Assembly: GCA_028710885.1 (NCBI GenBank)
Contig: JAQTTG010000001.1
Location: 372,001-436,000, forward strand
Reading direction: 5' to 3'
Source: Sulfuricurvum sp.
GTDB lineage: Bacteria > Campylobacterota > Campylobacteria > Campylobacterales > Sulfurimonadaceae
Length of the DNA: 64,000 nucleotides
Shown here: in pieces, positions 1-64,000 of the stretch
Position numbering within the stretch: position 1 is the first letter of the stretch
How the letters are laid out: the number at the start of each line of letters is the position of its first letter
Position numbers and translations under genes: made by a program
Notes under the pieces: model-generated
The model's input: only the letters and a program-made list of their open reading frames with translations
What the model was told of the DNA's origin: nothing
Database searches by the model: none

Positions 1-888
1 ATTTTCGTTAGAAGCAATAATGATTTTTTCAACGGGAAGACCCATTTTATATGCATAATATCCACCTAATGCATTACCAAAATTTCCACTTGGAACATCC
101 AAATATACTTTCTCACCCAGTGTTATAACATTCTGACGTACCAATTCCAGATAACTATGAATATGATAAATGATTTGAAAAATGATGCGTCCAAAATTGA
201 CTGAATTAGCCGCTGAAAGAGAGATGTTTTTTACCCTTAGTGCATCTTTGAACGTTGGCGAACTGAGTAAACGTTTTAAAGCACTTTGCGCATCATCAAA
301 GTCACCTTTTATTCCGATAACTTTAAGATTCGCAGCATCTTCAGTAACCATTTGGAGACGCTGAACATCAGATGTACCGCCATCAGGATAAAGACATGCA
401 ACACGAACATTAGGACGATTTTTAAAGGTCTCCAATGCTGCAGGTCCCGTATCGCCACTGGTCGCTGCAAGAATCAAATACTCTTCACCACGTTTTTGTG
501 CGATCGAAGAGAGGACAACACCAAATGGCTGCAAGGCCATATCTTTAAATGCGCGAGTAGGTCCATGGTAAAGTTCACTGACATATAAATCATCACGTAC
601 TTTTACAACCGGAACCGGATTTAAGGGATTATCAAATTTATCGTACAACGATAAAGCTTCATCTATTACCGATTCTTCAATATCAATAGCCAAGGTTATG
701 AGCAGATCTTTAGCCAATTCTTTATAAGAAGATCCCAAATGTTTGGTTAAAAAAGCTTCACCCAAACTTGGAAGTTCACTGGGAACATAGAGTCCACCAA
801 ACGATGCTATCGGGCTTAAAATCGCTTCTGAGAAAGAGATTTCCTGTGAATGGATTCCGTCATTTCCGCGTGTTTCTATAAATTTCAT
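1..888 (-). CDS. thrC: Threonine synthase, C-terminus cut by window edge
   Basis: PLP enzyme that turns O-phosphohomoserine into threonine, the last step of threonine synthesis in the cytoplasm. Reading leftwards from the ATG at 888, 296 codons stay open to base 1. The start (MKFIETRGNDG) and the PLP-lysine block HGPTRAFKDMAL match the thrC family, followed by a Gly/Ser-rich AATSGDTG loop. Bacterial enzymes are usually 420-500 residues, so about a third is missing to the left. It is read away from the DEAD-box helicase; the gap between them is only about 140 bases. Family assignment is certain from motifs; the missing end cannot be judged. Confidence 0.95.
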   Translation of the reverse strand, partial: MKFIETRGNDGIHSQEISFSEAILSPIASFGGLYVPSELPSLGEAFLTKHLGSSYKELAKDLLITLAIDIEESVIDEALSLYDKFDNPLNPVPVVKVRDDLYVSELYHGPTRAFKDMALQPFGVVLSSIAQKRGEEYLILAATSGDTGPAALETFKNRPNVRVACLYPDGGTSDVQRLQMVTEDAANLKVIGIKGDFDDAQSALKRLLSSPTFKDALRVKNISLSAANSVNFGRIIFQIIYHIHSYLELVRQNVITLGEKVYLDVPSGNFGNALGGYYAYKMGLPVEKIIIASNEN

Positions 889-1032
889 CGTGTCACTTTG
901 TAAAATTTTTATGATTATAACAAAGCCGCTATCAGGGCTTGCTTAGAGTGATAAAACAAAATAATAATTTCTAAACCTACTCTAAAGCCCAAACTCCCTA
1001 AAATACTGCCAATTTATACGAGGAAGCATTTT

Positions 1033-2268
1033 ATGCCATTTTCATCACTCGGACTCTCCCGCGATATCATACGTGCTCTTGATAAAAGCAGTTTCAGTAT
1101 ACCAACCCCTGTTCAAGAAAAAGTAATCCCTCTCATCCTCGCTCACCATGATATATTGGCACGCGCACAAACCGGAAGCGGCAAAAGTGCAAGCTTCATT
1201 TTACCAATTTTAGAACTTTGGTCAAAAACAAAAGGGGAAGGAAAGGGCAAAATCAAAGCGCTTATTTTAGCCCCTACCCGAGAATTGACACTCCAAATCG
1301 CAGAAGCTTTCGACACCTTTGGTCAATTTTTACCAAAAAAACCGAAGGTAATCAGTATCATTGGTGGTGAAAGCATCGGCGATCAGCTCTATGCAATTCA
1401 ACAAGGGTGTGATATCCTCGTCGCAACATCAGGAAGACTGCTTGACGTATTAACAAAAAAACAGATGAATCTCTCCCATTTGGAATTTTTTGTTTTGGAT
1501 GAAGCGGACAAAATGCTTGATCTTGGATTTGCCGAAGAGTTGGAACTCATCCTAAGAGAGATCCCATCACAGCGACAAAATCTCCTCTTTTCTGCAACGT
1601 ATCCTCCAAAAATGGCTGGAATCGCTTCTAAAATAACTCAATCAGCGGTTGAAATAGCGATTGAATGTGAAAATCCAACAGTTGAAACAATCCATCAACG
1701 CGCCATTGAAGTCAATCGTGAAAATCGAGGTCCACTCTTAAGATATTTATTAAATAATGACAAATGGGAGCAAGTGTTGGTATTTATGGCCAACAAACGT
1801 GCTTCGGATAACATTGCCATGAAATTTAAAAAATATGGTTTTCTAGCTGAATCGTTTCATGGCGACTTAAGTCAAGAAGATCGTAATTACACACTAAATG
1901 AGTTTAAAAAGAAAAAGATCCGTATCCTTTTCGCGACCGATATTGCCGCACGTGGATTAGATATCGATAACATAACCTGTATTGTCAATTTTGATCTCCC
2001 TCGATCTCCAGCCGATTATATTCACAGGATTGGTCGCACCGCAAGAGCCGGTAAATCAGGAATTGCCGTTTCATTTATTGATTATGAAGATATGGATCAT
2101 TTTCGTCTAATTGAAAAACGTTCCAGTATTAAACTGCCACGTGAGCAAATAGAGGGTTTTTTACTGACAGGGACACCACCCATAAAAGAACGAGGTCCGC
2201 AGCCTGTCAAAGGCAAAGGAAAAAGTAAAAAAGATAAGCTAAGGGAACAAAAAAAGAGTGAAGGATAA
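1033..2268 (+). CDS. DEAD-box ATP-dependent RNA helicase
   Basis: RNA helicase of 411 residues, probably acting on rRNA or structured mRNA. Motifs run in order: Q motif with PTPVQ (about 25), Walker A AQTGSGKS (45-52), PTREL (81-85), TSGR, DEAD near 155, SAT near 187, and HRIGRTARAG in the second RecA domain near 340. The C-terminal tail is short, Lys-rich and basic (KGKGKSKKDK), fit for RNA binding. A GAGGAAG ribosome site lies 8-14 bases before the ATG, and a TAAAAT box lies further up. It is one of two DEAD-box genes in the window (the other is at 36.6-37.9 kb). RhlE-like or CsdA-like subtype not decided. Confidence 0.95.
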   Translation: MPFSSLGLSRDIIRALDKSSFSIPTPVQEKVIPLILAHHDILARAQTGSGKSASFILPILELWSKTKGEGKGKIKALILAPTRELTLQIAEAFDTFGQFLPKKPKVISIIGGESIGDQLYAIQQGCDILVATSGRLLDVLTKKQMNLSHLEFFVLDEADKMLDLGFAEELELILREIPSQRQNLLFSATYPPKMAGIASKITQSAVEIAIECENPTVETIHQRAIEVNRENRGPLLRYLLNNDKWEQVLVFMANKRASDNIAMKFKKYGFLAESFHGDLSQEDRNYTLNEFKKKKIRILFATDIAARGLDIDNITCIVNFDLPRSPADYIHRIGRTARAGKSGIAVSFIDYEDMDHFRLIEKRSSIKLPREQIEGFLLTGTPPIKERGPQPVKGKGKSKKDKLREQKKSEG

Positions 2269-2282
2269 AGAGGGGGGAACCC

Positions 2283-3134
2283 CTAAAGCGTAATTTGTGT
2301 CCCTACCCCATCTGATGTAAAAAGCTCTAGCAAAATTGCATGTTCAATCCTACCGTCAATAATGTGAGCTTTTTTTACACCACCATCCACGGCTTCCAGA
2401 CAGGCGTCTACTTTTGGCACCATTCCCCCATGAATCGTCCCATTTGCTTTTAACGATTCAACTTGAACTTCGCTGAGTGTCGAGAGAAGTTCTTTATGAT
2501 TATTCAATACGCCCGGAGTATCGGTCATAAAAATCACTTTACACGCGCCAATAGCACTAGCAATCGCCGATGCGGCCAAATCTGCATTGATGTTATAACC
2601 AGGATGTCCTACGATATTATCGGCTCCGATTGGTGCGATAACAGGGATAAAACCTTCACGTAATAAATTATGGATGACATCTGATTTAACACTTTCAACC
2701 CGTCCGGTAAGACCAAATTTTGCTTCATCTTTAGGTTTTGCCATCAAAAAATGAGCATCTTTTCCGCTGATACCGATTGCCTTGGCACCGTGAGAATTTA
2801 ATAATGATGTAATCTCTTTATTGATCTCGCCGCTTAGAACCATCTCAACAATTCGCATAACTTCAGGAGTACTGACTCTCTCACCATCGATAAACTCAGT
2901 TGGAATTTTCAAATCGGAAAGAAGCTGAGAGATACGGCTTCCTCCACCATGAACAATCACTACTTTTACCCCTACCAAATGAAGCAATACAATATCTTGA
3001 GCAAATTTCGCTTTGAGTTCATCAGAGCTTTGTGCAGAACCGCCATATTTGATAACGACAATTTCATCACGAAACTCTTTGATGAATGGCATCGCATCCA
3101 TCAAAGTTTTAACTGTATCAATCTTACGTTGCAT
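2283..3134 (-). CDS. argB: Acetylglutamate kinase
   Basis: Phosphorylates N-acetylglutamate with ATP, second step of arginine synthesis. Length 283 is typical. The amino-acid-kinase fold shows at VIKYGGSAQ (about 27-35), HGGGSRIS (about 63-70), the substrate loop NINADLAASAIA and the C-terminal IHGGMVPKV nucleotide site. Its start overlaps the end of lpxK by 11 bases, so the two are probably cotranscribed although their pathways differ. argD, a later step of the same pathway, lies elsewhere in the window at 22.6-23.8 kb. Stops 14 bases from the convergent helicase stop; a weak GC hairpin (AGGGG/CCCCT) sits in that gap. Confidence 0.97.
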   Translation of the reverse strand: MQRKIDTVKTLMDAMPFIKEFRDEIVVIKYGGSAQSSDELKAKFAQDIVLLHLVGVKVVIVHGGGSRISQLLSDLKIPTEFIDGERVSTPEVMRIVEMVLSGEINKEITSLLNSHGAKAIGISGKDAHFLMAKPKDEAKFGLTGRVESVKSDVIHNLLREGFIPVIAPIGADNIVGHPGYNINADLAASAIASAIGACKVIFMTDTPGVLNNHKELLSTLSEVQVESLKANGTIHGGMVPKVDACLEAVDGGVKKAHIIDGRIEHAILLELFTSDGVGTQITL

Positions 3135-4032
3135 TTACATATTCCTTGACCGTGGTAATCAATGTCTCATTCAGTTCTATCGAAAGTTCCATACATGAGA
3201 TGTTGATATTAAAAGATGACATTTTAACAAAGTCTTTCTGAGTTACCAACAAACTTGTTGCACCGGTACGTTCTATAATTGCTTCAAGCTCACCTTGAGT
3301 AAAAAAATGGTGATCTTCAAAATAGATTTTTTCACTCACTTCAGGCAAATAAGGATCAAGCCTTTCAGGTCGTGCAATGGCTGTCACTAAAACCATTTTT
3401 TCACTCGGATTTCGTATGATGACTGATCGAAAAAATGATTTTCCCTCATACAACATCTCCACACATTTATTACCCCATAAACGCTCTCGATAAGGACCTG
3501 AGGGGAGACAATAATGATTTGGAGTAGCCACATCAATCACCAGATCGAGCTTTTCAATAGCATGTTTTCCATATCCATCATCGAGAAATACGACTTCACA
3601 TCCCATCGATACAGCTTCTGCAATTCCCCGTTCTCGAATCTCACTTACAATTACTGTAGCATTTGTGAGATTTTGTGCATACAGCATCGCTTCATCTCCA
3701 CTGTGCACTACATCACATAGTATGGTAGATTTATCTTTTACAACGACCATACCGTGACTTTTACGTCCATACCCACGTAAAACAATTGCAGGTTTATCAA
3801 AATGTTTTGCCAATTCAATTACAACCGGTGTTTTCCCGCTTCCGCCTACCGTCAAATTACCGATGCTAATAACTGGGATACCCATATTTTTAGGTTTACT
3901 TCGATGATATCGTATGAGTGCAATCAAACAATAAAGCCAGCTCAGCGGTAACAGGAGAAAAGAGAGAATTTTTTGGCTCAGCGAGGGGTGATAAAGATAC
4001 TGTTCACCCCATTGAACCCAAAAACGTTTCAA
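3124..4032 (-). CDS. lpxK: Tetraacyldisaccharide 4'-kinase
   Basis: Phosphorylates the 4' position of the lipid A disaccharide at the inner face of the inner membrane. The 302-residue product has an N-terminal hydrophobic stretch (about 20-42, LSFLLLPLSWLYCLIALI) and the shifted Walker A typical of LpxK, ISIGNLTVGGSGKTP (about 56-70). FLDDGYG is the conserved catalytic-site region (near 150). Start overlaps the upstream DegT-like gene by four bases (ATGA) and its end overlaps argB, so it sits in the middle of a tight minus-strand operon. nadE-lpxK-thrC proximity is known from Campylobacter. Confidence 0.95.
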   Translation of the reverse strand: MKRFWVQWGEQYLYHPSLSQKILSFLLLPLSWLYCLIALIRYHRSKPKNMGIPVISIGNLTVGGSGKTPVVIELAKHFDKPAIVLRGYGRKSHGMVVVKDKSTILCDVVHSGDEAMLYAQNLTNATVIVSEIRERGIAEAVSMGCEVVFLDDGYGKHAIEKLDLVIDVATPNHYCLPSGPYRERLWGNKCVEMLYEGKSFFRSVIIRNPSEKMVLVTAIARPERLDPYLPEVSEKIYFEDHHFFTQGELEAIIERTGATSLLVTQKDFVKMSSFNINISCMELSIELNETLITTVKEYVNAT

Positions 4033-5147
4033 ACGCGTGTTGAAGCTACATCCAAAATTGCATCACAAATCTCTTCAACTTCATCATCGCTTAAAGCAGC
4101 GTAATTTGGGATGGAAAGAACTTGCTGATAGTTACGTAACGCAATTGGAAAATCATTAACGCGCAATGCATATTTAGATTTATAATAGCTGAGTAAATGG
4201 AGTGGAATATAGTGTAAACCACATTCGATACCACGGAATGCCAATTCTCTTGCAAAAGAATCTCTATTTTTATCCACTTTAATAATATACAATGAATACG
4301 AATGCTCATCATTTGCTATAGGTAATTTGATATGCGGTGCATCCGCCAAACGCTCGTTAAAAATTTCGGCAATAGCACGCTGACGTTCGATATTTTCATC
4401 TTGTTTTTCCAGCTGTACCAAAATGGTCGCTGCATCAAGCGGACTCATCATGTATTGACTTCCAATATCTGTGACATCATAAATATATCCCAAAGATTCT
4501 TCATCAACTACCATAGCATGATTACGAAGCAGTTTTGCTCTCTCCATAATCTCTTCGTCATCGCAAACAAGCATTCCGCCATTGCACACATTACGTCGTA
4601 GATGCGGACTAAAATTAAAACAAGTAATATCAGCTCCAGTTGAACCGATTTTTTTGCCTTGATAGATTGCACCTAATGCATCCGATGCATCTTCAATAAT
4701 TTTAACATCATACAATCGAGCTATGCTGTAAAGACGATCTAACTCAACACTTTGCCCAGCAACATGAGAAACAATCACTGCTTTTAGCTTTTTAGACTTA
4801 TTTTCAGCCAAGTATGCTTCAAGTTTACCTAAATCAATTGTAAAAGTATCCGGATTAATATCGATAAATATAGGTTCAGCATCAAAATGACGCACCACTT
4901 CCGGAACTGATGGATAAGCATTAATGGAACATAATACTTTATCGCCACGTTTTAAATCAATCGCCAACATCGCTAAATGCAATGCAGCTGTACCATGTGA
5001 AGTTGCGAGAGCGTATGAAGCACCGACATACGATTCAAATGCTGATTCTAAATCTGCAATAATATTTGGTGCTTCTCCATCAAATACTTCATCAATTTTT
5101 TCTCGTTCATCACCACCGACTTCGACACGATAAAATGGGATACTCAT
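4029..5147 (-). CDS. DegT/DnrJ/EryC1-fold protein lacking the PLP lysine
   Basis: A 372-residue aspartate-aminotransferase-fold protein of the DegT/DnrJ/EryC1/StrS sugar aminotransferase family. The phosphate-binding SHGTAALHLA (50-59) and the cofactor aspartate in EDASDALGA (D153) are kept. The usual block F-x-F-H-P-x-K-x-x-x-x-x-E-G-G is here FNFSPHLRRNVCNGG (177-191): the Schiff-base lysine column is Leu183, with His182 next to it and no Lys in the block. I re-read the codons on the minus strand and they support this. Known lysine-less relatives (ColD dehydratase) use His at that column. So this may be a dehydratase-like, non-transaminating or regulatory member. Ends by a four-base overlap into lpxK, hinting at a cell-surface sugar role. 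Function unproven. Confidence 0.85.
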   Translation of the reverse strand: MSIPFYRVEVGGDEREKIDEVFDGEAPNIIADLESAFESYVGASYALATSHGTAALHLAMLAIDLKRGDKVLCSINAYPSVPEVVRHFDAEPIFIDINPDTFTIDLGKLEAYLAENKSKKLKAVIVSHVAGQSVELDRLYSIARLYDVKIIEDASDALGAIYQGKKIGSTGADITCFNFSPHLRRNVCNGGMLVCDDEEIMERAKLLRNHAMVVDEESLGYIYDVTDIGSQYMMSPLDAATILVQLEKQDENIERQRAIAEIFNERLADAPHIKLPIANDEHSYSLYIIKVDKNRDSFARELAFRGIECGLHYIPLHLLSYYKSKYALRVNDFPIALRNYQQVLSIPNYAALSDDEVEEICDAILDVASTRV

Positions 5148-5162
5148 CTGTTTTTCCTTCTT

Positions 5163-5969
5163 TTATAAAGTAATATCTCTAGGATAATTAAAATCATGGT
5201 TGACCGTTCTAGAGGTCAATTTAGCTATTACAGGCATACGACGTTTAAACTGATTTCGGTATATCTTTTCGATAATCATATCGACCAATAGAGGATTTTC
5301 TCCATCTGCGATCATCTCTTCACGAGTATGGCGATCTTCAACGTAACGTTTTAATACATGATCAAGCTCACTATAGGGAAACCCTATTTCCTGCTCATCA
5401 CTCTGCCCTGCCCATAAATCAGCAGAAGGTGCTTTAGTGATAATCGATTCAGGAACCCCTAAATATCGTGCCAGTTCAAACACTTCAGTTTTATACAAAT
5501 CACCGATAGGATTGATTGCGCTGGCCAAATCACCAAACAATGTCCCATAACCAAGCATCAATTCACTTTTATTACTTGTCCCTAATACCAATGCACCTTC
5601 TCGGGCAGAAAGGTCGAATAAAGTTACCATTCGTAATCTAGCAGAGAGGTTTCCTACTCGCAGCGGTGACATCTCCGCAGTCTCATAAGCACGAAGTAAC
5701 GGTTCGATACTATGAGTTTCAAATCTAAGACCGAATACACGGCACAGTTCATCAGCATCATCAAGAGAATTTTGTGATGAATAGTGTGATGGCATCTTTA
5801 CACACAATACATCATTTCCGAATGCACGATGGGCCAATACGGCAACTACAGCGGAGTCTAGCCCTCCACTTAGTCCTAAAACAACCTTTTTAAGACCTGT
5901 TTTAAGAACTTCATCGCTTAAAAAACCGGTCAAATATTGGCTGATAAGATCGTATTTTCTCACCTGCAA
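5163..5969 (-). CDS. nadE: NH3-dependent NAD+ synthetase
   Basis: Amidates nicotinate adenine dinucleotide to NAD+ with ATP and ammonia. At 268 residues it is the short form without a glutaminase domain. The PP-loop signature GLSGGLDSAV lies at about 33-42, and the NaAD/ATP site GTSNKSELMLGYGTLFGD at about 150-167. Sits 15 bases upstream of the DegT-like gene and is probably the first gene of the nadE - degT-like - lpxK - argB run. The 5' side (5970-6023) is short and AT-rich. Confidence 0.96.
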   Translation of the reverse strand: MQVRKYDLISQYLTGFLSDEVLKTGLKKVVLGLSGGLDSAVVAVLAHRAFGNDVLCVKMPSHYSSQNSLDDADELCRVFGLRFETHSIEPLLRAYETAEMSPLRVGNLSARLRMVTLFDLSAREGALVLGTSNKSELMLGYGTLFGDLASAINPIGDLYKTEVFELARYLGVPESIITKAPSADLWAGQSDEQEIGFPYSELDHVLKRYVEDRHTREEMIADGENPLLVDMIIEKIYRNQFKRRMPVIAKLTSRTVNHDFNYPRDITL

Positions 5970-6023
5970 ACCTTATCTTAGTATTAACAATTTGCATTAT
6001 AACTAATTTTTGTAACGAAGTAA

Positions 6024-6836
6024 TCAACACTTTGTAAACGAAATTTTTTCCAACTCATCTGTATCAAATCCAGCTAGACGTCTCGCATCACAATTTATTG
6101 CAACTTTTCGAGGAAAACTCATCGGATAGTGTTTTTCGATAATCTCAAAATAGATTGATCTCTCTAAACCTGATCGTTTGCATCCCTCTTCAAACCATCG
6201 ATCCCCTTTACGTACATGATCAATCTCTTCCTCCAAAATCACATAAAGCGCAGAAATGATTTTTTGGATCATAGCGTCATGACGAAAAGAATCGAGTTTT
6301 CGTAAAATTTGAGGAGTTGCATCCAATCCGTTGGCTTCAAGATAACGCGGTACAACTGCCATCCTCTCTACCAGGTTTAATGTCCTCATAGAAGCTTCAA
6401 AAAGTGCATCATGTACAGGAAATGATCCATAAAAGCTCCCCAATTCTTTTAATAACCCCTCGATCATCTCGAAATGGCGCACTTCATCATCGGCAACAAC
6501 GAGCCAATCATTTTCAAATTCCTCGCCACAATCACGGAAACGGTACACCGCATCAAGCGCCAAATCGATGGCACTGTATTCGATATGGGCAATCGCATGG
6601 AGGAGTAAAATTTGTCCGTGAGGAGTATTAAGCTTTGTACGACGAGGAACCTCTTTGGGATCGATGATCGTACAATGATCGCGATACGACGGATAATCAA
6701 AAACGATCAAAGAGGTCGTGGCATCACGCGTAATTTCACCGCGACGATAGAGATCAAAAAATGTTCTAAAAAGGGCAATCTTCTCAGTGGGAGCAGATGT
6801 GGTTAAAAGGGTTTCAAGAGTGCTATAGAGTTCCAT
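6024..6836 (-). CDS. DUF455 ferritin-like protein
   Basis: A 270-residue all-helical protein of the DUF455 ferritin-like family. Pairs of Glu and His suited to a di-iron site are visible: AIAHIEYSAIDLALD, VADDEVRHFEMIEGLL and LEEEIDHVRKGDRWF, i.e. repeated E-x-x-H helices. Biochemical role is not established; some relatives are linked to tRNA or hydroxylation chemistry, which I cannot confirm. The start is set at MELYSTLE because a perfect minus-strand TATAAT (6849-6844) ends seven bases before this ATG, so transcription would begin at the codon itself. Longer in-frame starts at 6845 and 6881 lie on or beyond this promoter. Confidence 0.8.
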   Translation of the reverse strand: MELYSTLETLLTTSAPTEKIALFRTFFDLYRRGEITRDATTSLIVFDYPSYRDHCTIIDPKEVPRRTKLNTPHGQILLLHAIAHIEYSAIDLALDAVYRFRDCGEEFENDWLVVADDEVRHFEMIEGLLKELGSFYGSFPVHDALFEASMRTLNLVERMAVVPRYLEANGLDATPQILRKLDSFRHDAMIQKIISALYVILEEEIDHVRKGDRWFEEGCKRSGLERSIYFEIIEKHYPMSFPRKVAINCDARRLAGFDTDELEKISFTKC

Positions 6837-6843
6837 AAAAGCC

Positions 6844-6858
6844 ATTATATCGTATACT
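6844..6858. promoter_or_regulatory. Overlapping divergent -10 boxes, leaderless starts
   Basis: Minus strand TATAAT (complement of 6844-6849) ends seven bases before the ATG at 6836. Plus strand TATACT (6853-6858) ends six bases before the ATG at 6865. Neither start has a Shine-Dalgarno sequence at the right distance. Both genes therefore look leaderless, with the two promoters back to back inside about 15 bases. Confidence 0.5.
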
Positions 6859-6864
6859 CTCCTT

Positions 6865-7128
6865 ATGAAATCATCCCTCAAAGCCTATAGCCTCTACATT
6901 CTCAAATGCAGTGACAATACCTACTATACGGGGATTGCCGTCGATGTAGAAAAACGGCTAAATGAGCACAATACCTCCGACAAAGGAGCCAAATACACCC
7001 GTTCTCGCCGTCCACTCACCTTGATGTATACGGAAATGTGTGTTGACAAAAGTACCGCATTGAAACGGGAACTCGCTATCAAAAAGATGAAGCGATCTGA
7101 CAAGGAGGCACTATGGAGTTGTGGATAA
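6865..7128 (+). CDS. GIY-YIG nuclease superfamily protein (UPF0213 type)
   Basis: Small single-domain GIY-YIG protein of 87 residues. The motif is YILKCSDNTYYTGIA (10-24), followed by the catalytic-type Arg in DVEKRLNEHN and a conserved KGAKYTRSRRP segment with a Glu in KRELAIKKMKR. Relatives such as YhbQ are DNA-nicking or repair-associated; the cell role is unclear. Its end overlaps the next gene by 16 bases. Probable leaderless start with TATACT ending six bases upstream. Divergent from the ferritin-like gene. Confidence 0.88.
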   Translation: MKSSLKAYSLYILKCSDNTYYTGIAVDVEKRLNEHNTSDKGAKYTRSRRPLTLMYTEMCVDKSTALKRELAIKKMKRSDKEALWSCG

Positions 7129-7868
7129 AAATCGCGGTTATTTTACTAATCGCATTTTTCGTCTATCGAGAGATTATCAAATCAGCGCAAAAGCCTTCAA
7201 TTCAAACCTCCAAAGCCAGCTTTATGAGTCTTGTAGGTGTCAGTGGAGCGGTAGGAGTATTTACCTATATCGGAATGACAATCACATGGGTAGAAACACG
7301 CGATTTGCGTCCGTATATTCCAATAGATTCACCGCAAATTGTCAGTATCTTTGATCGTGGTGTCATCGAACTAAACGGCATGGTTATTAAGACTAATCTC
7401 GCTCGAAAAGGAGAGCTCGCTCCCCTCGCAGAAACGCTGACACGTGAATGCAACCACAATGACGGATGCGAAGCCCAAAAGCTTTTTGACTACGTCACCG
7501 CGATCCCTTACCACACTGACTACACAAGCCGAAATGCCCTAACTGTAATCAAAAGCAACTGGGGAGACTGTGATGATAAATCAAACCTCTTTGCTTCCTT
7601 GCTCAATGAGAGGGGAATTGATTACCGTTTCGTCTATGTCCCTCATCATGTCTTCGTCGCTGTTCATCTAAACGATACCCGAAACATACCGTTTCTCAAT
7701 GCCAAATTGACGATGGAAGGGAAAGATTTTTATTATGCCGAAACGACGGCAAGCGGGTCAAAGATCGGAGAGTTTAACGGGCAGTTTCCGTACAGTTTTG
7801 AGGGAATATACGATATGAACAAAAATAAATCCGAAGAGCTATCCAACGTCAAATTTTCGATTGGATAG
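7113..7868 (+). CDS. Membrane-anchored transglutaminase-like cysteine peptidase homologue
   Basis: 251 residues: two N-terminal hydrophobic segments (about 4-18 and 37-56) and then a soluble domain with the transglutaminase core. The triad candidates are Cys in NWGDCDDKSNLFASLL (about 148-163), His in VPHHVFVAVHL (about 173-183) and the Asn/Asp that follows. A second pair of Cys (ECNHNDGCEA) may form a disulfide, which suggests a periplasmic domain. An AAGGAGG site nine bases before the ATG overlaps the end of the GIY-YIG gene, so the two are translated together. The substrate is unknown; related proteins act in LapG-type proteolysis or cell-wall work. Confidence 0.75.
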   Translation: MELWIKIAVILLIAFFVYREIIKSAQKPSIQTSKASFMSLVGVSGAVGVFTYIGMTITWVETRDLRPYIPIDSPQIVSIFDRGVIELNGMVIKTNLARKGELAPLAETLTRECNHNDGCEAQKLFDYVTAIPYHTDYTSRNALTVIKSNWGDCDDKSNLFASLLNERGIDYRFVYVPHHVFVAVHLNDTRNIPFLNAKLTMEGKDFYYAETTASGSKIGEFNGQFPYSFEGIYDMNKNKSEELSNVKFSIG

Positions 7869-7872
7869 ATTA

Positions 7873-8628
7873 TTAGTGGAAAAGAGGTTTATCATACAAG
7901 CTAGACTGAATAATCCTATCTTGTAAAAATGACAAATCATTGTTGCATAAAAATCTAACTGATTCTAAAAAATATTTTGGTACTAATGGAGAGACATGTA
8001 TTTTTTCGATTAACATATCTAAATCAACTGGAATAAAACATCCTTTTCCAAAATCTACTTCATCTAATTTAATACCGGCTCTAAATTCTTTTTCATACTC
8101 AAAAGCTTTTCGTTTTAAAAATCCACGATAATATTGGTGCCCTTTTTCAATGGATGCAGTATGAAAATCTTCATATCGCACTTTATTAAATACAATTTTT
8201 TGATGATAAGTCAACGATCTTTCTAACTTATCAGTTGTTGTTTCAATAGCAATTCCTTGTCCTTGATTTGTATAAATCTTCCATAAAGCCTCGTTTTCAT
8301 AGTTATTAATATGCCAACAGCTAAAAGCAAACATTTTTTTTACTTCTTCTCCCAAATTTTTTCCATTTACTACTGATGCCAATAGTTCTTCTATATCTTT
8401 ATTTTTTTCTGAATCTATAAAATTTGGATCTGATTTCAATATTTTCTTTGCAAGTTCTATTTGCTGAAAAAGTGGAAAAATAATTTTATTGTATTCAGCT
8501 TCTTCATACGATACAGGAAGATGACCTTCCAAAGGATCAGGAAATTGATTTTGTGCAGCAAAAAAAATTGCTTTTTCCGAAAGTAATGAAATAAACTTTG
8601 CTAAATCCATATAACGCCAAATTTTCAT
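7873..8628 (-). CDS. DUF2971 family protein
   Basis: 251 residues counted from MKIWRYMDLAKF. DUF2971 hallmarks are visible: the N-terminal Y-x-D-LAKF-ISLL block, FPDPLEG, FSCWHINNYENEALWKIYTNQGQGIAIETT in the middle, and VRYEDFH followed by KRKAFEYEKEFRAGI. Function of the family is unknown; members are often accessory or defence-associated genes. The upstream in-frame ATG at 8703 is rejected because a minus-strand TATAAT (8677-8672) lies between them. Lower GC than its neighbours and lying between two unrelated operons, so it may have been acquired separately. Confidence 0.8.
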   Translation of the reverse strand: MKIWRYMDLAKFISLLSEKAIFFAAQNQFPDPLEGHLPVSYEEAEYNKIIFPLFQQIELAKKILKSDPNFIDSEKNKDIEELLASVVNGKNLGEEVKKMFAFSCWHINNYENEALWKIYTNQGQGIAIETTTDKLERSLTYHQKIVFNKVRYEDFHTASIEKGHQYYRGFLKRKAFEYEKEFRAGIKLDEVDFGKGCFIPVDLDMLIEKIHVSPLVPKYFLESVRFLCNNDLSFLQDRIIQSSLYDKPLFH

Positions 8629-8736
8629 TTCAAAAGCTCTCTTCTTAATAATATGTGACTCTGTATAGAAGATTATAGCAAAGGATAATGCCCCCTCTCC
8701 CATTTATGCTACAATCCAAATAAAAAAGAGCCTATT

Positions 8737-9330
8737 ATGGAAATCCTAAAACGCCCTATGGGTGATTATCAAACCAACTGCTATATTGTCAAAATCGACG
8801 GCAAGGAGATCATCATCGATCCGGGGATGGGTGCCACCGAGTGGGTCATAGCAAACGTCCAAAATCCCGTCGCTATCCTCAATACCCACGGTCACTTCGA
8901 CCACGTATGGAGCAACAGCGCTCTGCAAGAAAAGCTGAATATCCCTCTCTATACGCCTAAAGGAGACATCATGCTACTGCAAAACAGCAGTTGGATGCCC
9001 GCTCTTCCCCCCTCAACACCCGATATAGAAGTGGACGGTGACCAAACGCTCACCATCAGCGGTATCGAGGTTAAATTTCACCATTTTCCTGGGCACTGTC
9101 CTGGGTGTTCGATGATCGAAATCGGCGATGTTATCTTTAGCGGAGATTTTTTGTTTGAAGGTTCCATCGGACGGTGGGATTTTCCCTATTCCGATGCTGG
9201 GTCTATGCGTGAAAGTTTGAAAAAGTTTGCGTCATGGAGTATCGATAAACCCCTCTATCCGGGGCATGGAGATTCTACGACCGTTTATGCTGAACAGCGA
9301 AATATTACTCATTGGCTTCGTATTATTTAA
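8737..9330 (+). CDS. Metallo-beta-lactamase fold hydrolase (glyoxalase II-like)
   Basis: 197-residue binuclear-metal hydrolase. Metal ligands appear as NTHGHFDHVWS (about 49-59), FPGHCPGCSMIEIGDVIFSGD (second His and bridging Asp) and LYPGHGDST near the end. This is the hydroxyacylglutathione-hydrolase-like group, like the conserved Campylobacter hydrolase near nadE. Substrate not known. TACAAT at 8710-8715 is a likely -10 box. The stop overlaps the stop of the convergent thioesterase gene by four bases. Confidence 0.9.
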   Translation: MEILKRPMGDYQTNCYIVKIDGKEIIIDPGMGATEWVIANVQNPVAILNTHGHFDHVWSNSALQEKLNIPLYTPKGDIMLLQNSSWMPALPPSTPDIEVDGDQTLTISGIEVKFHHFPGHCPGCSMIEIGDVIFSGDFLFEGSIGRWDFPYSDAGSMRESLKKFASWSIDKPLYPGHGDSTTVYAEQRNITHWLRII

Positions 9331-9803
9331 GCGCCTCGTTCAACATTTTTCATTAAATCCAGACGTAATACATGACGTTCAGTTACAACCGTTTTAAATT
9401 CACCTTCAAAAACTTTGATTTCATGAACATAACCGCGTACCGTAACATTACGTTTTCGCCCCTCTTTTTGGTGTTCTGTTGCTTCAAAAGTAACAAAATC
9501 CCCAACTCTTACTGGAGCTAAAAAAAGACAATTACACGATGCTAATACAACATTTGGCTCATTTACTGCCACCATTGCAGCATAATCAGCAGAGCTGAAA
9601 ATAAACCCACCATGCACCAATCCCACTTCATCTGCACGCATAGCTTCTGTTGTTTCCAATACTACTCGAGAAAAACCTTTTTCCAGTTTTTCAATATCTC
9701 CACTGTATACTGTATTGATTTTCTCATGCGTATTGAGCATGACTTGTTGGTTTACAGCGATTGGAAGAACCTCTTCTAATTCATCTGGTTTGCTTTTTCC
9801 CAA
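9327..9803 (-). CDS. Hotdog-fold thioesterase family protein
   Basis: 158 residues with the hotdog thioesterase pattern: LVHGGFIFSSADYAAMVAVNEP (about 63-84) contains the helix-cap HGG and the catalytic-type acidic residue, followed by beta strands with VRVGDFVTFEA. PaaI/YbgC-like acyl-CoA thioesterases share this layout. It starts two bases after cmoB stops, so it is cotranscribed with cmoB. Substrate cannot be read from sequence. Confidence 0.75.
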   Translation of the reverse strand: MGKSKPDELEEVLPIAVNQQVMLNTHEKINTVYSGDIEKLEKGFSRVVLETTEAMRADEVGLVHGGFIFSSADYAAMVAVNEPNVVLASCNCLFLAPVRVGDFVTFEATEHQKEGRKRNVTVRGYVHEIKVFEGEFKTVVTERHVLRLDLMKNVERGA

Positions 9804-9805
9804 AA

Positions 9806-10699
9806 TTACCCCTTCTTGATTCGTACATAACCACGTTTAGGTGCGGGATATCCCTCACATGTTTTGCTACTATCGGCAGGATCGAGAAAATCTTCAAGAC
9901 TTTGCGATTCGATCCAATCCGTTTTGCGTTGTTCATCAGAAGTTGTTAGTACGCTCCCAAGAACTTCAAATGAGCTAAATCCGGCACGATTACACCAGTT
10001 TTCGAGAGCTTTAAGCGTTGGAACAAAATAGACATTAGTAATTTTTGAGTAACTTTCTCCCGGACAAAGGGCATATGGCTCATCTCCGTCAATGATAAAG
10101 GTATCAAGATAGATTTCACCTCCATCTTCTAATCCTTTAGCAAGTGCTTTCAGCATCGCGACTGGATCACTGCGATGATACAAAACTCCTAAACAAAAAA
10201 TGACATCAAATTTTTCTTCATAAAAAGGGAGATGTTCCACCCCTAACAATTCATAAACAATATCGCTTTTAACATAATGATTAATCAAATCAAATTGCGA
10301 TTTAAAAAGTGCAGATGGATCAAATCCAACTACTTTTTCCGGATTGTCTTCGAGAAAACGGAACATGTAGTAGCCGTTATTGCATCCGATATCGGCTACT
10401 TTTTTATTATGCAAATTAAAATGAGGTCGGAGAAAATTGTATTTTATATCACTGCGCCATTCAGTATCAATAATAAGTCCAAAAAGGTCAAATGGTCCTT
10501 TACGCCATGGCATCATTAATCGTGCAATGTGCTCAAGTTCGTCTATATCGACCTTTTCAGTTGTATGAAGTTTCACAGTATTGCCCAGCTCAGCTGTTGT
10601 TTCAATGCTTGAAAGATGCTCCAATGCTTCGCGCAATGGAGCAATATTTTTCCATGTCATCCATTTTGCTCTCTCCAGCCGAACCGCATTCAAATCCAT
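9806..10699 (-). CDS. cmoB: tRNA U34 carboxymethyltransferase
   Basis: Transfers the carboxymethyl group from carboxy-SAM to 5-hydroxyuridine at wobble position 34 of tRNAs (cmo5U pathway). 297 residues; the N-terminal [12 protein letters not shown] and the segment [25 protein letters not shown] are typical of CmoB. The SAM-type motif is [15 protein letters not shown] (about 98-112), followed by GVLYHRSDP. Strong GAAGGAGA ribosome site seven bases before the ATG. CmoA, which makes carboxy-SAM, is not in the window. Confidence 0.93.
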
Positions 10700-10754
10700 A
10701 TTTTCTCCTTCTCTTAGTCCCAGTATTTTAACAATATTAGGCTAAAATACCCCT

Positions 10755-11639
10755 ATGCGTATTGAACAAAAAGCCACTCTCGTTTCCACTGTCATAGCCT
10801 TTTTACTGGTTACATTTAAACTCACTGTTGGAATCATCAGTGGTTCTGTCGCCGTTTTAGCTTCTGCCATTGACTCGTTACTTGATATGGTCGTATCCTT
10901 ATTCAACTACTTTGCTTTACACAATTCAGACAAAGAACCTGATGAACATTTTAACTTCGGACGACGTAAACTCGAACCGCTAGCAGCTGTAATCGAAGGG
11001 ACTATCATCAGCCTTTCCGCACTTTTTATTCTTTACAGTGCTATTTCAAAAATGGTACAAGGAAGTGTTATCGAGCATTTGGATGCCTCTATTGGGGTAA
11101 TGATTACTTCTATAGTAATCACTGCTGGCCTTGTATTTTTTCTCAATTATATTGCTCATAAAACTGGAAATATGGTTATTCAAGCAGATGCTCTCCATTA
11201 TAAAACGGACCTTTTTAGCAATGGTGCCATATTACTCTCACTTGTCGTGATCAACTTTACCCATTTTACATTTATCGACCCAATTTTAGGGATTGGAATA
11301 AGCATTTATATGATTTATTCTGCTTTTCCTTTGATTAAAGAGGGGATTTTAATGCTGCTTGATGCGGCATTGGATCCTGAAAGTGTTAAAAAAATCAATC
11401 ACATTCTAAATTCAGATCTCGATATTAGTGGACATCATGATTTAAGAACACGTAAATCAGGATCCGATATAAACATAAGTGTCCATATCGTCTTTAGCAT
11501 TAGTACCTCATTGTATGATGCACATATGGTAGGAGATCGTATTGAACTAGCACTCAAACAACTTTTTCCTGAGAATACTGTATATGCACTGATTCACCTC
11601 GATCCATATGATGATTCTGAAGATATTCATCTGGATTAA
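10755..11639 (+). CDS. Cation diffusion facilitator (Fe2+/Zn2+ efflux)
   Basis: Proton-coupled divalent metal exporter of 294 residues with about six membrane helices in the first 200 residues and a cytoplasmic metal-binding C-terminal domain. The helix-2 metal site reads ASAIDSLLDMV (about 36-46, D-x3-D) and the helix-5 site QADALHYKTDLFSN (about 143-156, H-x3-D). GHHDLRTRKSG in the C-terminal domain is the usual CDF signature. FieF-like by length. No Shine-Dalgarno; TAAAAT at 10743-10748 ends six bases before the ATG, so the mRNA may be leaderless. Confidence 0.92.
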   Translation: MRIEQKATLVSTVIAFLLVTFKLTVGIISGSVAVLASAIDSLLDMVVSLFNYFALHNSDKEPDEHFNFGRRKLEPLAAVIEGTIISLSALFILYSAISKMVQGSVIEHLDASIGVMITSIVITAGLVFFLNYIAHKTGNMVIQADALHYKTDLFSNGAILLSLVVINFTHFTFIDPILGIGISIYMIYSAFPLIKEGILMLLDAALDPESVKKINHILNSDLDISGHHDLRTRKSGSDINISVHIVFSISTSLYDAHMVGDRIELALKQLFPENTVYALIHLDPYDDSEDIHLD

Positions 11640-11705
11640 TCGAACTTCCAATTCTTAAAAATTAATCTGTTAAAATTATATATACTATAATCAAGGGATA
11701 TAAAT

Positions 11706-12257
11706 ATGAGCCGTTTTTCGATCTTCTCACTTCTAATTCTTTCATCTGTGCTTATGGCAGATCCTTTATCGCAAGACCAAATGGTTCAAAAAGGGGCTGA
11801 AGTTTCAGCAACATTGATTCAAAAACTCGGAAGTGAACTTAAAACACAAATGCAGGCAAACGGTCCTATAGCGGCGCTAAATTTTTGCTCCCAAAATGCC
11901 CTAAATTTAACTGAGCAAGTAGCCAAAGACTCTGGAATATCACTCAAACGTATCAGTCTCCAAAACCGAAATCCAGTCAATGCTGCAACGCAGGAAGAAA
12001 AAATTCTTTTAGACCAATGGCAGAAAATGATAAAAAATGGCGAGACTCTTCCCGTGTATACATTAATAAAGCTTACCAACAATCATAATGTTTATTACAA
12101 ACCGATTGTGATAAATAATGAAGCATGTTTAAAATGTCACGGAGATATTGCAGCTAATTCACCATTAGGCAATGCAATCAAACAAAGCTATCCTGAAGAT
12201 AAAGCAACAGGATATAAAATGGGAGATTTAAGAGGGATGATAGCCGTTTCTTTTTAA
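11706..12257 (+). CDS. DUF3365 haem-binding periplasmic protein
   Basis: 183 residues with a signal peptide (1-18, cleavage after LMA). A single c-type haem motif CLKCH lies at 141-145, near the C-terminus, as in the DUF3365/Tll0287-like family, whose domain also occurs in sensor kinases. So a periplasmic mono-haem protein with a sensing or redox role. TATAAT at 11686-11691 and AAGGGA at 11693-11698 precede the ATG. Convergent with the CZB protein, stops overlapping by four bases. Confidence 0.83.
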   Translation: MSRFSIFSLLILSSVLMADPLSQDQMVQKGAEVSATLIQKLGSELKTQMQANGPIAALNFCSQNALNLTEQVAKDSGISLKRISLQNRNPVNAATQEEKILLDQWQKMIKNGETLPVYTLIKLTNNHNVYYKPIVINNEACLKCHGDIAANSPLGNAIKQSYPEDKATGYKMGDLRGMIAVSF

Positions 12258-12703
12258 AGAAAACTGCTACCTTGTAAAGCAAATAATCTTCTCTCTAGCC
12301 GTTCAATGGTTGTAACCAATTTTTCAGAAATTGTTTTCAACTGTGAATAATAATCTTTTGCGATATCCTGCTGTGAAGCAGAAACTTTTTTACGTGTCCC
12401 AAATATTTTAGAGAAAAAAGAACGATCTTCATCGCTAAAATAAATTTTAAATATTTTCATGTAAGTATCATGCAACTCGAAATGTAGTACTTCTATCTCT
12501 TTAAAACAATCCATTCCCGGTATCATATTTAATTTTTGTCCTTCACCATAAAACCATAAACCGAATTTACAATCAGTACAGCTAACAGGAACTTGCTCTT
12601 TTTCGATAGGGAGACCTTCGATAAGAGCATGCGCACGTTGTACCCATGTAATATGTGCTTTTTTCGCATTTCTAAGATGTTCTAATGTCTCTTCTTTACC
12701 CAT
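12254..12703 (-). CDS. Stand-alone CZB (chemoreceptor zinc-binding) domain protein
   Basis: 149 residues, all helical. The CZB pattern is complete: an early His in AHITWVQRAH (17-26), CKFGLWFYGEG near 46-56, and the third-helix His in LHFELHDTY near 74-82. CZB domains bind zinc through a 3His/1Cys set and usually sit at the end of chemoreceptors or diguanylate cyclases; here it stands alone, with a short extra helix. It may sense zinc or hypochlorite for a partner receptor. No partner gene adjacent. Confidence 0.8.
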   Translation of the reverse strand: MGKEETLEHLRNAKKAHITWVQRAHALIEGLPIEKEQVPVSCTDCKFGLWFYGEGQKLNMIPGMDCFKEIEVLHFELHDTYMKIFKIYFSDEDRSFFSKIFGTRKKVSASQQDIAKDYYSQLKTISEKLVTTIERLERRLFALQGSSFL

Positions 12704-12822
12704 AATAGCAACCTTATTTTATTTTGTTTCATTTTACCAAGTTAATGTCTATAATAGAATCATACTCTTTTTGTATCACATCAGTATAACAATTTTTGAT
12801 AAAATATTCTTTACAAATACCT

Positions 12823-14391
12823 TTATCGTGCATATTCTGTAACACGACTCTCTCGAATCACATTTACTTTTATCTCACCAGGGAACTGTACTTTTTGAGA
12901 GATTTCATCAGCAATTTCCTTGGCAATTAATGCTGTTTCATCATCACTAACACTTTCGGCACTTACAATAACCCGAACCTCACGTCCTGCATTAATTGCA
13001 TAAGCTTGTCTTACACCCATTTTTTGGGTTGCAATCTCTTCTATCTCACTCACACGACGCAAGAAACTCTCTAATACCTCTCTACGTGCACCTGGACGTG
13101 CAGCTGAGAGGGTATCTGCAGCACAAACGCTTGCACACTCAATACTTTTTATCTCTTCATAACCGTGATGCGCATAAATAGCATTAATTACCACCGGATC
13201 TTCATTATAACGATGGCACAATTCAGCACCGATATCCACATGGCTTCCACCATGCTCTTGAGTGAGACTTTTACCGATGTCATGCAACAATCCTGCACGA
13301 CGTGCCAATTTAGTATCTCCTCCCATTTCAGCAGCCATAATTCCAGCCAAATGGGCAACTTCAAGAGTATGAGAAAGGGCATTTTGTCCATAACTTGCCC
13401 GATATTTGAGTTTACCAATCAATTTCATAAGTTCTGGATGCATTGCACTAATTCCAAGATCAAAAATAATCTCTTCACCTTCACGTAAAATTGACTCTTC
13501 AAATTCATCGCATACTTTTTGATAGACCTCTTCAATCCGAGCAGGCTGAATACGTCCATCCTGAACTAATAATTCAATTGTTTTCGTGGCAATCGCACGA
13601 CGATATAAATTAAAGGAACTTACAATAATTGCATTGGGAGTCTCATCGATAATAATATCAACGCCACTCACCATTTCCAATGCTTTGATATTGCGTCCTT
13701 CTTTACCTATAATCCGCCCTTTTAGCTCATCATCGTCCAAATGGATAACACTAATAAGACGTTCAGCTGCATATTCACCTGCAAACCTAGACGTAGCCTG
13801 CGCCAAAATGTAATTGGCTTTATGTCTCAATTGCTCTTTTGTTTGTCCTTCAATCACACGTACTTCATGTGCTAACTCCAAACGCGCACTCTCTCGTATC
13901 TGTTCAAGCAAAATCGATTTTGCTTCCACTGCAGATAATCCTGAGCGTTGTTCAATAACTTCTTTTAAGTGATCACTTTTTTGTCGGTAGTCTTCTTTTA
14001 ATTTCTCTAAAGCACGTTCATTTCGCTCAATATTAAGCCGTCTATTTTCTATAACAGAACGTTCATTGAGTAGTTTATCCTGTTCAATTTTACGAATATT
14101 GTCAAATTCCAGCTCAAGACGCTGAACTTTTTCTGCACGATCCGCCAAATCTTTTTTGACCAGTTCATGCGTTTCATCGTATCGTTTTTGTGCCTCTTTT
14201 TCAATTTCCCGCGATCGGATTGATGAACGTTCCAATAACATTTGCGCTTCATTTTCAATTGCTTTAGCTTTTGCTTTAGCCTGTTCAACATAAAGGTCAA
14301 AATGAGCAGCAGAAATTTTTTTCGAAATTAAATATCCGACTACACCGCTAAGGGTAGCAACGACGCCCCCTACGAGTAGTTCGTTTAACAT
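12823..14391 (-). CDS. rny: Ribonuclease Y
   Basis: Membrane-bound endoribonuclease that starts mRNA decay. 522 residues in the usual order: N-terminal membrane helix (about 3-22), long charged coiled coil (about 30-170), KH domain with IIGKEGRNIKALE (about 227-239) and HD domain with LLHDIGKSL (about 358-366). C-terminal segment ends in VNVIRESR. AGAGG lies six bases before the ATG. Its start is inside the 3' end of the folate cyclo-ligase gene (44-base overlap), suggesting translational coupling. Confidence 0.96.
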   Translation of the reverse strand: MLNELLVGGVVATLSGVVGYLISKKISAAHFDLYVEQAKAKAKAIENEAQMLLERSSIRSREIEKEAQKRYDETHELVKKDLADRAEKVQRLELEFDNIRKIEQDKLLNERSVIENRRLNIERNERALEKLKEDYRQKSDHLKEVIEQRSGLSAVEAKSILLEQIRESARLELAHEVRVIEGQTKEQLRHKANYILAQATSRFAGEYAAERLISVIHLDDDELKGRIIGKEGRNIKALEMVSGVDIIIDETPNAIIVSSFNLYRRAIATKTIELLVQDGRIQPARIEEVYQKVCDEFEESILREGEEIIFDLGISAMHPELMKLIGKLKYRASYGQNALSHTLEVAHLAGIMAAEMGGDTKLARRAGLLHDIGKSLTQEHGGSHVDIGAELCHRYNEDPVVINAIYAHHGYEEIKSIECASVCAADTLSAARPGARREVLESFLRRVSEIEEIATQKMGVRQAYAINAGREVRVIVSAESVSDDETALIAKEIADEISQKVQFPGEIKVNVIRESRVTEYAR

Positions 14392-14941
14392 AAATATCCT
14401 CTGGGCTATAAACCCTGCGAGGGGTTATTAAAAGGTCTCCTTGCACATCATAATCATCACAAACGTTTTGCGTTGTTAAACACTCACATGATTGAATAAA
14501 TATTGTAAACGGTTTCGTTTTAAGGGTCGGAAAAAATCGATCATACATCCCTTTACCGAAACCTATTCGGCGCAGTGACCCGTCTACCCCTACTACAGGG
14601 ACTATAGCTACATCTATTAAATTATATTTTCTATACGAATCCCGAGGCTCATAAATCCCAAAAGCTTTACGTTCCAACGGGTATCTTAATGGTACCATCT
14701 TGAAACTGACGCCATCCATAAACGGCAAATAAACTTTTGCAGTGTGACGTGAAGATAAGATTGTTTGTCGTATATCCGCTTCAAATCCCATAGGCCAAAA
14801 CGCCAATATCCGTTTTGCTTTTATTTTTTTAAGAATTGCAGAAAGAGAGCTTCTAACTCTCGCATCACGATAATTTTTGGAATATTTGCTGGAATATTTC
14901 ATCCGATCCAGACAATAGGCTCTAAAATCGCTTTTGGTCAC
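14348..14941 (-). CDS. 5-formyltetrahydrofolate cyclo-ligase family protein
   Basis: ATP-dependent conversion of 5-formyl-THF to 5,10-methenyl-THF. 197 residues; the signature GFGKGMYDRFF lies at about 137-147, with PVVGVDGSLRRIG before it. The last 15 residues (KRTTRRGRRCYP) are encoded inside the 5' end of rny and look like a read-on tail rather than conserved sequence. Divergent from the thioredoxin-like lipoprotein gene, with about 55 bases between starts. Upstream of rny this arrangement occurs in other Campylobacterota as far as I know. Confidence 0.85.
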   Translation of the reverse strand: MTKSDFRAYCLDRMKYSSKYSKNYRDARVRSSLSAILKKIKAKRILAFWPMGFEADIRQTILSSRHTAKVYLPFMDGVSFKMVPLRYPLERKAFGIYEPRDSYRKYNLIDVAIVPVVGVDGSLRRIGFGKGMYDRFFPTLKTKPFTIFIQSCECLTTQNVCDDYDVQGDLLITPRRVYSPEDIYVKRTTRRGRRCYP

Positions 14942-14959
14942 TTTTTACCTTTGCTTCGT

Positions 14960-14965
14960 TATAAT
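14960..14965 (+). promoter_or_regulatory. -10 box of the tlpA-like/ftsY/radA operon
   Basis: TATAAT preceded by TTGCTTCGT. It lies 30 bases upstream of the ATG at 14996 and downstream of all longer in-frame starts, which fixes that start. AAAAAGG is the probable ribosome site. No clear -35 box. Confidence 0.55.
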
Positions 14966-14995
14966 CTTCCTTATTTTACTCTAAAAAGGTTTTGT

Positions 14996-15547
14996 ATGCG
15001 TTTTTCAGCTTTTTTAATCCCTTTGGTTTCTCTAACTTTGCTCATCCAAGGATGCAGTAAAAAATCTTCTGATGATGCAATGGTCTCTACAGCAGAATTT
15101 ACCCTCAATGATACGCAGGGGACATCATATACAGTAGAAAAGCGTGGAAATAATTTCACACTTGATGCCGGAAAAGACAAGATTGTATTATTTGATATTT
15201 TTGCCACATGGTGTCCTCCATGTCAAATGGAAATACAACATCTTGGTAATCTTCAAAAAAAATACGGTGATAACCTCATCGTTATGGGCATCACTATTGA
15301 AGACGATAAAAGTAATGCAGAACTTGATGCATTTCGTGAAAAATTTCGTGGAGGAAATTACCTGATTGCGAATAAAGGAGACAACCAAAATCTTGCACGA
15401 TCAATCGCTTCAACCATTGGTGTCGGTGAACAATTTCCAATTCCGCTTATGATTCTTTATAAAAATGGTGAATATGTAACCCATTATGAAGGTGCAACAC
15501 AAGAAGAAATCATTGATAATGATATTGCCCAAGCTTTAGGTAAATAA
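14996..15547 (+). CDS. TlpA-like thioredoxin-family lipoprotein
   Basis: 183 residues. The signal peptide ends in the lipobox LIQGC, so the protein is a lipoprotein with a periplasmic thioredoxin domain. The active site is ATWCPPCQ (about 72-79) and the cis-proline loop is QFPIPLMILYKNG (about 150-162). Likely reduces disulfides, for example in cytochrome c maturation. An in-frame opening continues upstream to 14765, antisense to the cyclo-ligase gene, but the promoter and lipobox place the start here. Three bases separate its stop from ftsY. Confidence 0.9.
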   Translation: MRFSAFLIPLVSLTLLIQGCSKKSSDDAMVSTAEFTLNDTQGTSYTVEKRGNNFTLDAGKDKIVLFDIFATWCPPCQMEIQHLGNLQKKYGDNLIVMGITIEDDKSNAELDAFREKFRGGNYLIANKGDNQNLARSIASTIGVGEQFPIPLMILYKNGEYVTHYEGATQEEIIDNDIAQALGK

Positions 15548-15550
15548 ATA

Positions 15551-16438
15551 ATGTTTTCATTTATCAAAAAAGGTCTCCAAAAAACAATCGAAGCGATTGC
15601 TGCCATCGCACCAGAAAAAAAAGCAAAAATTTCTAAAGACGATCTAGAAAATATTCTTTTAGAAGCTGACGTTGAATACGATCTCGTTGAAATCATCCTC
15701 CGAGAATTGTACCAGAACGATATTACTCGCGATCAACTCCGCTCAAAACTCCTCGCGACACTGAGCTTTGCTCAGAACACCCTACCTGATAATCCTAATA
15801 AACCGACTGTCACCCTCATCATCGGTGTTAACGGTGCAGGAAAAACAACTACAATCGCCAAACTCGCACAGCATCATCTCAACAAAGGTGAACGGGTTAT
15901 TCTCGGTGCAGGTGATACTTTCCGCGCCGCTGCCATCGAACAACTCACCCGCTGGGCAGACAAATTAGAAGTTCCGATCATCTCTTCACGTCAGGGGCAT
16001 GATCCAAGCGCGGTTGCTTATGACACTATCGAATCAGCCAAAGCTCGCGGTTTTGAGCAGGTCATCATCGATACGGCAGGACGCCTCCATACGCAGACCA
16101 ACCTCGGCAATGAGCTGAAAAAAATCGTCCGTATCTGTGATAAAGCCCATACCGGAGCACCTCATCGCAAGATCCTGATTCTCGATGGTACCCAAGGATC
16201 TTCCGCCATCGCTCAAGCCAAAGCCTTTAATGAGATGGTCGGAGTGGATGGGATCATCATCACCAAACTCGATGGAACCGCCAAAGGGGGATCGGTATTC
16301 TCTATCGCCTATGCATTGCAGCTTCCAATCCTCTACATCGGTGTCGGAGAACAACCGGAACATTTGATAGCGTTTGATAAATACGAATTTGTCGACGGAA
16401 TTTTGGATGCGATATTCGGGGAAGAATCCAACGTATAA
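15551..16438 (+). CDS. ftsY: Signal recognition particle receptor
   Basis: GTPase that docks SRP-ribosome complexes at the inner membrane. 295 residues, the short form with an N domain (1-90) and G domain but no acidic A domain. G motifs: GVNGAGKTTTIAKLA (about 93-107), DTFRAAAIEQL (about 124-134), DTAGR (about 176-180) and TKLDGTAKGG (about 238-247). The C-terminal IGVGEQPEHL is diagnostic. Its TAA stop overlaps the radA ATG by one base. Confidence 0.97.
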   Translation: MFSFIKKGLQKTIEAIAAIAPEKKAKISKDDLENILLEADVEYDLVEIILRELYQNDITRDQLRSKLLATLSFAQNTLPDNPNKPTVTLIIGVNGAGKTTTIAKLAQHHLNKGERVILGAGDTFRAAAIEQLTRWADKLEVPIISSRQGHDPSAVAYDTIESAKARGFEQVIIDTAGRLHTQTNLGNELKKIVRICDKAHTGAPHRKILILDGTQGSSAIAQAKAFNEMVGVDGIIITKLDGTAKGGSVFSIAYALQLPILYIGVGEQPEHLIAFDKYEFVDGILDAIFGEESNV

Positions 16439-17790
16439 TGGCCAAGAAAAAAAATGTCCTCTTCGAGTGTCAGCACTGTGGATTCACAACGCCAAAATGG
16501 ATGGGAAAATGTACCAACTGCGGAGGATGGGACAGCTTTGTCGAACTGAGCGAACAGCAGCAAGAGGTGATTAAACTCACCTCAACATCTTCCCCCTCAG
16601 CGGGGACAAAAGCCAAAGAAATCACCCAGATTGTCGAGGAGCATACCGAACGGTTCACCAGTGATGACGCGGAACTCGATATGGTGCTCGGCGGCGGAGT
16701 CGTTCCGGGTTCTTTAGTGCTTATCGGCGGAAGTCCAGGGGTGGGAAAATCAACCCTTCTGCTCAAAATCGGCTCCAACCTCGCCAAACAAAACCGCAAT
16801 GTTCTCTATGTATCAGGGGAAGAGAGCGAGGGGCAGATCAAACTCCGTGCCAATCGACTCGGTGCCAATGTCGACAATCTCTATCTTCTCGCAGAGATTC
16901 GGCTGGAACAGGTTCTTTCCGAGTTGCATGAGCGCTCTTATGAGTGTATCATCATCGACTCGATCCAAACCCTCTACTCCGAAACCATCGCCTCCGCCCC
17001 CGGATCAGTGACACAGGTACGTCAAATCACCTTTGATTTGATGCGGATCGCCAAAGAGCGCCGCATCGCCATCTTTATCATCGGTCATATCACAAAAGAG
17101 GGTTCCATCGCCGGTCCGCGCGTATTGGAGCACATGGTGGACGTAGTACTGTATTTCGAGGGGGACAGCGGACATGAACTTCGTATCCTTCGCGGATTTA
17201 AAAACCGTTTCGGACCTACAAGCGAAATCGGAGTATTTGAGATGCGTCATGATGGACTGATCTCCGCCAAAGACCTCTCTTCGCGCTTTTTTAACCGTAC
17301 CAAATCGCAAAGCGGTTCCGCTCTCACCGTCATCATGGAGGGGACTCGCCCTATCGTCCTTGAAGTCCAAGCACTTGTAAGCGATACCCACGCTCCCAAT
17401 CCGAAACGTCAGGCAACGGGCTTTGAAAACAACCGCCTTAATATGCTTCTCGCACTATTGGAGCGTAAACTCGAAATCCCCCTCAACAGCTACGATGTTT
17501 TTATCAACATCACGGGGGGGATCAAAATCACCGAAACCTCTGCCGATTTGGCAATTCTCGCCGCCATCATCAGCAGTTTTCGCAACCGTGCCATCTCCAA
17601 AGAGACTGTATTTATAGGTGAAGTTTCTCTCGTAGGGGATATTCGTGAGGTGTACCAACTCGATCAACGCCTTAAAGAAGCAGCATCTCAACAGATTACT
17701 AAAGCACTCATTCCAAAAAAACCTCTCGAAAAAACGACGATGAAATGCTATGAAATTGATGAAGTGAGTAAACTTTTGGAGTGGTTTTAG
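16438..17790 (+). CDS. radA: DNA repair ATPase RadA/Sms
   Basis: Branch-migration helicase in homologous recombination. 450 residues in the usual order: C4 zinc finger (CQHCGFTTPKWMGKCTNCGGW, Cys at about 10, 13, 27, 30), RecA-like ATPase with Walker A GGSPGVGKSTLL (about 99-110), RadA-specific KNRFG (about 257-261) and a Lon-type C-terminal domain (about 300-450). Last gene of the tlpA-ftsY-radA run; GC rises visibly in ftsY and radA compared with the flanks. Confidence 0.97.
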   Translation: MAKKKNVLFECQHCGFTTPKWMGKCTNCGGWDSFVELSEQQQEVIKLTSTSSPSAGTKAKEITQIVEEHTERFTSDDAELDMVLGGGVVPGSLVLIGGSPGVGKSTLLLKIGSNLAKQNRNVLYVSGEESEGQIKLRANRLGANVDNLYLLAEIRLEQVLSELHERSYECIIIDSIQTLYSETIASAPGSVTQVRQITFDLMRIAKERRIAIFIIGHITKEGSIAGPRVLEHMVDVVLYFEGDSGHELRILRGFKNRFGPTSEIGVFEMRHDGLISAKDLSSRFFNRTKSQSGSALTVIMEGTRPIVLEVQALVSDTHAPNPKRQATGFENNRLNMLLALLERKLEIPLNSYDVFINITGGIKITETSADLAILAAIISSFRNRAISKETVFIGEVSLVGDIREVYQLDQRLKEAASQQITKALIPKKPLEKTTMKCYEIDEVSKLLEWF

Positions 17791-17808
17791 TATAATAAGA
17801 AATATAAT
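17791..17808 (+). promoter_or_regulatory. Two tandem TATAAT boxes
   Basis: TATAAT at 17791-17796 and again at 17803-17808, just after the radA stop. The second is 21 bases before the ATG at 17830 and is the likely promoter for the small protein and carbonic anhydrase genes. Confidence 0.5.
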
Positions 17809-17829
17809 AAAGTGATAAAGGATATATAC

Positions 17830-18102
17830 ATGCCAGTTTGTTCTATTTTTGCCGATCATAAATCTGAAGAGCGCTATTCTAAACTCTCATTAGCTTATTC
17901 CACCGAAGAAGAACACCGAATGATAGAAGAAGCAATTCAAGCATGTACTCCATTATGTTCGATTGCACCTAATATTTACAGTGGTGATATCACTGAAGGA
18001 AAAAAAATGATAACGATCGAGTATCATGATGATTGTGATCGAGAGGGTGGAAAAGTATTTGAAGAGATTATTAAACAATTAGGGATCTCAGAGTGCCACT
18101 AA
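17830..18102 (+). CDS. Small conserved-looking protein, unknown function
   Basis: 90 residues from MPVCSIFADH; AAAGGA eight bases upstream supports this ATG over an in-frame one at 17812. Soluble, acidic, mixed alpha/beta, with Cys in the PVCS, ACTPLCS, DDCD and ECH positions that could bind a metal. No family recognised. Its stop lies inside the start of the carbonic anhydrase gene, so the two are translationally coupled and may work together. Confidence 0.7.
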   Translation: MPVCSIFADHKSEERYSKLSLAYSTEEEHRMIEEAIQACTPLCSIAPNIYSGDITEGKKMITIEYHDDCDREGGKVFEEIIKQLGISECH

Positions 18103-18773
18103 GCAAAAATGCAGCGGATATAAGTGTTCAACGCCTCAAAGAGTTCGCAGACGGAAATGAAACGTTCCAACAAACTTATTTTAAAAAGCATGAAACACAA
18201 CTACTTAGCCTAGTTAAAGAGGGACAAAATCCTCGTGCACTCTTTATTGGATGTTCAGACTCCCGAGTTATTCCCGATTTAATCATTCAATCTAGTCCTG
18301 GTGATCTTTTTGTCGTCCGAAATGTAGGCAATTTTGTTGCACCATACAAAGCCGATGAAGATTTCCATGCTACTGCAGCAGGGATAGAATATGCCGTATT
18401 AGCTTTAGAAGTTTCCGAAATCATTATTTGTGGACATTCACATTGTGGAGCAATCGAAGCACTTTATAAAACTTCATGTGATACTTCAATGATGCATACC
18501 GCTAAATGGCTTACTCTGGGTGAAAAAGCCAAAGCCATGGCAACAGTAGCATTAGGTGAAAATGCCGAACGTGAAGAGCTACTTCGAGCAACTGAGCATC
18601 TTTCAATTGTTACCCAGATTGAAAATCTTTTGACTTACCCTTATGTAAAAAGGCTAGTTGAAGATGAGAAATTATTTATTCATGGTTGGTATTACGATAT
18701 TGAGACAGGTGCGATTGAATACTATGATCCAGATAGCTATCAATTTCGCCCTCTAAGTGAATTAGCAGAATAA
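18093..18773 (+). CDS. Beta-class carbonic anhydrase
   Basis: Zinc enzyme for CO2 hydration, 226 residues. The zinc ligands and catalytic Asp-Arg dyad are visible: GCSDSRVIPD (about 53-62) and CGHSHCGAI (about 114-122). Starts with GTG, preceded by AGGGA seven bases upstream, overlapping the previous gene by ten bases. In CO2-fixing Campylobacterota this would feed the reductive TCA cycle and carboxylases. A strong terminator follows at 18785. Confidence 0.93.
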   Translation: MPLSKNAADISVQRLKEFADGNETFQQTYFKKHETQLLSLVKEGQNPRALFIGCSDSRVIPDLIIQSSPGDLFVVRNVGNFVAPYKADEDFHATAAGIEYAVLALEVSEIIICGHSHCGAIEALYKTSCDTSMMHTAKWLTLGEKAKAMATVALGENAEREELLRATEHLSIVTQIENLLTYPYVKRLVEDEKLFIHGWYYDIETGAIEYYDPDSYQFRPLSELAE

Positions 18774-18784
18774 ATCCTATAAAT

Positions 18785-18810
18785 ATTCCCGATAAAGTCG
18801 GGAATTTTTT
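18785..18810 (+). terminator. Rho-independent terminator
   Basis: Eight-base stem ATTCCCGA / TCGGGAAT (18785-18792 and 18798-18805) with a five-base loop, followed by a run of six T. Ends carbonic anhydrase transcription and touches the stop codon of the convergent permease gene. Confidence 0.85.
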
Positions 18811-19603
18811 ACCAATCTAAATATAAAAACAGTGATGATATAAAATAGTTGGCAATAAAAATTGCTACCGCCGAATAAACTACGGCATTAATAGTCGACT
18901 CACCAACTCCACGTGCTCCGCCGTTAGTATGATATCCGATATAGCTTCCAATCGAACTAACAATAAATCCAAAAACTGCTGCTTTAATCACACCCGTCAT
19001 TATGTCTCTAAATTCACCTAAACGCATTAAAGTTTCTTGATATGCAACAGGATTAATCCCCAACACTCCTGTGGATATGAGATACGCTGAACCGATCGCA
19101 ATAAAATCGAACCAAATAACTAATAGTGGCAAAGATATAACTGTTGCAATAATACGAGGCACAATCAAATATTCTTTCGAATTCACTCCTAAAATATCTA
19201 TTGCATCGATTTGTTCAGATACCCTCATCGTCCCAAGTTCAGCGGCCATAGCACTAATTGAACGTGATATAAGCATCAATGATGCAAACACAGGTCCTAA
19301 CTCTTTTACAATTGATAGAAATATCGTATAACCGATAAAATTTTCTATACCAAATTGATGAAATCCACTGTAAAGTTGAATTGCTTCAACCATCCCGGTA
19401 AAAAGTGCTGTAAGTGTTACAACACCCATACACCCGAATCCAATCACCTCAATCTGTGTCAATACAATTTTAGAACGCTTAATAGCACGTAAATAAAGTT
19501 TAAATAGATTGAGCTGAAATAGTATAAATACCCCAAAATTTTCTACTGTTCCGAGTATTTGTAAAAAAGGGCGCCCTATAGCACCCAATAACGATTGAAT
19601 CAT
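18809..19603 (-). CDS. MlaE-family ABC transporter permease
   Basis: 264-residue inner-membrane permease of the MlaE/YrbE family, part of ABC systems that move phospholipids between the membranes. Five or six hydrophobic helices; the family block ISRSISAMAAELGTMRVSEQIDAIDILG (read at about 112-139) is the conserved coupling region. The ATPase and MCE (MlaD-like) partners would be expected nearby but are not adjacent here. Divergent from fliL. Confidence 0.9.
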   Translation of the reverse strand: MIQSLLGAIGRPFLQILGTVENFGVFILFQLNLFKLYLRAIKRSKIVLTQIEVIGFGCMGVVTLTALFTGMVEAIQLYSGFHQFGIENFIGYTIFLSIVKELGPVFASLMLISRSISAMAAELGTMRVSEQIDAIDILGVNSKEYLIVPRIIATVISLPLLVIWFDFIAIGSAYLISTGVLGINPVAYQETLMRLGEFRDIMTGVIKAAVFGFIVSSIGSYIGYHTNGGARGVGESTINAVVYSAVAIFIANYFISSLFLYLDW

Positions 19604-19703
19604 ATACGTATCCTCATTTTAATCTTCTAAGTGTACTCAAATCAAACCTAAATTCAAAAGTTTCTCGCTACAATAAGCAATAAATTGTCCTAAGGAGCAA
19701 CGG

Positions 19704-20258
19704 ATGGCTGAAAAAGAGAAAGAAGAAAAAGCACCCGAAGAAGAGGGAAAGAAAAAGTCGAGCAATATGCTTTTGATCATTATTGTTGCAGTATTAGTTT
19801 TAGTATTGATTATTGGAGGCGTCGTTGCTTTTCTCATGATGGGAAATGAAGATGCTACTGCAAAAGAAGGTGCTACTGCAAAAAAAGAGGCACCTGCTAC
19901 TTCTGAGAAAGAAGCATCGGCTGAATCATCAGCTGGAAATGAAGAGACAACCGAAGTCGGTCTCATGTTTCCGCTGGAAACTTTTACCGTAAATTTACTC
20001 TCAGAGAGTGGACGACGATACCTGAAAGTGGAAATGAATCTCGAAATGGGTGGTGAAGAACTTAGTCCAGAGCTAGAAGAAAAAAAGCCGGTATTTAGAG
20101 ATATTATTATTCGCATCCTCTCTTCCAAATCACTCGAAGAGATTTCTACAATCAAAGGCAAAGAAAAACTCAAACAAGAGATTGTTCATGATCTAAATAC
20201 ACGTCTTAAAGATGGTAAAGTTAAAAATGTTTACTTCACCGATTTCGTGGTGCAATGA
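19704..20258 (+). CDS. fliL: Flagellar basal-body protein FliL
   Basis: Stator-associated inner-membrane protein, 184 residues. A charged cytoplasmic start (1-19) is followed by one membrane helix (about 21-46) and a linker rich in Ala, Glu and Lys (about 52-75). The conserved FliL domain begins at PLETFTVNLLSE and ends in YFTDFVVQ. AAGGAG lies six bases before the ATG. Overlaps acpS by four bases, an unusual pairing of motility and lipid genes. Confidence 0.92.
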   Translation: MAEKEKEEKAPEEEGKKKSSNMLLIIIVAVLVLVLIIGGVVAFLMMGNEDATAKEGATAKKEAPATSEKEASAESSAGNEETTEVGLMFPLETFTVNLLSESGRRYLKVEMNLEMGGEELSPELEEKKPVFRDIIIRILSSKSLEEISTIKGKEKLKQEIVHDLNTRLKDGKVKNVYFTDFVVQ

Positions 20259-20611
20259 TCGGCATTGACCTCATTAAAATCGATCGCATGAAACGCTTGA
20301 TCGAGCGTTTCGGCGATCGGGGATTACAGAAATTTTTATGTGATGAAGAGATTCAACTCATAAAAAATCATCGCAATGCTGCAGGTTTTTGGGCGGCAAA
20401 AGAGGCCTGTGCTAAAGCTCTCGGATGCGGTATCGGGCACGAATGCAGTTTCCACGATATCATCCTCTCTAAAACCCTAAAAGGGGCTCCACAAATCACC
20501 CTCACCTCAAAAGTAATCGATTCTTTCGGTATCACCGATGCCTCTGTATCAATCACTCATGATGGTGAATATGCCATTGCCGTCGTTGCATTGGAACATA
20601 CAAAAAGGTAA
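20255..20611 (+). CDS. acpS: Holo-[acyl-carrier-protein] synthase
   Basis: Transfers 4'-phosphopantetheine from CoA to ACP. 118 residues; the Mg-binding IGIDLIKIDRM (2-12) and the WAAKEACAKALG block (about 48-59) are the AcpS signature, with the C-terminal SVSITHDGEYAIAVV. Starts inside the fliL stop by ATGA overlap. Confidence 0.95.
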   Translation: MIGIDLIKIDRMKRLIERFGDRGLQKFLCDEEIQLIKNHRNAAGFWAAKEACAKALGCGIGHECSFHDIILSKTLKGAPQITLTSKVIDSFGITDASVSITHDGEYAIAVVALEHTKR

Positions 20612-20618
20612 AAAAGCA

Positions 20619-20921
20619 ATGGATTCATCTGAATTAATTTCGATCCAAAAATACGCGGCAAAAAACCGTCTCAGTATCCACACCGTTATCAAGAAGACAA
20701 TGACTGGGGAGATTCCGAGTGTGGTAAAAGAGGAGAATGGCAAAGAGGTAACCTATATTGTTATGAACTTTACATCCGTCCAACCACAGATTAATACAAA
20801 CGATACCGTACATGAAGAATATGAAATTGATTATAAAAAAGCGTACGAAGATTTGAACAAAGAGTATCTGATCCTCAAAACCAAATACGAAAGGCTATTA
20901 GCCGTACAGGGTAAAAATTAA
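20619..20921 (+). CDS. Hypothetical protein with HTH-like start and coiled-coil end
   Basis: 100 residues from MDSSELISIQKYA, seven bases after acpS. The first 45 residues (ISIQKYAAKNRLSIHTVIKKTMTGEIPSVV) resemble a short excisionase/MerR-like helix-turn-helix; the end (about 70-98) is a Lys/Glu/Leu coiled coil. Campylobacterota flagellar loci contain similar small proteins, but I do not recognise a named family. A longer in-frame start at 20538 would overlap acpS and is rejected. Confidence 0.65.
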   Translation: MDSSELISIQKYAAKNRLSIHTVIKKTMTGEIPSVVKEENGKEVTYIVMNFTSVQPQINTNDTVHEEYEIDYKKAYEDLNKEYLILKTKYERLLAVQGKN

Positions 20922-20922
20922 A

Positions 20923-21123
20923 TTACCCTCCCCCGACGAAATCGAGCAATTCAATCACATCACCCTCTTTTAAAATTGCATTTCCCCACGCATCTTGCTT
21001 CACGATCTCCATGTTTAGTGCGGAAGCCATAACACGTTCTTCCACGCCCAAAGATCGGATCAGATCAAGCATACTCGACCCCTCTGCCATCTCTCTCATT
21101 TCACCGTTAACTTTTACCTGCAT
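20923..21123 (-). CDS. thiS: Sulfur carrier protein ThiS
   Basis: Ubiquitin-like sulfur carrier for the thiazole ring of thiamine. 66 residues, beta-grasp pattern, ending FVGGG with the Gly-Gly needed for adenylation and thiocarboxylate formation (one extra Gly). Partners thiF, thiG and thiH are not in the window. Eight bases downstream of the ankyrin gene start region and read in the same direction. MoaD-like identity is less likely given its length and the NMEIV motif. Confidence 0.82.
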   Translation of the reverse strand: MQVKVNGEMREMAEGSSMLDLIRSLGVEERVMASALNMEIVKQDAWGNAILKEGDVIELLDFVGGG

Positions 21124-21131
21124 ATTCTCTC

Positions 21132-21641
21132 CTACATATAGAGTTTGATTATTTGCGCAACAACCAGATTTTTTTTTGCAATGGCAAAATCGTACGGTGT
21201 TGCTCCATCATTATTTTTCAAATATGGATTAGCTTTAGCTTTGAGCAAAAAATCGGTTACATCTTCATTGCCGCTAAATGCTGCCTGATGCAACGGAGTA
21301 ATCCCGTCATTGTTCGCGAGATTTACATCTGCCCCGTGCAATATTACAAAGGTGACCAGCTCAATATTTTTTTTCTTGACAGCCAAAATAAGCGGTGTAT
21401 TACCGTTAAAGTCTTGAGCATTGATATCCGCACCTTTGTCAAGGAGAAGTTGAAATATTTTCAAATCTCCCAATTTAATCGCCACATGCAGTGCGGTAAG
21501 TCCTGCTTCGTTTTGTTCATCAACATTATGATTTTGAAGATAATTTTGAATTTTTTCGATATTTCCATCGTATACCGCATCATGTAACATACCACCGTAA
21601 GCGATCATATAAGACAAACACAGTACCAATAACCCTCGCAT
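21132..21641 (-). CDS. Secreted ankyrin-repeat protein
   Basis: 169 residues with an N-terminal signal peptide (1-17). Four to five ankyrin repeats follow, with typical cores GLTALHVAIKLGDLKIFQLL, GNTPLILAVKKKN, GITPLHQAAFSGNEDVTDFL and GATPYDFAIAKKN, each about 33 residues apart. Periplasmic ankyrin proteins often pair with catalase or with a toxin as immunity partner; neither is adjacent here. Two bases after the methyltransferase gene ends. Confidence 0.85.
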   Translation of the reverse strand: MRGLLVLCLSYMIAYGGMLHDAVYDGNIEKIQNYLQNHNVDEQNEAGLTALHVAIKLGDLKIFQLLLDKGADINAQDFNGNTPLILAVKKKNIELVTFVILHGADVNLANNDGITPLHQAAFSGNEDVTDFLLKAKANPYLKNNDGATPYDFAIAKKNLVVAQIIKLYM

Positions 21642-21643
21642 CG

Positions 21644-22633
21644 TTATTCCTTGATGAACCGTATCATTTTAAATCTCTCTCCCATCAGTGACGGTGTGAT
21701 TAAAATTTTTACCTTTTCAAGCTCTTGAGCATAGATATCTTCACCGGCATGTTCTTTAAGCATCGCCAAAAGATCTAAAATCCCCATCTCCACCAAAGCG
21801 ACAAGCTGGGTAGCGTATTGAGTACACATGATCCCCTGTTCTTCAAAAGCTTCTTTAACATGAGAAAAATTAACATCATAAGTAATATCACTTTTTCCAA
21901 ACGCTTCACCAAGACTAAGTGCTTCATCAAATAATGGATAGGTTTGATGTTCCCGATAAACCCGAATCGAAAAATCACTTCGTGCCTCTAACTCTCCATA
22001 ATCAAAACTCATAAATTCAAATTTTTCTATACTCTTTGCGATAGATCCAGCAAATGCTTCATATCCTACTGCAATTTCACCACGATCTTTTTTATACTTT
22101 TCAGCATGTTTTACTAAATTAGGATCATCTATGTCAAAAATCACTTTATTATTTTCTACACGACCGATTTTTCCTTGATAGAATAATTCACAAGGAAAGG
22201 CATCAAAAATTTCATTTGCAATCAAAAAAGCCGATGATGCATTAATTTCACTCACATCTCGATAATGTTCTAATTTAACCGCATTTCCAAACGACTCTGT
22301 AAAATATTCTCTTTGATGATTTTGTAAAGAGTCAAAACGTTCAATAATTCCAAATCGAAGTGTTGAAAGCAATTCTGGACGTAATGTATGAAGAAATTCA
22401 ATAATATCTGCCAACAAATATCCGTGATGAGCTCCAATCTCACAAATCAAAGATTCCGTAGATAAAAATCCATCATCAATACGAGTAATGATGTGTTTAG
22501 CTATGGTTCCTCCAAAAAACTTTGAAGTGCTGACTGCCGTATAAAAATCCCCTTTTTTACCGATCGGACGATACGTAGCATAATACCCCTGCTCTGAATA
22601 GAGCCATTTATCCATAAACGTGCTAAATTTCAC
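21644..22633 (-). CDS. MidA/NDUFAF7-type SAM-dependent methyltransferase
   Basis: 329 residues of the DUF185/COG1565 family. The SAM site is the ICEIGAHHGYLLADIIEFL stretch (about 63-81). NEIFDAFPCELFY is the family's second hallmark, and MSFDYGELEAR follows. In eukaryotes NDUFAF7 dimethylates an arginine of respiratory complex I; the bacterial target is less clear. It starts two bases after argD ends, in the minus-strand run molybdopterin oxidoreductase - argD - this gene - ankyrin - thiS. Confidence 0.85.
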   Translation of the reverse strand: MKFSTFMDKWLYSEQGYYATYRPIGKKGDFYTAVSTSKFFGGTIAKHIITRIDDGFLSTESLICEIGAHHGYLLADIIEFLHTLRPELLSTLRFGIIERFDSLQNHQREYFTESFGNAVKLEHYRDVSEINASSAFLIANEIFDAFPCELFYQGKIGRVENNKVIFDIDDPNLVKHAEKYKKDRGEIAVGYEAFAGSIAKSIEKFEFMSFDYGELEARSDFSIRVYREHQTYPLFDEALSLGEAFGKSDITYDVNFSHVKEAFEEQGIMCTQYATQLVALVEMGILDLLAMLKEHAGEDIYAQELEKVKILITPSLMGERFKMIRFIKE

Positions 22634-22635
22634 TG

Positions 22636-23814
22636 TTACAGTGCCTTCATCGCTTTTTCTAAACGGACAAATCCTTCATCAATTTCCCCTTTAGTTATTG
22701 TGAGTGGAGGAAGAAAGCGAAGGGTATTACGTCCCGCCTTAAGGACAATAACCCCTTCTTCACGTGCTGCATTAATAATTTTACTCAGAGTATCCGCATC
22801 AACTACACGTAACCCGCGCATCATTCCTAGACCTACATGTTCCAAAAATATTGCTGGATGCATACTCGCAAATTTTGCCAATGAAGTTTCAAAATAAAGC
22901 AGTTGTTCATCCAATTGACCACTCTCTTTCATCTCTGAAAGAATATCAAGTACCTCATTGGCTGCAGCAGTAGCAAGATAATTTCCTCCAAATGTCGAAC
23001 CATGATCACCAGGAGCAAAAATATCTTTTTTAGAAGTCATTACAACTCCGATAGGGACACCACCACCCAGCCCTTTTGCCAATGTAATCACATCCGGTTC
23101 AATACCATAAAGGTTTGAAGCCAAAAATTCACCGGTACGATAGATTCCCGTCTGCACTTCATCTACCATCAATAAAATATCGCGTGACTTGAGAAAAGCA
23201 GCCAATGCTTGTACTTTCGCACGCTCTTGAGGCTGAACACCTCCCTCTCCTTGCACTAATTCAATCATTACGGCAACAGTATGATCATCAATAAGTGATT
23301 CGACTTCATCTATCGTTTTTGCATACACAAACCCATCAGGAAAAGGGCCGAAATAGTTATGCATCGATTCTTGACCTGTCGCTTTTAATGCAGTGATCGT
23401 ACGCCCGTGAAATGAATGATCCAATGTAATGATTTTATAGCGCTTCGGTTTCCCTTCTACCTCACCGTATTTTCGTGCGATTTTGATAGCCCCTTCATTC
23501 GCTTCGGCACCACTATTTCCAAAAAAACACTTCATATCATAACCACTAAGGTCTACAATTTTATGCGCACACACGGCTTGCGGTTCTATCAAATAGAGAT
23601 TAGACACATGAATTATTTTACTCACTTGTTCACAAATCGCTTTTGTTAAACGATTATTACTATGTCCAACACTGCATACCGCTATTCCAGCAGCAAAATC
23701 AATATACTCTTTTCCCTCAGAGTCAACTAAAACAGCATTTTTTCCTTCAACAAAACTAACATTTTGACGACCATATGTCGGCAAAACAAACTGATTAAAA
23801 TTTTCTGTTGTCAT
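22636..23814 (-). CDS. argD: Acetylornithine aminotransferase
   Basis: PLP class III aminotransferase of arginine synthesis. 392 residues; YIDFAAGIAVCSVGHSN near the start, FGNSGAEANEGAIKIAR (about 99-115) and the PLP-lysine block ITLAKGLGGGVPIG (about 242-255) are all intact. DEVQTGIYRTG holds the cofactor Asp. Its ATG overlaps the stop of the molybdopterin enzyme gene by four bases. Confidence 0.95.
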   Translation of the reverse strand: MTTENFNQFVLPTYGRQNVSFVEGKNAVLVDSEGKEYIDFAAGIAVCSVGHSNNRLTKAICEQVSKIIHVSNLYLIEPQAVCAHKIVDLSGYDMKCFFGNSGAEANEGAIKIARKYGEVEGKPKRYKIITLDHSFHGRTITALKATGQESMHNYFGPFPDGFVYAKTIDEVESLIDDHTVAVMIELVQGEGGVQPQERAKVQALAAFLKSRDILLMVDEVQTGIYRTGEFLASNLYGIEPDVITLAKGLGGGVPIGVVMTSKKDIFAPGDHGSTFGGNYLATAAANEVLDILSEMKESGQLDEQLLYFETSLAKFASMHPAIFLEHVGLGMMRGLRVVDADTLSKIINAAREEGVIVLKAGRNTLRFLPPLTITKGEIDEGFVRLEKAMKAL

Positions 23815-25544
23815 TTTTTTTCTACCTTTATTTTATGCTCTTGATACACCGCATTCTCTCCCTCATAACTGAGTAGACCAGGGGTCAAGATATTTACATC
23901 CGGTGTCCCTGAATAAATCAGTAAACAATCCAGACGTAACCTTTCATCATACTTTACTTCCATTTCAACAACGCCGCTTAATGATGAGAGAATCACTCTC
24001 TCTCCTTCAGAAAACCCTGCTTCAGGATGGAAATAAACACCTTCTGAACGATAAAATTGTGAATTAAGACTTTTGGATGACTTCATTGTTATGAAATAAT
24101 ATCCTTCTTCGTCATTGACATCCAAATCAATTTCATCCAAAAAAACAAATTCTCCATGCTCAAATCCATTTTCATAAGGAATGACCGGAGAATCTTTACG
24201 ATAACCAACCCCTTCAGCAAAAACAATTTGTGACCTAAAATATTCTAAATAATCCGATTCATTTTCAATTGGAAATGAAAATGCTTTACACAAGAATACA
24301 CTTAAATCATATTCAGATATACCTATCTCACTATTTAATATCTGTACCATCTCTTGAAACGTATAATCTCCGTATGAACTACGAAAATCCGATTTTTCCA
24401 AAAACGTTTTTGCTGGTATCACTAAATCCGACGCATAAGATGTCTCATTTTCATACAATCCAAAATAAACTCTAAATCCGGCTGAATCAAATGTTCTTCT
24501 AGTATGATTACTATTAGGCATTTGAGCGAGAGGATTACCACCTTGAACAAACACGCAATTATACTTTGAAAAATCAACCGTTGGTTTACTAATTCTATTT
24601 TTTATCGTTTGAAACGGGTTTGCCACCCCTTGCATTGAATTACCTAAATAGCTAACTCCACATCCCTGTTTTCCAAAAAGCCCTAAAACAGCTCCAAATC
24701 CATCGATTGAACGAATGACATCAGCACCATTTTGATATTTTTGAACTCCTACACCGACCAAGATTGCTGTCTTTTTACCTTGAATCATCTCTAGAATCAT
24801 GCCAATCTGTCCAAGAGTAACATTCATCATATCCAGTGTTGACTTTATCCTAACGGTTTGCGTCAACTCATAAAAATCACTGTATTCAGATGCAAATTTT
24901 TCCAAAAATTCCTGATCATGAGACCCTTCTATAATTGCAAAACGGGTCAATAATAAAGCTAAATGGAGATCATAATGAGGTTTAATCTGAATAAATAAAT
25001 CTGCTTTTTTTGCTATTGCTGTTCTTATCGGATCAATGACAATAATTTTTTTTCCTTTTACAAAAGGGAGCAAATGAGAATGTGTCACATGCGGATTAGA
25101 ACCCCAAAATATAACAACTTCACTCTCTCCAATCATATTAGGAGAAAGAAGATAATTTGAACCTCTTCCCAACATGATTCCAGCTTCTCCAGCCCCGTCA
25201 CACAACGACCCTGAAGTTCCAAAAGCATTAAGTTGAGCAAAAAAATGTTCACAGCTTCGCTGCATTAATCCCATATTGCCGCTCCCGCGATAATATAAAA
25301 CATGATCTGACTTCGATTCTTTTAGCTTCTCTTCCAATAAGATTAATGCTTCATTCATAGAAATATTTTTACCTTGAAATCGAGGTAATTCAATACGTTT
25401 GTGTTCATCATAATGATTCAAATGAGGACATAAATAACCATGTGTAATAGGATGAGTTTTATCCCCTTTGAGTTTTTGATTTTTATCAACCACTATACGG
25501 CATGCATCATAACAATCTAATGGACAAGCAGTATAAAAATCCAT
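23811..25544 (-). CDS. Short molybdopterin oxidoreductase with N-terminal [4Fe-4S] motif
   Basis: 577 residues of the DMSO-reductase/formate-dehydrogenase superfamily. The N-terminal cluster ligands are CPLDCYDAC (C7, C11, C15) and a fourth Cys in GYLCP (about 39). YRGSGNMG and FWGSNPHVTHSHLLPF mark the first MGD region, and FVQGGNPLAQMPN the second. No Tat signal, so cytoplasmic. It is shorter than formate dehydrogenase H or nitrate reductase and has no electron-transfer partner gene beside it. No Cys/SeCys ligand for Mo is obvious near 100-120 (GTSGSLCDGAGEAG offers one Cys). Substrate unknown. Confidence 0.85.
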   Translation of the reverse strand: MDFYTACPLDCYDACRIVVDKNQKLKGDKTHPITHGYLCPHLNHYDEHKRIELPRFQGKNISMNEALILLEEKLKESKSDHVLYYRGSGNMGLMQRSCEHFFAQLNAFGTSGSLCDGAGEAGIMLGRGSNYLLSPNMIGESEVVIFWGSNPHVTHSHLLPFVKGKKIIVIDPIRTAIAKKADLFIQIKPHYDLHLALLLTRFAIIEGSHDQEFLEKFASEYSDFYELTQTVRIKSTLDMMNVTLGQIGMILEMIQGKKTAILVGVGVQKYQNGADVIRSIDGFGAVLGLFGKQGCGVSYLGNSMQGVANPFQTIKNRISKPTVDFSKYNCVFVQGGNPLAQMPNSNHTRRTFDSAGFRVYFGLYENETSYASDLVIPAKTFLEKSDFRSSYGDYTFQEMVQILNSEIGISEYDLSVFLCKAFSFPIENESDYLEYFRSQIVFAEGVGYRKDSPVIPYENGFEHGEFVFLDEIDLDVNDEEGYYFITMKSSKSLNSQFYRSEGVYFHPEAGFSEGERVILSSLSGVVEMEVKYDERLRLDCLLIYSGTPDVNILTPGLLSYEGENAVYQEHKIKVEKK

Positions 25545-25659
25545 ATTACCTTCTCGCTAATAGAGTATTTTGATATTGTACTTTGAATGGACTTTATAAT
25601 TTAGTAAAAAAACCTCATGAATAGGATATGATTAAGCAATATAAATTATTGAGGTTATT

Positions 25660-26622
25660 ATGTCTCTTCTCGCACATGTCGACGCCGCCACAAATTTAGC
25701 CAAAAACAATGAAGTTCAACTATTAGTCTTTAAAATAGATGTATCAGAAGAATCGCCCTATTACGCGATCAATGTTTTCAAAACTCGCGAAGTAGTTGAA
25801 GCAAAACGTCATCATCTTACCCAAATTCCGGGAGCACACCCTTTATTAGAAGGAACAATCGTTTTACGTGAACTGCAAATTCCTATTTTAAATCTTCCCA
25901 AATGGCTTGGAGTAGAGCTTGATGATGCACATAAAAAAGCATCCAATCTTCTTATTTGTGACTTTAATGGGATAATAATAGGAATTCGTATTATGCTTGC
26001 CTTTCGGGTTTTGAAAAAAAACTGGAATGAAATGCATTCTCCTGATAGCTATCGCATGGGAAATGATGGATTGGTTATTAATGATACTCGACTCGATGAT
26101 GGAAGCTTATGTTTAGTTCTCGATTATGAAAAACTTTTAGCAGATGTTATTCCTCAAGCTATGGTAAACGTTGATGCTGCAGCTAATTCTTTGGCTAATA
26201 TTACTGTTCCAGAAAAACTTAAAAATGGAATTGTACTAATCGCCGAAGATTCTAAAACAGCACAACGTCATCTCAAACTAATATTTGAACACGCTCATAT
26301 TGCCTATCAAATTTTCAATAATGGGAAAGAACTGATAGATTTCATAGAACGTCATCCTAACCCTATGCTCATTCCTGCCATCATCACCGATATCGAAATG
26401 CCTGAAATGTCAGGATTTACGGTTATACAGCGTCTAAAAGGCAATCCGTTAACGAAAAACATTCCAATTATCGTAAACAGTTCCATGACGGGAGATAATA
26501 ACAAACGTGAAGCAGCAGGATTAGGTGCAGATGGATTTATTGATAAAACGAAAAGTGAAAATATTTTACCGTTGATTGTTGAAAAGATGGAAGATATGGA
26601 AATGAGACTTCTCCCAAGATAA
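25660..26622 (+). CDS. cheV: Chemotaxis coupling protein CheV
   Basis: 320 residues: CheW domain (about 15-165, with SPYYAINVFKTREVVE and VLRELQIPILNL) fused to a receiver domain (about 190-310). The receiver has ED at LIAEDSKTAQ, the phospho-acceptor Asp in AIITDIEMPEMSG and the Lys in ADGFIDKTKSE. Couples receptors to CheA and may buffer phosphate. Stands alone, flanked by a convergent gene. A hairpin overlaps its stop codon. Confidence 0.94.
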   Translation: MSLLAHVDAATNLAKNNEVQLLVFKIDVSEESPYYAINVFKTREVVEAKRHHLTQIPGAHPLLEGTIVLRELQIPILNLPKWLGVELDDAHKKASNLLICDFNGIIIGIRIMLAFRVLKKNWNEMHSPDSYRMGNDGLVINDTRLDDGSLCLVLDYEKLLADVIPQAMVNVDAAANSLANITVPEKLKNGIVLIAEDSKTAQRHLKLIFEHAHIAYQIFNNGKELIDFIERHPNPMLIPAIITDIEMPEMSGFTVIQRLKGNPLTKNIPIIVNSSMTGDNNKREAAGLGADGFIDKTKSENILPLIVEKMEDMEMRLLPR

Positions 26623-26630
26623 GGGAGAAG
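26608..26630. terminator. Hairpin between convergent cheV and pycB
   Basis: Perfect eight-base arms CTTCTCCC (26608-26615) and GGGAGAAG (26623-26630) with a seven-base loop that contains the cheV stop. No T-run of good length on either strand, so it may be a weak bidirectional terminator or a 3'-end protecting hairpin. Confidence 0.5.
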
Positions 26631-26639
26631 AGAGAAAAT

Positions 26640-28472
26640 TTACTCAACAACTGCTAAAATTTGACCTGCTTCAATTTTATCATTTGGTTGCACATTTATA
26701 GAAGTTACTTTACCTGTACGTGGAGCGACTACGTCAATTTCCATCTTCATCGCTTCTAAAATCATAATCTTATCGCCGGCATTTACGCTATCACCAACAG
26801 CTGCAACGAGTTTAAATACTGAACCTGGAAGTTCTGCACAAATTGCGTTTGCATTTCCTACCGGTGCTGCTGGGGCTGCTACAGGTGCTACCGCTACTGG
26901 AGCCGCTACCACTGGTGCTGCTACTGATACTGATTGAACATTTGCGTTGCCATCTACGATTTGTACATTATATTGTTGTCCGTCTACGATTACTGTGTAC
27001 GTTCCATTTGCCATTGTGAAATTCTCCTGTGTTGATTGATTTGATTTTGGTTCTGCCGCTTTCGGGCTGTTTTTTCGAACGTTTACGGTCGCTTCCCCTT
27101 TGAGGAACGCAATCCCTTTGACATCGCATGAAGCCGCGATGAAAATATTCTCATCGGTCGCCTCAAGTCCTTCGTCACTCAATTTTTGAGTCCAATATGC
27201 GATGGATTTTGTCTCATCACGATCGGCAATATCGATAGCATTATCGGTTGTCGGATCGAGTTTGAGTTGCTCAGCGGCGATACGAACCACTTCTGCATCG
27301 GGTTCAGTAGGAGTTTTACCGAAGTAACCCAATACCATTTTGCCATAGCCCGGTGCAATTTTTTTCCATGGTCCCATAAGAGCATTGTTAAGCGCTTGTT
27401 GGAAATAAAACTGAGATACCGGAGTCACGGAAGTACCGTATCCCCCTTTCTCAACCACTTCACGCATCGCGCGGATAACTTCAGGGTAGCGATCCAACAT
27501 ATTGTTATCACGCATCATTTGGGTATTCGCGGTCAGGGCTCCTCCCGGCATCGGGGAGAATGGGATAAGTGGTGACACCTGTGTTGCTTCAGGCGGCATG
27601 AAATAGTCTTTCAGACAATCACCCAAAACATCTTCATATTTAAGGATTTTTTCGAGTTTAAGCCCACCAAGATCAAAATTTTTCCCTTTAACTGCGTGCA
27701 ACATCGTCAAAATATCCGGTTGTGATGTACCGCCACTCACCGGAGCCGCCGCCATATCGATACCATCAACTCCGGCATCGAGTGCCGCGAGATAACACGC
27801 TACGCTCACCCCAGCTGTTTCATGGGTATGAAGACGTAAATGAGTCCCCTCAGGTACTAATTTACGAGCCATTTGAAGGGTTTCATACACTTTTTGAGGA
27901 CTTGAGGTTCCACTAGCGTCTTTAAAACAGATGGAGTGGTATGGAATACCTGAATCCAAAATTTCACGAAGTGTTTTCTCATAAAATGCGACGTCATGCG
28001 CACCGACACATCCCGGAGGCAAATCCATCATCGTGACGACAACTTCATGTTTCAAACCATGATACGCGATCCGTTCACCCGAATATTTAAGATTTTCAAC
28101 ATCGTTCAATGCATCGAAATTACGGATGGTTGTCGTACCGTGTTTTTTGAACATTTTGGCATGCAAATCGACCATTTCACGGCTGCCGGTATCGAGCATA
28201 ACCGTATTAACCCCACGTGCAAGGGTTTGAAGATTTGCGTCTGGTCCCACGATAGCGCGGAAACGATCCATCATATCGAATGCATTTTCGTTTAGATAGA
28301 AAAAAAGGCTTTGAAAACGGGCACCGCCTCCAAATTCAAAATGTCGGATTCCCGCCTCTTTGGCCGCTTCGAGCGCAGGGAAGAAATCTTCCATCAACAC
28401 CCGACCGCCGAATACGGACTGAAAGCCGTCACGGAACGTGGTGTCCATCACATCGATGTATTTTTTTGCCAT
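26640..28472 (-). CDS. pycB: Pyruvate carboxylase subunit B / oxaloacetate decarboxylase alpha-like, biotinylated
   Basis: 610 residues. The carboxyltransferase domain (about 1-450) has the metal-site start DTTFRDGFQS (10-19), LHTHETAG and the KDASG loop. A linker rich in Ala/Pro/Val (about 515-545) leads to a biotinyl domain with EAMKM; the biotin lysine is about K576. In Campylobacter and relatives this subunit pairs with a separate biotin carboxylase (PycA) for anaplerotic oxaloacetate; PycA is not in the window. Followed upstream by an OadG-like small protein 11 bases away, which also allows a membrane decarboxylase role. An internal ribosome site lies near residue 486. Confidence 0.9.
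   Translation of the reverse strand: MAKKYIDVMDTTFRDGFQSVFGGRVLMEDFFPALEAAKEAGIRHFEFGGGARFQSLFFYLNENAFDMMDRFRAIVGPDANLQTLARGVNTVMLDTGSREMVDLHAKMFKKHGTTTIRNFDALNDVENLKYSGERIAYHGLKHEVVVTMMDLPPGCVGAHDVAFYEKTLREILDSGIPYHSICFKDASGTSSPQKVYETLQMARKLVPEGTHLRLHTHETAGVSVACYLAALDAGVDGIDMAAAPVSGGTSQPDILTMLHAVKGKNFDLGGLKLEKILKYEDVLGDCLKDYFMPPEATQVSPLIPFSPMPGGALTANTQMMRDNNMLDRYPEVIRAMREVVEKGGYGTSVTPVSQFYFQQALNNALMGPWKKIAPGYGKMVLGYFGKTPTEPDAEVVRIAAEQLKLDPTTDNAIDIADRDETKSIAYWTQKLSDEGLEATDENIFIAASCDVKGIAFLKGEATVNVRKNSPKAAEPKSNQSTQENFTMANGTYTVIVDGQQYNVQIVDGNANVQSVSVAAPVVAAPVAVAPVAAPAAPVGNANAICAELPGSVFKLVAAVGDSVNAGDKIMILEAMKMEIDVVAPRTGKVTSINVQPNDKIEAGQILAVVE
27012..27028 (-). promoter_or_regulatory. Internal ribosome site and ATG before the biotinyl domain
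   Basis: Inside pycB, AGGAGAAT (27028-27021) lies nine bases before an in-frame ATG (27014-27012). Initiation here would give a separate 124-residue protein (MANGTYTVIVDG onward, to 26640) made only of the linker and the biotin domain. It looks like the start signal of a formerly separate carrier-protein gene that is now fused. Confidence 0.5.
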
Positions 28473-28483
28473 TTACGTAATCC

Positions 28484-28780
28484 CTACTTCTTTATATTGT
28501 TACGGTGGTGAATTGCGGCTACGAGTGCCGCAATTCCTAACAAGCCACCATTTTGAGAGTTTTCCATTTCATGATGGTGCAATGCAGCCGCAATCGCTGC
28601 CACTTTTGCCCGAACATCATTGTTTTCCAAATCATGGTGGTGCAATGCCGCTGCAATTGCTGCTACTTTGGCACCTTGTGCACGATCATGCGATGCATCA
28701 GCTGCAAAGTTTTGAGATTCCGGGGCATTCTTGGATTGAAACATTGTTAAATATTTCATTACTTTTTTCAGTAATGCCAT
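28484..28780 (-). CDS. OadG-like small protein with triplicated IAAALHHH motif
   Basis: 98 residues, probably the first gene of the pycB operon (11-base gap). The motif K-VAAIAAALHHH occurs at about 38-49 and 59-70 and a third, degenerate form (GIAALVAAIHH) at about 81-91. In gamma/delta subunits of sodium-pumping decarboxylases a single Ala-rich ISAAVHHH-like tail binds zinc and contacts the alpha subunit. Here the membrane helix is absent and the tail is repeated. So it may scaffold several carboxyltransferase subunits. Function is inference from context and motif. Confidence 0.7.
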   Translation of the reverse strand: MALLKKVMKYLTMFQSKNAPESQNFAADASHDRAQGAKVAAIAAALHHHDLENNDVRAKVAAIAAALHHHEMENSQNGGLLGIAALVAAIHHRNNIKK

Positions 28781-28898
28781 TCACTATCCCCTGTTTAATT
28801 TGCACGCGTAATCTTTACACGATGCCTTATTTTAGTATAAAGTTCATTAAAAAAGATTTACTGTGCCCTCTTTCAATGAACCTTTTAGTTTCTTTCGT

Positions 28899-28904
28899 TA
28901 CAAT
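28899..28904 (+). promoter_or_regulatory. -10 box of ppa
   Basis: TACAAT, 32 bases before the ppa ATG. AGAGGTAT precedes the start codon. On the other strand a TATACT at about 28838 would serve the OadG-like/pycB operon. Confidence 0.45.
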
Positions 28905-28936
28905 CCGCCTCATTATTTTATACACAGAGGTATCTC

Positions 28937-29458
28937 ATGGATCTAAGCAAAATCGGTTACGGCGAAAATCCCGATAAGGTCAAAGCAATTATTGAAATTG
29001 CATGTGGATCAAACATTAAATACGAAGTAGAAAAAGAGAGCGGTGCTTTGGTACTTGATCGTGTAATGCATTCAGCAATGTATTATCCTGCAAACTACGG
29101 TTTTGTGAATAAAACACTTTCTCAAGACGGTGATCCAGCTGATATTCTAATCCTTACTGAGTATCCAATGGTAGAAGGCTGTGTTACCAACTGTCGTTTA
29201 GTTGGTGTTTTGATTATGGAAGATGAAAGTGGTATTGATGAAAAACTTCTTGCCGTTCCAACATCAAAAATCGATCCTACATTTGAAGAGATCCAAGACC
29301 TCGGAGATATTCCACAACATACCTTGGCAAAAATTAAAAACTTTTTCGAAACCTATAAAATGTTAGAACCGGGTAAATGGGTAAAAGTAAAAGGGTTTGA
29401 AGATAAAGCATCCGCGACTAAAATCCTAGAAGACGCTATCAAAAATTATAAAGAGTAA
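28937..29458 (+). CDS. ppa: Inorganic pyrophosphatase
   Basis: Soluble family I pyrophosphatase, 173 residues. Metal-binding signature DGDPADILILT (about 62-72) is intact, with YPANYGFV (about 48-55) and the late Lys-Trp-Val-Lys region GKWVKVKGFEDK. Drives biosynthetic reactions by removing PPi. Followed after six bases by a small membrane protein gene. Confidence 0.96.
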   Translation: MDLSKIGYGENPDKVKAIIEIACGSNIKYEVEKESGALVLDRVMHSAMYYPANYGFVNKTLSQDGDPADILILTEYPMVEGCVTNCRLVGVLIMEDESGIDEKLLAVPTSKIDPTFEEIQDLGDIPQHTLAKIKNFFETYKMLEPGKWVKVKGFEDKASATKILEDAIKNYKE

Positions 29459-29464
29459 TAGATT

Positions 29465-29758
29465 ATGATCAACTTCGATTCACCGGATTTTTTTGCCTAT
29501 GCTATTTTTGGACTCATTTTAAACTTCATGTTTTCAATTGCGTTTGGCCTATATCTTAGCAAGAATATCGGTATCGAAGAGATGATACGCTCTAAGGGAG
29601 AGAAAAAACAACCGTGGTGGTTGGGGATCTCTCTTGCAATCCCTTTTGCCAAAATGGCTATTACTCTTTACCGAGTCACCATATTGCAATTTTATTTTCT
29701 AGATCAAGGTAAAAGCCATAAAGAATATTGGGTTTATCTTACAAGTGATGAGTATTAA
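29465..29758 (+). CDS. Small membrane protein, unknown
   Basis: 97 residues with two hydrophobic segments (about 9-32 and 48-70) separated by a charged loop (IRSKGEKKQPWW). Follows ppa by six bases and is probably cotranscribed. No family recognised. Converges on the next gene with five bases between stops. Confidence 0.65.
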   Translation: MINFDSPDFFAYAIFGLILNFMFSIAFGLYLSKNIGIEEMIRSKGEKKQPWWLGISLAIPFAKMAITLYRVTILQFYFLDQGKSHKEYWVYLTSDEY

Positions 29759-29763
29759 CATTT

Positions 29764-30279
29764 CTACTTTTCTTCTTTAATACAATATTTTCGTATCTCT
29801 GTATCGTACAACCCTAGTTTTTCCACTTCTGCCCCTTTTTTTGCCCGTAACAGTTTCCCATTCCACTCTTTATTGTTAAATGTAGGATCAATAATCGCAA
29901 GTCCTTGACGCAATAGCATCTCACTGTAACTCTCTAAACCATTAGCATACAAAACACATTCACCATTAATCTCTTCATAATGATAGTTCTGTTGTATAGT
30001 TAAATGTTCAGCTGCAAACACTTTTTCATGAGGATGTGTATGATAAAAAATTTCGATTTGTGCCTGACACTCTTTTGGATTAACAGCTTTTTTCAAAATT
30101 TCATCCAAAGGTAAAATACCGAAAGCTTCACAAGGGACAGAAATATTTTTCGAAAGCAATTTTACTTTACTATTACTATCAATAGATATGAGCAATCCAA
30201 CTTCTATTTCACTGTGTAATGGCATACAAAAAATCATTACTCCAAATAATCGAAAAATAAATGTTTCATTTTTACTCAT
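29764..30279 (-). CDS. Secreted staphylococcal-nuclease-like protein, catalytic residues doubtful
   Basis: 171 residues with an N-terminal signal (about 8-23). The second half resembles the thermonuclease (SNase/OB) fold: LLRQGLAIIDP followed by LLRAKKGAEVEKLGLYD, like the family's usual L-x-x-G-x-A and AQ-x-AK-x-x-x-G-x-W end. The Arg/Glu catalytic set of active SNases is not evident. Could be a periplasmic binding version. The 260 bases beyond its start (30280-30539) are very AT-rich with only a small GGTG/CACC hairpin near 30422. Confidence 0.6.
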   Translation of the reverse strand: MSKNETFIFRLFGVMIFCMPLHSEIEVGLLISIDSNSKVKLLSKNISVPCEAFGILPLDEILKKAVNPKECQAQIEIFYHTHPHEKVFAAEHLTIQQNYHYEEINGECVLYANGLESYSEMLLRQGLAIIDPTFNNKEWNGKLLRAKKGAEVEKLGLYDTEIRKYCIKEEK

Positions 30280-30539
30280 GATGTGTTTTTTATCCTATTT
30301 TTTTTCAACTTTTAGAAAACTTTTTACTTCTAAACTTAAATCAACAGCAATATTTTAATTATTTTAAAACTAATTTTAACAGTATTTTGATCCAAACTTA
30401 ATCTGTTGTTTCCCGCTGTAAGGTGTCATGCACCGTATTTCTATTACTTTTTCTTAACTGATTTATTTAAAAAATTATACCCTAGTTACAGTTCAACTTA
30501 TGCTTTAAAATTTCACATCCCATTAACGAGGTGCAAATA

Positions 30540-31079
30540 TTGAGATTTATTTCCATACTACTGCTACTTTCCTTATCCTTGCTAGCTAACGATACTGTCG
30601 AAAAAATGACCCCAAAACAGCTTTATGTTCTCCAAACAATCCGAAATGTAGCCAAAGATATTCCAGACCGCCACGGTAATACATATGAAAATACCATGAG
30701 TGCTATTTGTCTTACAGAAAGCAGTGCAGGTAAAAATACCATCGGCGATTTTCATCATAAAAAATCATTTACCAAAGCTTCACTCGGACCGATGCAGATT
30801 CAAGTTGCGACTGCACGACACGTTGCACAAAATGTTCGTAAACTCCATTGGCTTAATAAACTTACTGATACACAGCTTGCAGGACGATTATTGGGTGATA
30901 TTAAACTATCGGCTCAAGTTGCTACCTATTACGTAATATTACTTCATCAACAACATAGTGATCACTTTAATGCTATAAGCGGTTATAACGGAGGAACTAT
31001 CAATCATCCTTATTATGCGCGTGTAATGAAAAACATGGACTTAATCAATCATCTTGTCTCTTCAGGTAAGCTCACTTAA
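30540..31079 (+). CDS. Secreted lytic-transglycosylase-like (SLT) protein
   Basis: 179 residues with a signal peptide ending LSLLA. SLT/lysozyme-like core: catalytic-type Glu in CLTESSAGK, then LGPMQIQVATA (the GxMQ element) and SGYNGGTINHPYYARV (the YNGG element). Likely cuts peptidoglycan, perhaps for assembly of an envelope machine. The start is a TTG preceded by GAGG nine bases upstream; a GTG nine bases earlier is possible but has no spaced ribosome site. Confidence 0.75.
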   Translation: MRFISILLLLSLSLLANDTVEKMTPKQLYVLQTIRNVAKDIPDRHGNTYENTMSAICLTESSAGKNTIGDFHHKKSFTKASLGPMQIQVATARHVAQNVRKLHWLNKLTDTQLAGRLLGDIKLSAQVATYYVILLHQQHSDHFNAISGYNGGTINHPYYARVMKNMDLINHLVSSGKLT

Positions 31080-31087
31080 AATTAAAG

Positions 31088-31093
31088 TATAAT
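31088..31093 (+). promoter_or_regulatory. -10 box for the 34-residue membrane peptide
   Basis: TATAAT nine bases after the transglycosylase-like stop. A small hairpin (GTGCA/TGCAC) and then GGGAG precede the ATG at 31122. Confidence 0.45.
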
Positions 31094-31121
31094 AAGTGCA
31101 AGATTGCACGGGAGTGATACA

Positions 31122-31226
31122 ATGGGTGATGATGAAAAACTCAAAATTATGCTTGCATTACTCAGTGGTATTATTTTCAGTTTAATTTTTATCCTTTTAG
31201 CTTTTGTGCTTCCCGTCCAAAACTAA
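31122..31226 (+). CDS. 34-residue single-pass membrane peptide
   Basis: Own promoter (TATAAT at 31088), GGGAG ribosome site eight bases before the ATG and a clean stop. Product: acidic start MGDDEKLK followed by one hydrophobic helix (about 9-31) and the tail PVQN. Codons look coding, with no competing frame. No family known; such peptides often bind a larger membrane complex. Confidence 0.6.
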   Translation: MGDDEKLKIMLALLSGIIFSLIFILLAFVLPVQN

Positions 31227-31384
31227 GCACAATTTCTCTCTACTTCCAACCAACCTTCTATAGCCAACACAATACACTGATTTACAAGAACATTGCTAAT
31301 TAATCTCATAAGTGATACAATAATTGATATGTTGCTAAGTATTTTTTTTCGTTCTAACTATAAAGACGGGAGTAATTAAAACCA

Positions 31385-33499
31385 ATGCATGTCGTTTCTT
31401 CATCTTCAGTTGGCCTTCCTGCTTCGGTATGCATACAAAATATTGAACGTTTAGAATTTGCCATCAGTAGCTCTGAAGACGGCATTTGGGAATACAATAT
31501 CCCCTCTAATACTACATATGTCTCAAAACGTTGGTTAGAGATAATAGGGTACAATGAAGATGAATATGAAAGCTCCGTAGATGCATGGAAAAAGCTTCTC
31601 CACCCCGATGATGCTGAAATGGCCTTTTCTGTACTGCATAATTCGATTATCAATAAAGTGGAAAGTGCTCATGTACGTTATCGTGTACGTCATAAAAAGG
31701 GTCATTGGATCTGGATTTATGATCGTGCTAAAATTCTTTTTGATCCAGCAGGAGAGCCGCTAATCGTTGCCGGTTTTCGTACCGATATAACCAAACAAAT
31801 CGAACTTGAAACCCACAAAGAAGAGCTTGCGACTATTGTACAAAACAGCTCAGTTGAAATTTATATTATAGATGCCATAACATTACACTATCTTTATGCA
31901 AATGATGGGGCACTCAAGAGTCTTGGCTATACATTAGAAGAATTGCAAAAGCTGACTGTCATCGATATCAATCCCGAAATTACGTTCGATCAAATCAATA
32001 TATTTCGTCAATATCTTGAAAACATCACGCCTGAACTCACCAACATATCTCATCATAAACGAAAAAACGGTACGATTTATCCCGTTCAAGCAAGTGTTCA
32101 CAAACTTACTTATCAGGGGAAAACTGCCGTCGTCATCTTTGATACCGATATTACTGAGCTCACCTTTGCTCAAGATCAGCTCAGACATTTAGCAACACAT
32201 GATCCGCTGACTGGATTGCCTAATCGCGTTTTATTTCATGACCGGCTTCAAATGGGCATTAAACAAACGCGTCGAAATGAGGAAAAAATTGCTCTCTTAT
32301 TTGTTGATCTCGATAATTTCAAACAAGTCAATGACTCATTAGGACACTCAATAGGTGATTTATTACTTGTTAAAGTAGCGAAACGGCTACAATCACTGCT
32401 ACGTGAAAGCGATACTATTGCACGCATGGGAGGAGATGAGTTTAATATATTATTAGATAATTTAGAAAACACGGATGATACAATTAATGTAGCACAGAAA
32501 TTGATCAATGCTTTTAAAGAGCCATTCATGATCCATGATCACCTGCTTCATATAACACTCAGCATTGGAATTGCTATCTATCCAGATGATGGAAAAACTC
32601 CGGAATCCCTCCTAAAAAATGCCGATATTGCAATGTACAAAGCAAAAATGGAAGGTCGCAATACATATCAATTTTATACCAATGAAATGAGTGAAAAAGC
32701 ATTTGAGCGGGTTGTGATGGAAAATGCTCTACGTATTGCTATCAAAGAGAAACAATTCAGTGTCTTTTATCAACCACAAATTAATATCGTCAGTGATTCA
32801 CTCGTCGGTATGGAAGCATTAGTACGATGGAATCACCCTACGCTTGGAGTTATATCACCTGATGCATTTATTCCATTATGCGAAGAGACAGGGCTAGTTC
32901 AAGAGATTGATTTCTTCGTATTTGAAAGTGTTATCGAACAACAAGTGAAGTGGCAAACACAAGGGATTGATACACCTACTATTGCAGTTAATATTTCAGC
33001 TAAAACTCTCGCTTATTGTTTTCTTGTGAGTGAGTTGCGTACTCTTATAAACTTTCATCACTGCAAACCAACGTGTATAGCCATCGAAGTGACTGAATCT
33101 CATATTATGACAAATCCAAAACAAGCAATAAAAGTATTAGGAGAGCTAAAAGCGCTCGGATTGGAAATTTCTGTTGATGATTTTGGTACAGGATATTCAT
33201 CTCTTTCCTATCTCAAAAAACTACCAATAGATAAACTAAAAATTGATCAATCATTTATCCATGACATCCCGTATGATGAAGATGATATGGCAATCACAAA
33301 AACCATCATTACATTGGCACAAAATCTTAAACTAGAGGTCATTGCTGAAGGAGTAGAAACATTTGAGCAACAACAATTTTTGATAGAATGCGGATGCCTT
33401 CTCGCTCAAGGGTATCTTTATTCAAAACCCCTTAATTTAGATCAAATAAATAAAATTTTACGTACAAAACAACAATGGATAAAAGAGCAAAAAAATTAA
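31385..33499 (+). CDS. PAS-PAS-GGDEF-EAL cyclic-di-GMP protein
   Basis: 704 residues, soluble. First PAS with PAC (about 15-135; KGHWIWIYDRAKI), second PAS (about 140-255), GGDEF domain with intact GGDEF (about 350) and an inhibitory site RESD five residues before it, then an EAL domain with EALVRW, intact VDDFGTGYSSLSYLKKLPIDKLKID and EGVE. Both catalytic motifs are complete, so it could make and break c-di-GMP. A TACAAT lies at about 31314. It precedes a receptor-cheR-cheB group. Confidence 0.92.
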   Translation: MHVVSSSSVGLPASVCIQNIERLEFAISSSEDGIWEYNIPSNTTYVSKRWLEIIGYNEDEYESSVDAWKKLLHPDDAEMAFSVLHNSIINKVESAHVRYRVRHKKGHWIWIYDRAKILFDPAGEPLIVAGFRTDITKQIELETHKEELATIVQNSSVEIYIIDAITLHYLYANDGALKSLGYTLEELQKLTVIDINPEITFDQINIFRQYLENITPELTNISHHKRKNGTIYPVQASVHKLTYQGKTAVVIFDTDITELTFAQDQLRHLATHDPLTGLPNRVLFHDRLQMGIKQTRRNEEKIALLFVDLDNFKQVNDSLGHSIGDLLLVKVAKRLQSLLRESDTIARMGGDEFNILLDNLENTDDTINVAQKLINAFKEPFMIHDHLLHITLSIGIAIYPDDGKTPESLLKNADIAMYKAKMEGRNTYQFYTNEMSEKAFERVVMENALRIAIKEKQFSVFYQPQINIVSDSLVGMEALVRWNHPTLGVISPDAFIPLCEETGLVQEIDFFVFESVIEQQVKWQTQGIDTPTIAVNISAKTLAYCFLVSELRTLINFHHCKPTCIAIEVTESHIMTNPKQAIKVLGELKALGLEISVDDFGTGYSSLSYLKKLPIDKLKIDQSFIHDIPYDEDDMAITKTIITLAQNLKLEVIAEGVETFEQQQFLIECGCLLAQGYLYSKPLNLDQINKILRTKQQWIKEQKN

Positions 33500-33520
33500 C
33501 CGATTTTATTCACTCTGTGA

Positions 33521-33526
33521 TACAAT
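33521..33526 (+). promoter_or_regulatory. -10 box of the chemoreceptor gene
   Basis: TACAAT, followed by GGAGG at 33551-33555, six bases before the ATG at 33562. Confidence 0.45.
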
Positions 33527-33561
33527 AAATCTAACTACTTAAAATACTTCGGAGGATCTTG

Positions 33562-35166
33562 ATGATCAATATTGCCACTATACGAGGAAAACTTACTGCT
33601 CTAATGATACTGAGTTTAATCACTTATCTGACGTTGGGGTATTTATCGTATTCCAACAATCAAGATGCAGAAAAAACAACTGATAAAATGGTTCTACTCG
33701 CCGATGTACGAGCGAATGTAAATGGCGCTATAATGGAAATTCGTGGCTATCAGCTTCATGCTACATCCGAATATCTCACACGCTATGAAGAGAGAAATAA
33801 AAAACTCTCAAAAGCACTCAATGATTTGCTAGCAATTGTCCATTCTGATGATCATAAAAAAATGATCAATGAGCTAATTGCAAAACAACAAAAATGGGAA
33901 GATGGCAATCTACCCCGCATCGCGATGATCCAAAAGTACGGAAACAAAATTCATACGGATGAATTTAAAACTACGTCAGATGGAATGGAACTCAATCGCT
34001 TAGGCAAAGAAGCTGAATCGATGCAAAATGAGTATATTGATGAATCTATCAAACTCAATAAAACAATGGAAGAATACAATCTAAGTGTCCTTAGTAAAAA
34101 TGCCGGATGGATGGACAGTATTATTCTCTTTTCAGCCATTGTAATGTTGAGTATTTTTTATTTTATTATCCAAAATATAACTGCTTCTATTACACGGTTG
34201 GAAGCAACCATGGAAAACGTGGCTCAAAACCGTGATTTTACACGAGATGCACGTATCGAAGGAAATGATGAACTCGCACAAATGAGTCATAAACTCAACG
34301 ATCTTGTCAATGTTCTACGTCAAGCTTTTCAAGGAATCCGTTCTGCTTCAAGTGAAAATCTCTCAGTTTCGGCCGAACTTTCAGCTACTACACTCTCCAT
34401 AGGTAAAGCTGCTGAGGCAGAAGCAAAAATTGTTACAGAAACGACAGCAGAATCAGATCAAATGAAAGAGGTAATGAAAGCTTCTTCTCATGAAGCACAA
34501 ATCGTTCGTGAAAAAGCAATCGGTGCACGTGAAAATCTGCAAGAAGCACAAAGTGCGCTTCACAATACCATCGAGCAGCTCTCATTAACGGTACAGATGG
34601 AGGGTGAAATAAATGACCGCCTTAATTCTCTCTCCCAAGAAGCCTCGCAAGTTAAACAAGTACTGACGGTTATTGCTGATATTGCTGATCAAACAAATCT
34701 TCTGGCTCTTAATGCTGCTATCGAAGCGGCTCGTGCCGGTGAACACGGACGCGGATTTGCCGTTGTTGCAGATGAAGTACGCAAATTAGCAGAACGTACA
34801 CAAAAAAGTCTTGTTGAAACCAATGCCACAGTTAATGTTATCGTCCAATCGATTAATGATATCACCGATCAAATGAACCACAATACCAAACGAATCGAAA
34901 AGCTCACTGAAGCATCGGCAGAAGTTAATGATCATACAGAAGTTGCGGTAATTGCCTTAGCCGATACGGTCCATGCAATCGAAAAACTCTCCAATGATAC
35001 CCAAAAGAATGCGGCTACGACGGAATCAATTATTCATAAAATAGAAAATATTAACGAGCTTTCCACCTCAAATGCTCGAAGCGTCGAAGAGATCGCTGCA
35101 GCTGCAGAGCATCTTCATCAAATGACAGAGCAATTAACTTCGCAAATTTCAGTTTTTAGAACTTAA
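33562..35166 (+). CDS. Methyl-accepting chemotaxis protein
   Basis: 534 residues: membrane helix (about 13-29), periplasmic helical sensor (about 35-190, four-helix-bundle/CHASE3-like), second helix (about 190-210), HAMP (about 210-262) and signalling domain. The hairpin tip reads [39 protein letters not shown], split here as the usual MCP core (about 374-412). No CheR-docking pentapeptide at the end. A TTG three bases upstream is less likely than this ATG. Overlaps the convergent cheR stop by four bases. Confidence 0.93.
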
Positions 35167-35927
35167 TTTTTGCAATAAATTACCCCTGACTCCGAACGGA
35201 CAGGGGTAAATACTTCTCTCGCCTGCATATGTTCATCCGCATGTCCAAGAATCAAATACCCTTTTAAATGATCCCGAAAACGTTCTAATAATGATCTATT
35301 TTTAATCGAATCAAAATAAATCATCATATTACGACTAAAGATAACATCAAATTCACCCAATTCTCCCCATAAATAAGGGTCAAAAACATTTCCGCAAATA
35401 AACCGAATGGTAATACCATTCAAAGGATTTATCCGATAGTTCTCTCCCTCATTAGTAAAATATTTTTCTAGTATTTCAGGATTAAGTGCATGTACGGAAC
35501 GAGGAGAATAAATTCCACTTTTTGCCTTTCCAATCATCTCTTCGGAAATATCCACACCAATAATCTCGATTGCTCTTGAGCACTTCAATGGATAGCTTAA
35601 AATACGCAATGCGATCGTATATACCTCTTCTCCACTGGAACATGGGGCTGACAAAATGCGAATGGGTTTGGATGAAGAGTTATTTTCCAATTCCGGAAGA
35701 ATTTTTCCCATTAAATAATCAAAATGGTGTGATTCTCGTTCAAAATATGTTTCATTAGTTGTTATGAGATTAATTAACTCACTAGATAAAGGTGAAGAGT
35801 TAGATGGTATTTCCCCCCCTCTATCAAGATATCTACCAATGCGATCACGGTCACTTACGCGCGATAAAACAATTCCAGTTTCATGTTGTATTCGTTCCAA
35901 AAGATTAGTAATTGATTCTTCTCTCAT
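35163..35927 (-). CDS. cheR: Chemoreceptor methyltransferase CheR
   Basis: 254 residues. [16 protein letters not shown] (substrate side), the SAM loop [15 protein letters not shown] and [13 protein letters not shown] are all conserved. Methylates receptor glutamates. Start and stop signals overlap cheB by one base, so the pair is cotranscribed and coupled. Confidence 0.95.
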
Positions 35928-36532
35928 CAGCTCAAACCAAACAGTATAATAAATTGTGCAATTTCATCCGGAGCAAGAATTTTAATCGCACCACCGCGTT
36001 CAATTGCTCTTCCTGGCATTCCAAAGACAGGGGAACTTTTTTCATCCTGACAAATACTCATTCCACCCAATGATGTTATCTTAACCATCCCATCAGCACC
36101 GTCATCGCCTATTCCACTCAAAAGAATCGCTAAAACCGATTTAGGCGAATATGTCTCTATTGCACTTAACATCATCACATCGACACTGGGGACGAAATCA
36201 TTGCGTTTACCATCTTTAGCTTCAATTTGATGTACGATTACACTTCCATCACCCTTTTGTTGAAATCCTAAATGGACACCACCTTTGCCGACTATCACCA
36301 TACCCTTGCCTAATACTAAGCCCTCATAAGATTCAATCACTTTATTAGTGGTAAACATCTGTAATCGATTTACAAACGACGGAGTCAATTCAGCAGGAAA
36401 ATGTTGTACGATGCAGATAGGATAAGGATAATCTGGAGGCAGTAAGCTAACCAATTTTTCAATAATACCAGGGCCTCCGGTAGAGGCACCAATAAGAATA
36501 ATTTTTGAATTTTGCGGATGAAGCATCATCAC
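35927..36532 (-). CDS. cheB: Chemotaxis methylesterase CheB without receiver domain
   Basis: 201 residues consisting only of the methylesterase domain: IGASTGGPGIIEKL (about 13-26, catalytic Ser), QHFPAELTPSF (catalytic His) and LLSGIGDDGADGM (catalytic Asp). The N-terminal phosphorylated receiver of E. coli CheB is missing, as in Campylobacter jejuni CheB. Control must come by another route, perhaps through CheV. Confidence 0.94.
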   Translation of the reverse strand: MMMLHPQNSKIILIGASTGGPGIIEKLVSLLPPDYPYPICIVQHFPAELTPSFVNRLQMFTTNKVIESYEGLVLGKGMVIVGKGGVHLGFQQKGDGSVIVHQIEAKDGKRNDFVPSVDVMMLSAIETYSPKSVLAILLSGIGDDGADGMVKITSLGGMSICQDEKSSPVFGMPGRAIERGGAIKILAPDEIAQFIILFGLS

Positions 36533-36572
36533 TCTTTAATGAAAGATTTAAAATTATAGTATAGCTAATCTT

Positions 36573-37871
36573 TTAACGACGTCCTTCATAACTTCGTTTC
36601 TTTGGTTCATGTCGTCCACCATCACGTTTTTGAGTCGGTTTTCCTCCACGGTCTGATCCACCATTATTTCCACCGCGATTACTCCCGCCGCCCGAACCAC
36701 CTCTACCTCGTTGTATAGGTTCAGCTTTAATTGTCGAGTCTGGTTCATATCCTTCGATCACACGGCTATCTAGCTTTTTGTTAATCAGTTTTTCGATCCC
36801 TTTTAAATAATCAGCTTCATCAATACACACCAGCGAGAGAGCTTCACCCGCACATCCCGCACGTCCTGTTCTCCCTATTCGGTGAACATAATCCTCCGCA
36901 ATATTTGGAAGTTCAAAATTTACCACATGTGGCAAAGCGTCGATGTCAATACCTCTGGCTGCGATATCCGTTGCTACAAGAATACGGACACTACCACGCT
37001 TAAAATCATCAAGCGCTTTAGTACGGGCTGATTGACTTTTATTACCATGGATTGCTGCAGCAGTGATACCGATCTTCTGAAGATATTCGGTCAACTTGTT
37101 AGCGCCATGTTTGGTGCGGGTAAAAACGAGAACCTGTTCCCATTTATGTTTACCGATCATCTCTCCCAAAAGGGCACTTTTACGTTTGCAATCGACAAGA
37201 ATAACACTTTGACTCACCAATTCACTCGCCGTATTACGACGTGCAACTTCAACTTCGGCAGGATTTCGAAGCAATGTATTTGCCAATGCTTTTATGTCAT
37301 CCGAATATGTTGCCGAAAACATTAAATTTTGACGATGTTTAGGGAGAATAGTGATCACACGACGAATATCACGAATAAACCCCATATCAAGCATTCTATC
37401 TGCTTCGTCAAGTACAAAAACTTCGACAGCACTCAAATCAACGGTACCTTGGCTTACATGATCGAGTAAACGACCCGGTGTTGCGATGAGGATATCTATC
37501 CCATTTCTAAGTATTGTGATCTGAGGATTAATCCCTACACCGCCAAAAATGACCGCGCTTTTGAGAGGAAGATATTTTCCATACAATTTGACACTTTCAC
37601 CTACTTGGGCTGCGAGTTCACGCGTAGGAGTGAGAATAAGAGCACGAATTTTTTTATGTGCTTTTGGTTGTTTTTTTTCACTCAAAATTTGGAGTAAAGG
37701 GAGTGTAAAACCAGCTGTTTTACCTGTCCCTGTCTGAGCGCCTGCCAACATATCACGCCCTTCTAAAATAAAAGGAATCGCTTGAGCTTGAACAGGTGTA
37801 GGCGTAGTGTAGCCTTGGTCATGAATTGCTTTTAGCAACGGATCTACTAAGTTTAAATCGGTAAATGTCAT
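36573..37871 (-). CDS. rhlE: DEAD-box RNA helicase, RhlE type
   Basis: 432 residues from [13 protein letters not shown]. Motifs: [18 protein letters not shown] (Walker A), [33 protein letters not shown], and [12 protein letters not shown]-terminal tail rich in Gly/Arg/Asn ([14 protein letters not shown]) is typical of RhlE and binds RNA. AAGGA nine bases before this ATG decides the start; an upstream in-frame ATG at 37904 lies within a leader hairpin. The tail's codons are unusually G/C-biased. Confidence 0.93.
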
Positions 37872-37877
37872 AAAGGT

Positions 37878-37995
37878 CTTCCTTTGGTGGTTAGGCCCAA
37901 CCAAAGTCGTAACTCAGGACGGTTTTAGGCAAGTAAAAAAATAGGTTGGAAAGTGCAGTTAAGAGCAAGTTCGTAGGAGCGCCAACCGTAGGCGC
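37878..37995 (-). promoter_or_regulatory. Structured leader of rhlE
   Basis: Two hairpins in the minus-strand leader: CTTTGG/CCAAAG (37882-37887 with 37901-37906), whose arm overlaps the AAAGGAAG ribosome site, and GCGCC/GGCGC (37979-37983 with 37991-37995). They could allow temperature or helicase-dependent control of rhlE. The rest of 37996-38166 is AT-rich with no gene. Confidence 0.4.
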
Positions 37996-38166
37996 AATCA
38001 ATAAGGTTATTCTACCACAATCATCTTATCAAATTCCTATGATTCTTAACAAAAATAATTATCAATATGGTTTGCAAGCTTAATTTTATATCCTATCTCA
38101 TATTTTAATACCACTATTAATCCAAAGGGTAGTAAAACATAAAAAATAGATTAAAAGGAGTCCAGT

Positions 38167-39027
38167 ATGAAACGGATCATAAGTATCTATACCGATCATA
38201 AAAATAGTATTCAGTTTTATCTTCGCAATACACTGGAAAAATTTCACCCTTTATCGTTCAATGCTCAAGATATGAAACGTTTTTTTGAATTTGAAAAAGC
38301 AGCAGAAATCATTTATGCCGTTTCTCCCTCTTTTACACAATCTACCTCAAGTTACGGAAGGAAAAAAGATGATGATGCACGTCAAGGAGCCGATAAATCG
38401 TTTTATTTCAAATGGGTCAGTTTTACCGAAGAACCAATCCATATCAGTAATCCATATTTGCATCATATGACCGGACGCCCTACATTAACAGCCGTCAAAC
38501 AAGAAAATGGCAATTTTCTCGTTATCGATTTTGACATGTTAAAATTACTCGAAGAACTCCGTTTGATCGAGTTTAACAGTGTATTGGAAAAAGTCAATAA
38601 AATTGTCATGGGAGGCGGAGGAATACTCTTAGGAATAGTCTCCGTTTTTTTAATTTTATATGGAGCCTATATCTTTGGAGCAATGCTTTTTGTCACACTT
38701 CATCAAAACGAAGTCATGCATGAAATATTTACTTCTATTATCTCCATTACGATAGGGCTTGCAATTTATGATTTAGCCAAAACAATGATTGAGAATGAAG
38801 TTCTTTTCAAGACCCTCGATTACGGTAATGATGTACAAACTAAAACACTGAGCAAATTTTTAACCTCAATTATTATTGCTCTCTCTATTGAATCACTAAT
38901 GGCAGTATTTAAAATTGTATTAGACGATTACAGTAAAATCATTAACGCGTTCTATCTCATCATTGGAGTTACCTTACTTATCGTCGGTACAGGAGTGTAT
39001 AATTACTTATCTAGACAAAATAAATAA
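38167..39027 (+). CDS. PDC/Cache-like sensor membrane protein
   Basis: 286 residues. The first 135 residues look like a PDC/Cache-type ligand domain: FYFKWVSFTEEPIHISNPYLHHMTGRPTLTAV carries the S-x-PY and T-G-x-P-T features, but there is no N-terminal membrane helix before it. Then four hydrophobic helices (about 150-182, 190-212, 232-252, 262-280). No output domain is visible. AAAAGGAG precedes the ATG. Function unknown; a regulator of a partner signalling protein is plausible. Confidence 0.6.
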   Translation: MKRIISIYTDHKNSIQFYLRNTLEKFHPLSFNAQDMKRFFEFEKAAEIIYAVSPSFTQSTSSYGRKKDDDARQGADKSFYFKWVSFTEEPIHISNPYLHHMTGRPTLTAVKQENGNFLVIDFDMLKLLEELRLIEFNSVLEKVNKIVMGGGGILLGIVSVFLILYGAYIFGAMLFVTLHQNEVMHEIFTSIISITIGLAIYDLAKTMIENEVLFKTLDYGNDVQTKTLSKFLTSIIIALSIESLMAVFKIVLDDYSKIINAFYLIIGVTLLIVGTGVYNYLSRQNK

Positions 39028-39054
39028 ATTCTATACTCAAATAATAGGTAAACG

Positions 39055-39789
39055 ATGAATACACCAAACCACTTTGACTCCATAGCCGATGTATTTAATC
39101 GAATTTGGTATTTTTCAGATAACTATAAAGATTTTGTTTTGGAACATATCCTTCATGATTTATCCTTGAATTCAGAGGATATACTCGTAGATATCGGAGG
39201 TGGAACAGGAACTTTTACCAGCCGCATAATGGAAAAATCATTATTACAAAAAGCCTACTGCATTGAGCCCTCATCACCCATGTGCATAGAAGCAGCAAAA
39301 CTTGGAAATATTACCGCGCTCTGCTTAGATGCCCACGCTTTTTTAACCACAGAAACTCCTTTTAATAAACTACTTCTAAAAGAGGTGATCCATCACATCG
39401 ATAATCGGGAAACATTTTGGCACGACATCTACAACCGCCTTCCGATAGGGGGAAAACTTCTCATCATTACCCGTCCTCAAAATATCGATTTTCCATTTTT
39501 TCAATCAGCTAAAACTGCATTTTCAAAAAATCAACCTCCACATGAAATATTTGAATCAGAATTAAAAAATTGTGGCTTTTTTGTTGAAACAAAATATCAA
39601 AATCACACTTTTACTCTTCCAAAAGAGAGCTGGTATGAGATGCTAAGATACCGTTTTATGTCCGATTTGTGTATCTTCAGTGATGAAGAGATTGAAGAAG
39701 GAATTCAAGAAATCGACAATTACTATTATGAAGATATCCTCGAAATTGTCGATAACCTAATTTTTATGTCGGCAGAGAAAAAAGAGTAA
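39055..39789 (+). CDS. Class I SAM-dependent methyltransferase
   Basis: 244 residues. SAM motif I is LVDIGGGTGTFTSRI (about 42-56), with acidic motif II in AYCIEPSSP and the LLKEVIHHID motif IV region. N-terminus resembles UbiE/MenG-like family starts. Small-molecule or quinone substrate possible; not resolved. Follows the sensor-like membrane gene by 27 bases. Confidence 0.8.
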   Translation: MNTPNHFDSIADVFNRIWYFSDNYKDFVLEHILHDLSLNSEDILVDIGGGTGTFTSRIMEKSLLQKAYCIEPSSPMCIEAAKLGNITALCLDAHAFLTTETPFNKLLLKEVIHHIDNRETFWHDIYNRLPIGGKLLIITRPQNIDFPFFQSAKTAFSKNQPPHEIFESELKNCGFFVETKYQNHTFTLPKESWYEMLRYRFMSDLCIFSDEEIEEGIQEIDNYYYEDILEIVDNLIFMSAEKKE

Positions 39790-39864
39790 TTGTTTTCTTA
39801 TTGCATACATTTCATTATCGATTTCTAGATAGACTATCATATTATTTTTACAAGGATTGATCGA

Positions 39865-40626
39865 ATGAGTCAAATCATACTTTTTACTCTTTTAGGAGCT
39901 GTCTTTTATTGGATTTCTAAAAGCTATTCAGCATACCAATCGAGTGAATATTCTCCCAAACAGTTTCAAAATTTTGTTCTTACCAAAGATCGACTCGCAC
40001 AAAGTGAATTAGGTCTATTTGTTGCTCTCATTGCTAAAGTTGCCAAAGCTGATGGAAGAGTTGATGAGCTCGAAGCCGAACTTATTAGCAATATGTTCAA
40101 TGACATCAGCAAACTTTTCCCTGATCCTCAAGAGACAAAAACTCTCTTGAAAGAGATTTTTTCAATCGAAAAAGAGATATCTAATAATATTGATGATGTT
40201 GCACTATCACTTTACATTGTCCTCAAAAATGACCCGCATAAACGACAAAAAATGGTTGAGTTTATGGTTAATCTTGCTTATATTGATGGAATACTCAGCC
40301 ACTCCGAGGAAGAGATGCTTCATAAAATTGCATCGCATTTACATTTTTCAAAAGAAGATTTAACTTTCTTACTCAATCAGTTTGGCTCACTACACCGTCA
40401 TAGTGTCAAAGAAAGCTCTATTTCTCAATCGTATACTGTACTCGGCCTCACCCCTGAAGCAACAAATGACGCCATAAAAAAAGCGTATCGTGCACTCGTT
40501 CGAGAACACCATCCGGATATTATCAAGGCTCAAGGAGCCTCAGATGAATATCTCAAAATTGCAACCGAAAAAGTACAAGAGATCAATGCTGCCTATGAAA
40601 TGATTAAAAAAGCACGTGGCATTTAA
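39865..40626 (+). CDS. DjlA-like TerB/J-domain co-chaperone
   Basis: 253 residues: one N-terminal membrane helix (about 4-20), a TerB-like helical domain (about 45-170; AKADGRVDELEAELI and AYIDGILSHSEEEML are the paired acidic motifs) and a C-terminal J domain with the intact HPD (REHHPDIIKAQ, about 212-222). Membrane-tethered DnaK co-chaperone. Confidence 0.88.
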   Translation: MSQIILFTLLGAVFYWISKSYSAYQSSEYSPKQFQNFVLTKDRLAQSELGLFVALIAKVAKADGRVDELEAELISNMFNDISKLFPDPQETKTLLKEIFSIEKEISNNIDDVALSLYIVLKNDPHKRQKMVEFMVNLAYIDGILSHSEEEMLHKIASHLHFSKEDLTFLLNQFGSLHRHSVKESSISQSYTVLGLTPEATNDAIKKAYRALVREHHPDIIKAQGASDEYLKIATEKVQEINAAYEMIKKARGI

Positions 40627-40655
40627 AATACGACAGAGTATGTTAGACTAATGAG

Positions 40656-42125
40656 ATGATTAATATATCAACGGACTCTCGATTCAACATTATCCTCCCA
40701 AGTAGCAATAAAGCTCTCGGTGAAGCAATTAAAAATGCTACGCCTGAGCAACTCGCTCAGCTCAAAGAGGGCAAAGACATCAAATCACTCCTAACCTCGG
40801 TATTTCAGGATAAAATCAGTGTGACAAAATCCGATACCGTTTTGCTCGATATTTTAAAAAACTCTACCGTTTTTAAAAATATGGGAAGTCTCACCGATAA
40901 TCTGCAATCGCTTCTTAAAGAGCTAAAAACTTCTCCCGATCTCTCCCCTAAAATCACTGTATTGGAAACGTTTTTAAAAAATGCCGCAACCATGGACGGC
41001 CCTACACTTAAAAATCAAATCGCCAACAGCGGTGTTTTTATGGAGTCCAAATTCGCCACAGCCTTACAAAAGATACCCAATTTGACCCAAACACTGGAGC
41101 AGCTTCGCACTCTTCTCACACAAAGCCCTCAGAGTGAAGCGAAAGTCCTTCAAAAACAGATCTCGACCCTTTTGGATAGCCAAGTCCTCCCAACGTCGTC
41201 ACAAAACCTGCAAAGTGCCATCACCCTCACCGAAACACTGAAAAAAGTATCTGACAATCTCCAAACACTGCTCTCAAAAAGTGATCCCCTATACTCCAAA
41301 GAGGTATCAGTTCTAGCCCAAAAGCTCGATCAACTCAGTGCGCTGCAGGAGATAAAGACGACCCTATCACAACTCTACGGAATCCTCTTAGGCAGCAATA
41401 CCGCTGACACGAATACTCTGCTTGATTCCATCGAAAAACTGCTCAAAAATTTGAGCAATACCCCTACTGAAGAGTTGAAAACATTTACCCAGAATCTCAA
41501 AAGTTCCATCAACGAAGGAAATATCACAAAAGAACTCTCCACGATTATCACGAAACTGGACGAATTCACCAACCCCAAAGCACTGGTCACAGAAACATTG
41601 TTAAAAGAATCGATGGAAAGTGATCTGAAATCCAATCTCCTCTCTCTGCATGAGGATCTCACCCAATCAAGTGATCCAAATGCTCCGAAACTGCTGGAAC
41701 AAACCGACAAACTCTTAACCCAAATCGATTATCATCAACTAGTTTCCCATGTGGGTACGTCTAACTCGGTCTATTTCCCCTTTGCGTGGGATCAGCTCGA
41801 AGAAGGCAGTATGACATTTAAAAAAACAACGGGAAAAAAGTTTTACTGCGAAATCAATCTTCGACTCAAAAATTATGGAACCCTAGATCTTATGATGGCA
41901 CTTTATGAAGGCAATCAACTCGAAATTCAAGCACAGACTGAAAGTTCGGACTTGAAAACTCTCATTCATGAAAATCTCCCTCAGTTGCGAAGCCTTCTGA
42001 TCGATTCAGGTCTAAGTCCCAGAACCATACGTGTTTACGAAAAGTCAGAAACAGTATCTTCACAAAATGATACTTATACAATACAATCAGGTGGAAACGA
42101 TTTAGGATTTGAGGTAAAAGTATGA
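40656..42125 (+). CDS. fliK: FliK-like flagellar hook-length control protein
   Basis: 489 residues. A long Ser/Thr/Leu/Gln-rich helical region (about 1-370) with many LLKNL-like repeats serves as the ruler-like part. The C-terminal domain (about 380-465, KKFYCEINLRLKNYGTLDLMM, LIHENLPQLRSLLIDSGL) matches the FliK C-terminal fold. It overlaps a FlhB-C-terminal-like gene by four bases, the expected partner. TAGACT ends six bases before the ATG, so the start may be leaderless. Confidence 0.75.
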   Translation: MINISTDSRFNIILPSSNKALGEAIKNATPEQLAQLKEGKDIKSLLTSVFQDKISVTKSDTVLLDILKNSTVFKNMGSLTDNLQSLLKELKTSPDLSPKITVLETFLKNAATMDGPTLKNQIANSGVFMESKFATALQKIPNLTQTLEQLRTLLTQSPQSEAKVLQKQISTLLDSQVLPTSSQNLQSAITLTETLKKVSDNLQTLLSKSDPLYSKEVSVLAQKLDQLSALQEIKTTLSQLYGILLGSNTADTNTLLDSIEKLLKNLSNTPTEELKTFTQNLKSSINEGNITKELSTIITKLDEFTNPKALVTETLLKESMESDLKSNLLSLHEDLTQSSDPNAPKLLEQTDKLLTQIDYHQLVSHVGTSNSVYFPFAWDQLEEGSMTFKKTTGKKFYCEINLRLKNYGTLDLMMALYEGNQLEIQAQTESSDLKTLIHENLPQLRSLLIDSGLSPRTIRVYEKSETVSSQNDTYTIQSGGNDLGFEVKV

Positions 42126-42373
42126 AAAAAGCAATTGCGATGCGCTATAACAGCGAAAAAGAAAATGCCCCTCGCATTGTTGCAAAAGGACAAGGGGTCA
42201 CTGCCGAAAACATTATTAAAATCGCAGAACTTCACAACCTGCCAATCAAAAAAGATGAAGATTTAGTAGAGCTTTTAAGCAAAGTAGAGTTAGATCGTGA
42301 AATTCCTGAAAAACTCTATGCCGCAGTGGCGGAAGTGTTTAGTTTTATCTACAATATCACGAATCCTCGATAG
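42122..42373 (+). CDS. FlhB C-terminal-domain-like export switch protein
   Basis: 83 residues resembling the cytoplasmic domain of FlhB/YscU (FhlB/YlqH type). AMRYNSEKENAPRIVAKGQG matches the FlhB segment but NPTH, the self-cleavage site, is replaced by NSEK, so it mimics the cleaved form. ENIIKIAELHNLPI follows as in FlhB. Next to the FliK-like gene it probably takes part in substrate-specificity switching. Confidence 0.85.
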   Translation: MKKAIAMRYNSEKENAPRIVAKGQGVTAENIIKIAELHNLPIKKDEDLVELLSKVELDREIPEKLYAAVAEVFSFIYNITNPR

Positions 42374-42815
42374 AATCATCCACAATATAATCTTCCAGCT
42401 CGATATCATCACTCTCTAAAATCGGGTTTAGTGCATGCATTCCGTACGGACGAACCGAGAGAGGGTCTTTGGTGATCAGCGGATGCCATGATGGAAGCGG
42501 CTTGCCCAGATGGCGCAAACGGTAAGCACAGGTTTCGGGGAGCCAATCATACTCAGCCGTACGTTCGACATTGAGTCCCATGCATCCCTCTACCCGTTTA
42601 AAACGGTTCTCGTAATCGCTGCATTTTCCTGCTTTAATATCGTAACAATGGCATGCCACCCGCGTTAAATAGATAGGAGCCATATCATCGTCTTCATCTT
42701 GAAGCCGATTTAAACAGCATAGACCACATCCGTCACAGAGTGCTTCCCATTCGACAGGGGTTAATTCATCGAGTGTTTTCGTTTCCCAAAATGGGGTATT
42801 TTCATGTTGTTTCAT
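42357..42815 (-). CDS. YcgN/UPF0260-type Cys-cluster protein
   Basis: 152 residues. Cys cluster CDGCGLCCLNR (about 28-38) plus later Cys in ACHCYDIKAGKCSDYENR and EGCMGL, suited to a metal or Fe-S site (YkgJ/UPF0260 family). PETCAYR and LPSWHPLI are typical. Function unknown. Its end overlaps the end of the FlhB-like gene by 17 bases. Confidence 0.85.
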   Translation of the reverse strand: MKQHENTPFWETKTLDELTPVEWEALCDGCGLCCLNRLQDEDDDMAPIYLTRVACHCYDIKAGKCSDYENRFKRVEGCMGLNVERTAEYDWLPETCAYRLRHLGKPLPSWHPLITKDPLSVRPYGMHALNPILESDDIELEDYIVDDSIEDS

Positions 42816-42912
42816 AATGAAAAAATAGCATATTTACGGTTAAAATCTCCCATCCAAGGCTGTCAGAGGTGAAATTAGGTTATCATGAGCAAAAGATATT
42901 GAGGAATAAATT

Positions 42913-43395
42913 ATGGAACCAACACCAGCCGAAACGACAAACACCGAACAAACATTGGGAGAACTCTTACACGAATGCGCATCTGCTGTCGGAGGCAAAA
43001 ACTTTTTTCTTACCCTTGCTGAGACTATCCGATCTACCCGTGAGGGGATTCTCGTCGGAGAAAAAAAACAAATCAACTACTCCAGCGGAATAATGACATG
43101 GAATAAAACTCTCTATGCCGATAACTGGAGATTGTTAGTCGAATCGGCAAAAGTACGCACTAAAGACGGCAATATTTTACTCCCTACTGAAGACAAACGG
43201 CACAAAAATATCCTCAACATGATCCGCACCCTCAAACCGCTCGTATTTACGGTGAAACCAAATAACAGTGAAGATGGAGAGGGATTTAGCTTTAGTGCAC
43301 TGGAAGTGATCGACGATAAAACGACACAAATATCGCCGCTGTTTAAAGCAATGTTTACCATGCCGATGGACGTTTTGAAAAAGACGATGGTATAA
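42913..43395 (+). CDS. Hypothetical protein
   Basis: 160 residues, soluble, starting MEPTPAETTNTEQTL. No motif recognised; the middle (KQINYSSGIMTWNKTLYADNW) looks like mixed beta structure and the C-terminal half (VFTVKPNNSEDGEGFSF) is beta-rich. GAGG lies before the ATG. Upstream of a tRNA gene on the other strand. Confidence 0.6.
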   Translation: MEPTPAETTNTEQTLGELLHECASAVGGKNFFLTLAETIRSTREGILVGEKKQINYSSGIMTWNKTLYADNWRLLVESAKVRTKDGNILLPTEDKRHKNILNMIRTLKPLVFTVKPNNSEDGEGFSFSALEVIDDKTTQISPLFKAMFTMPMDVLKKTMV

Positions 43396-43427
43396 ATAAA
43401 AAAGGGATTGTTTTAAGAAGAAAGAAG

Positions 43428-43504
<77 letters not shown>

Positions 43505-43540
43505 ATCACTGGGAGAATTATAGTCTACATACCCTTAAAT

Positions 43541-45280
43541 TTAACCGATTTCAACTCGATTTCTTCCACCTGTTTTTGCATGATATAATGCAATATCAAC
43601 CCTTTTGACCAATATTTCAGATGTATCATTTTGAATATATTCCACAACTCCAGCACTGATTGTAATATGTCCTGCAATTTTAATATCAATAGATGAAACT
43701 TCATCACGTATCCTCTCAGCAATCTCTTTCGCCAATTGTTTATCTGTATTAGGTAAAAGTATCATAAATTCTTCCCCACCTATACGACCGAAAATATCAC
43801 TTTTTCGTAAAGAGTCATTGATATGTGCCACAACTTCGATTAATACCTGATCACCTACATCATGACCATAGGTATCGTTGATGCATTTAAAATAATCCAA
43901 ATCAAACATTACCAATGAAAATTCATCCTTGTATCGGCTACTTTTTTCAATCTGGGATTCTAAAATATTAAAAAAGGCATAACGATTATATATCTTCGTC
44001 AATGTATCTGTCGTCGCAATCTTTTGCAACTCATCATGCGCCATTTGAAGTTCAGCCGTGCGTTCTTCTATTTTATCTTCCAGTGAAGTGTTTAACATGG
44101 TCAATTCAACATTACTTTGCTCAATATTTTTATGCAAGGCATCAAACTTACGCATTAAACGCATTGAGATTAAAAATGAAATAATGACTGATAAAATGGA
44201 AAAAAATACTGAGTACAAAATAATACGATTAGATTCAGTTTTATTCAAAGCTATTAACTCTGCTTTTTTTACCTTTACAATGTGATCAATCGTATCTGTG
44301 TAAAATCCAGTTCCGATAATCCAATCCGTTTTAGGAATTTTCTTTACATATGTCAATTTGGTTTCCAGCTTATCAGTAAAAGGATTTTTCCATAGATAAC
44401 GGCTAAATTCAGATGAATTATTTTTGGCTTTATTGATAAATTCTAATACCAAATCATGATGTTCATCATACGGAGGTTTTAAAAGATTTTTTCCCTCGTA
44501 CTGAAGATTAAACGGATGCAAGATATCTTTGCCATCCGTATTGATAATAAAAAAATAATGGGTTGCATTTTTGTTAATATTTCGTAATATTTCAATCGAA
44601 GTATGTTCAATTTCCTTTGTTGTCGTATCCAAATACTCGGTTGAGCCCATATACCAGTTAAAATGACCAAAATTTTTAACATAGGCTAACTGCTTGTATT
44701 GTGTATGTTGGTCATATCCTGAACGAGTAAAGGTATCCCATAAAAATCCTTCTCCACTCGTTTGTATCATCTTAATTTCTTCTTGGATAACATACCGCCC
44801 TGTCACATCTTTAAAATCAATAATACTTTTCCCTTCCAGATGTCTTAAATACTTTGGAGCCAGTGCGAACTCCCCTTTTTGATCCAGTATAAATATAAAA
44901 CTTTCTCCATTATTCCAGATCATCGGACGCAATGCATCGATAATCATCTGTTTGATTTCCGATTCACTTTTTATATTTTTATTTTGTTCATAGATGTGTT
45001 GTGCAACTTCATAAGCAGTATCCACTCGCAATTTTACTTTTGTTTGTAGACGACTTTCAATTGTAGAACGTTGATACTCGATTAATTCTATCGCCATATT
45101 TACTTTTGAGACAATAGTATTTTTTTGTTCTGAAATCAGGCGTGTATGGATATTTTTAATACTTAAATCTAATATTTCCTGATTGTGATGCAAACTGATA
45201 GCAGAAATTATCATAACAATCATCGGGATAACGATGATTGGAGTAAGAGTAATAAAACGAATTAAGTTTTTATCATTCAT
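43541..45280 (-). CDS. Membrane Cache-domain diguanylate cyclase
   Basis: 579 residues. N-terminal helix (about 10-30), two periplasmic sCache-type domains (about 60-330; NNGESFIFILDQKGEF, GEGFLWDTFTRSG and FFIINTDGKDILHPF), second helix (about 338-362), coiled coil, and a GGDEF domain with GGEEF and an upstream inhibitory site RKSD. Makes c-di-GMP in response to an external ligand. Single gene, ending 36 bases beyond the tRNA. Confidence 0.92.
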   Translation of the reverse strand: MNDKNLIRFITLTPIIVIPMIVMIISAISLHHNQEILDLSIKNIHTRLISEQKNTIVSKVNMAIELIEYQRSTIESRLQTKVKLRVDTAYEVAQHIYEQNKNIKSESEIKQMIIDALRPMIWNNGESFIFILDQKGEFALAPKYLRHLEGKSIIDFKDVTGRYVIQEEIKMIQTSGEGFLWDTFTRSGYDQHTQYKQLAYVKNFGHFNWYMGSTEYLDTTTKEIEHTSIEILRNINKNATHYFFIINTDGKDILHPFNLQYEGKNLLKPPYDEHHDLVLEFINKAKNNSSEFSRYLWKNPFTDKLETKLTYVKKIPKTDWIIGTGFYTDTIDHIVKVKKAELIALNKTESNRIILYSVFFSILSVIISFLISMRLMRKFDALHKNIEQSNVELTMLNTSLEDKIEERTAELQMAHDELQKIATTDTLTKIYNRYAFFNILESQIEKSSRYKDEFSLVMFDLDYFKCINDTYGHDVGDQVLIEVVAHINDSLRKSDIFGRIGGEEFMILLPNTDKQLAKEIAERIRDEVSSIDIKIAGHITISAGVVEYIQNDTSEILVKRVDIALYHAKTGGRNRVEIG

Positions 45281-45367
45281 GTAAATTTATACCTATTGCT
45301 CTATAAACTAGCTTTATTATAACTTATTTTAATACATTTTGTATATAATTTTACATCTGAAAACATA

Positions 45368-45949
45368 ATGAATACTATGAAAACGCAACGAATTCCGTTT
45401 GGTCAAACTCGCCAAAATAAAAAAAATGCTGTCTTTTTAGCCATCTATGTTGATGCTATATCGCCATGGAGATATTTCAAAGACGATATGCAGCATCTAC
45501 AATGTCCAGCACTGATCATGATTGACCGTTGGGATGGAAGAATGGGATTTCCAGGTGGTACCGTAGATGAGGGAGAAACCCTCCTAGAAGCATTAGTGCG
45601 AGAGATTAAAGAAGAAATCGGCATCACAATCAAACCGGAAAAAGTACATCCTATCGCCACTCATGAAAACAAAATTGTCACCCATTTCTATGGTTTAAAA
45701 GTACTCGAAGCAGAATTTTTGCATATCTACTACCATATCCTAAACAACTTTTCCCGGTCCATACTCTTACACGCCTATGAAGAGGGAGATGCCTCACACT
45801 TCATGTCAGAAATTACAGGGATTAAAATTGTCCCCCTTATCCATCATGACAATAAAGGGATCAATCGGTTCATAGAAAACACGTTTGCCGGAGCTACTCG
45901 TGAAGATCTCATCATATTACTACGGGAAATTTTGAATATTGAGTTTTAA
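45368..45949 (+). CDS. Nudix hydrolase
   Basis: 193 residues. Nudix box GGTVDEGETLLEALVREIKEEIG (starting at about 63) has the full G-x5-E-x7-RE-x2-EE-x-G pattern. The surrounding sequence, with DRWDGRMGFPGG and a long tail, is of the NUDT16/U8-decapping-like sort, which hydrolyses (d)NDPs or capped RNA. Substrate unresolved. Stop overlaps the convergent DUF3108 gene by four bases. Confidence 0.88.
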   Translation: MNTMKTQRIPFGQTRQNKKNAVFLAIYVDAISPWRYFKDDMQHLQCPALIMIDRWDGRMGFPGGTVDEGETLLEALVREIKEEIGITIKPEKVHPIATHENKIVTHFYGLKVLEAEFLHIYYHILNNFSRSILLHAYEEGDASHFMSEITGIKIVPLIHHDNKGINRFIENTFAGATREDLIILLREILNIEF

Positions 45950-46659
45950 TGCACCCTTACGCCGACAATATCACCAAAAAGTAAAACATCTTCAAGCACT
46001 GCTTTATCGCATAATCCATCATTTCCTAGATTGATTAACAACTCTCCATTAGCACTGCTGAAAATACGATCATTTAAAATTACTTTTAAGAAGTCCCCAT
46101 CTTCCATATTTAACTCTTTTTTCATCTGCTTGAGTGTCTCATTTTTAGGATAGATAACATCAATTCGTCCATCTTTGCCATTACCACCTACCGCATACAA
46201 AGCACGATTTTGAGGTGTTTGCATGTAAAATTTAAAATTGAAAAATAGACTTAAAATATCTTCTGGTGCATAAAAATCATACACTTCTTTGCTACGATTA
46301 TTTCCCTCAATCGTCTCTTTCCATACTGTTTTGTTCACATGATCAAAGGTATATATTTTAGTAATCTTTTTAAAATTTGTTTTACGAACTTTACTGTAAA
46401 TATCAGGAATTAATTTACCATTTATTACGTTCCCACGACTCTCATAAATCTCAGTACGATTACTAGAGAGAACTTTAGCGATCCCTGTCGTTCTGGCTTC
46501 AATATGTATGGTGTACGTTTGATCATCTTTGATTTCCATCCGTGCATCCGCAATTCCCATTGTCTGAAAAATCCCAAATGAGACTTCATACGATGCACTA
46601 ATAACCTTTGCACTGAGAATCTGAGATAGCAGCGCGAACAAGAAAATAATTTTTTTCAT
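45946..46659 (-). CDS. DUF3108 secreted protein
   Basis: 237 residues with a signal peptide (1-17). Beta-rich DUF3108 fold: ASYEVSFGIFQTMGIADARMEI near the start and the Y/F-x-PEDILSLFF block. Related proteins are periplasmic or outer-membrane-linked with unknown role. Followed downstream (on the same strand) by the convergent Nudix gene. Confidence 0.8.
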   Translation of the reverse strand: MKKIIFLFALLSQILSAKVISASYEVSFGIFQTMGIADARMEIKDDQTYTIHIEARTTGIAKVLSSNRTEIYESRGNVINGKLIPDIYSKVRKTNFKKITKIYTFDHVNKTVWKETIEGNNRSKEVYDFYAPEDILSLFFNFKFYMQTPQNRALYAVGGNGKDGRIDVIYPKNETLKQMKKELNMEDGDFLKVILNDRIFSSANGELLINLGNDGLCDKAVLEDVLLFGDIVGVRVH

Positions 46660-46711
46660 GGTCTTATCCTTTTTATGCCATTGTAGAACTAAATTGTGGA
46701 GGATTTGTGCA

Positions 46712-47116
46712 TTACATATTTAGGAGTAACGTTCCTGCCCCTTTTGAAACGATCCCTATAGGTACTTTGATCCCCTCTTGCATGTGGTCGGCAAAAATAC
46801 GGTTAAGCCAAATACGATTGGTCTGTACATTTTGAAGAATCAGATATTCTTCTTTATCGATTGTGAGCGTCATGTAGGATCCGATTACGACTGAAAGTCT
46901 TTGAGTCTCTCCTTCTGGCAAAAGGTTAAAAGTGAGCATTTTTTTCGATGTATCGACCGTTACATTTTCAACCTTTCCGTATCCACGGGATTTAAAATAC
47001 AAAGATACCGCCGAAGTGAGAATTTTTGATCGGATAGAATCCATAGTAGAAAGTTCCACTCCATGTACGGAGCTTAAAAGTAAAAAAAATACCAGTATTA
47101 AACGTTGTAGCATCAA
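46712..47116 (-). CDS. Secreted protein, unknown
   Basis: 134 residues with a signal peptide (1-19, ending SVHG). No known motif; a small alpha/beta domain with KVENVTVDTSKKMLTFNL. The following gene on the same strand is the DUF3108 protein (52 bases on), so both are envelope proteins, perhaps acting on the same structure. Confidence 0.65.
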   Translation of the reverse strand: MMLQRLILVFFLLLSSVHGVELSTMDSIRSKILTSAVSLYFKSRGYGKVENVTVDTSKKMLTFNLLPEGETQRLSVVIGSYMTLTIDKEEYLILQNVQTNRIWLNRIFADHMQEGIKVPIGIVSKGAGTLLLNM

Positions 47117-47146
47117 GCATCCTTATTTTGGATGCGGATTATATCT

Positions 47147-47992
47147 TTAGGGCTCTAAAAGTGAGCTAATGGCGGCAATCTCATCAATATCAAGTTGAAA
47201 TGTAAAAATCGCTAAATCTTCATCGATATGATGTTTAGACGTAGAACCGATAAGGGGAATAATTCCATTATGTGAAATAAAACGGTAAAAAATCTGCGCT
47301 TGCGTTTTTACATATTTACGAGCAATTGCACAGACTATTTCACTTTCTAAAATATGCGGGTTTGCGGTAAGTGACCAAAAACTTTGATAAATTATCCCCA
47401 CATCGTTACACCATTGTCGAATTTCAACGTCATATCCGCTCTCTGCATAAAAACGGTTTTGTACCACAGCAGGTTTTACCTCAGCATCATTATAGAGTTT
47501 CTGTAGAAGATCCAAATCGTAACAATTACTGATACCGATCTGATGTGCACCATGACATTGATGGACCACTTCCATCGCTCTCCAAACTTTTAGGAGATTT
47601 ACATACGGAAATAGCGGAGAATGCAATACAAGCGAATCAACATATTCAGTCCGTAAATTTTTCTGTGATGTCGAAAAAGATTGTGCAACCTGAATATCCA
47701 AAGAAGCATTTGGATCATACGGAATACGGGCAGGATCTTGACCGCTCAGAGGTGTAAATTTTGTCTGAATAAACAACTCCTCACGTGTAATTCCCTGTAC
47801 TTTTAGCCGTGCCAATGCTTCACCTACTCCCGCTTCATTATAATGCTTAGGCTGACAAGCCGTATCGATTCCACGAAATCCGCTTGATATTGCCATCTCT
47901 ACTAAATTGGATGTATGTTCTTTTTTCCATGCGGTGCCATACATCAAAGGTGGCATTTTTGTATTTGCATTTATTGTCGCAGAAGAAATCAT
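47147..47992 (-). CDS. Aldo-keto reductase
   Basis: 281-residue NAD(P)H-dependent oxidoreductase (TIM barrel). Catalytic tetrad candidates: D43 in FRGIDTA, Y51 in KHYNEAG, K78 in QTKFTP and His in VLHSPL (about 118). GISNCYDLDLL is the conserved barrel strand. The usual Y-x-N-E-x-x-V-G block is intact. Substrate unknown. Confidence 0.9.
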   Translation of the reverse strand: MISSATINANTKMPPLMYGTAWKKEHTSNLVEMAISSGFRGIDTACQPKHYNEAGVGEALARLKVQGITREELFIQTKFTPLSGQDPARIPYDPNASLDIQVAQSFSTSQKNLRTEYVDSLVLHSPLFPYVNLLKVWRAMEVVHQCHGAHQIGISNCYDLDLLQKLYNDAEVKPAVVQNRFYAESGYDVEIRQWCNDVGIIYQSFWSLTANPHILESEIVCAIARKYVKTQAQIFYRFISHNGIIPLIGSTSKHHIDEDLAIFTFQLDIDEIAAISSLLEP

Positions 47993-48141
47993 CCATACAT
48001 CCTATTAAAAATTAAGAGGCAGTATAATCAATCCATTGTCTATTTCAACTTGACTAATACTAAAAACCATTCCCATTCAGGAGAGATTTAACATCTATGA
48101 GAGTGCTATAATAGTATTAATTAATTTATGGAGAAAAAATA

Positions 48142-48267
48142 ATGGATCAATTTTCATTGTATTTCGGTGTTGCTGCACTTTTATTTATCCTTTTCAAATA
48201 TGTAACTCGCAAATTAGAAAAAAATCAAAAAGATAATGAAAATGACGAGGATTGTGATATAGATTAA
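48142..48267 (+). CDS. 41-residue membrane peptide
   Basis: ATG with GGAG eight bases upstream and a TATAAT at 48107-48112. One hydrophobic helix (about 4-20, FSLYFGVAALLFILFKYV) then a basic and an acidic tail (RKLEKNQKDNENDEDCDID). It is the last chromosomal gene before the island. No family known. Confidence 0.55.
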   Translation: MDQFSLYFGVAALLFILFKYVTRKLEKNQKDNENDEDCDID

Positions 48268-48324
48268 AATAGCTCTGTTAGATGTGATTGTTGAATAAAC
48301 GTATATTACAAGAAAGTTTGAAGG

Positions 48325-48369
48325 TGGTGGGTCAACCAGGACTTGAACCTGGGACAACTCCGTTATGAG
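48325..48369 (-). repeat. 3' fragment of tRNA-Met(CAU): attachment site, left island edge
   Basis: Minus strand positions match tRNA 32-76: anticodon loop CTCATAA (48369-48363), 3' half of the anticodon stem CGGAG, variable loop TTGTC, T-arm CCAGG-TTCAAGT-CCTGG, acceptor strand TTGACCC, discriminator A, CCA. The bases on the 5' side (48370 on) cannot pair with CGGAG and no D-arm exists, so only the 3' part remains. It is the product of integration into a tRNA 3' end. Confidence 0.85.
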
Positions 48370-48476
48370 CCAAACGTACATAATTATCTTATATTATATT
48401 CAGCTCTAAAAAGCCCTATTCTGCGTTAATGTAATTCTTTCTTAATCTATGTAAAACTATACTATTAGATCAAAAG

Positions 48477-48500
48477 TCGGTACCCAACTCGGTACCTAAC
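48477..48500 (+). repeat. Tandem 12-bp repeat upstream of integrase
   Basis: TCGGTACCCAAC (48477-48488) directly followed by TCGGTACCTAAC (48489-48500), one mismatch. Each holds the palindrome GGTACC. Lying between the att fragment and the int ATG, they may be integrase or excisionase arm sites. Confidence 0.5.
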
Positions 48501-48525
48501 TTCTTATTGAAAGTGTATCAAAGCA

Positions 48526-49632
48526 ATGGCTATAAATAGAAAAGATTATCCAAACAAAATAGAAACTGGTCTGAGTGCAAACAATGCCCACACTGTATTT
48601 TTATACCGCTTTATGTACGAAAAAAAAGAATATAGTGGTTTAATTGATTTAACTGATAAGTCTGCTTGGGGCAAAAAAGATCGAATCACTTTCTCCAAAG
48701 GTGAACTAGTTCGAATCAAGAACGAGAAGCGTGATTCTGTCTTCAATACAGAAATTACACTTGCTGCATACATGGAAGAATTTTGGAAGAATGTACCAGA
48801 AGGGAAATACAAGTCAATTCGTCAAAGTCACTATGATCGATATGTGAAGCCTCATATTGGAATGAAAAAGCTTGTGGATCTTCGTCAAAAGCACATTGAA
48901 GATGCACTGAAAAAACAAGAAGAAGCAAAGCTCTCTCCCAGAACCAGAAAGCAAACAATGGAAGTTTTGAATCCGGCAATGAAAAAAGCTATCGCCAACC
49001 GCATGATTCAATTCAATCCATGCGACGGAATTAAAATTAAGCTCCCTCCAACGAAAAAAATCGTAGTCAATGCCACATTAACATTAAACAAGATCCACGT
49101 AGCGATAGAAGAAGAGTTCAATGGAGATCCTTTTTATCACGCTCTCTTCCTATTCGCATTGCAAGGGAGACGCAGAGGAGAGATTATTACCCTTCGATGG
49201 GAAGATATCAACTTTGACGCAAACTATTACGTCCTACGCAAAACAAAGAACAATGAAGAGCAAAAGATCTTTTTACCGGAACGGATTAAAGAGCTGCTCA
49301 ACCAATTTAAAGAAAATGAGGGTTGGGTATTCCAGTCCCGCCGAACCGGTACTCACCTCGTGGATATCCGACGCGTTACAGATCGTATGAAAACACGACT
49401 TGGTGATCCTAAGTTTGGCATTCACTATCTCCGGAATGTAATGGTATCGGCGATGGCAGAACAAGGGCTTGAAAGCATACATCTCTCAGGAGCATTGGGA
49501 CATAACGACCCTAATACAATCAAAAAATATCTCACCATGAATTATCTCCAAAGTTCAGAGAAAGCAAGCGATGTCATCGATGTTATCGTCGAGGATGCGA
49601 GGAAAAAGAAAGAAGAAAATCGAAAAAAATAA
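48526..49632 (+). CDS. Tyrosine recombinase / integrase
   Basis: 368 residues. N-terminal SAM-like core-binding region (about 75-165) and catalytic domain with R216 in GRRRGEI, K241 region in RKTKNN, H300-x-x-R303 in HYLRN, H326 in LGHNDPN and the nucleophile Y335 in KKYL. All six catalytic positions are plausible, so it is likely active. Sits 126-200 bases from the tRNA fragment, the standard position for a site-specific integrase. ATG at 48526; the C-terminal tail is Lys/Glu-rich. Confidence 0.93.
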   Translation: MAINRKDYPNKIETGLSANNAHTVFLYRFMYEKKEYSGLIDLTDKSAWGKKDRITFSKGELVRIKNEKRDSVFNTEITLAAYMEEFWKNVPEGKYKSIRQSHYDRYVKPHIGMKKLVDLRQKHIEDALKKQEEAKLSPRTRKQTMEVLNPAMKKAIANRMIQFNPCDGIKIKLPPTKKIVVNATLTLNKIHVAIEEEFNGDPFYHALFLFALQGRRRGEIITLRWEDINFDANYYVLRKTKNNEEQKIFLPERIKELLNQFKENEGWVFQSRRTGTHLVDIRRVTDRMKTRLGDPKFGIHYLRNVMVSAMAEQGLESIHLSGALGHNDPNTIKKYLTMNYLQSSEKASDVIDVIVEDARKKKEENRKK

Positions 49633-49645
49633 AACAACTTCCCCT

Positions 49646-50899
49646 CTACATGGTTAATCTGAGTCCTGTTTCGACAAGCCTAATCAAATCATCTCGAATT
49701 TCTATCTCTTTGGCTCTCTGGCTGAAGGAGCTGAGAACCTCAATAGTCTGCTGAATTATCTCTTTTACGGCACTTTCTTTAATTTCAAGCGATAGCCCAA
49801 AAGCGATCAAATCTTTGCGCGTGAAATTGTTTAGTTTTGCACCGATCGACATCTGATGATTGGCTGTATATTTTTCCCCATTGGCAAAAGTAATATCATA
49901 CGCTGGAGAGAGGTTCCATTTCCCTGATTCATCCATCAAAAATGAAAAGTTTTTTGCATGGTCATCTTGATTACTGGCAATCACATTAAAAACAGCCCGC
50001 TTAAATATCTCAAGATTGACCGAGTTATCCCGAGTCAATGCTTTTGTAATTCTCCAAAACTGCTCATATGAATAATGTCCTGGTTCATTAAAATCAATAT
50101 GGGTCAAGCCTGCTAACGTATGCATATGGATCTTGCGCCCTTCAACGCGATCAAATCGTTTGATCGCGTAGTGCCAGTCGTTTCCATCATAGAGCATTTG
50201 AGTTTGAGGAACACTTATCCCAATCTCTCCCGCCATCTGCATATAGAGGTATTCGAGTTTGGTAAAATCGAGCGCACGTCCCAACTGATCCGATTTGCTG
50301 AATTTTATTAGCCAGTGCTCAAACCCTTGCGGAACACCCAACTGTGCACCACTTATAATCTCTTTCGTTTCACGGTTCCATCCGATAGAAGCTTTTGGCT
50401 GTGCACCTCCGGGTGATGCAGCATTTTCCATAAAAGCTGCGATATGATGAAGCGCATCGGATTGTTCACCTTTGATGATAACTTGAGAGTCCAAATACAT
50501 CTGACGCAAATCCATGATTTCGGCTTTTTGATCAGCAAATTGTGGCTGATCACTCGGCTCATATTCCAATGCTCCCATCCCGCGTGAACCAATATAGGAT
50601 AATCGCATCAAGAGATTTACATCTGCAATGCTTTTTCCTTTTTCCTCGTAATAGCGATCGATTACTTTCATCCCAAATTTATCCGGCAGACTATCATGAA
50701 AAACACCGGGAATACCTTGGAAATAAGTGGTATCTGTGTTGGTATATGCACCTTTTAAACTATTGATTGCAAGTTTGTGAGGTGAAATTTCCAGTCCCAT
50801 CTTTTGAAATATCGGATCATATTCAAAATAGACCGTCCGTCCATCATACAGCAATGTCCCAACGGTATGACCATACAGTTTTGCAGTAATCTCTGTCAT
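49646..50899 (-). CDS. hipA: HipA-family kinase toxin
   Basis: 417 residues of the HipA type II toxin family, Ser/Thr kinases that in E. coli phosphorylate glutamyl-tRNA synthetase. P-loop-like GGAQPKASI (164-172), K199 in LIKFSK, catalytic NQDDHAKNF (310-318) and metal-binding D335 in YDITFA are intact. Start overlaps the end of the antitoxin gene by ATGA. Convergent with the integrase (13 bases between stops), as a maintenance module of the element. Confidence 0.92.
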   Translation of the reverse strand: MTEITAKLYGHTVGTLLYDGRTVYFEYDPIFQKMGLEISPHKLAINSLKGAYTNTDTTYFQGIPGVFHDSLPDKFGMKVIDRYYEEKGKSIADVNLLMRLSYIGSRGMGALEYEPSDQPQFADQKAEIMDLRQMYLDSQVIIKGEQSDALHHIAAFMENAASPGGAQPKASIGWNRETKEIISGAQLGVPQGFEHWLIKFSKSDQLGRALDFTKLEYLYMQMAGEIGISVPQTQMLYDGNDWHYAIKRFDRVEGRKIHMHTLAGLTHIDFNEPGHYSYEQFWRITKALTRDNSVNLEIFKRAVFNVIASNQDDHAKNFSFLMDESGKWNLSPAYDITFANGEKYTANHQMSIGAKLNNFTRKDLIAFGLSLEIKESAVKEIIQQTIEVLSSFSQRAKEIEIRDDLIRLVETGLRLTM

Positions 50900-51195
50900 T
50901 TACGAACTCTTTTACGATCTTGTTGTGAAGCATTCACACGGATTTCTTCCAATGTTTTTAATTCACGTTCTTTGACGAGATTCTCGCCCTTTTCATCCAA
51001 CTGCAAAACAAAGAGTAATTTGAACATATTTTTAGTAGACAATGTACCATTTTTTAGAAATGCACGGTAGGTAGGGAGCGGAATCCCTGCACGAGATGAA
51101 AGCTCTTTCTGGGTAATATCTTGAGCAATACGTTCTTTTTCAAACATCTCTGCCAGACGAGACAGCATCTCTTGTTCAGTATACAGCTGTAGCAT
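50896..51195 (-). CDS. HipB-like HTH antitoxin
   Basis: 99 residues; HTH at about 25-60 (ITQKELSSRAGIPLPTYRAFLKNG), with a Leu-rich C-terminal segment and basic tail. Encoded just upstream of hipA with a four-base overlap, the standard antitoxin-toxin order; expected to bind HipA and repress the operon at the AT-rich palindrome upstream. Confidence 0.85.
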   Translation of the reverse strand: MLQLYTEQEMLSRLAEMFEKERIAQDITQKELSSRAGIPLPTYRAFLKNGTLSTKNMFKLLFVLQLDEKGENLVKERELKTLEEIRVNASQQDRKRVRK

Positions 51196-51211
51196 AATGC
51201 CTCACTTAAAG

Positions 51212-51225
51212 TATAATATATTATA
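51212..51225. promoter_or_regulatory. Palindromic operator/promoter of hipBA
   Basis: TATAATATATTATA is a perfect 14-base palindrome 17 bases upstream of the antitoxin start. It also contains TATAAT on both strands, so promoter and operator overlap. The 265 bases up to the next gene are very AT-rich with nothing else evident. Confidence 0.5.
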
Positions 51226-51461
51226 TATTAAAGCAACAAATACAGAATAATAGATATTAAAATATCTCTTGCTTTATCTCTATACTTATCGCTTATTTTA
51301 TCGCAAAACAAATAAAAATGTATTTTTCTATATTTTTATTTATATTGCTATCAGTATCGTTAACTTTACCATAGTTATATCGAAGAGAATATCGTTTTAA
51401 TTACTGACTTCCACCAATGAATAGCTATAATGACTTAATTAATATATCAAAAGGAATAACT

Positions 51462-51809
51462 ATGGCAAAGCATGTTTATTTGGTGGAATTAGATGGAGGT
51501 AGATCAAATAAAGATTATTTTCAATTTCTAAAAAATGTACAAGAGTTGAATGCAAAAGAACCAAGTTTTGGAGGTATTCAAAACTCTTGTCTTATCTCTC
51601 ACCATTTAGATGCTGATACATTACTTGGACTTTGCACATTTAGATTGAAAAATGAGAAAAAAGTATCTATCGAAGAAATAACAAAAGAAACTATAGAAGA
51701 TGAAAATACACTACATGGTATTTATTTAGATACCATTCAAAACTGTTTTTTAAACTATGCCCCTGAAGAGTATGTAAACTTACAATTGGATGAAGATTTA
51801 GATGATTAA
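51462..51809 (+). CDS. Small protein of the island, unknown
   Basis: 115 residues from MAKHVYLVELDGG; AAAGGA lies six bases before this ATG, so the earlier in-frame ATG at 51417 is rejected. Alpha/beta pattern with acidic C-terminal tail (LQLDEDLDD). It resembles no family I can name. Overlaps a second small reading frame downstream, suggesting a two-gene unit. Confidence 0.6.
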   Translation: MAKHVYLVELDGGRSNKDYFQFLKNVQELNAKEPSFGGIQNSCLISHHLDADTLLGLCTFRLKNEKKVSIEEITKETIEDENTLHGIYLDTIQNCFLNYAPEEYVNLQLDEDLDD

Positions 51810-51960
51810 TTTCGGTTCATTTCTGACTTTCTTTAAAAAAAGCAGTTTGGATGAACCTATAGATCACATTGTCTTCAATGAAGCAATTATCCCTCCAGAA
51901 ACAAACTGCTTTAATTCGAACGATCTTTTCAACTTTGACAATATGTACCACTTAGTTTAG
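51802..51960 (+). CDS. 52-residue reading frame overlapping the previous gene
   Basis: Starts with ATG eight bases before the previous stop ends (ATGATTAA arrangement). Product MINFGSFLTFFKK... is a short acidic-hydrophobic peptide rich in Asn and Phe. Supported only by position and an open frame; could be a coupled partner of the 115-residue protein or chance. Confidence 0.35.
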   Translation: MINFGSFLTFFKKSSLDEPIDHIVFNEAIIPPETNCFNSNDLFNFDNMYHLV

Positions 51961-52038
51961 AAGACCTAAATATTTATTGCAATCAATTATAGCCATTATT
52001 GATCTCACCTTCCGATATAAAACTTCTAAAATTACTAT

Positions 52039-53511
52039 TTACTTAGAGTAAGAACTTGGTTTTGGAAAACCGCCACGAACGACAACAACTACGATTGCAA
52101 TTATGGCATTGCCGGTCGGATGTGCAAAAACTTCAATATCTTTTTCTATAACACCTACGGGTGCAGATTTTGGTGAGGCTTCGAGTACTGCCAATACACC
52201 TATTCGTTTCCCAAGTGCGATTGCATAAGCAGCAGTCTGATTGAAATATTTAGAACAATCTTCCGGATATAGAACTTTACTGTTTTCAACTTTCAGTTCA
52301 ATTGGAATGTCACGGAATGTGAGATCAGTGATTCCCCCTGCAGCTTCAGCATGACTCTGCAAATGTCCACCGATGTTAGGATAGTTTCGAAGCATCGTAG
52401 AGGTTTGTTGTTGAAATGGCTTCTCTAATGTACCAGCCTCAAACAAGCCGTCTCTCAGAGCTTGTGCAGCAATATTTCCCAACCCTCCAAGTATTATCAT
52501 TGTGTTGGAAACATCATCTGAATGCAAACCATGAAAGTTTCTCAAATTATTTCGAATATCAAGGAGATGCCTATCGACATGTGAAAACCCAGATAGTGGA
52601 TTTGAAGAAACATCACTTCCTTCCAACAGTAGACGACGATGCCCTACAATTGCAACATCATGAGAATTACTCATATCATCGAACTCAGCTGCGTAAAGGA
52701 ATTCGTATGGTCTTGAGCCGAATGAATGTGCTACCATAAGAACGGCTCTACCAGTACCAGTAAGAGTAAACGGTCCTTCCCCTTGGGGTTTCGTGAACTT
52801 GAAACTAGGCAACCAATCACGCTCTCGGCTGTCAATTGTTACAGGTGTCAAAGATAAGATACTCGTATCTTCGGGCCAATTTGAAACCCTAACTTCTATC
52901 GTAAGGTCATATGATACCCCAGGCTTAAGGTAATTACAGTTTTTGGCCGGCGCGCCATCAATGTCAAACTTCAAAAATGCAACAGTAGTTTCAAGTTTCT
53001 CATAATGAGCTGAATTCCCATTGGAACTTGGGTTACGGTATCTTCTAACCTCCTGAGACAGTTGGTTGGCAAACAATAAAAGTGGTAACGTCCATTCTTT
53101 CAAATGATCCAAGATGGCTGATAATTCGTCCACATTCTGAAGACCTTGTATTTGATCCAAAAACACATTTAGTCGCTCATCGGTAGTGAAACTCAAAGAT
53201 TTGTCAATTTCTGATACTTGCAGCTTTGCTGAGCTCAAAAATCTTTGTGCGTCAGGTTCAGCATTGCGTATAGCGTGCTTCCACTCAGCCAAGAATACAA
53301 AAATAGCAATTGCTTTTTGATAAGCACGGTACTGATCCTCGACTGTTCCTTCACCTATTTCAGAGATTGTTTCTTCAAGCTCAATGGAAGCTTTTTTGAG
53401 ACCCCTAAAGTTATCTGGAGAAGACTTTAAAGCCTCTGCAAGTGCTTCAACAATCTCAATTCTCGAAGAGAAAGCTCGGTAGAATATCTCTAAGTTTGGA
53501 TTGTTCGTCAT
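52039..53511 (-). CDS. Putative PD-(D/E)XK nuclease-domain protein, partner of the HEAT-like protein
   Basis: 490 residues. The N-terminal 160 residues are helical. A beta-rich middle follows (about 170-300). The C-terminal domain carries a PD-(D/E)XK pattern: E389, D396 in GGITDLTF, E405-x-K407 in PIELKVE, and Q425 in FNQTAAYA. AVLEAS and a long hydrophobic strand (IIAIVVVVV) follow. The motif predicts DNA or RNA cleavage. Its 5' end overlaps the 854-residue gene upstream by 56 bases, so the two form one translationally coupled unit. No known defence system with this exact pair comes to mind. Codon use is less AT-rich than neighbouring island genes. Confidence 0.75.
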   Translation of the reverse strand: MTNNPNLEIFYRAFSSRIEIVEALAEALKSSPDNFRGLKKASIELEETISEIGEGTVEDQYRAYQKAIAIFVFLAEWKHAIRNAEPDAQRFLSSAKLQVSEIDKSLSFTTDERLNVFLDQIQGLQNVDELSAILDHLKEWTLPLLLFANQLSQEVRRYRNPSSNGNSAHYEKLETTVAFLKFDIDGAPAKNCNYLKPGVSYDLTIEVRVSNWPEDTSILSLTPVTIDSRERDWLPSFKFTKPQGEGPFTLTGTGRAVLMVAHSFGSRPYEFLYAAEFDDMSNSHDVAIVGHRRLLLEGSDVSSNPLSGFSHVDRHLLDIRNNLRNFHGLHSDDVSNTMIILGGLGNIAAQALRDGLFEAGTLEKPFQQQTSTMLRNYPNIGGHLQSHAEAAGGITDLTFRDIPIELKVENSKVLYPEDCSKYFNQTAAYAIALGKRIGVLAVLEASPKSAPVGVIEKDIEVFAHPTGNAIIAIVVVVVRGGFPKPSSYSK

Positions 53512-56020
53512 TTTCTTTCTCCAATTTTGCTAGAAGGTTTTTCCATGTTTCGATTAATTTCATAAATGCAACATCTTCTGGTGCATTTTCCATCTCTAAA
53601 GCTGCAATAATCAATGCAATCTCAACGCGCCATTTTTCATGTCGATCTTCGGTAGGAATACTTGCTAAAAGCTGCTTAAAATAATCGCTCGCAATCGTAT
53701 AGTTTCCTGTTCTGGTTAGAACGGCTGCATATAGCAGAGTTTCTGTAAAATCTTTAGGCTTATACGGCTTTAGTGTTTCTAATGCCTTTTGTATGTCTAG
53801 TACACAGCTTTGTAGCTCTGTTTTTGAGGCTCTTAATATCACGGACATACACTTGTCAATAGAAATGGAACGTGTATAGTTATCTTGAATTGCTTTCAAT
53901 GCAACCTTAGTGAAACCAGGAACATTCCTGAAAAAATGATGTAGCCAATCTATAGCTCGGTACAGGGAAGCTCCTTCTAGATTGTATAAGACATCAGAAA
54001 GCCACTTCCCAATTTTCCCTTTTTTTTCTTCAGGAGAGAGACAAAGAGACGCGAATGCATCAATGCAACTAACAATGAATTCCTCTTGTTTGTTTTCTTG
54101 AGAGTAGATCACAATCAAGTTAAAAAGCTTGGCTCGTATGAGACTTCTTTTATCTTCCGGAAATGGTCTACGTCTGAGTGAATGAACTGCTGATTGATGA
54201 ACAATTTTATATGAGTCTGAAAGCAAAACAGCAAATGCTTCAAAGAATAGATCTGGAAAGTTCTTTACCGAGTCATATGGTACATTTTCCCATGCTTGTA
54301 CGGCACTAGCACGAATCAGTGTACTTTCGTCCATAAGTGCACCATACCAATCGGAGAGTACCAGAGTAAGACTTTCAACCCCTCTCAACAATTTCGAAAT
54401 ATGGAGTATCATATTCGCACGCATTTGTACTTGATCCTTGGGTAATCTGCGATACAGTTCCAGAAACTCTTTAATACCTTCAACCCCTTTTGATTTTGCT
54501 CCTACTGCAGCCCACTCGATAAAAGACCCTTGTAAACTGTTTATTGCAGTGCGTTTGTTTCTTTTCTCCATTTGTGCAAGTGTATCGTCAGGCAACTCCA
54601 AAGACAACTTTTCATCAACTTGTGCATATTTTTCACTGAGTGTTGCAGCTGCACCAATTAGATTATCAAAATGCTCAACAGCAAGCTGAGCGAATTCACT
54701 CGAAGCATGTGTGAAGAAATCCCTAGCATTATCATCAAAATTATCTGGGCTTTCGGCAGCAGCCCATAGCAATCTCTTAAATGCTATTCTTTGCGCAGTT
54801 TCTATCTGTAATTTTTCATTGTAGTGGAATCTCAGGGCTGAGCTATAGGTTCCATAAGCTTCTTGTTTCCCTGCATCGTCGCAACCTATGAGGTACGATT
54901 GTATAATAGCATCCGTCTCCTCAGGAAAACGTTCGAAACACTTCGATGCCGCCTCACGAAGATAGTAGAGCAAACTGCTGTCTCGTCGTTCTCCACGAAG
55001 TAATATTCGTCTTCGCATGAGCTTGACAAAGATAGTTCTAGTATGTTTCAAAAGCAATTCATCATTATCTATCGCGAGGATAGTTTTAATAGCTACTTCT
55101 AAGTTTTGAGGGTTTTCGTCACGGATTAGTTCATCTATGTTTACATGTAGGTCAGATGATCTTTTATGAAAAAGAGTACGAATCGGAGTGGCATTTAAAG
55201 TAATTCGCGTACTCTCACCAAAATACATTCCAGGTGGTGAAGCCAAGGCCATCGACACAAATCGGGGCAAAATTTTTTTTAGCTCGTTTTGTGAAAGCTT
55301 TTCTGCATCGGCTAGAACAATATCGATAGCCATTGACGATTTGTCATAGTTACTCAGTAAATGCACTGCCACTGAAAGTTTCTCTTCTGGTTCCAATTGC
55401 GCTCTAAGTAATGCCTTTGCAGCAGGTATAGAGTATGGTATGTGTCCATGAAGCACCACAGGTAAAAGATGTTGAACTACCTTTTTGGTAAATGTTTCAG
55501 GAGCTAGACTTGCAAGTTGTTCAAGCCTTGGATCATCTCCCGCTATATCGTCCTGATCAAGTTCATCCAAAAGGTCGAAGACGAAGGTCTCTTCCAAAGA
55601 AAGCTCATGGCGAAGATTTGCACGATCTTGTTGTCTATCAGTCTGTTTCTGCTTTCTCTCTCTTTCTTGTTCTTCGCGTTGTTTTTTTCTATCTTCTGCA
55701 GCTTTTTCCCTGGGTCCAACAAAATCTATGATATTTGGAAATCCAACGGGAACACGTTCACTACAGCTTTTGCAGTTATTCTGGTAAAAGTCGTAAACTG
55801 AATCTTCAAGTAACCACGAGAGCATAGAGCCTTGTTTGGAAAATTTACAATTGACACCCATGTGCCCAATGGGAATACCTGTTGCTGCTTCAATCATCCC
55901 TCTGCCTGGCGATCTTACGAGCTCGGCATAGAAACACCAATTGTTAAGAAGCTTTATTGTTCGAAGATTACGTTCGCCAGCTTCTATTGCCTCCGTGTAT
56001 TTGTCTTCAAAATCATCCAT
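53456..56020 (-). CDS. Large HEAT-repeat-like protein with N-terminal Cys cluster
   Basis: 854 residues, first gene of a two-gene unit. N-terminal domain has C29, C58, C83 and C86 (NNCKSCSER), a possible Zn or Fe-S site with GIPIGHMG between. A highly charged region (about 103-140, REEQERERKQKQ) follows. The remaining 700 residues are almost entirely helices of about 35-40 residues each, like HEAT/ARM solenoids. No ATPase, helicase or nuclease motif is seen. Solenoids of this sort often recognise invader nucleic acid or protein and control an attached effector, here the nuclease-like partner. Start at ATG 56020; direct repeats lie upstream. Confidence 0.7.
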   Translation of the reverse strand: MDDFEDKYTEAIEAGERNLRTIKLLNNWCFYAELVRSPGRGMIEAATGIPIGHMGVNCKFSKQGSMLSWLLEDSVYDFYQNNCKSCSERVPVGFPNIIDFVGPREKAAEDRKKQREEQERERKQKQTDRQQDRANLRHELSLEETFVFDLLDELDQDDIAGDDPRLEQLASLAPETFTKKVVQHLLPVVLHGHIPYSIPAAKALLRAQLEPEEKLSVAVHLLSNYDKSSMAIDIVLADAEKLSQNELKKILPRFVSMALASPPGMYFGESTRITLNATPIRTLFHKRSSDLHVNIDELIRDENPQNLEVAIKTILAIDNDELLLKHTRTIFVKLMRRRILLRGERRDSSLLYYLREAASKCFERFPEETDAIIQSYLIGCDDAGKQEAYGTYSSALRFHYNEKLQIETAQRIAFKRLLWAAAESPDNFDDNARDFFTHASSEFAQLAVEHFDNLIGAAATLSEKYAQVDEKLSLELPDDTLAQMEKRNKRTAINSLQGSFIEWAAVGAKSKGVEGIKEFLELYRRLPKDQVQMRANMILHISKLLRGVESLTLVLSDWYGALMDESTLIRASAVQAWENVPYDSVKNFPDLFFEAFAVLLSDSYKIVHQSAVHSLRRRPFPEDKRSLIRAKLFNLIVIYSQENKQEEFIVSCIDAFASLCLSPEEKKGKIGKWLSDVLYNLEGASLYRAIDWLHHFFRNVPGFTKVALKAIQDNYTRSISIDKCMSVILRASKTELQSCVLDIQKALETLKPYKPKDFTETLLYAAVLTRTGNYTIASDYFKQLLASIPTEDRHEKWRVEIALIIAALEMENAPEDVAFMKLIETWKNLLAKLEKENDEQSKLRDILPSFLFEN

Positions 56021-56081
56021 TAATTATTCCTAAAGTGCACAGTTAGTTCGACTGATTTGTTAAGATAAGTTAATAAATATC

Positions 56082-56108
56082 CACTATTGATAGCGGACAC
56101 TATTTGAT
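56082..56108. repeat. Direct repeat upstream of the HEAT/nuclease operon
   Basis: CACTATTGAT (56082-56091) and CACTATTTGAT (56098-56108), spaced 16 bases. They lie 60-90 bases before the ATG of the HEAT-like gene and are a possible operator. Otherwise 56021-56195 holds no gene. Confidence 0.35.
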
Positions 56109-56195
56109 CTTCCATAGTTTCCAAACAAATCCTTTATATTCAAAAAATATTTACTTAATCAACTCAATTCACAAACAAAAGAATGTCAGTAAATA

Positions 56196-56888
56196 TCAGA
56201 TTAAAGCTAATGCCCATTTAAACTCATTACAATATTTAATATTTAAAGTTGAAAACGTATCATCAAGCGGAGGTTTTGCTGTAGGAGCAGGACCAAAATC
56301 CTTCGGATTATTTGTTATAAAAACTACTTTTTCAGTAAATCCATTTAATCTTAGCCTACTTGTTAATTCTATATAATGCTCAATAATTACACAATCTTTT
56401 ATTTCTGATTTTCCTCTTTGTGAAGGTGCAATATTCTGTGTCATACGATTGAATGCCTTTAATTTCAAAGAATCATCTTCTGCTAAAATTAATGAGTTTG
56501 CGAGTAAGTCATCAACAATTTTTGCTATTGAGTCATTAAGACTTATAATAGAATTATTTGTATATTCAATACTATAATCAATGCCAAGAATATTGGCAAT
56601 TTCTAACGATTTGTCCAAAATCTTTTTCAATCTATTTTGTTCTTGTATAAATTCTTGAAATGTTGGTTCTTTATGTTCAGCAACTTCATCAACAACTGTT
56701 TGAACTAAAACAATTAATAATTCATTTGTTTTCAGTTTTTCAATAATATTTATTACACCGTCTAAATGAGTAACACGAATATTATCTCTAAAACCTGTTC
56801 TTATCACATCAAGAATTGAACATGTATCTATAAAAAAAACAGGTTTGCATTTGGATAAAATTTCTTGTTTGATTTCTTCAATATTCAT
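56196..56888 (-). CDS. PIN-domain ribonuclease-like protein
   Basis: 230 residues. PIN acidic set: D21 in FFIDTCSI, E68 in VVDEVAEH, D165 in EIKDCVI and D197 in ITNNPKDF, with the usual spacing. Such proteins cut RNA, often as toxins. Encoded seven bases after its upstream neighbour, so the two form a unit, but that neighbour (204 residues) is much larger than normal PIN antitoxins. Very AT-rich. Confidence 0.75.
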   Translation of the reverse strand: MNIEEIKQEILSKCKPVFFIDTCSILDVIRTGFRDNIRVTHLDGVINIIEKLKTNELLIVLVQTVVDEVAEHKEPTFQEFIQEQNRLKKILDKSLEIANILGIDYSIEYTNNSIISLNDSIAKIVDDLLANSLILAEDDSLKLKAFNRMTQNIAPSQRGKSEIKDCVIIEHYIELTSRLRLNGFTEKVVFITNNPKDFGPAPTAKPPLDDTFSTLNIKYCNEFKWALALI

Positions 56889-56895
56889 TCATGAC

Positions 56896-57510
56896 TCAAT
56901 GCTGTAAAACAAATTTCATTGCAGCATATCCATATTCAAAATCGAGATATAATTCATATGCACTTGCTGAATCCCATCCAAGTTCTTCTAAAAAAAACTG
57001 AAATTCATCTGGGCTAATATATTCATCCCTTTTTACCATTGAAAGAATAAAATCAAACCAACGACTTTCATCTAATGGATGCGAATGACCAGTTGATTTG
57101 TTAGCAAAAAGACTAAACGATTTTAATTTTTCCACAGAATCAGGTGAAAGTAAATCATCAATTGTTATATCATCTTTTGTTATGACATATTTAAAATGTA
57201 TTTTATCAATTTCAATAGCGAATGTATTCAAAATCCTGTTATACTCATCTATGCTTAATTTTCCTGATTTATTCGGAACGATATTGGTAACAGTCAATAA
57301 ACCATTTCCTTCAACAAGCCATAATCCGGCATTTAATCCATCCCCTGAATAGTCAAAACAAAATTGCTTTGATATCCCCCCAATTCTCTCTTCTTTTTCT
57401 GTATTTCTTGACCAATTTGGAGATAAAATTTGAGTAATTTTTTCTATCATACTTTTTGCATCAGTATTCATTTGTATTTCTAAATCTTGAAATTGTTTCA
57501 TTCGAGCCAC
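56896..57510 (-). CDS. Partner of the PIN protein, unknown
   Basis: 204 residues, probably starting MARMKQ or MKQ. Acidic, mixed alpha/beta, with a Tyr/Asp-rich C-terminal helix region (YISPDEFQFFLEELGWDSASAYELY). No family recognised. Upstream of the PIN gene in antitoxin position, so an immunity or sensor role is possible. AT-rich like the PIN gene. Confidence 0.6.
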   Translation of the reverse strand: MARMKQFQDLEIQMNTDAKSMIEKITQILSPNWSRNTEKEERIGGISKQFCFDYSGDGLNAGLWLVEGNGLLTVTNIVPNKSGKLSIDEYNRILNTFAIEIDKIHFKYVITKDDITIDDLLSPDSVEKLKSFSLFANKSTGHSHPLDESRWFDFILSMVKRDEYISPDEFQFFLEELGWDSASAYELYLDFEYGYAAMKFVLQH

Positions 57511-57608
57511 CTTCTGTTGAGTAGTGTAATAAATCTAATAGCCTATTACAAAATATATCTAAAAACAATTATATCTCATTAAACCGATTCTTCCGATACG
57601 ACTAAAGT

Positions 57609-58994
57609 TCAATCGTCTATCCTAATTACTTCCAAAAAAGCTTTATTTAGCAATGGATTAATCATCTCCATTCCCATTTCGTCTAGCCTTAAAAAAAGAT
57701 CACCTCTATTATCGACTGATGCCAGTAAAAATTCTTCAAGTGCATGAATCACCTCATTAGCATCATTGGCCATTAATACCTCAAAAGAGCCAATTGAGAT
57801 GATAGCGATATTGTCTAGATATGCAATATCTGGATCTTTATGCTTCTCTCTCATATATTCAACCACTGAACTGTTCGCATTCAATTCCCCAAAAATTACA
57901 ATAAGCCCCATTTTCTTTGTTTGGTGAACATGTTTGAAGGTTTTTTCAATCTGACGATATGCTTTTTTAATATGGCGTTCAAGTAGTGTGTCGAGCTCAT
58001 CGATGCTATTTTTAAATGCTATATCGCGTTTCAGAACAAATTTTTTTGCTTCGATGACTACTGCAGTATCGCCATGATTGATAATAAATTCAGCATTCAA
58101 TGAACCCTTTGGAACTATCGCTTTTGCTTCAGTAACATTTTTGAATATACGATTAGTCAGCTGTCTAACATAGTTTTCAAAACTTATCCCGAGCTGATCC
58201 TGAAAAGCCCCACTCAGTTTTTGGTCTTTTTTTCCCAAAAATTCTAGTAAATGATTATACATATTTTGGGCAGCGGAATAAAATAGTGCGTCAACTGAAG
58301 GAACGATATAACTTCTATCATCGTTTTTGATGATTGGGTAGCGTTCAAGAAGTCTAAAGCTGTAAAGCTGTTCTCTATCAAATCCGAGATCTCTCAGCTT
58401 TTCCTTATATCCTTTGATATTTATTGAGAAATGTTCAAGGAATGCGCTTATACGTTCAGGTTGTAAAGCATCGTATCCTTGAATTTCTAAATACTCCGCC
58501 AAAAAAGCGAAATTTTTTGGTTCTTCATAGAAAGCATTTATAGCCAGTAAAATAGTAACGATTTCACGAATTTCCAATCCTGTCATTTCCCTAATCTCAT
58601 TAGAATAGTCTTCATATAGACATAGAAGGCGTCCAAGTATATTTGCAAGAGGAAATTTGAACTTTATCTGTTCAAAGGTTATCAATGTCAAGGCAAGCAT
58701 TCCATAGTCTCTAATAAGTTTAGCTTGTATCCCATCGGCATTGGAACTATTAATATACAGACTGATGAATTGAAGGTACTCCTGATCTGTAGGCAATTTC
58801 CGAGTAATGTAGTTATTACGTGAGATCCTTAGTGCAACGTCTGCCATAATGATAATGAACTCGGCACTTGCCTTGATCGAAAGATCAGAATGTTGAGAAC
58901 GGTCAATACGACGCTCCAAGTCGACACCTTTTGCGAGCCAATTAATGGAATGATAGCGGTCAACAAATTCTTGAAACATTTTCTTTTTATTCAT
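57609..58994 (-). CDS. PD-(D/E)XK-like nuclease family protein
   Basis: 461 residues. The first 250 are helical without recognised motif. The C-terminal part has a nuclease-like core: E273 in SFENYV, E302 in NAEFII, E315-x-K317 in VVIEAKKF, and a helix with Q in KAYRQIEKTF, the E...E...ExK...Q order of the NERD/PD-(D/E)XK group. The Asp of the classic motif is replaced by E302. Single gene; lies between cargo and replication zone. Could be restriction-like or a repair nuclease. Confidence 0.65.
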   Translation of the reverse strand: MNKKKMFQEFVDRYHSINWLAKGVDLERRIDRSQHSDLSIKASAEFIIIMADVALRISRNNYITRKLPTDQEYLQFISLYINSSNADGIQAKLIRDYGMLALTLITFEQIKFKFPLANILGRLLCLYEDYSNEIREMTGLEIREIVTILLAINAFYEEPKNFAFLAEYLEIQGYDALQPERISAFLEHFSINIKGYKEKLRDLGFDREQLYSFRLLERYPIIKNDDRSYIVPSVDALFYSAAQNMYNHLLEFLGKKDQKLSGAFQDQLGISFENYVRQLTNRIFKNVTEAKAIVPKGSLNAEFIINHGDTAVVIEAKKFVLKRDIAFKNSIDELDTLLERHIKKAYRQIEKTFKHVHQTKKMGLIVIFGELNANSSVVEYMREKHKDPDIAYLDNIAIISIGSFEVLMANDANEVIHALEEFLLASVDNRGDLFLRLDEMGMEMINPLLNKAFLEVIRIDD

Positions 58995-59075
58995 AAAATA
59001 TTCTACTTTCTGTCTGCGACAATATAACTCTCTTTCTGCTTAGAATATTTTATCAGGTATTAAAGTAAAATATTT

Positions 59076-59273
59076 CTATGCTGATTCTTCCGAAACTACA
59101 GAATGTCTTTCGATCCATGCATCAATTTCTAGACGATCATAGCGAACGTAGCCACCCAGTTTTTTATATGGAATGAGCTTTTTTGATCGCATCTTATCCT
59201 GCCATTTTTTTTTGAAATTATACAGTTCAATCAAGTCATCTGGGGAAAGCCAGCGTTTTTCGGAAGGACTCAT
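59076..59273 (-). CDS. Excisionase-like MerR-type HTH protein
   Basis: 65 residues: a helix-turn-helix (LSPDDLIELYNFKKKWQDKM) and the wing VRYDRLEIDAWIERH found in excisionase/AlpA-like proteins. Overlaps the end of the initiator gene by four bases. Probably a recombination directionality factor or transcription regulator of the element. Confidence 0.75.
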   Translation of the reverse strand: MSPSEKRWLSPDDLIELYNFKKKWQDKMRSKKLIPYKKLGGYVRYDRLEIDAWIERHSVVSEESA

Positions 59274-60073
59274 TCCTCACCCCCTATATCATTTGACCAT
59301 TCCTCGATTAATTGGAAAATGGTTACCCCCGGCGGGAGAGCAGGTTCTCCACGATTTGAACCAATCCTAGGACGTCTATGAGATTTTCGAATATTTTTCA
59401 AAGTACGTCCAGCACCAGATAGAACTTCACGGATCAATGCTTTGCGGTATGTCCCTTCATCCCCAGCATTAGCTTTGACAAGTTGTTCGATCCCCGAGAT
59501 TATTACCTCACGCGGCAGTCCATCCATCCCTTCAGAAGGAATTGAGGAATATGGATCACTTGGGACGAATTCGGTAAATATCACTCCTTCTTCTTCATCC
59601 TCAGCAAATGGAGGAGGTAAGGAGGAAGAAGAATCATTGATAGTAGAGTGATTCTTGATTAAAGAATATGTCGGATATTTTTCCGAATCAATTTCGAATT
59701 TTTTTCCGTGTTTACTCGGATCTTTTCCCGATATAGTAGCTTCATCAAGTCCGGATTTTTTTCCGACATAGTAAGATTTTCCTCTTTTTGTAAGTCGGAC
59801 ACAATCCTTTTTACCAATTTTTTTATACTCTATAATGCCAAGTTTTTCTAAATTTTTAAGATAACGGTAAACTGTGTCTTCCTTAAGACCAAGTATAGGA
59901 AGCTGTCTAACAAACTCTTGACGAGCCGTCCAATAATAAACTGTGTTTTCGATAACCTGAGGTTCAGCCCAGCTGTGACAATCACAAATCATACCTAGAA
60001 TAATGGCATCTGTTGTATTTTTCAAGCCAAGCGCTATTGCCATGCGCTGATTTATGAGAATATTCCACTTCAT
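59270..60073 (-). CDS. Winged-helix replication initiator-like protein
   Basis: 267 residues. N-terminal winged helix (about 1-100) with the recognition part EDTVYRYLKNLEKLGIIEYKKIG; an acidic-Ser linker (about 103-180); a C-terminal domain with arginine-rich RKSHRRPRIGSNRG and a GVTIFQLIEEW end. The layout resembles phage lambda O: DNA-binding N-domain, linker, C-domain for helicase loading. Four iterons sit in the DNA encoding residues 103-134. Starts four bases inside the stop of the upstream gene. Confidence 0.7.
   Translation of the reverse strand: MKWNILINQRMAIALGLKNTTDAIILGMICDCHSWAEPQVIENTVYYWTARQEFVRQLPILGLKEDTVYRYLKNLEKLGIIEYKKIGKKDCVRLTKRGKSYYVGKKSGLDEATISGKDPSKHGKKFEIDSEKYPTYSLIKNHSTINDSSSSLPPPFAEDEEEGVIFTEFVPSDPYSSIPSEGMDGLPREVIISGIEQLVKANAGDEGTYRKALIREVLSGAGRTLKNIRKSHRRPRIGSNRGEPALPPGVTIFQLIEEWSNDIGGEE
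59671..59766. repeat. Four iterons inside the initiator gene: candidate origin
   Basis: TCGGATATTTTTCCGA (59671), TCGAATTTTTTTCCGT (59694), TCGGATCTTTTCCCGA (59716), CCGGATTTTTTTCCGA (59751); consensus TCGGATNTTTTTCCGA, partly palindromic. Spacings 23, 22 and 35 are not all multiples of three, so the repeat is at DNA, not protein, level. An AT-rich stretch follows in gene direction (59620-59670). Confidence 0.6.
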
Positions 60074-60630
60074 AGGTGATCCTCAAAAAGACTCTTTACT
60101 GAATGTTCAGCAGGTTTACGACGTAGTCGGGTACGAGTTCTATTCCCAATCACGGATCGCATTTGAGAGGGCTCAGAGAGAGTTTCAATCCATTCTTCGA
60201 CTGCTTCAGGGATTTCAATCCCCTCCTCTTCATCGCTAAATTCAACAATTCGAAAAGGATCCACCCAAGGTACATCCCGAAAATCAACTATTGCCATCGA
60301 TGCCGCACGTTCAAAGCCACGTGCAGCATAGAAGATCGCAGCATGATCATTGTTTTGCCATATTGCACGGAGCTTAGCACGGAGCGCGTCTTTAATTTCG
60401 CGAGCATAACAAACTTCAATGTCAACGGCAGCAGCTGCCGCAACAAGGCAACGTATATCATCTTCACCACCACCAGCCAAAGAACGTCCATCTCGTCCGG
60501 AAAACGCTGAAACGATTTCATATAGCCAAGAGGCCACAATTTCTGTATCAGCCTCTGCAAGAATTGGAAATCTTTTTTTAAAGCCAAAAAGACAAAACGC
60601 GCTATAATTAAAGTCTGGATTTTTCAACAA
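60070..60630 (-). CDS. Unknown protein of the replication operon
   Basis: 186 residues beginning with TTG at 60630; AGGAG lies six bases upstream, so the start is good. Helical middle with Ala-rich AAAAAVDIEVCYAREIKDALRAKL; acidic C-terminal half and a basic end. No family recognised. First gene of the operon leading to the initiator (four-base overlap), divergent from the repressor gene across the operator region. Confidence 0.6.
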   Translation of the reverse strand: MLKNPDFNYSAFCLFGFKKRFPILAEADTEIVASWLYEIVSAFSGRDGRSLAGGGEDDIRCLVAAAAAVDIEVCYAREIKDALRAKLRAIWQNNDHAAIFYAARGFERAASMAIVDFRDVPWVDPFRIVEFSDEEEGIEIPEAVEEWIETLSEPSQMRSVIGNRTRTRLRRKPAEHSVKSLFEDHL

Positions 60631-60679
60631 TGGAATCTCCTAGTAATTACTCTTTTTTGCATTTTAATGAGTAAGCAAC

Positions 60680-60718
60680 CAAATATTTGTATTATGTATA
60701 GCACAAATATTTGTATTA
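60680..60718. promoter_or_regulatory. Paired palindromic operators of the repressor switch
   Basis: CAAATATTTG at 60680-60689 and 60704-60713, each a perfect palindrome and each followed by TATTA; the repeat unit AAATATTTGTATTA recurs with 24-base spacing. A third, weaker AGTATTTGT lies at about 60742. They lie between the divergent repressor and replication genes. Confidence 0.6.
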
Positions 60719-60763
60719 AAAAGAATATTAACACTATAAATAGTATTTGTCAAGGAATTATTA

Positions 60764-61528
60764 TTGGATTCGGATTTAATTGCTACTCGAATTTTTACTA
60801 TTCGTACCGATGCAGGAATGACACAAAAAGAATTTGCAGAGGCTATTGGAGTTCCATTTCGTAATTTACAAAATTATGAAGGTGCTAAAATAGAAAATAT
60901 TCCGCATACTTTTATGTATGCACTTTGTAAAAAATTTAAGATAAACGCTAATTGGTTATTATTAGGAGAAGGTGCTCAATATGCGTCTTCTGAAAATCCA
61001 TTACAAAGTTATTTTCAAGACAAGATGGATATCTTAAGGAGCGTTTGTACAAATATTGAAGAATATGATCAAGCAATTGAAAGAATTTTTGTACATATTG
61101 AAACGACAAGTGAAAAAATAATCACAAACAAATTAATTACAAATCTTTTAGAGTTAGAAAAAGATACACCTATCTTGCAACCAATCATAAGTTGGGTTTC
61201 CCATAATGGTATCAGCGCAACTATAGCTCTCTTTACTATATTTGCCAAATCTACCAAAAATTTTGAAGAACAAAAAGCAAAATCTTCTTTTTTAGAATAT
61301 TCTGAATTTGGACAATTTACAGCTCATCAGAGTACTAGTACAAAATTAACATTGTACAAAGCAATATACGATCTTGATGAAAGTACGTGTGAATATCTTT
61401 ACTCTCACCAAGCTTTATTTTTATCAGCACTTACAAAATTAAGAAAAATGGCTGCGGATGCAATTGAAAAGAATCAAAATTTTGAAGAAATAGTTCAAAA
61501 AATAATTGAATTTTTCATGAATTCATAA
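60764..61528 (+). CDS. XRE-family repressor-like regulator
   Basis: 254 residues starting with TTG; AAGGA lies seven bases upstream. N-terminal XRE HTH (about 7-65: MTQKEFAEAIGVPFRNLQNYE). The remaining 180 residues are helical and lack the S24 peptidase motif of LexA/CI repressors, so induction by self-cleavage is unlikely. Probable master repressor of the element's divergent replication operon. Confidence 0.75.
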   Translation: MDSDLIATRIFTIRTDAGMTQKEFAEAIGVPFRNLQNYEGAKIENIPHTFMYALCKKFKINANWLLLGEGAQYASSENPLQSYFQDKMDILRSVCTNIEEYDQAIERIFVHIETTSEKIITNKLITNLLELEKDTPILQPIISWVSHNGISATIALFTIFAKSTKNFEEQKAKSSFLEYSEFGQFTAHQSTSTKLTLYKAIYDLDESTCEYLYSHQALFLSALTKLRKMAADAIEKNQNFEEIVQKIIEFFMNS

Positions 61529-61759
61529 ATTTTTATTTTTCTCTAATTCAAGTATTGCTTGCTCCTTTAGTTGATTAAACCATTTCATAAATTCCATTTC
61601 TGGATATAAAACTGATCCATTTTTACCACCCGTTTTCATATAAACTGGTCCATGACCACTTCTCCGCCAATTACGTAATGTACTTAAATTAATACCTGTT
61701 ATTCTACTTATATCTTTATCACTTAGGCACATATATTCAGAAACCTGATTGTCATTCAT
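61523..61759 (-). CDS. HTH DNA-binding protein (AlpA/MerR-like)
   Basis: 78 residues; HTH at about 11-40 (LSDKDISRITGINLSTLRNWRRSG) with a wing-like PVYMKTGGKNGSVLY. AAAGGA before the ATG. Converges on the repressor with a six-base overlap. Its upstream region carries one copy of the shared 16-base site (61782-61797), so the ribbon-helix-helix protein may control it. Confidence 0.7.
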   Translation of the reverse strand: MNDNQVSEYMCLSDKDISRITGINLSTLRNWRRSGHGPVYMKTGGKNGSVLYPEMEFMKWFNQLKEQAILELEKNKNL

Positions 61760-61781
61760 TTAATAATCCTTTCTTTCCTGT

Positions 61782-61797
61782 TATACAAATTTCACAT
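61782..61797 (+). repeat. Copy of the shared Par-region site
   Basis: TATACAAATTTCACAT, identical over 16 bases to 62707-62722. Placed just before the HTH gene's start and over the stop of the ribbon-helix-helix gene. Confidence 0.55.
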
Positions 61798-62046
61798 GCT
61801 CGCGCTTTCTATCATCGCTACCATTTTTACAAACTTACCAACAGTAAGCCCATATTTAGCAGCTGCTTGTTCAACTTTTTCAAGTTCATCATTCGATAAA
61901 TAGATAGGTACTCTCGTGAGTTTATGATCTCCGTCTTTTTTGGGTCGCCCTCCCCGCTTACGATCTGCTTCAGCATACGTTTGCGTATTATCGGCACCTG
62001 TCCTTTTGGCTCTTATCGCTTCTTTTATATTAATTTTTTCAGACAT
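61792..62046 (-). CDS. Ribbon-helix-helix ParA partner-like protein
   Basis: 84 residues. The N-terminal region is basic with GGRPKKDGDHKLTRVPIYLSN, typical of the ribbon-helix-helix strand; the rest (DELEKVEQAAAKYGLTVGKFVKMVAM) fits the two helices. Lies 30 bases after the ParA gene and is probably its centromere-binding partner and autoregulator. AAAGGGAT precedes the ATG. Confidence 0.75.
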   Translation of the reverse strand: MSEKINIKEAIRAKRTGADNTQTYAEADRKRGGRPKKDGDHKLTRVPIYLSNDELEKVEQAAAKYGLTVGKFVKMVAMIESASM

Positions 62047-62076
62047 ATTTATCCCTTTTTTAGCGCTATTAAAGTG

Positions 62077-62637
62077 TTATTTATCGCTATTAAACAGTTC
62101 AACAAGGCTTTGATACTGTTGATAAACCGTTCTATAGGCACTTTTTGAAAGAGGTGTCTCAAAATACAGTTGTGTAACCGTCTTCCCTGTTTCCATACTG
62201 TTCTTGAAAATCTTCGAGTTTCGAAGCTCCAAAAAATATAGCTCTTCAAAGAATGAACTGATTTCATCCCGGAATGTCTCAAAATCGCTCTCTTTCTCTG
62301 TTTTGGTGATGACGACTATGATGTTGGAATTCACCGTTATGATCTCTTCAATCGTCTCAACGGTACGCATCAGTGCGTTATAATCAATAGAACACGGTAC
62401 GATCACTGCATTGGATGCTTTGATAATATCCAACACTCCACTATCCACAAACCCGCCAAAGTCATATACACAATCGTCTTGCAATATTGGTCTACCGATT
62501 CGAGCTTTGTCAGGATAAATGGTTTCAATCACCGAGTTGTCATTTGATTGCAGCCCATATCCCAAATCTTTTGCGAGTGAGAATGAAATAGGTGTTTTTC
62601 CGACACCACCCTTTTTATTGATCACTGAAATAATCAT
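62077..62637 (-). CDS. parA: ParA-family partition ATPase
   Basis: 186 residues, smaller than most ParA proteins. Deviant Walker A KKGGVGKTP (8-16), motif A' DFGGF near 59-63 and TKTEKESDF near the end of the core. Small type Ib ParA with a ribbon-helix-helix partner just downstream. Likely segregates the element when extrachromosomal. Upstream: a 17-bp inverted repeat. Confidence 0.88.
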   Translation of the reverse strand: MIISVINKKGGVGKTPISFSLAKDLGYGLQSNDNSVIETIYPDKARIGRPILQDDCVYDFGGFVDSGVLDIIKASNAVIVPCSIDYNALMRTVETIEEIITVNSNIIVVITKTEKESDFETFRDEISSFFEELYFLELRNSKIFKNSMETGKTVTQLYFETPLSKSAYRTVYQQYQSLVELFNSDK

Positions 62638-62701
62638 CTTTAACCCTTTAAAAGCGTTTTGTTAGCGTTATTTATCACTGCACAACCGATAAACATCCGT
62701 T

Positions 62702-62775
62702 ATCTATATACAAATTTCACATTTTTCGACTTTTGGAAGTAAATCAATTGAGTTTTGCGAAATTTGTATATAGAT
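62702..62775. repeat. 17-bp inverted repeat, candidate centromere/operator
   Basis: ATCTATATACAAATTTC (62702-62718) and its exact complement GAAATTTGTATATAGAT (62759-62775), with 40 bases between. It lies between the divergent parA and the 62804 gene. The left arm extends to match the site at 61782. Confidence 0.6.
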
Positions 62776-62803
62776 GAAACCATTTACAAGGAGGAATAAC
62801 ACA

Positions 62804-63337
62804 ATGAGTTTGGATACTTCAAATCATCTCAAACTATCAGATGTAGAGTTAAAGCAGACGTATCTTTTTTACGCACGATGTCCAATAGCCGATCAAATAG
62901 AAATCATGGAGAGACACGGAAGGTTGATTCACAAACTTCGCTCCAATAATGTTAATGAGTTGAGCTTGCCAGAGCTATCCTTTATCGCGATGACAAAAGC
63001 AATCAGATCCATGATGAATGATCGCGATTCAATACGTCGAAAGAATTTTGGTGAGATGACTTTAGATGAGATCGAAAAGTTGTCAGAGATGAAAATTCGA
63101 CGCTTCTTTGATAACAACACAGGTCAAGAATCCGTACGATCAAAACTCATCAATAAGTGGCCGTTGGTTGTATCACTTCGTAATGCACCGATCAAAAAAG
63201 GAAACAAACCGTTATCGTTCAATAAACTGGCTTTAGTTCTGAAAAAAGAACTACATTTAGATCAGTTGGCACCTTCTACTGTCCATAAATTGTGGCATGA
63301 GCTTGAGGCAAAAAATTCAAAAAAGGATGAGCAATGA
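62804..63337 (+). CDS. Unknown island protein
   Basis: 177 residues from MSLDTSNHLK; AAGGAGG ribosome site ten bases upstream decides the start over an in-frame ATG at 62774, which lies on the inverted repeat. Mostly helical and basic. KSFNKLALVLKKELHLDQL-like C-terminal helices with a HTH-like look (LALVLKKELHLDQLAPSTVHKLWHEL). Could be a DNA-binding or mobilization accessory. Overlaps the next gene by ATGA. Confidence 0.6.
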   Translation: MSLDTSNHLKLSDVELKQTYLFYARCPIADQIEIMERHGRLIHKLRSNNVNELSLPELSFIAMTKAIRSMMNDRDSIRRKNFGEMTLDEIEKLSEMKIRRFFDNNTGQESVRSKLINKWPLVVSLRNAPIKKGNKPLSFNKLALVLKKELHLDQLAPSTVHKLWHELEAKNSKKDEQ

Positions 63338-63999
63338 ACTTCACAAAAATACTATGGAGACTTCAGTCTCCTGTTTTCTATTGCTACGCGATACCATTGG
63401 ATGAAAAAGGGCGATTACTGTTGTATTTAGTAGTACTGGAAGACTCAAAAGGGAATAATTTTCTTTTGTATGAGTGGCTGGAAGTTGATAGAAAATTTCG
63501 AACAAATACTCTGGCTCAACTTTATAAAATAAAAGCCGGTTTTGAAAAATACTCTCGTGGTCATATGACAAAAGAGTATGCCCACGATTATTTTCACTCA
63601 ACTGAAAAATCTGAATTTGAAGATACAGCAGATAAAAAGAACAAAACCTATAAAAGTCTTCAATGCACTTTCCCTGGTATGGATAAACCTGTCTATATAA
63701 AAGAGCTTGATATTGCTGGAATAATCATGGGATGGGATCAAGCGTTAAAAGGGAGATCAACTATATACTTAATGGACTCATCCATTATATTTTCGCTCTC
63801 ACAGCCACATTACTATTCTGCAAAAGAAGCATCATTGGATATGATTAATCAATTTGGGAAAACCTATGAATTAATTAGTGAGAATTATGCCAATGAGGAT
63901 GTCAAAGAAATGTTCCAACATCATATTTTTGATACCTATGGAGGTAAAGAACTTTTACGAAAATACCAAAATTTCATTAAAAGTGGATTAATACAATAA
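63334..63999 (+). CDS. Unknown island protein, ends at window edge
   Basis: 221 residues, complete, with a TAA at 63997-63999. Cytosolic, alpha/beta, rich in Tyr and Lys; no named family. Follows the preceding gene by four-base overlap and is probably made with it. Next genes lie beyond the window. Confidence 0.6.
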   Translation: MNFTKILWRLQSPVFYCYAIPLDEKGRLLLYLVVLEDSKGNNFLLYEWLEVDRKFRTNTLAQLYKIKAGFEKYSRGHMTKEYAHDYFHSTEKSEFEDTADKKNKTYKSLQCTFPGMDKPVYIKELDIAGIIMGWDQALKGRSTIYLMDSSIIFSLSQPHYYSAKEASLDMINQFGKTYELISENYANEDVKEMFQHHIFDTYGGKELLRKYQNFIKSGLIQ

Positions 64000-64000
64000 T

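Follow-up and report, generated by a model that had tools for sequence, protein, structure and literature searches.

Proteins of the PLP fold can be conserved after losing the Schiff-base lysine, as is exemplified by SPTLC1, the lysine-less, non-catalytic partner of SPTLC2. Within the DegT fold, the NDP-sugar 3-dehydratases ColD and E1 also lack this lysine and carry a catalytic His in its place (PMC8987622, in the available part of its text). The roles of the catalytic residues referred to below are those given in the available part of the Spr1654 paper (PMC5936713), which further describes, for both ArnB and Spr1654, a flexible region that becomes ordered upon ligand binding. A search of the open-access literature recovered, among the matches listed, no paper on a lysine-less DegT/lpxK family as judged by title or abstract opening.

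We analyzed a 64,000-nucleotide stretch of Sulfuricurvum sp. DNA (here, the window), in which a DegT-like gene lies immediately before lpxK (Table 1). Its product matches the DegT fold type I profile (PF01041; 275.9 bits), and its closest named relatives are Sulfuricurvum records. The best NCBIfam model is that of PseC (TIGR03588), with a score of 264.3 bits that lies under the cut-off of 423.5, and the ArnB equivalog model (NF008658) gives 196.7 bits against a cut-off of 631. The window's genome encodes five other full-length DegT proteins, all on other contigs, among which a separate PseC (L001; 465.5 bits) and an RfbH (L002) score above the respective cut-offs. An AlphaFold model of the monomer, built with 53 sequences, has a mean pLDDT of 88.8 and a pTM of 0.88. 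Structure comparisons with this model recovered perosamine synthase, ArnB, and PseC at Z scores of about 45, a likeness that leaves room for other families; for ArnB (PDB code 1mdo), Z is 44.5 over 352 aligned residues, with an rmsd of 2.3 and 29% identity.

Table 1. Features of the lpxK locus (coordinates are positions in the window)
Feature	Position	Strand	Basis
argB, downstream of lpxK	2283..3134	-	
lpxK, tetraacyldisaccharide 4'-kinase	3124..4032	-	NF001892, 387 bits (cut-off 327)
Lysine-less DegT/ArnB-fold protein (putative pseudo-aminotransferase), 372 aa	4029..5147	-	PF01041; AlphaFold; structure matches
Residues 294-326, NRDSFAREL...HYIPLHLLSYYKSKY, strongly conserved C-terminal part	4170..4268	-	Conservation
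Flexible loop, residues 211-229, with conserved Y221, Y223, and D224	4461..4517	-	Low pLDDT; conservation
Block FNFSPHLRRNVCNGG, residues 177-191, in which N178, S180, L183, and N189 replace phosphate Ser, donor His, Lys, and Glu	4575..4619	-	
Codon CTA, Leu183, Schiff-base lysine column	4599..4601	-	Alignments with structures, paralogs, and family profile
Asp153, retained residue that pairs with the ring nitrogen (N1) of the cofactor	4689..4691	-	Asp in 79/86
K119-K120-L121-K122, basic segment starting strand 121-127	4782..4793	-	Conservation
R86-H87-F88-D89, conserved segment before strand 91-95	4881..4892	-	Conservation
K66-R67-G68-D69-K70, basic segment conserved ahead of strand 70-74	4938..4952	-	Conservation; strand from AlphaFold
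nadE, NAD synthase, most frequent upstream neighbor	5163..5969	-	Profile match and locus counts
DUF455 (PF04305), directly upstream at 27/164 loci tested on that side	6024..6881	-	

The family set was assembled from 192 rows, of which 157 were left once fragments of <340 aa and duplicates had been dropped; three of these were paralogs, and the addition of ten rows gave 164 family rows, from which 86 representatives with <80% mutual identity were drawn. As a control we used 31 paralogs from the same phylum, consisting of the 28 of 47 listed paralog places that have a locus, together with L001, L003, and L004. This control omits the RfbH-type paralogs L002 and L006 of the window's genome, whose best score is to RfbH and whose lysine column holds His; with them included, it would read Lys in 31 and His in 2 of 33.

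A first-pass annotation of this DNA had called the protein a DegT-family homolog without its PLP lysine, with Leu183 standing in the lysine column. Comparisons with PDB sequences by phmmer, with paralogs by MAFFT, and of the family profile with ArnB all agree on this column. Since the lysines closest to Leu183 are K165/K166 and K205, local realignment provides no Lys. We also considered whether K184 could form the Schiff base after a shift of register and rejected this, as the window has R184 and Lys occupies this column in only 40/86 representatives. Column 183 is Lys in 8/86 family representatives against 31/31 control paralogs and His in none of the 86. Within the genus, it is Leu at 30/30 loci (the window and 29 congeneric genomes; L009-L038), and in 80 named contigs (L039-L118) it is Leu in 63, Met in 14, Lys in 2, and Arg in 1. 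A sequencing error, which the same annotation had named as a possible refutation, is therefore ruled out, and the alignment of orthologs that it had proposed shows the loss of the lysine to be widespread.

Five of the eight Lys-bearing representatives (L108, L118, L196, L259, and L264) fall within one clade of seven, so that the Lys looks regained rather than kept, possibly without catalytic meaning. As all eight also lack His, Gln, or Glu at position 156, we disfavor the view that they are surviving enzymes. In this clade, which includes records named Nitratiruptor, the Lys at column 183 stands in the motif FSFNPHK, with Arg in close relatives.

Other residues of the catalytic pocket were lost together with the lysine. 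The O3' His/Gln of column 156 is found in 5/86 family representatives against 28/31 control paralogs (Asp156 in the window), the phosphate Ser of column 178 in 51/86 against 31/31 (Asn in the window), the donor-site His or aromatic residue of column 180 (His185 of ArnB) in 4/86 against 30/31 (Ser180), and the Glu/Asp of the GEGG motif in column 189 in 2/86 against 30/31 (Asn189). The window protein has thereby lost five pocket residues (His/Gln156, Ser178, His180, Lys183, and Glu189) and retains T53, Y78, D153, G190-G191, H312, and Y313. Across the family, the phosphate Thr/Ser (T53) is kept in 80/86, the ring-stacking residue (78) in 81/86 if His is counted and in 60/86 if it is not, and Gly191 in 83/86, and the sugar-side cis His-Tyr pair (H312-Y313) is present as His in 74/86 and as Tyr/Phe in all 86. 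All nine tested residues from T53 to G191 are intact in 0/86 family representatives, compared with 26/31 control paralogs. Among distant members, D153 is lost in 7/86 and G190 is changed in 30/86, in an alignment whose lysine block is uncertain for the most diverged rows (L171 and L174-L178). The earlier observation that the cofactor Asp and the Gly-Gly remain in the window thus stands; the broader statement that the pocket was retained holds only in part, because the O3', donor-site, and GEGG residues are gone too. N or R occurs at position 233 in 9/86 family representatives against 27/31 control paralogs; we withdrew N231 and R233 as diagnostic losses because ArnB and the Lys-bearing sister described below have K231/N233.

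The family is further distinguished by conserved columns, of which the basic ones are assigned no function in the catalytic site as described in the available part of PMC5936713. Basic residues occur at positions 66, 67, and 70 in 86, 86, and 85 of the 86 representatives, compared with 9, 10, and 4 of the 31 controls. R86 is present in 85/86 (a basic residue in 0/31 controls), F88 in 84/86, and D89 in 85/86 (1/31 controls). Positions 119, 120, and 122 are basic in 83, 85, and 86 of 86 against 9, 18, and 25 of 31; basic residues in columns 120 and 122 are thus common among paralogs too, and the patch is partly shared. In the AlphaFold model, all three groups precede or begin strands and hence lie at the N-terminal strand ends, whereas strand 149-153 bears the cofactor Asp at its C-terminal end. 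We take strands 70-74, 91-95, and 121-127 to be adjacent in the fold, in which case the secondary structure of the monomer model would place the three groups on one basic face. The C-terminal part is also nearly invariant, with R295, D296, P315, and K325 in 86/86, N294 in 84/86, and Y321 in 85/86. Residues 211-215 and 218-229 have pLDDT values of <50, and the loop to which they belong contains Y221 (84/86), Y223 (86/86, and Tyr in 20/31 controls as well), and D224 (82/86). By analogy, this loop may correspond in place to the region of ArnB and Spr1654 that orders with ligand.

Gene neighborhoods were evaluated at loci with at least 500 bases present downstream and a match reaching residue 340. 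In the window, the TTG start of lpxK overlaps the stop of the DegT-like gene by 4 bases. lpxK lies directly downstream on the same strand at 76/76 named and 89/89 unnamed loci, i.e., at 165/165 loci representing 154 distinct sequences, in two sets that share some genomes and include the window. The upstream gene varies, being nadE at 61, a DUF455 gene at 11, and another gene at 3 of 75 named loci, and nadE at 63, a DUF455 gene at 16, and another gene at 10 of 89 unnamed loci. DUF455, a family of unknown function, accompanies the operon at many loci. A profile of 21 orthologs recovered a relative at E <= 1e-100 in 250/397 genomes of the phylum and 51/68 genera, the named records including Sulfuricurvum, Sulfurimonas, Sulfurospirillum, Hydrogenimonas, and Nitratiruptor. 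The genome count is a lower bound, as diverged copies fall below the threshold: among 20 such genomes checked, G068 and G421 have one directly before lpxK, and a third diverged copy is found in G172 (L252). Presence in this many genera and the constant adjacency to lpxK indicate that the Leu183 protein is no local accident.

A quick tree built from 117 rows, with block 174-195 left out, places the 86 family rows on one side of a branch with an SH-aLRT support of 100, and the distribution of Lys and not-Lys on this tree requires at least four changes. A more careful tree of 67 rows recovers the family branch at 100/100 and joins to it, at 98/85, two Lys-bearing ArnB-like proteins, L266 (1988-3130) and L267 (1939-3099); these are the closest Lys-bearing relatives found and apparently the sister of the family, provided that the root lies among the controls chosen as the outgroup. 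The family profile scores them at 342 and 333 bits, respectively, against a highest value of 271 among 28 control loci scored, and L266 matches the ArnB structure 1mdo with 300 bits. They share a Y-D/E-x-V-D-x-G-x-K-Y region with the family; unlike it, they retain the lysine, H156, S178, and E189 and are not beside lpxK. Both are instead located in sugar (glycan) clusters, with a Bac_transf neighbor in each case and a Polysacc_synt_2 neighbor for L266. A protein of the L266 type was found in 2/121 genomes at E <= 1e-110, the genome of L267 being absent among the matches listed.

Among solved structures, ArnB also gives the highest score with the family profile (212 bits). The cofactor N1 Asp, the phosphate Thr, and the sugar-side His are common to ArnB and the window protein; the latter differs in lacking the Schiff-base Lys, the O3' His/Gln, the phosphate Ser, the donor-site His, and the GEGG Glu, and its family differs in having the conserved basic patch. 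In comparisons with nine congeners, dN of the gene ranges from 0.055 to 0.156 and is below that of lpxK in 9/9; dN/dS is 0.019 to 0.061 in the 6/9 comparisons where it is computable, with dS saturated.

We give about an even chance to an explanation in which the protein is a non-catalytic, ArnB-descended pseudo-aminotransferase without PLP chemistry that has been kept in the lpxK operon and tunes or scaffolds the LpxK step. Its pseudoenzyme part is well supported by the alignments, and a new, non-enzymatic job beside lpxK is probable for the lysine-less family; the link to LpxK itself is a best guess from gene order. According to this explanation, an ArnB-like UDP-sugar aminotransferase ancestor would have abandoned PLP chemistry ahead of the divergence of the sampled families, with the gene kept thereafter under purifying selection. 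The protein, presumably a homodimer, would still bind a sugar ligand, either a UDP-sugar or a sugar-phosphate, on the His-Tyr/C-terminal side that it retains; such a ligand is plausible because the pocket keeps its sugar side and a closing loop is also kept, and loop 211-229 would order over it. The conserved basic face would then dock on an acidic partner, for which the constant adjacency makes LpxK or lipid A phosphates, i.e., lipid A intermediates at the membrane, the best guess, and this docking could tune or scaffold the 4'-kinase step of lipid A synthesis. Binding of both LpxK and the ligand by the pseudoenzyme is thus a prediction. Counting against the partnership, some lineages lack the gene and there is no matching signature in LpxK: no LpxK columns were found that track the presence of the partner beyond phylogeny. 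Two candidate columns, I159 and D163, were rejected, as they follow phylogeny and Helicobacteraceae-like rows (f14) with the partner resemble those without.

The retention of T53, an aromatic residue or His at 78, D153, and G191 in most representatives, and of T53, Y78, D153, and the Gly-Gly in the window itself, would allow cofactor binding without a Schiff base; the titles of PDB entries 4oca, 3nys, and 4ztc likewise indicate that Lys-to-Ala aminotransferase mutants can hold PLP or an external aldimine. The protein might then still be an enzyme that depends on a cofactor but has changed its chemistry: like ColD and E1, it would use free PMP, with another acid-base group, such as H182 (present in 46/86) or, in relatives, K184. 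We consider this improbable, since the His that defines ColD-like chemistry is absent from column 183 in all 86 representatives, H182 is replaced in 40/86 and column 184 is Lys in 40/86 only, and the phosphate Ser, D153, and G190 are themselves lost or changed in some representatives. Of the two alternatives put forward by the first-pass annotation, the comparison with ColD breaks down at this His, and the evidence favors the non-enzymatic role next to lpxK. That catalytic residues are lost could also suggest a decaying pseudogene or an error, and nothing else does; the absence of internal stops in any listed row, the genus-wide Leu, the low dN/dS, and the near-invariant columns refute this and leave it virtually no credence.

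Two further readings accept a non-catalytic protein and give it other roles. By analogy with SPTLC1 and SPTLC2, it may be a non-catalytic subunit in a heterodimer with a Lys-bearing DegT paralog. The family resembles SPTLC1 in being both conserved and lysine-less, and the genome offers five candidate partners in its other DegT proteins. In this fold, moreover, the second subunit completes the active sites (available parts of PMC8987622 and PMC5936713). These five genes, however, lie on other contigs, and the neighborhood scans, which covered only the window's own genes, revealed no constant partner; such a pairing seems to us a long shot. More room must be given to a regulator that binds a ligand or nucleic acid and is merely co-operonic with lpxK, for instance sensing UDP-sugars or binding RNA or membrane lipid through the basic face. 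Conserved basic columns without a described catalytic role and upstream neighbors (nadE and DUF455) without an evident tie to lipid A would agree with it, but the lpxK neighbor is constant at all 165 loci while the upstream gene changes, and we regard this reading as possible yet rather doubtful. A dedicated lipid A regulator, which would use the retired site to sense a UDP-sugar or a precursor of lipid A and would act on LpxK via the basic face, is a bolder form of the pseudo-aminotransferase explanation that we offer tentatively, as a minority possibility; we know of no comparable control point of outer-membrane assembly in other bacteria.

Homology (PF01041, with PseC as the best model) would give the protein an aminotransferase name that probably misstates its activity. 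If the link to LpxK is true, an unrecognized protein takes part in one of the late steps of lipid A synthesis in Campylobacterota. The family also offers a natural series from enzyme to pseudoenzyme, running from the Lys-bearing sister through the lysine-less family and its more decayed pockets to lineages without the gene.

No match to the pseudoenzyme at 1e-100 was found in 147/397 genomes, while LpxK itself is matched in 396/397. At 18 lpxK loci that were inspected and from which the pseudoenzyme gene is missing, the gene directly before lpxK is nadE in 13 cases, a DUF455 gene in 2, and another gene in 3. The sole genome of the 397 without an LpxK match (G258, rated 99% complete) also has no strong match to the pseudoenzyme, so that the locus may be absent from the assembly only. 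In one genome without a syntenic pseudoenzyme, the LpxK frame (L247, 3938-5734) is about 599 aa long and has a C-terminal extension; the LpxK match ends at residue 335, and no second Pfam family was found in the extension. Finally, two genomes of one genus (L249 and L250; f6 g60) have the gene order DUF455-lpxK-argB, with neither nadE nor the pseudoenzyme gene at the locus.
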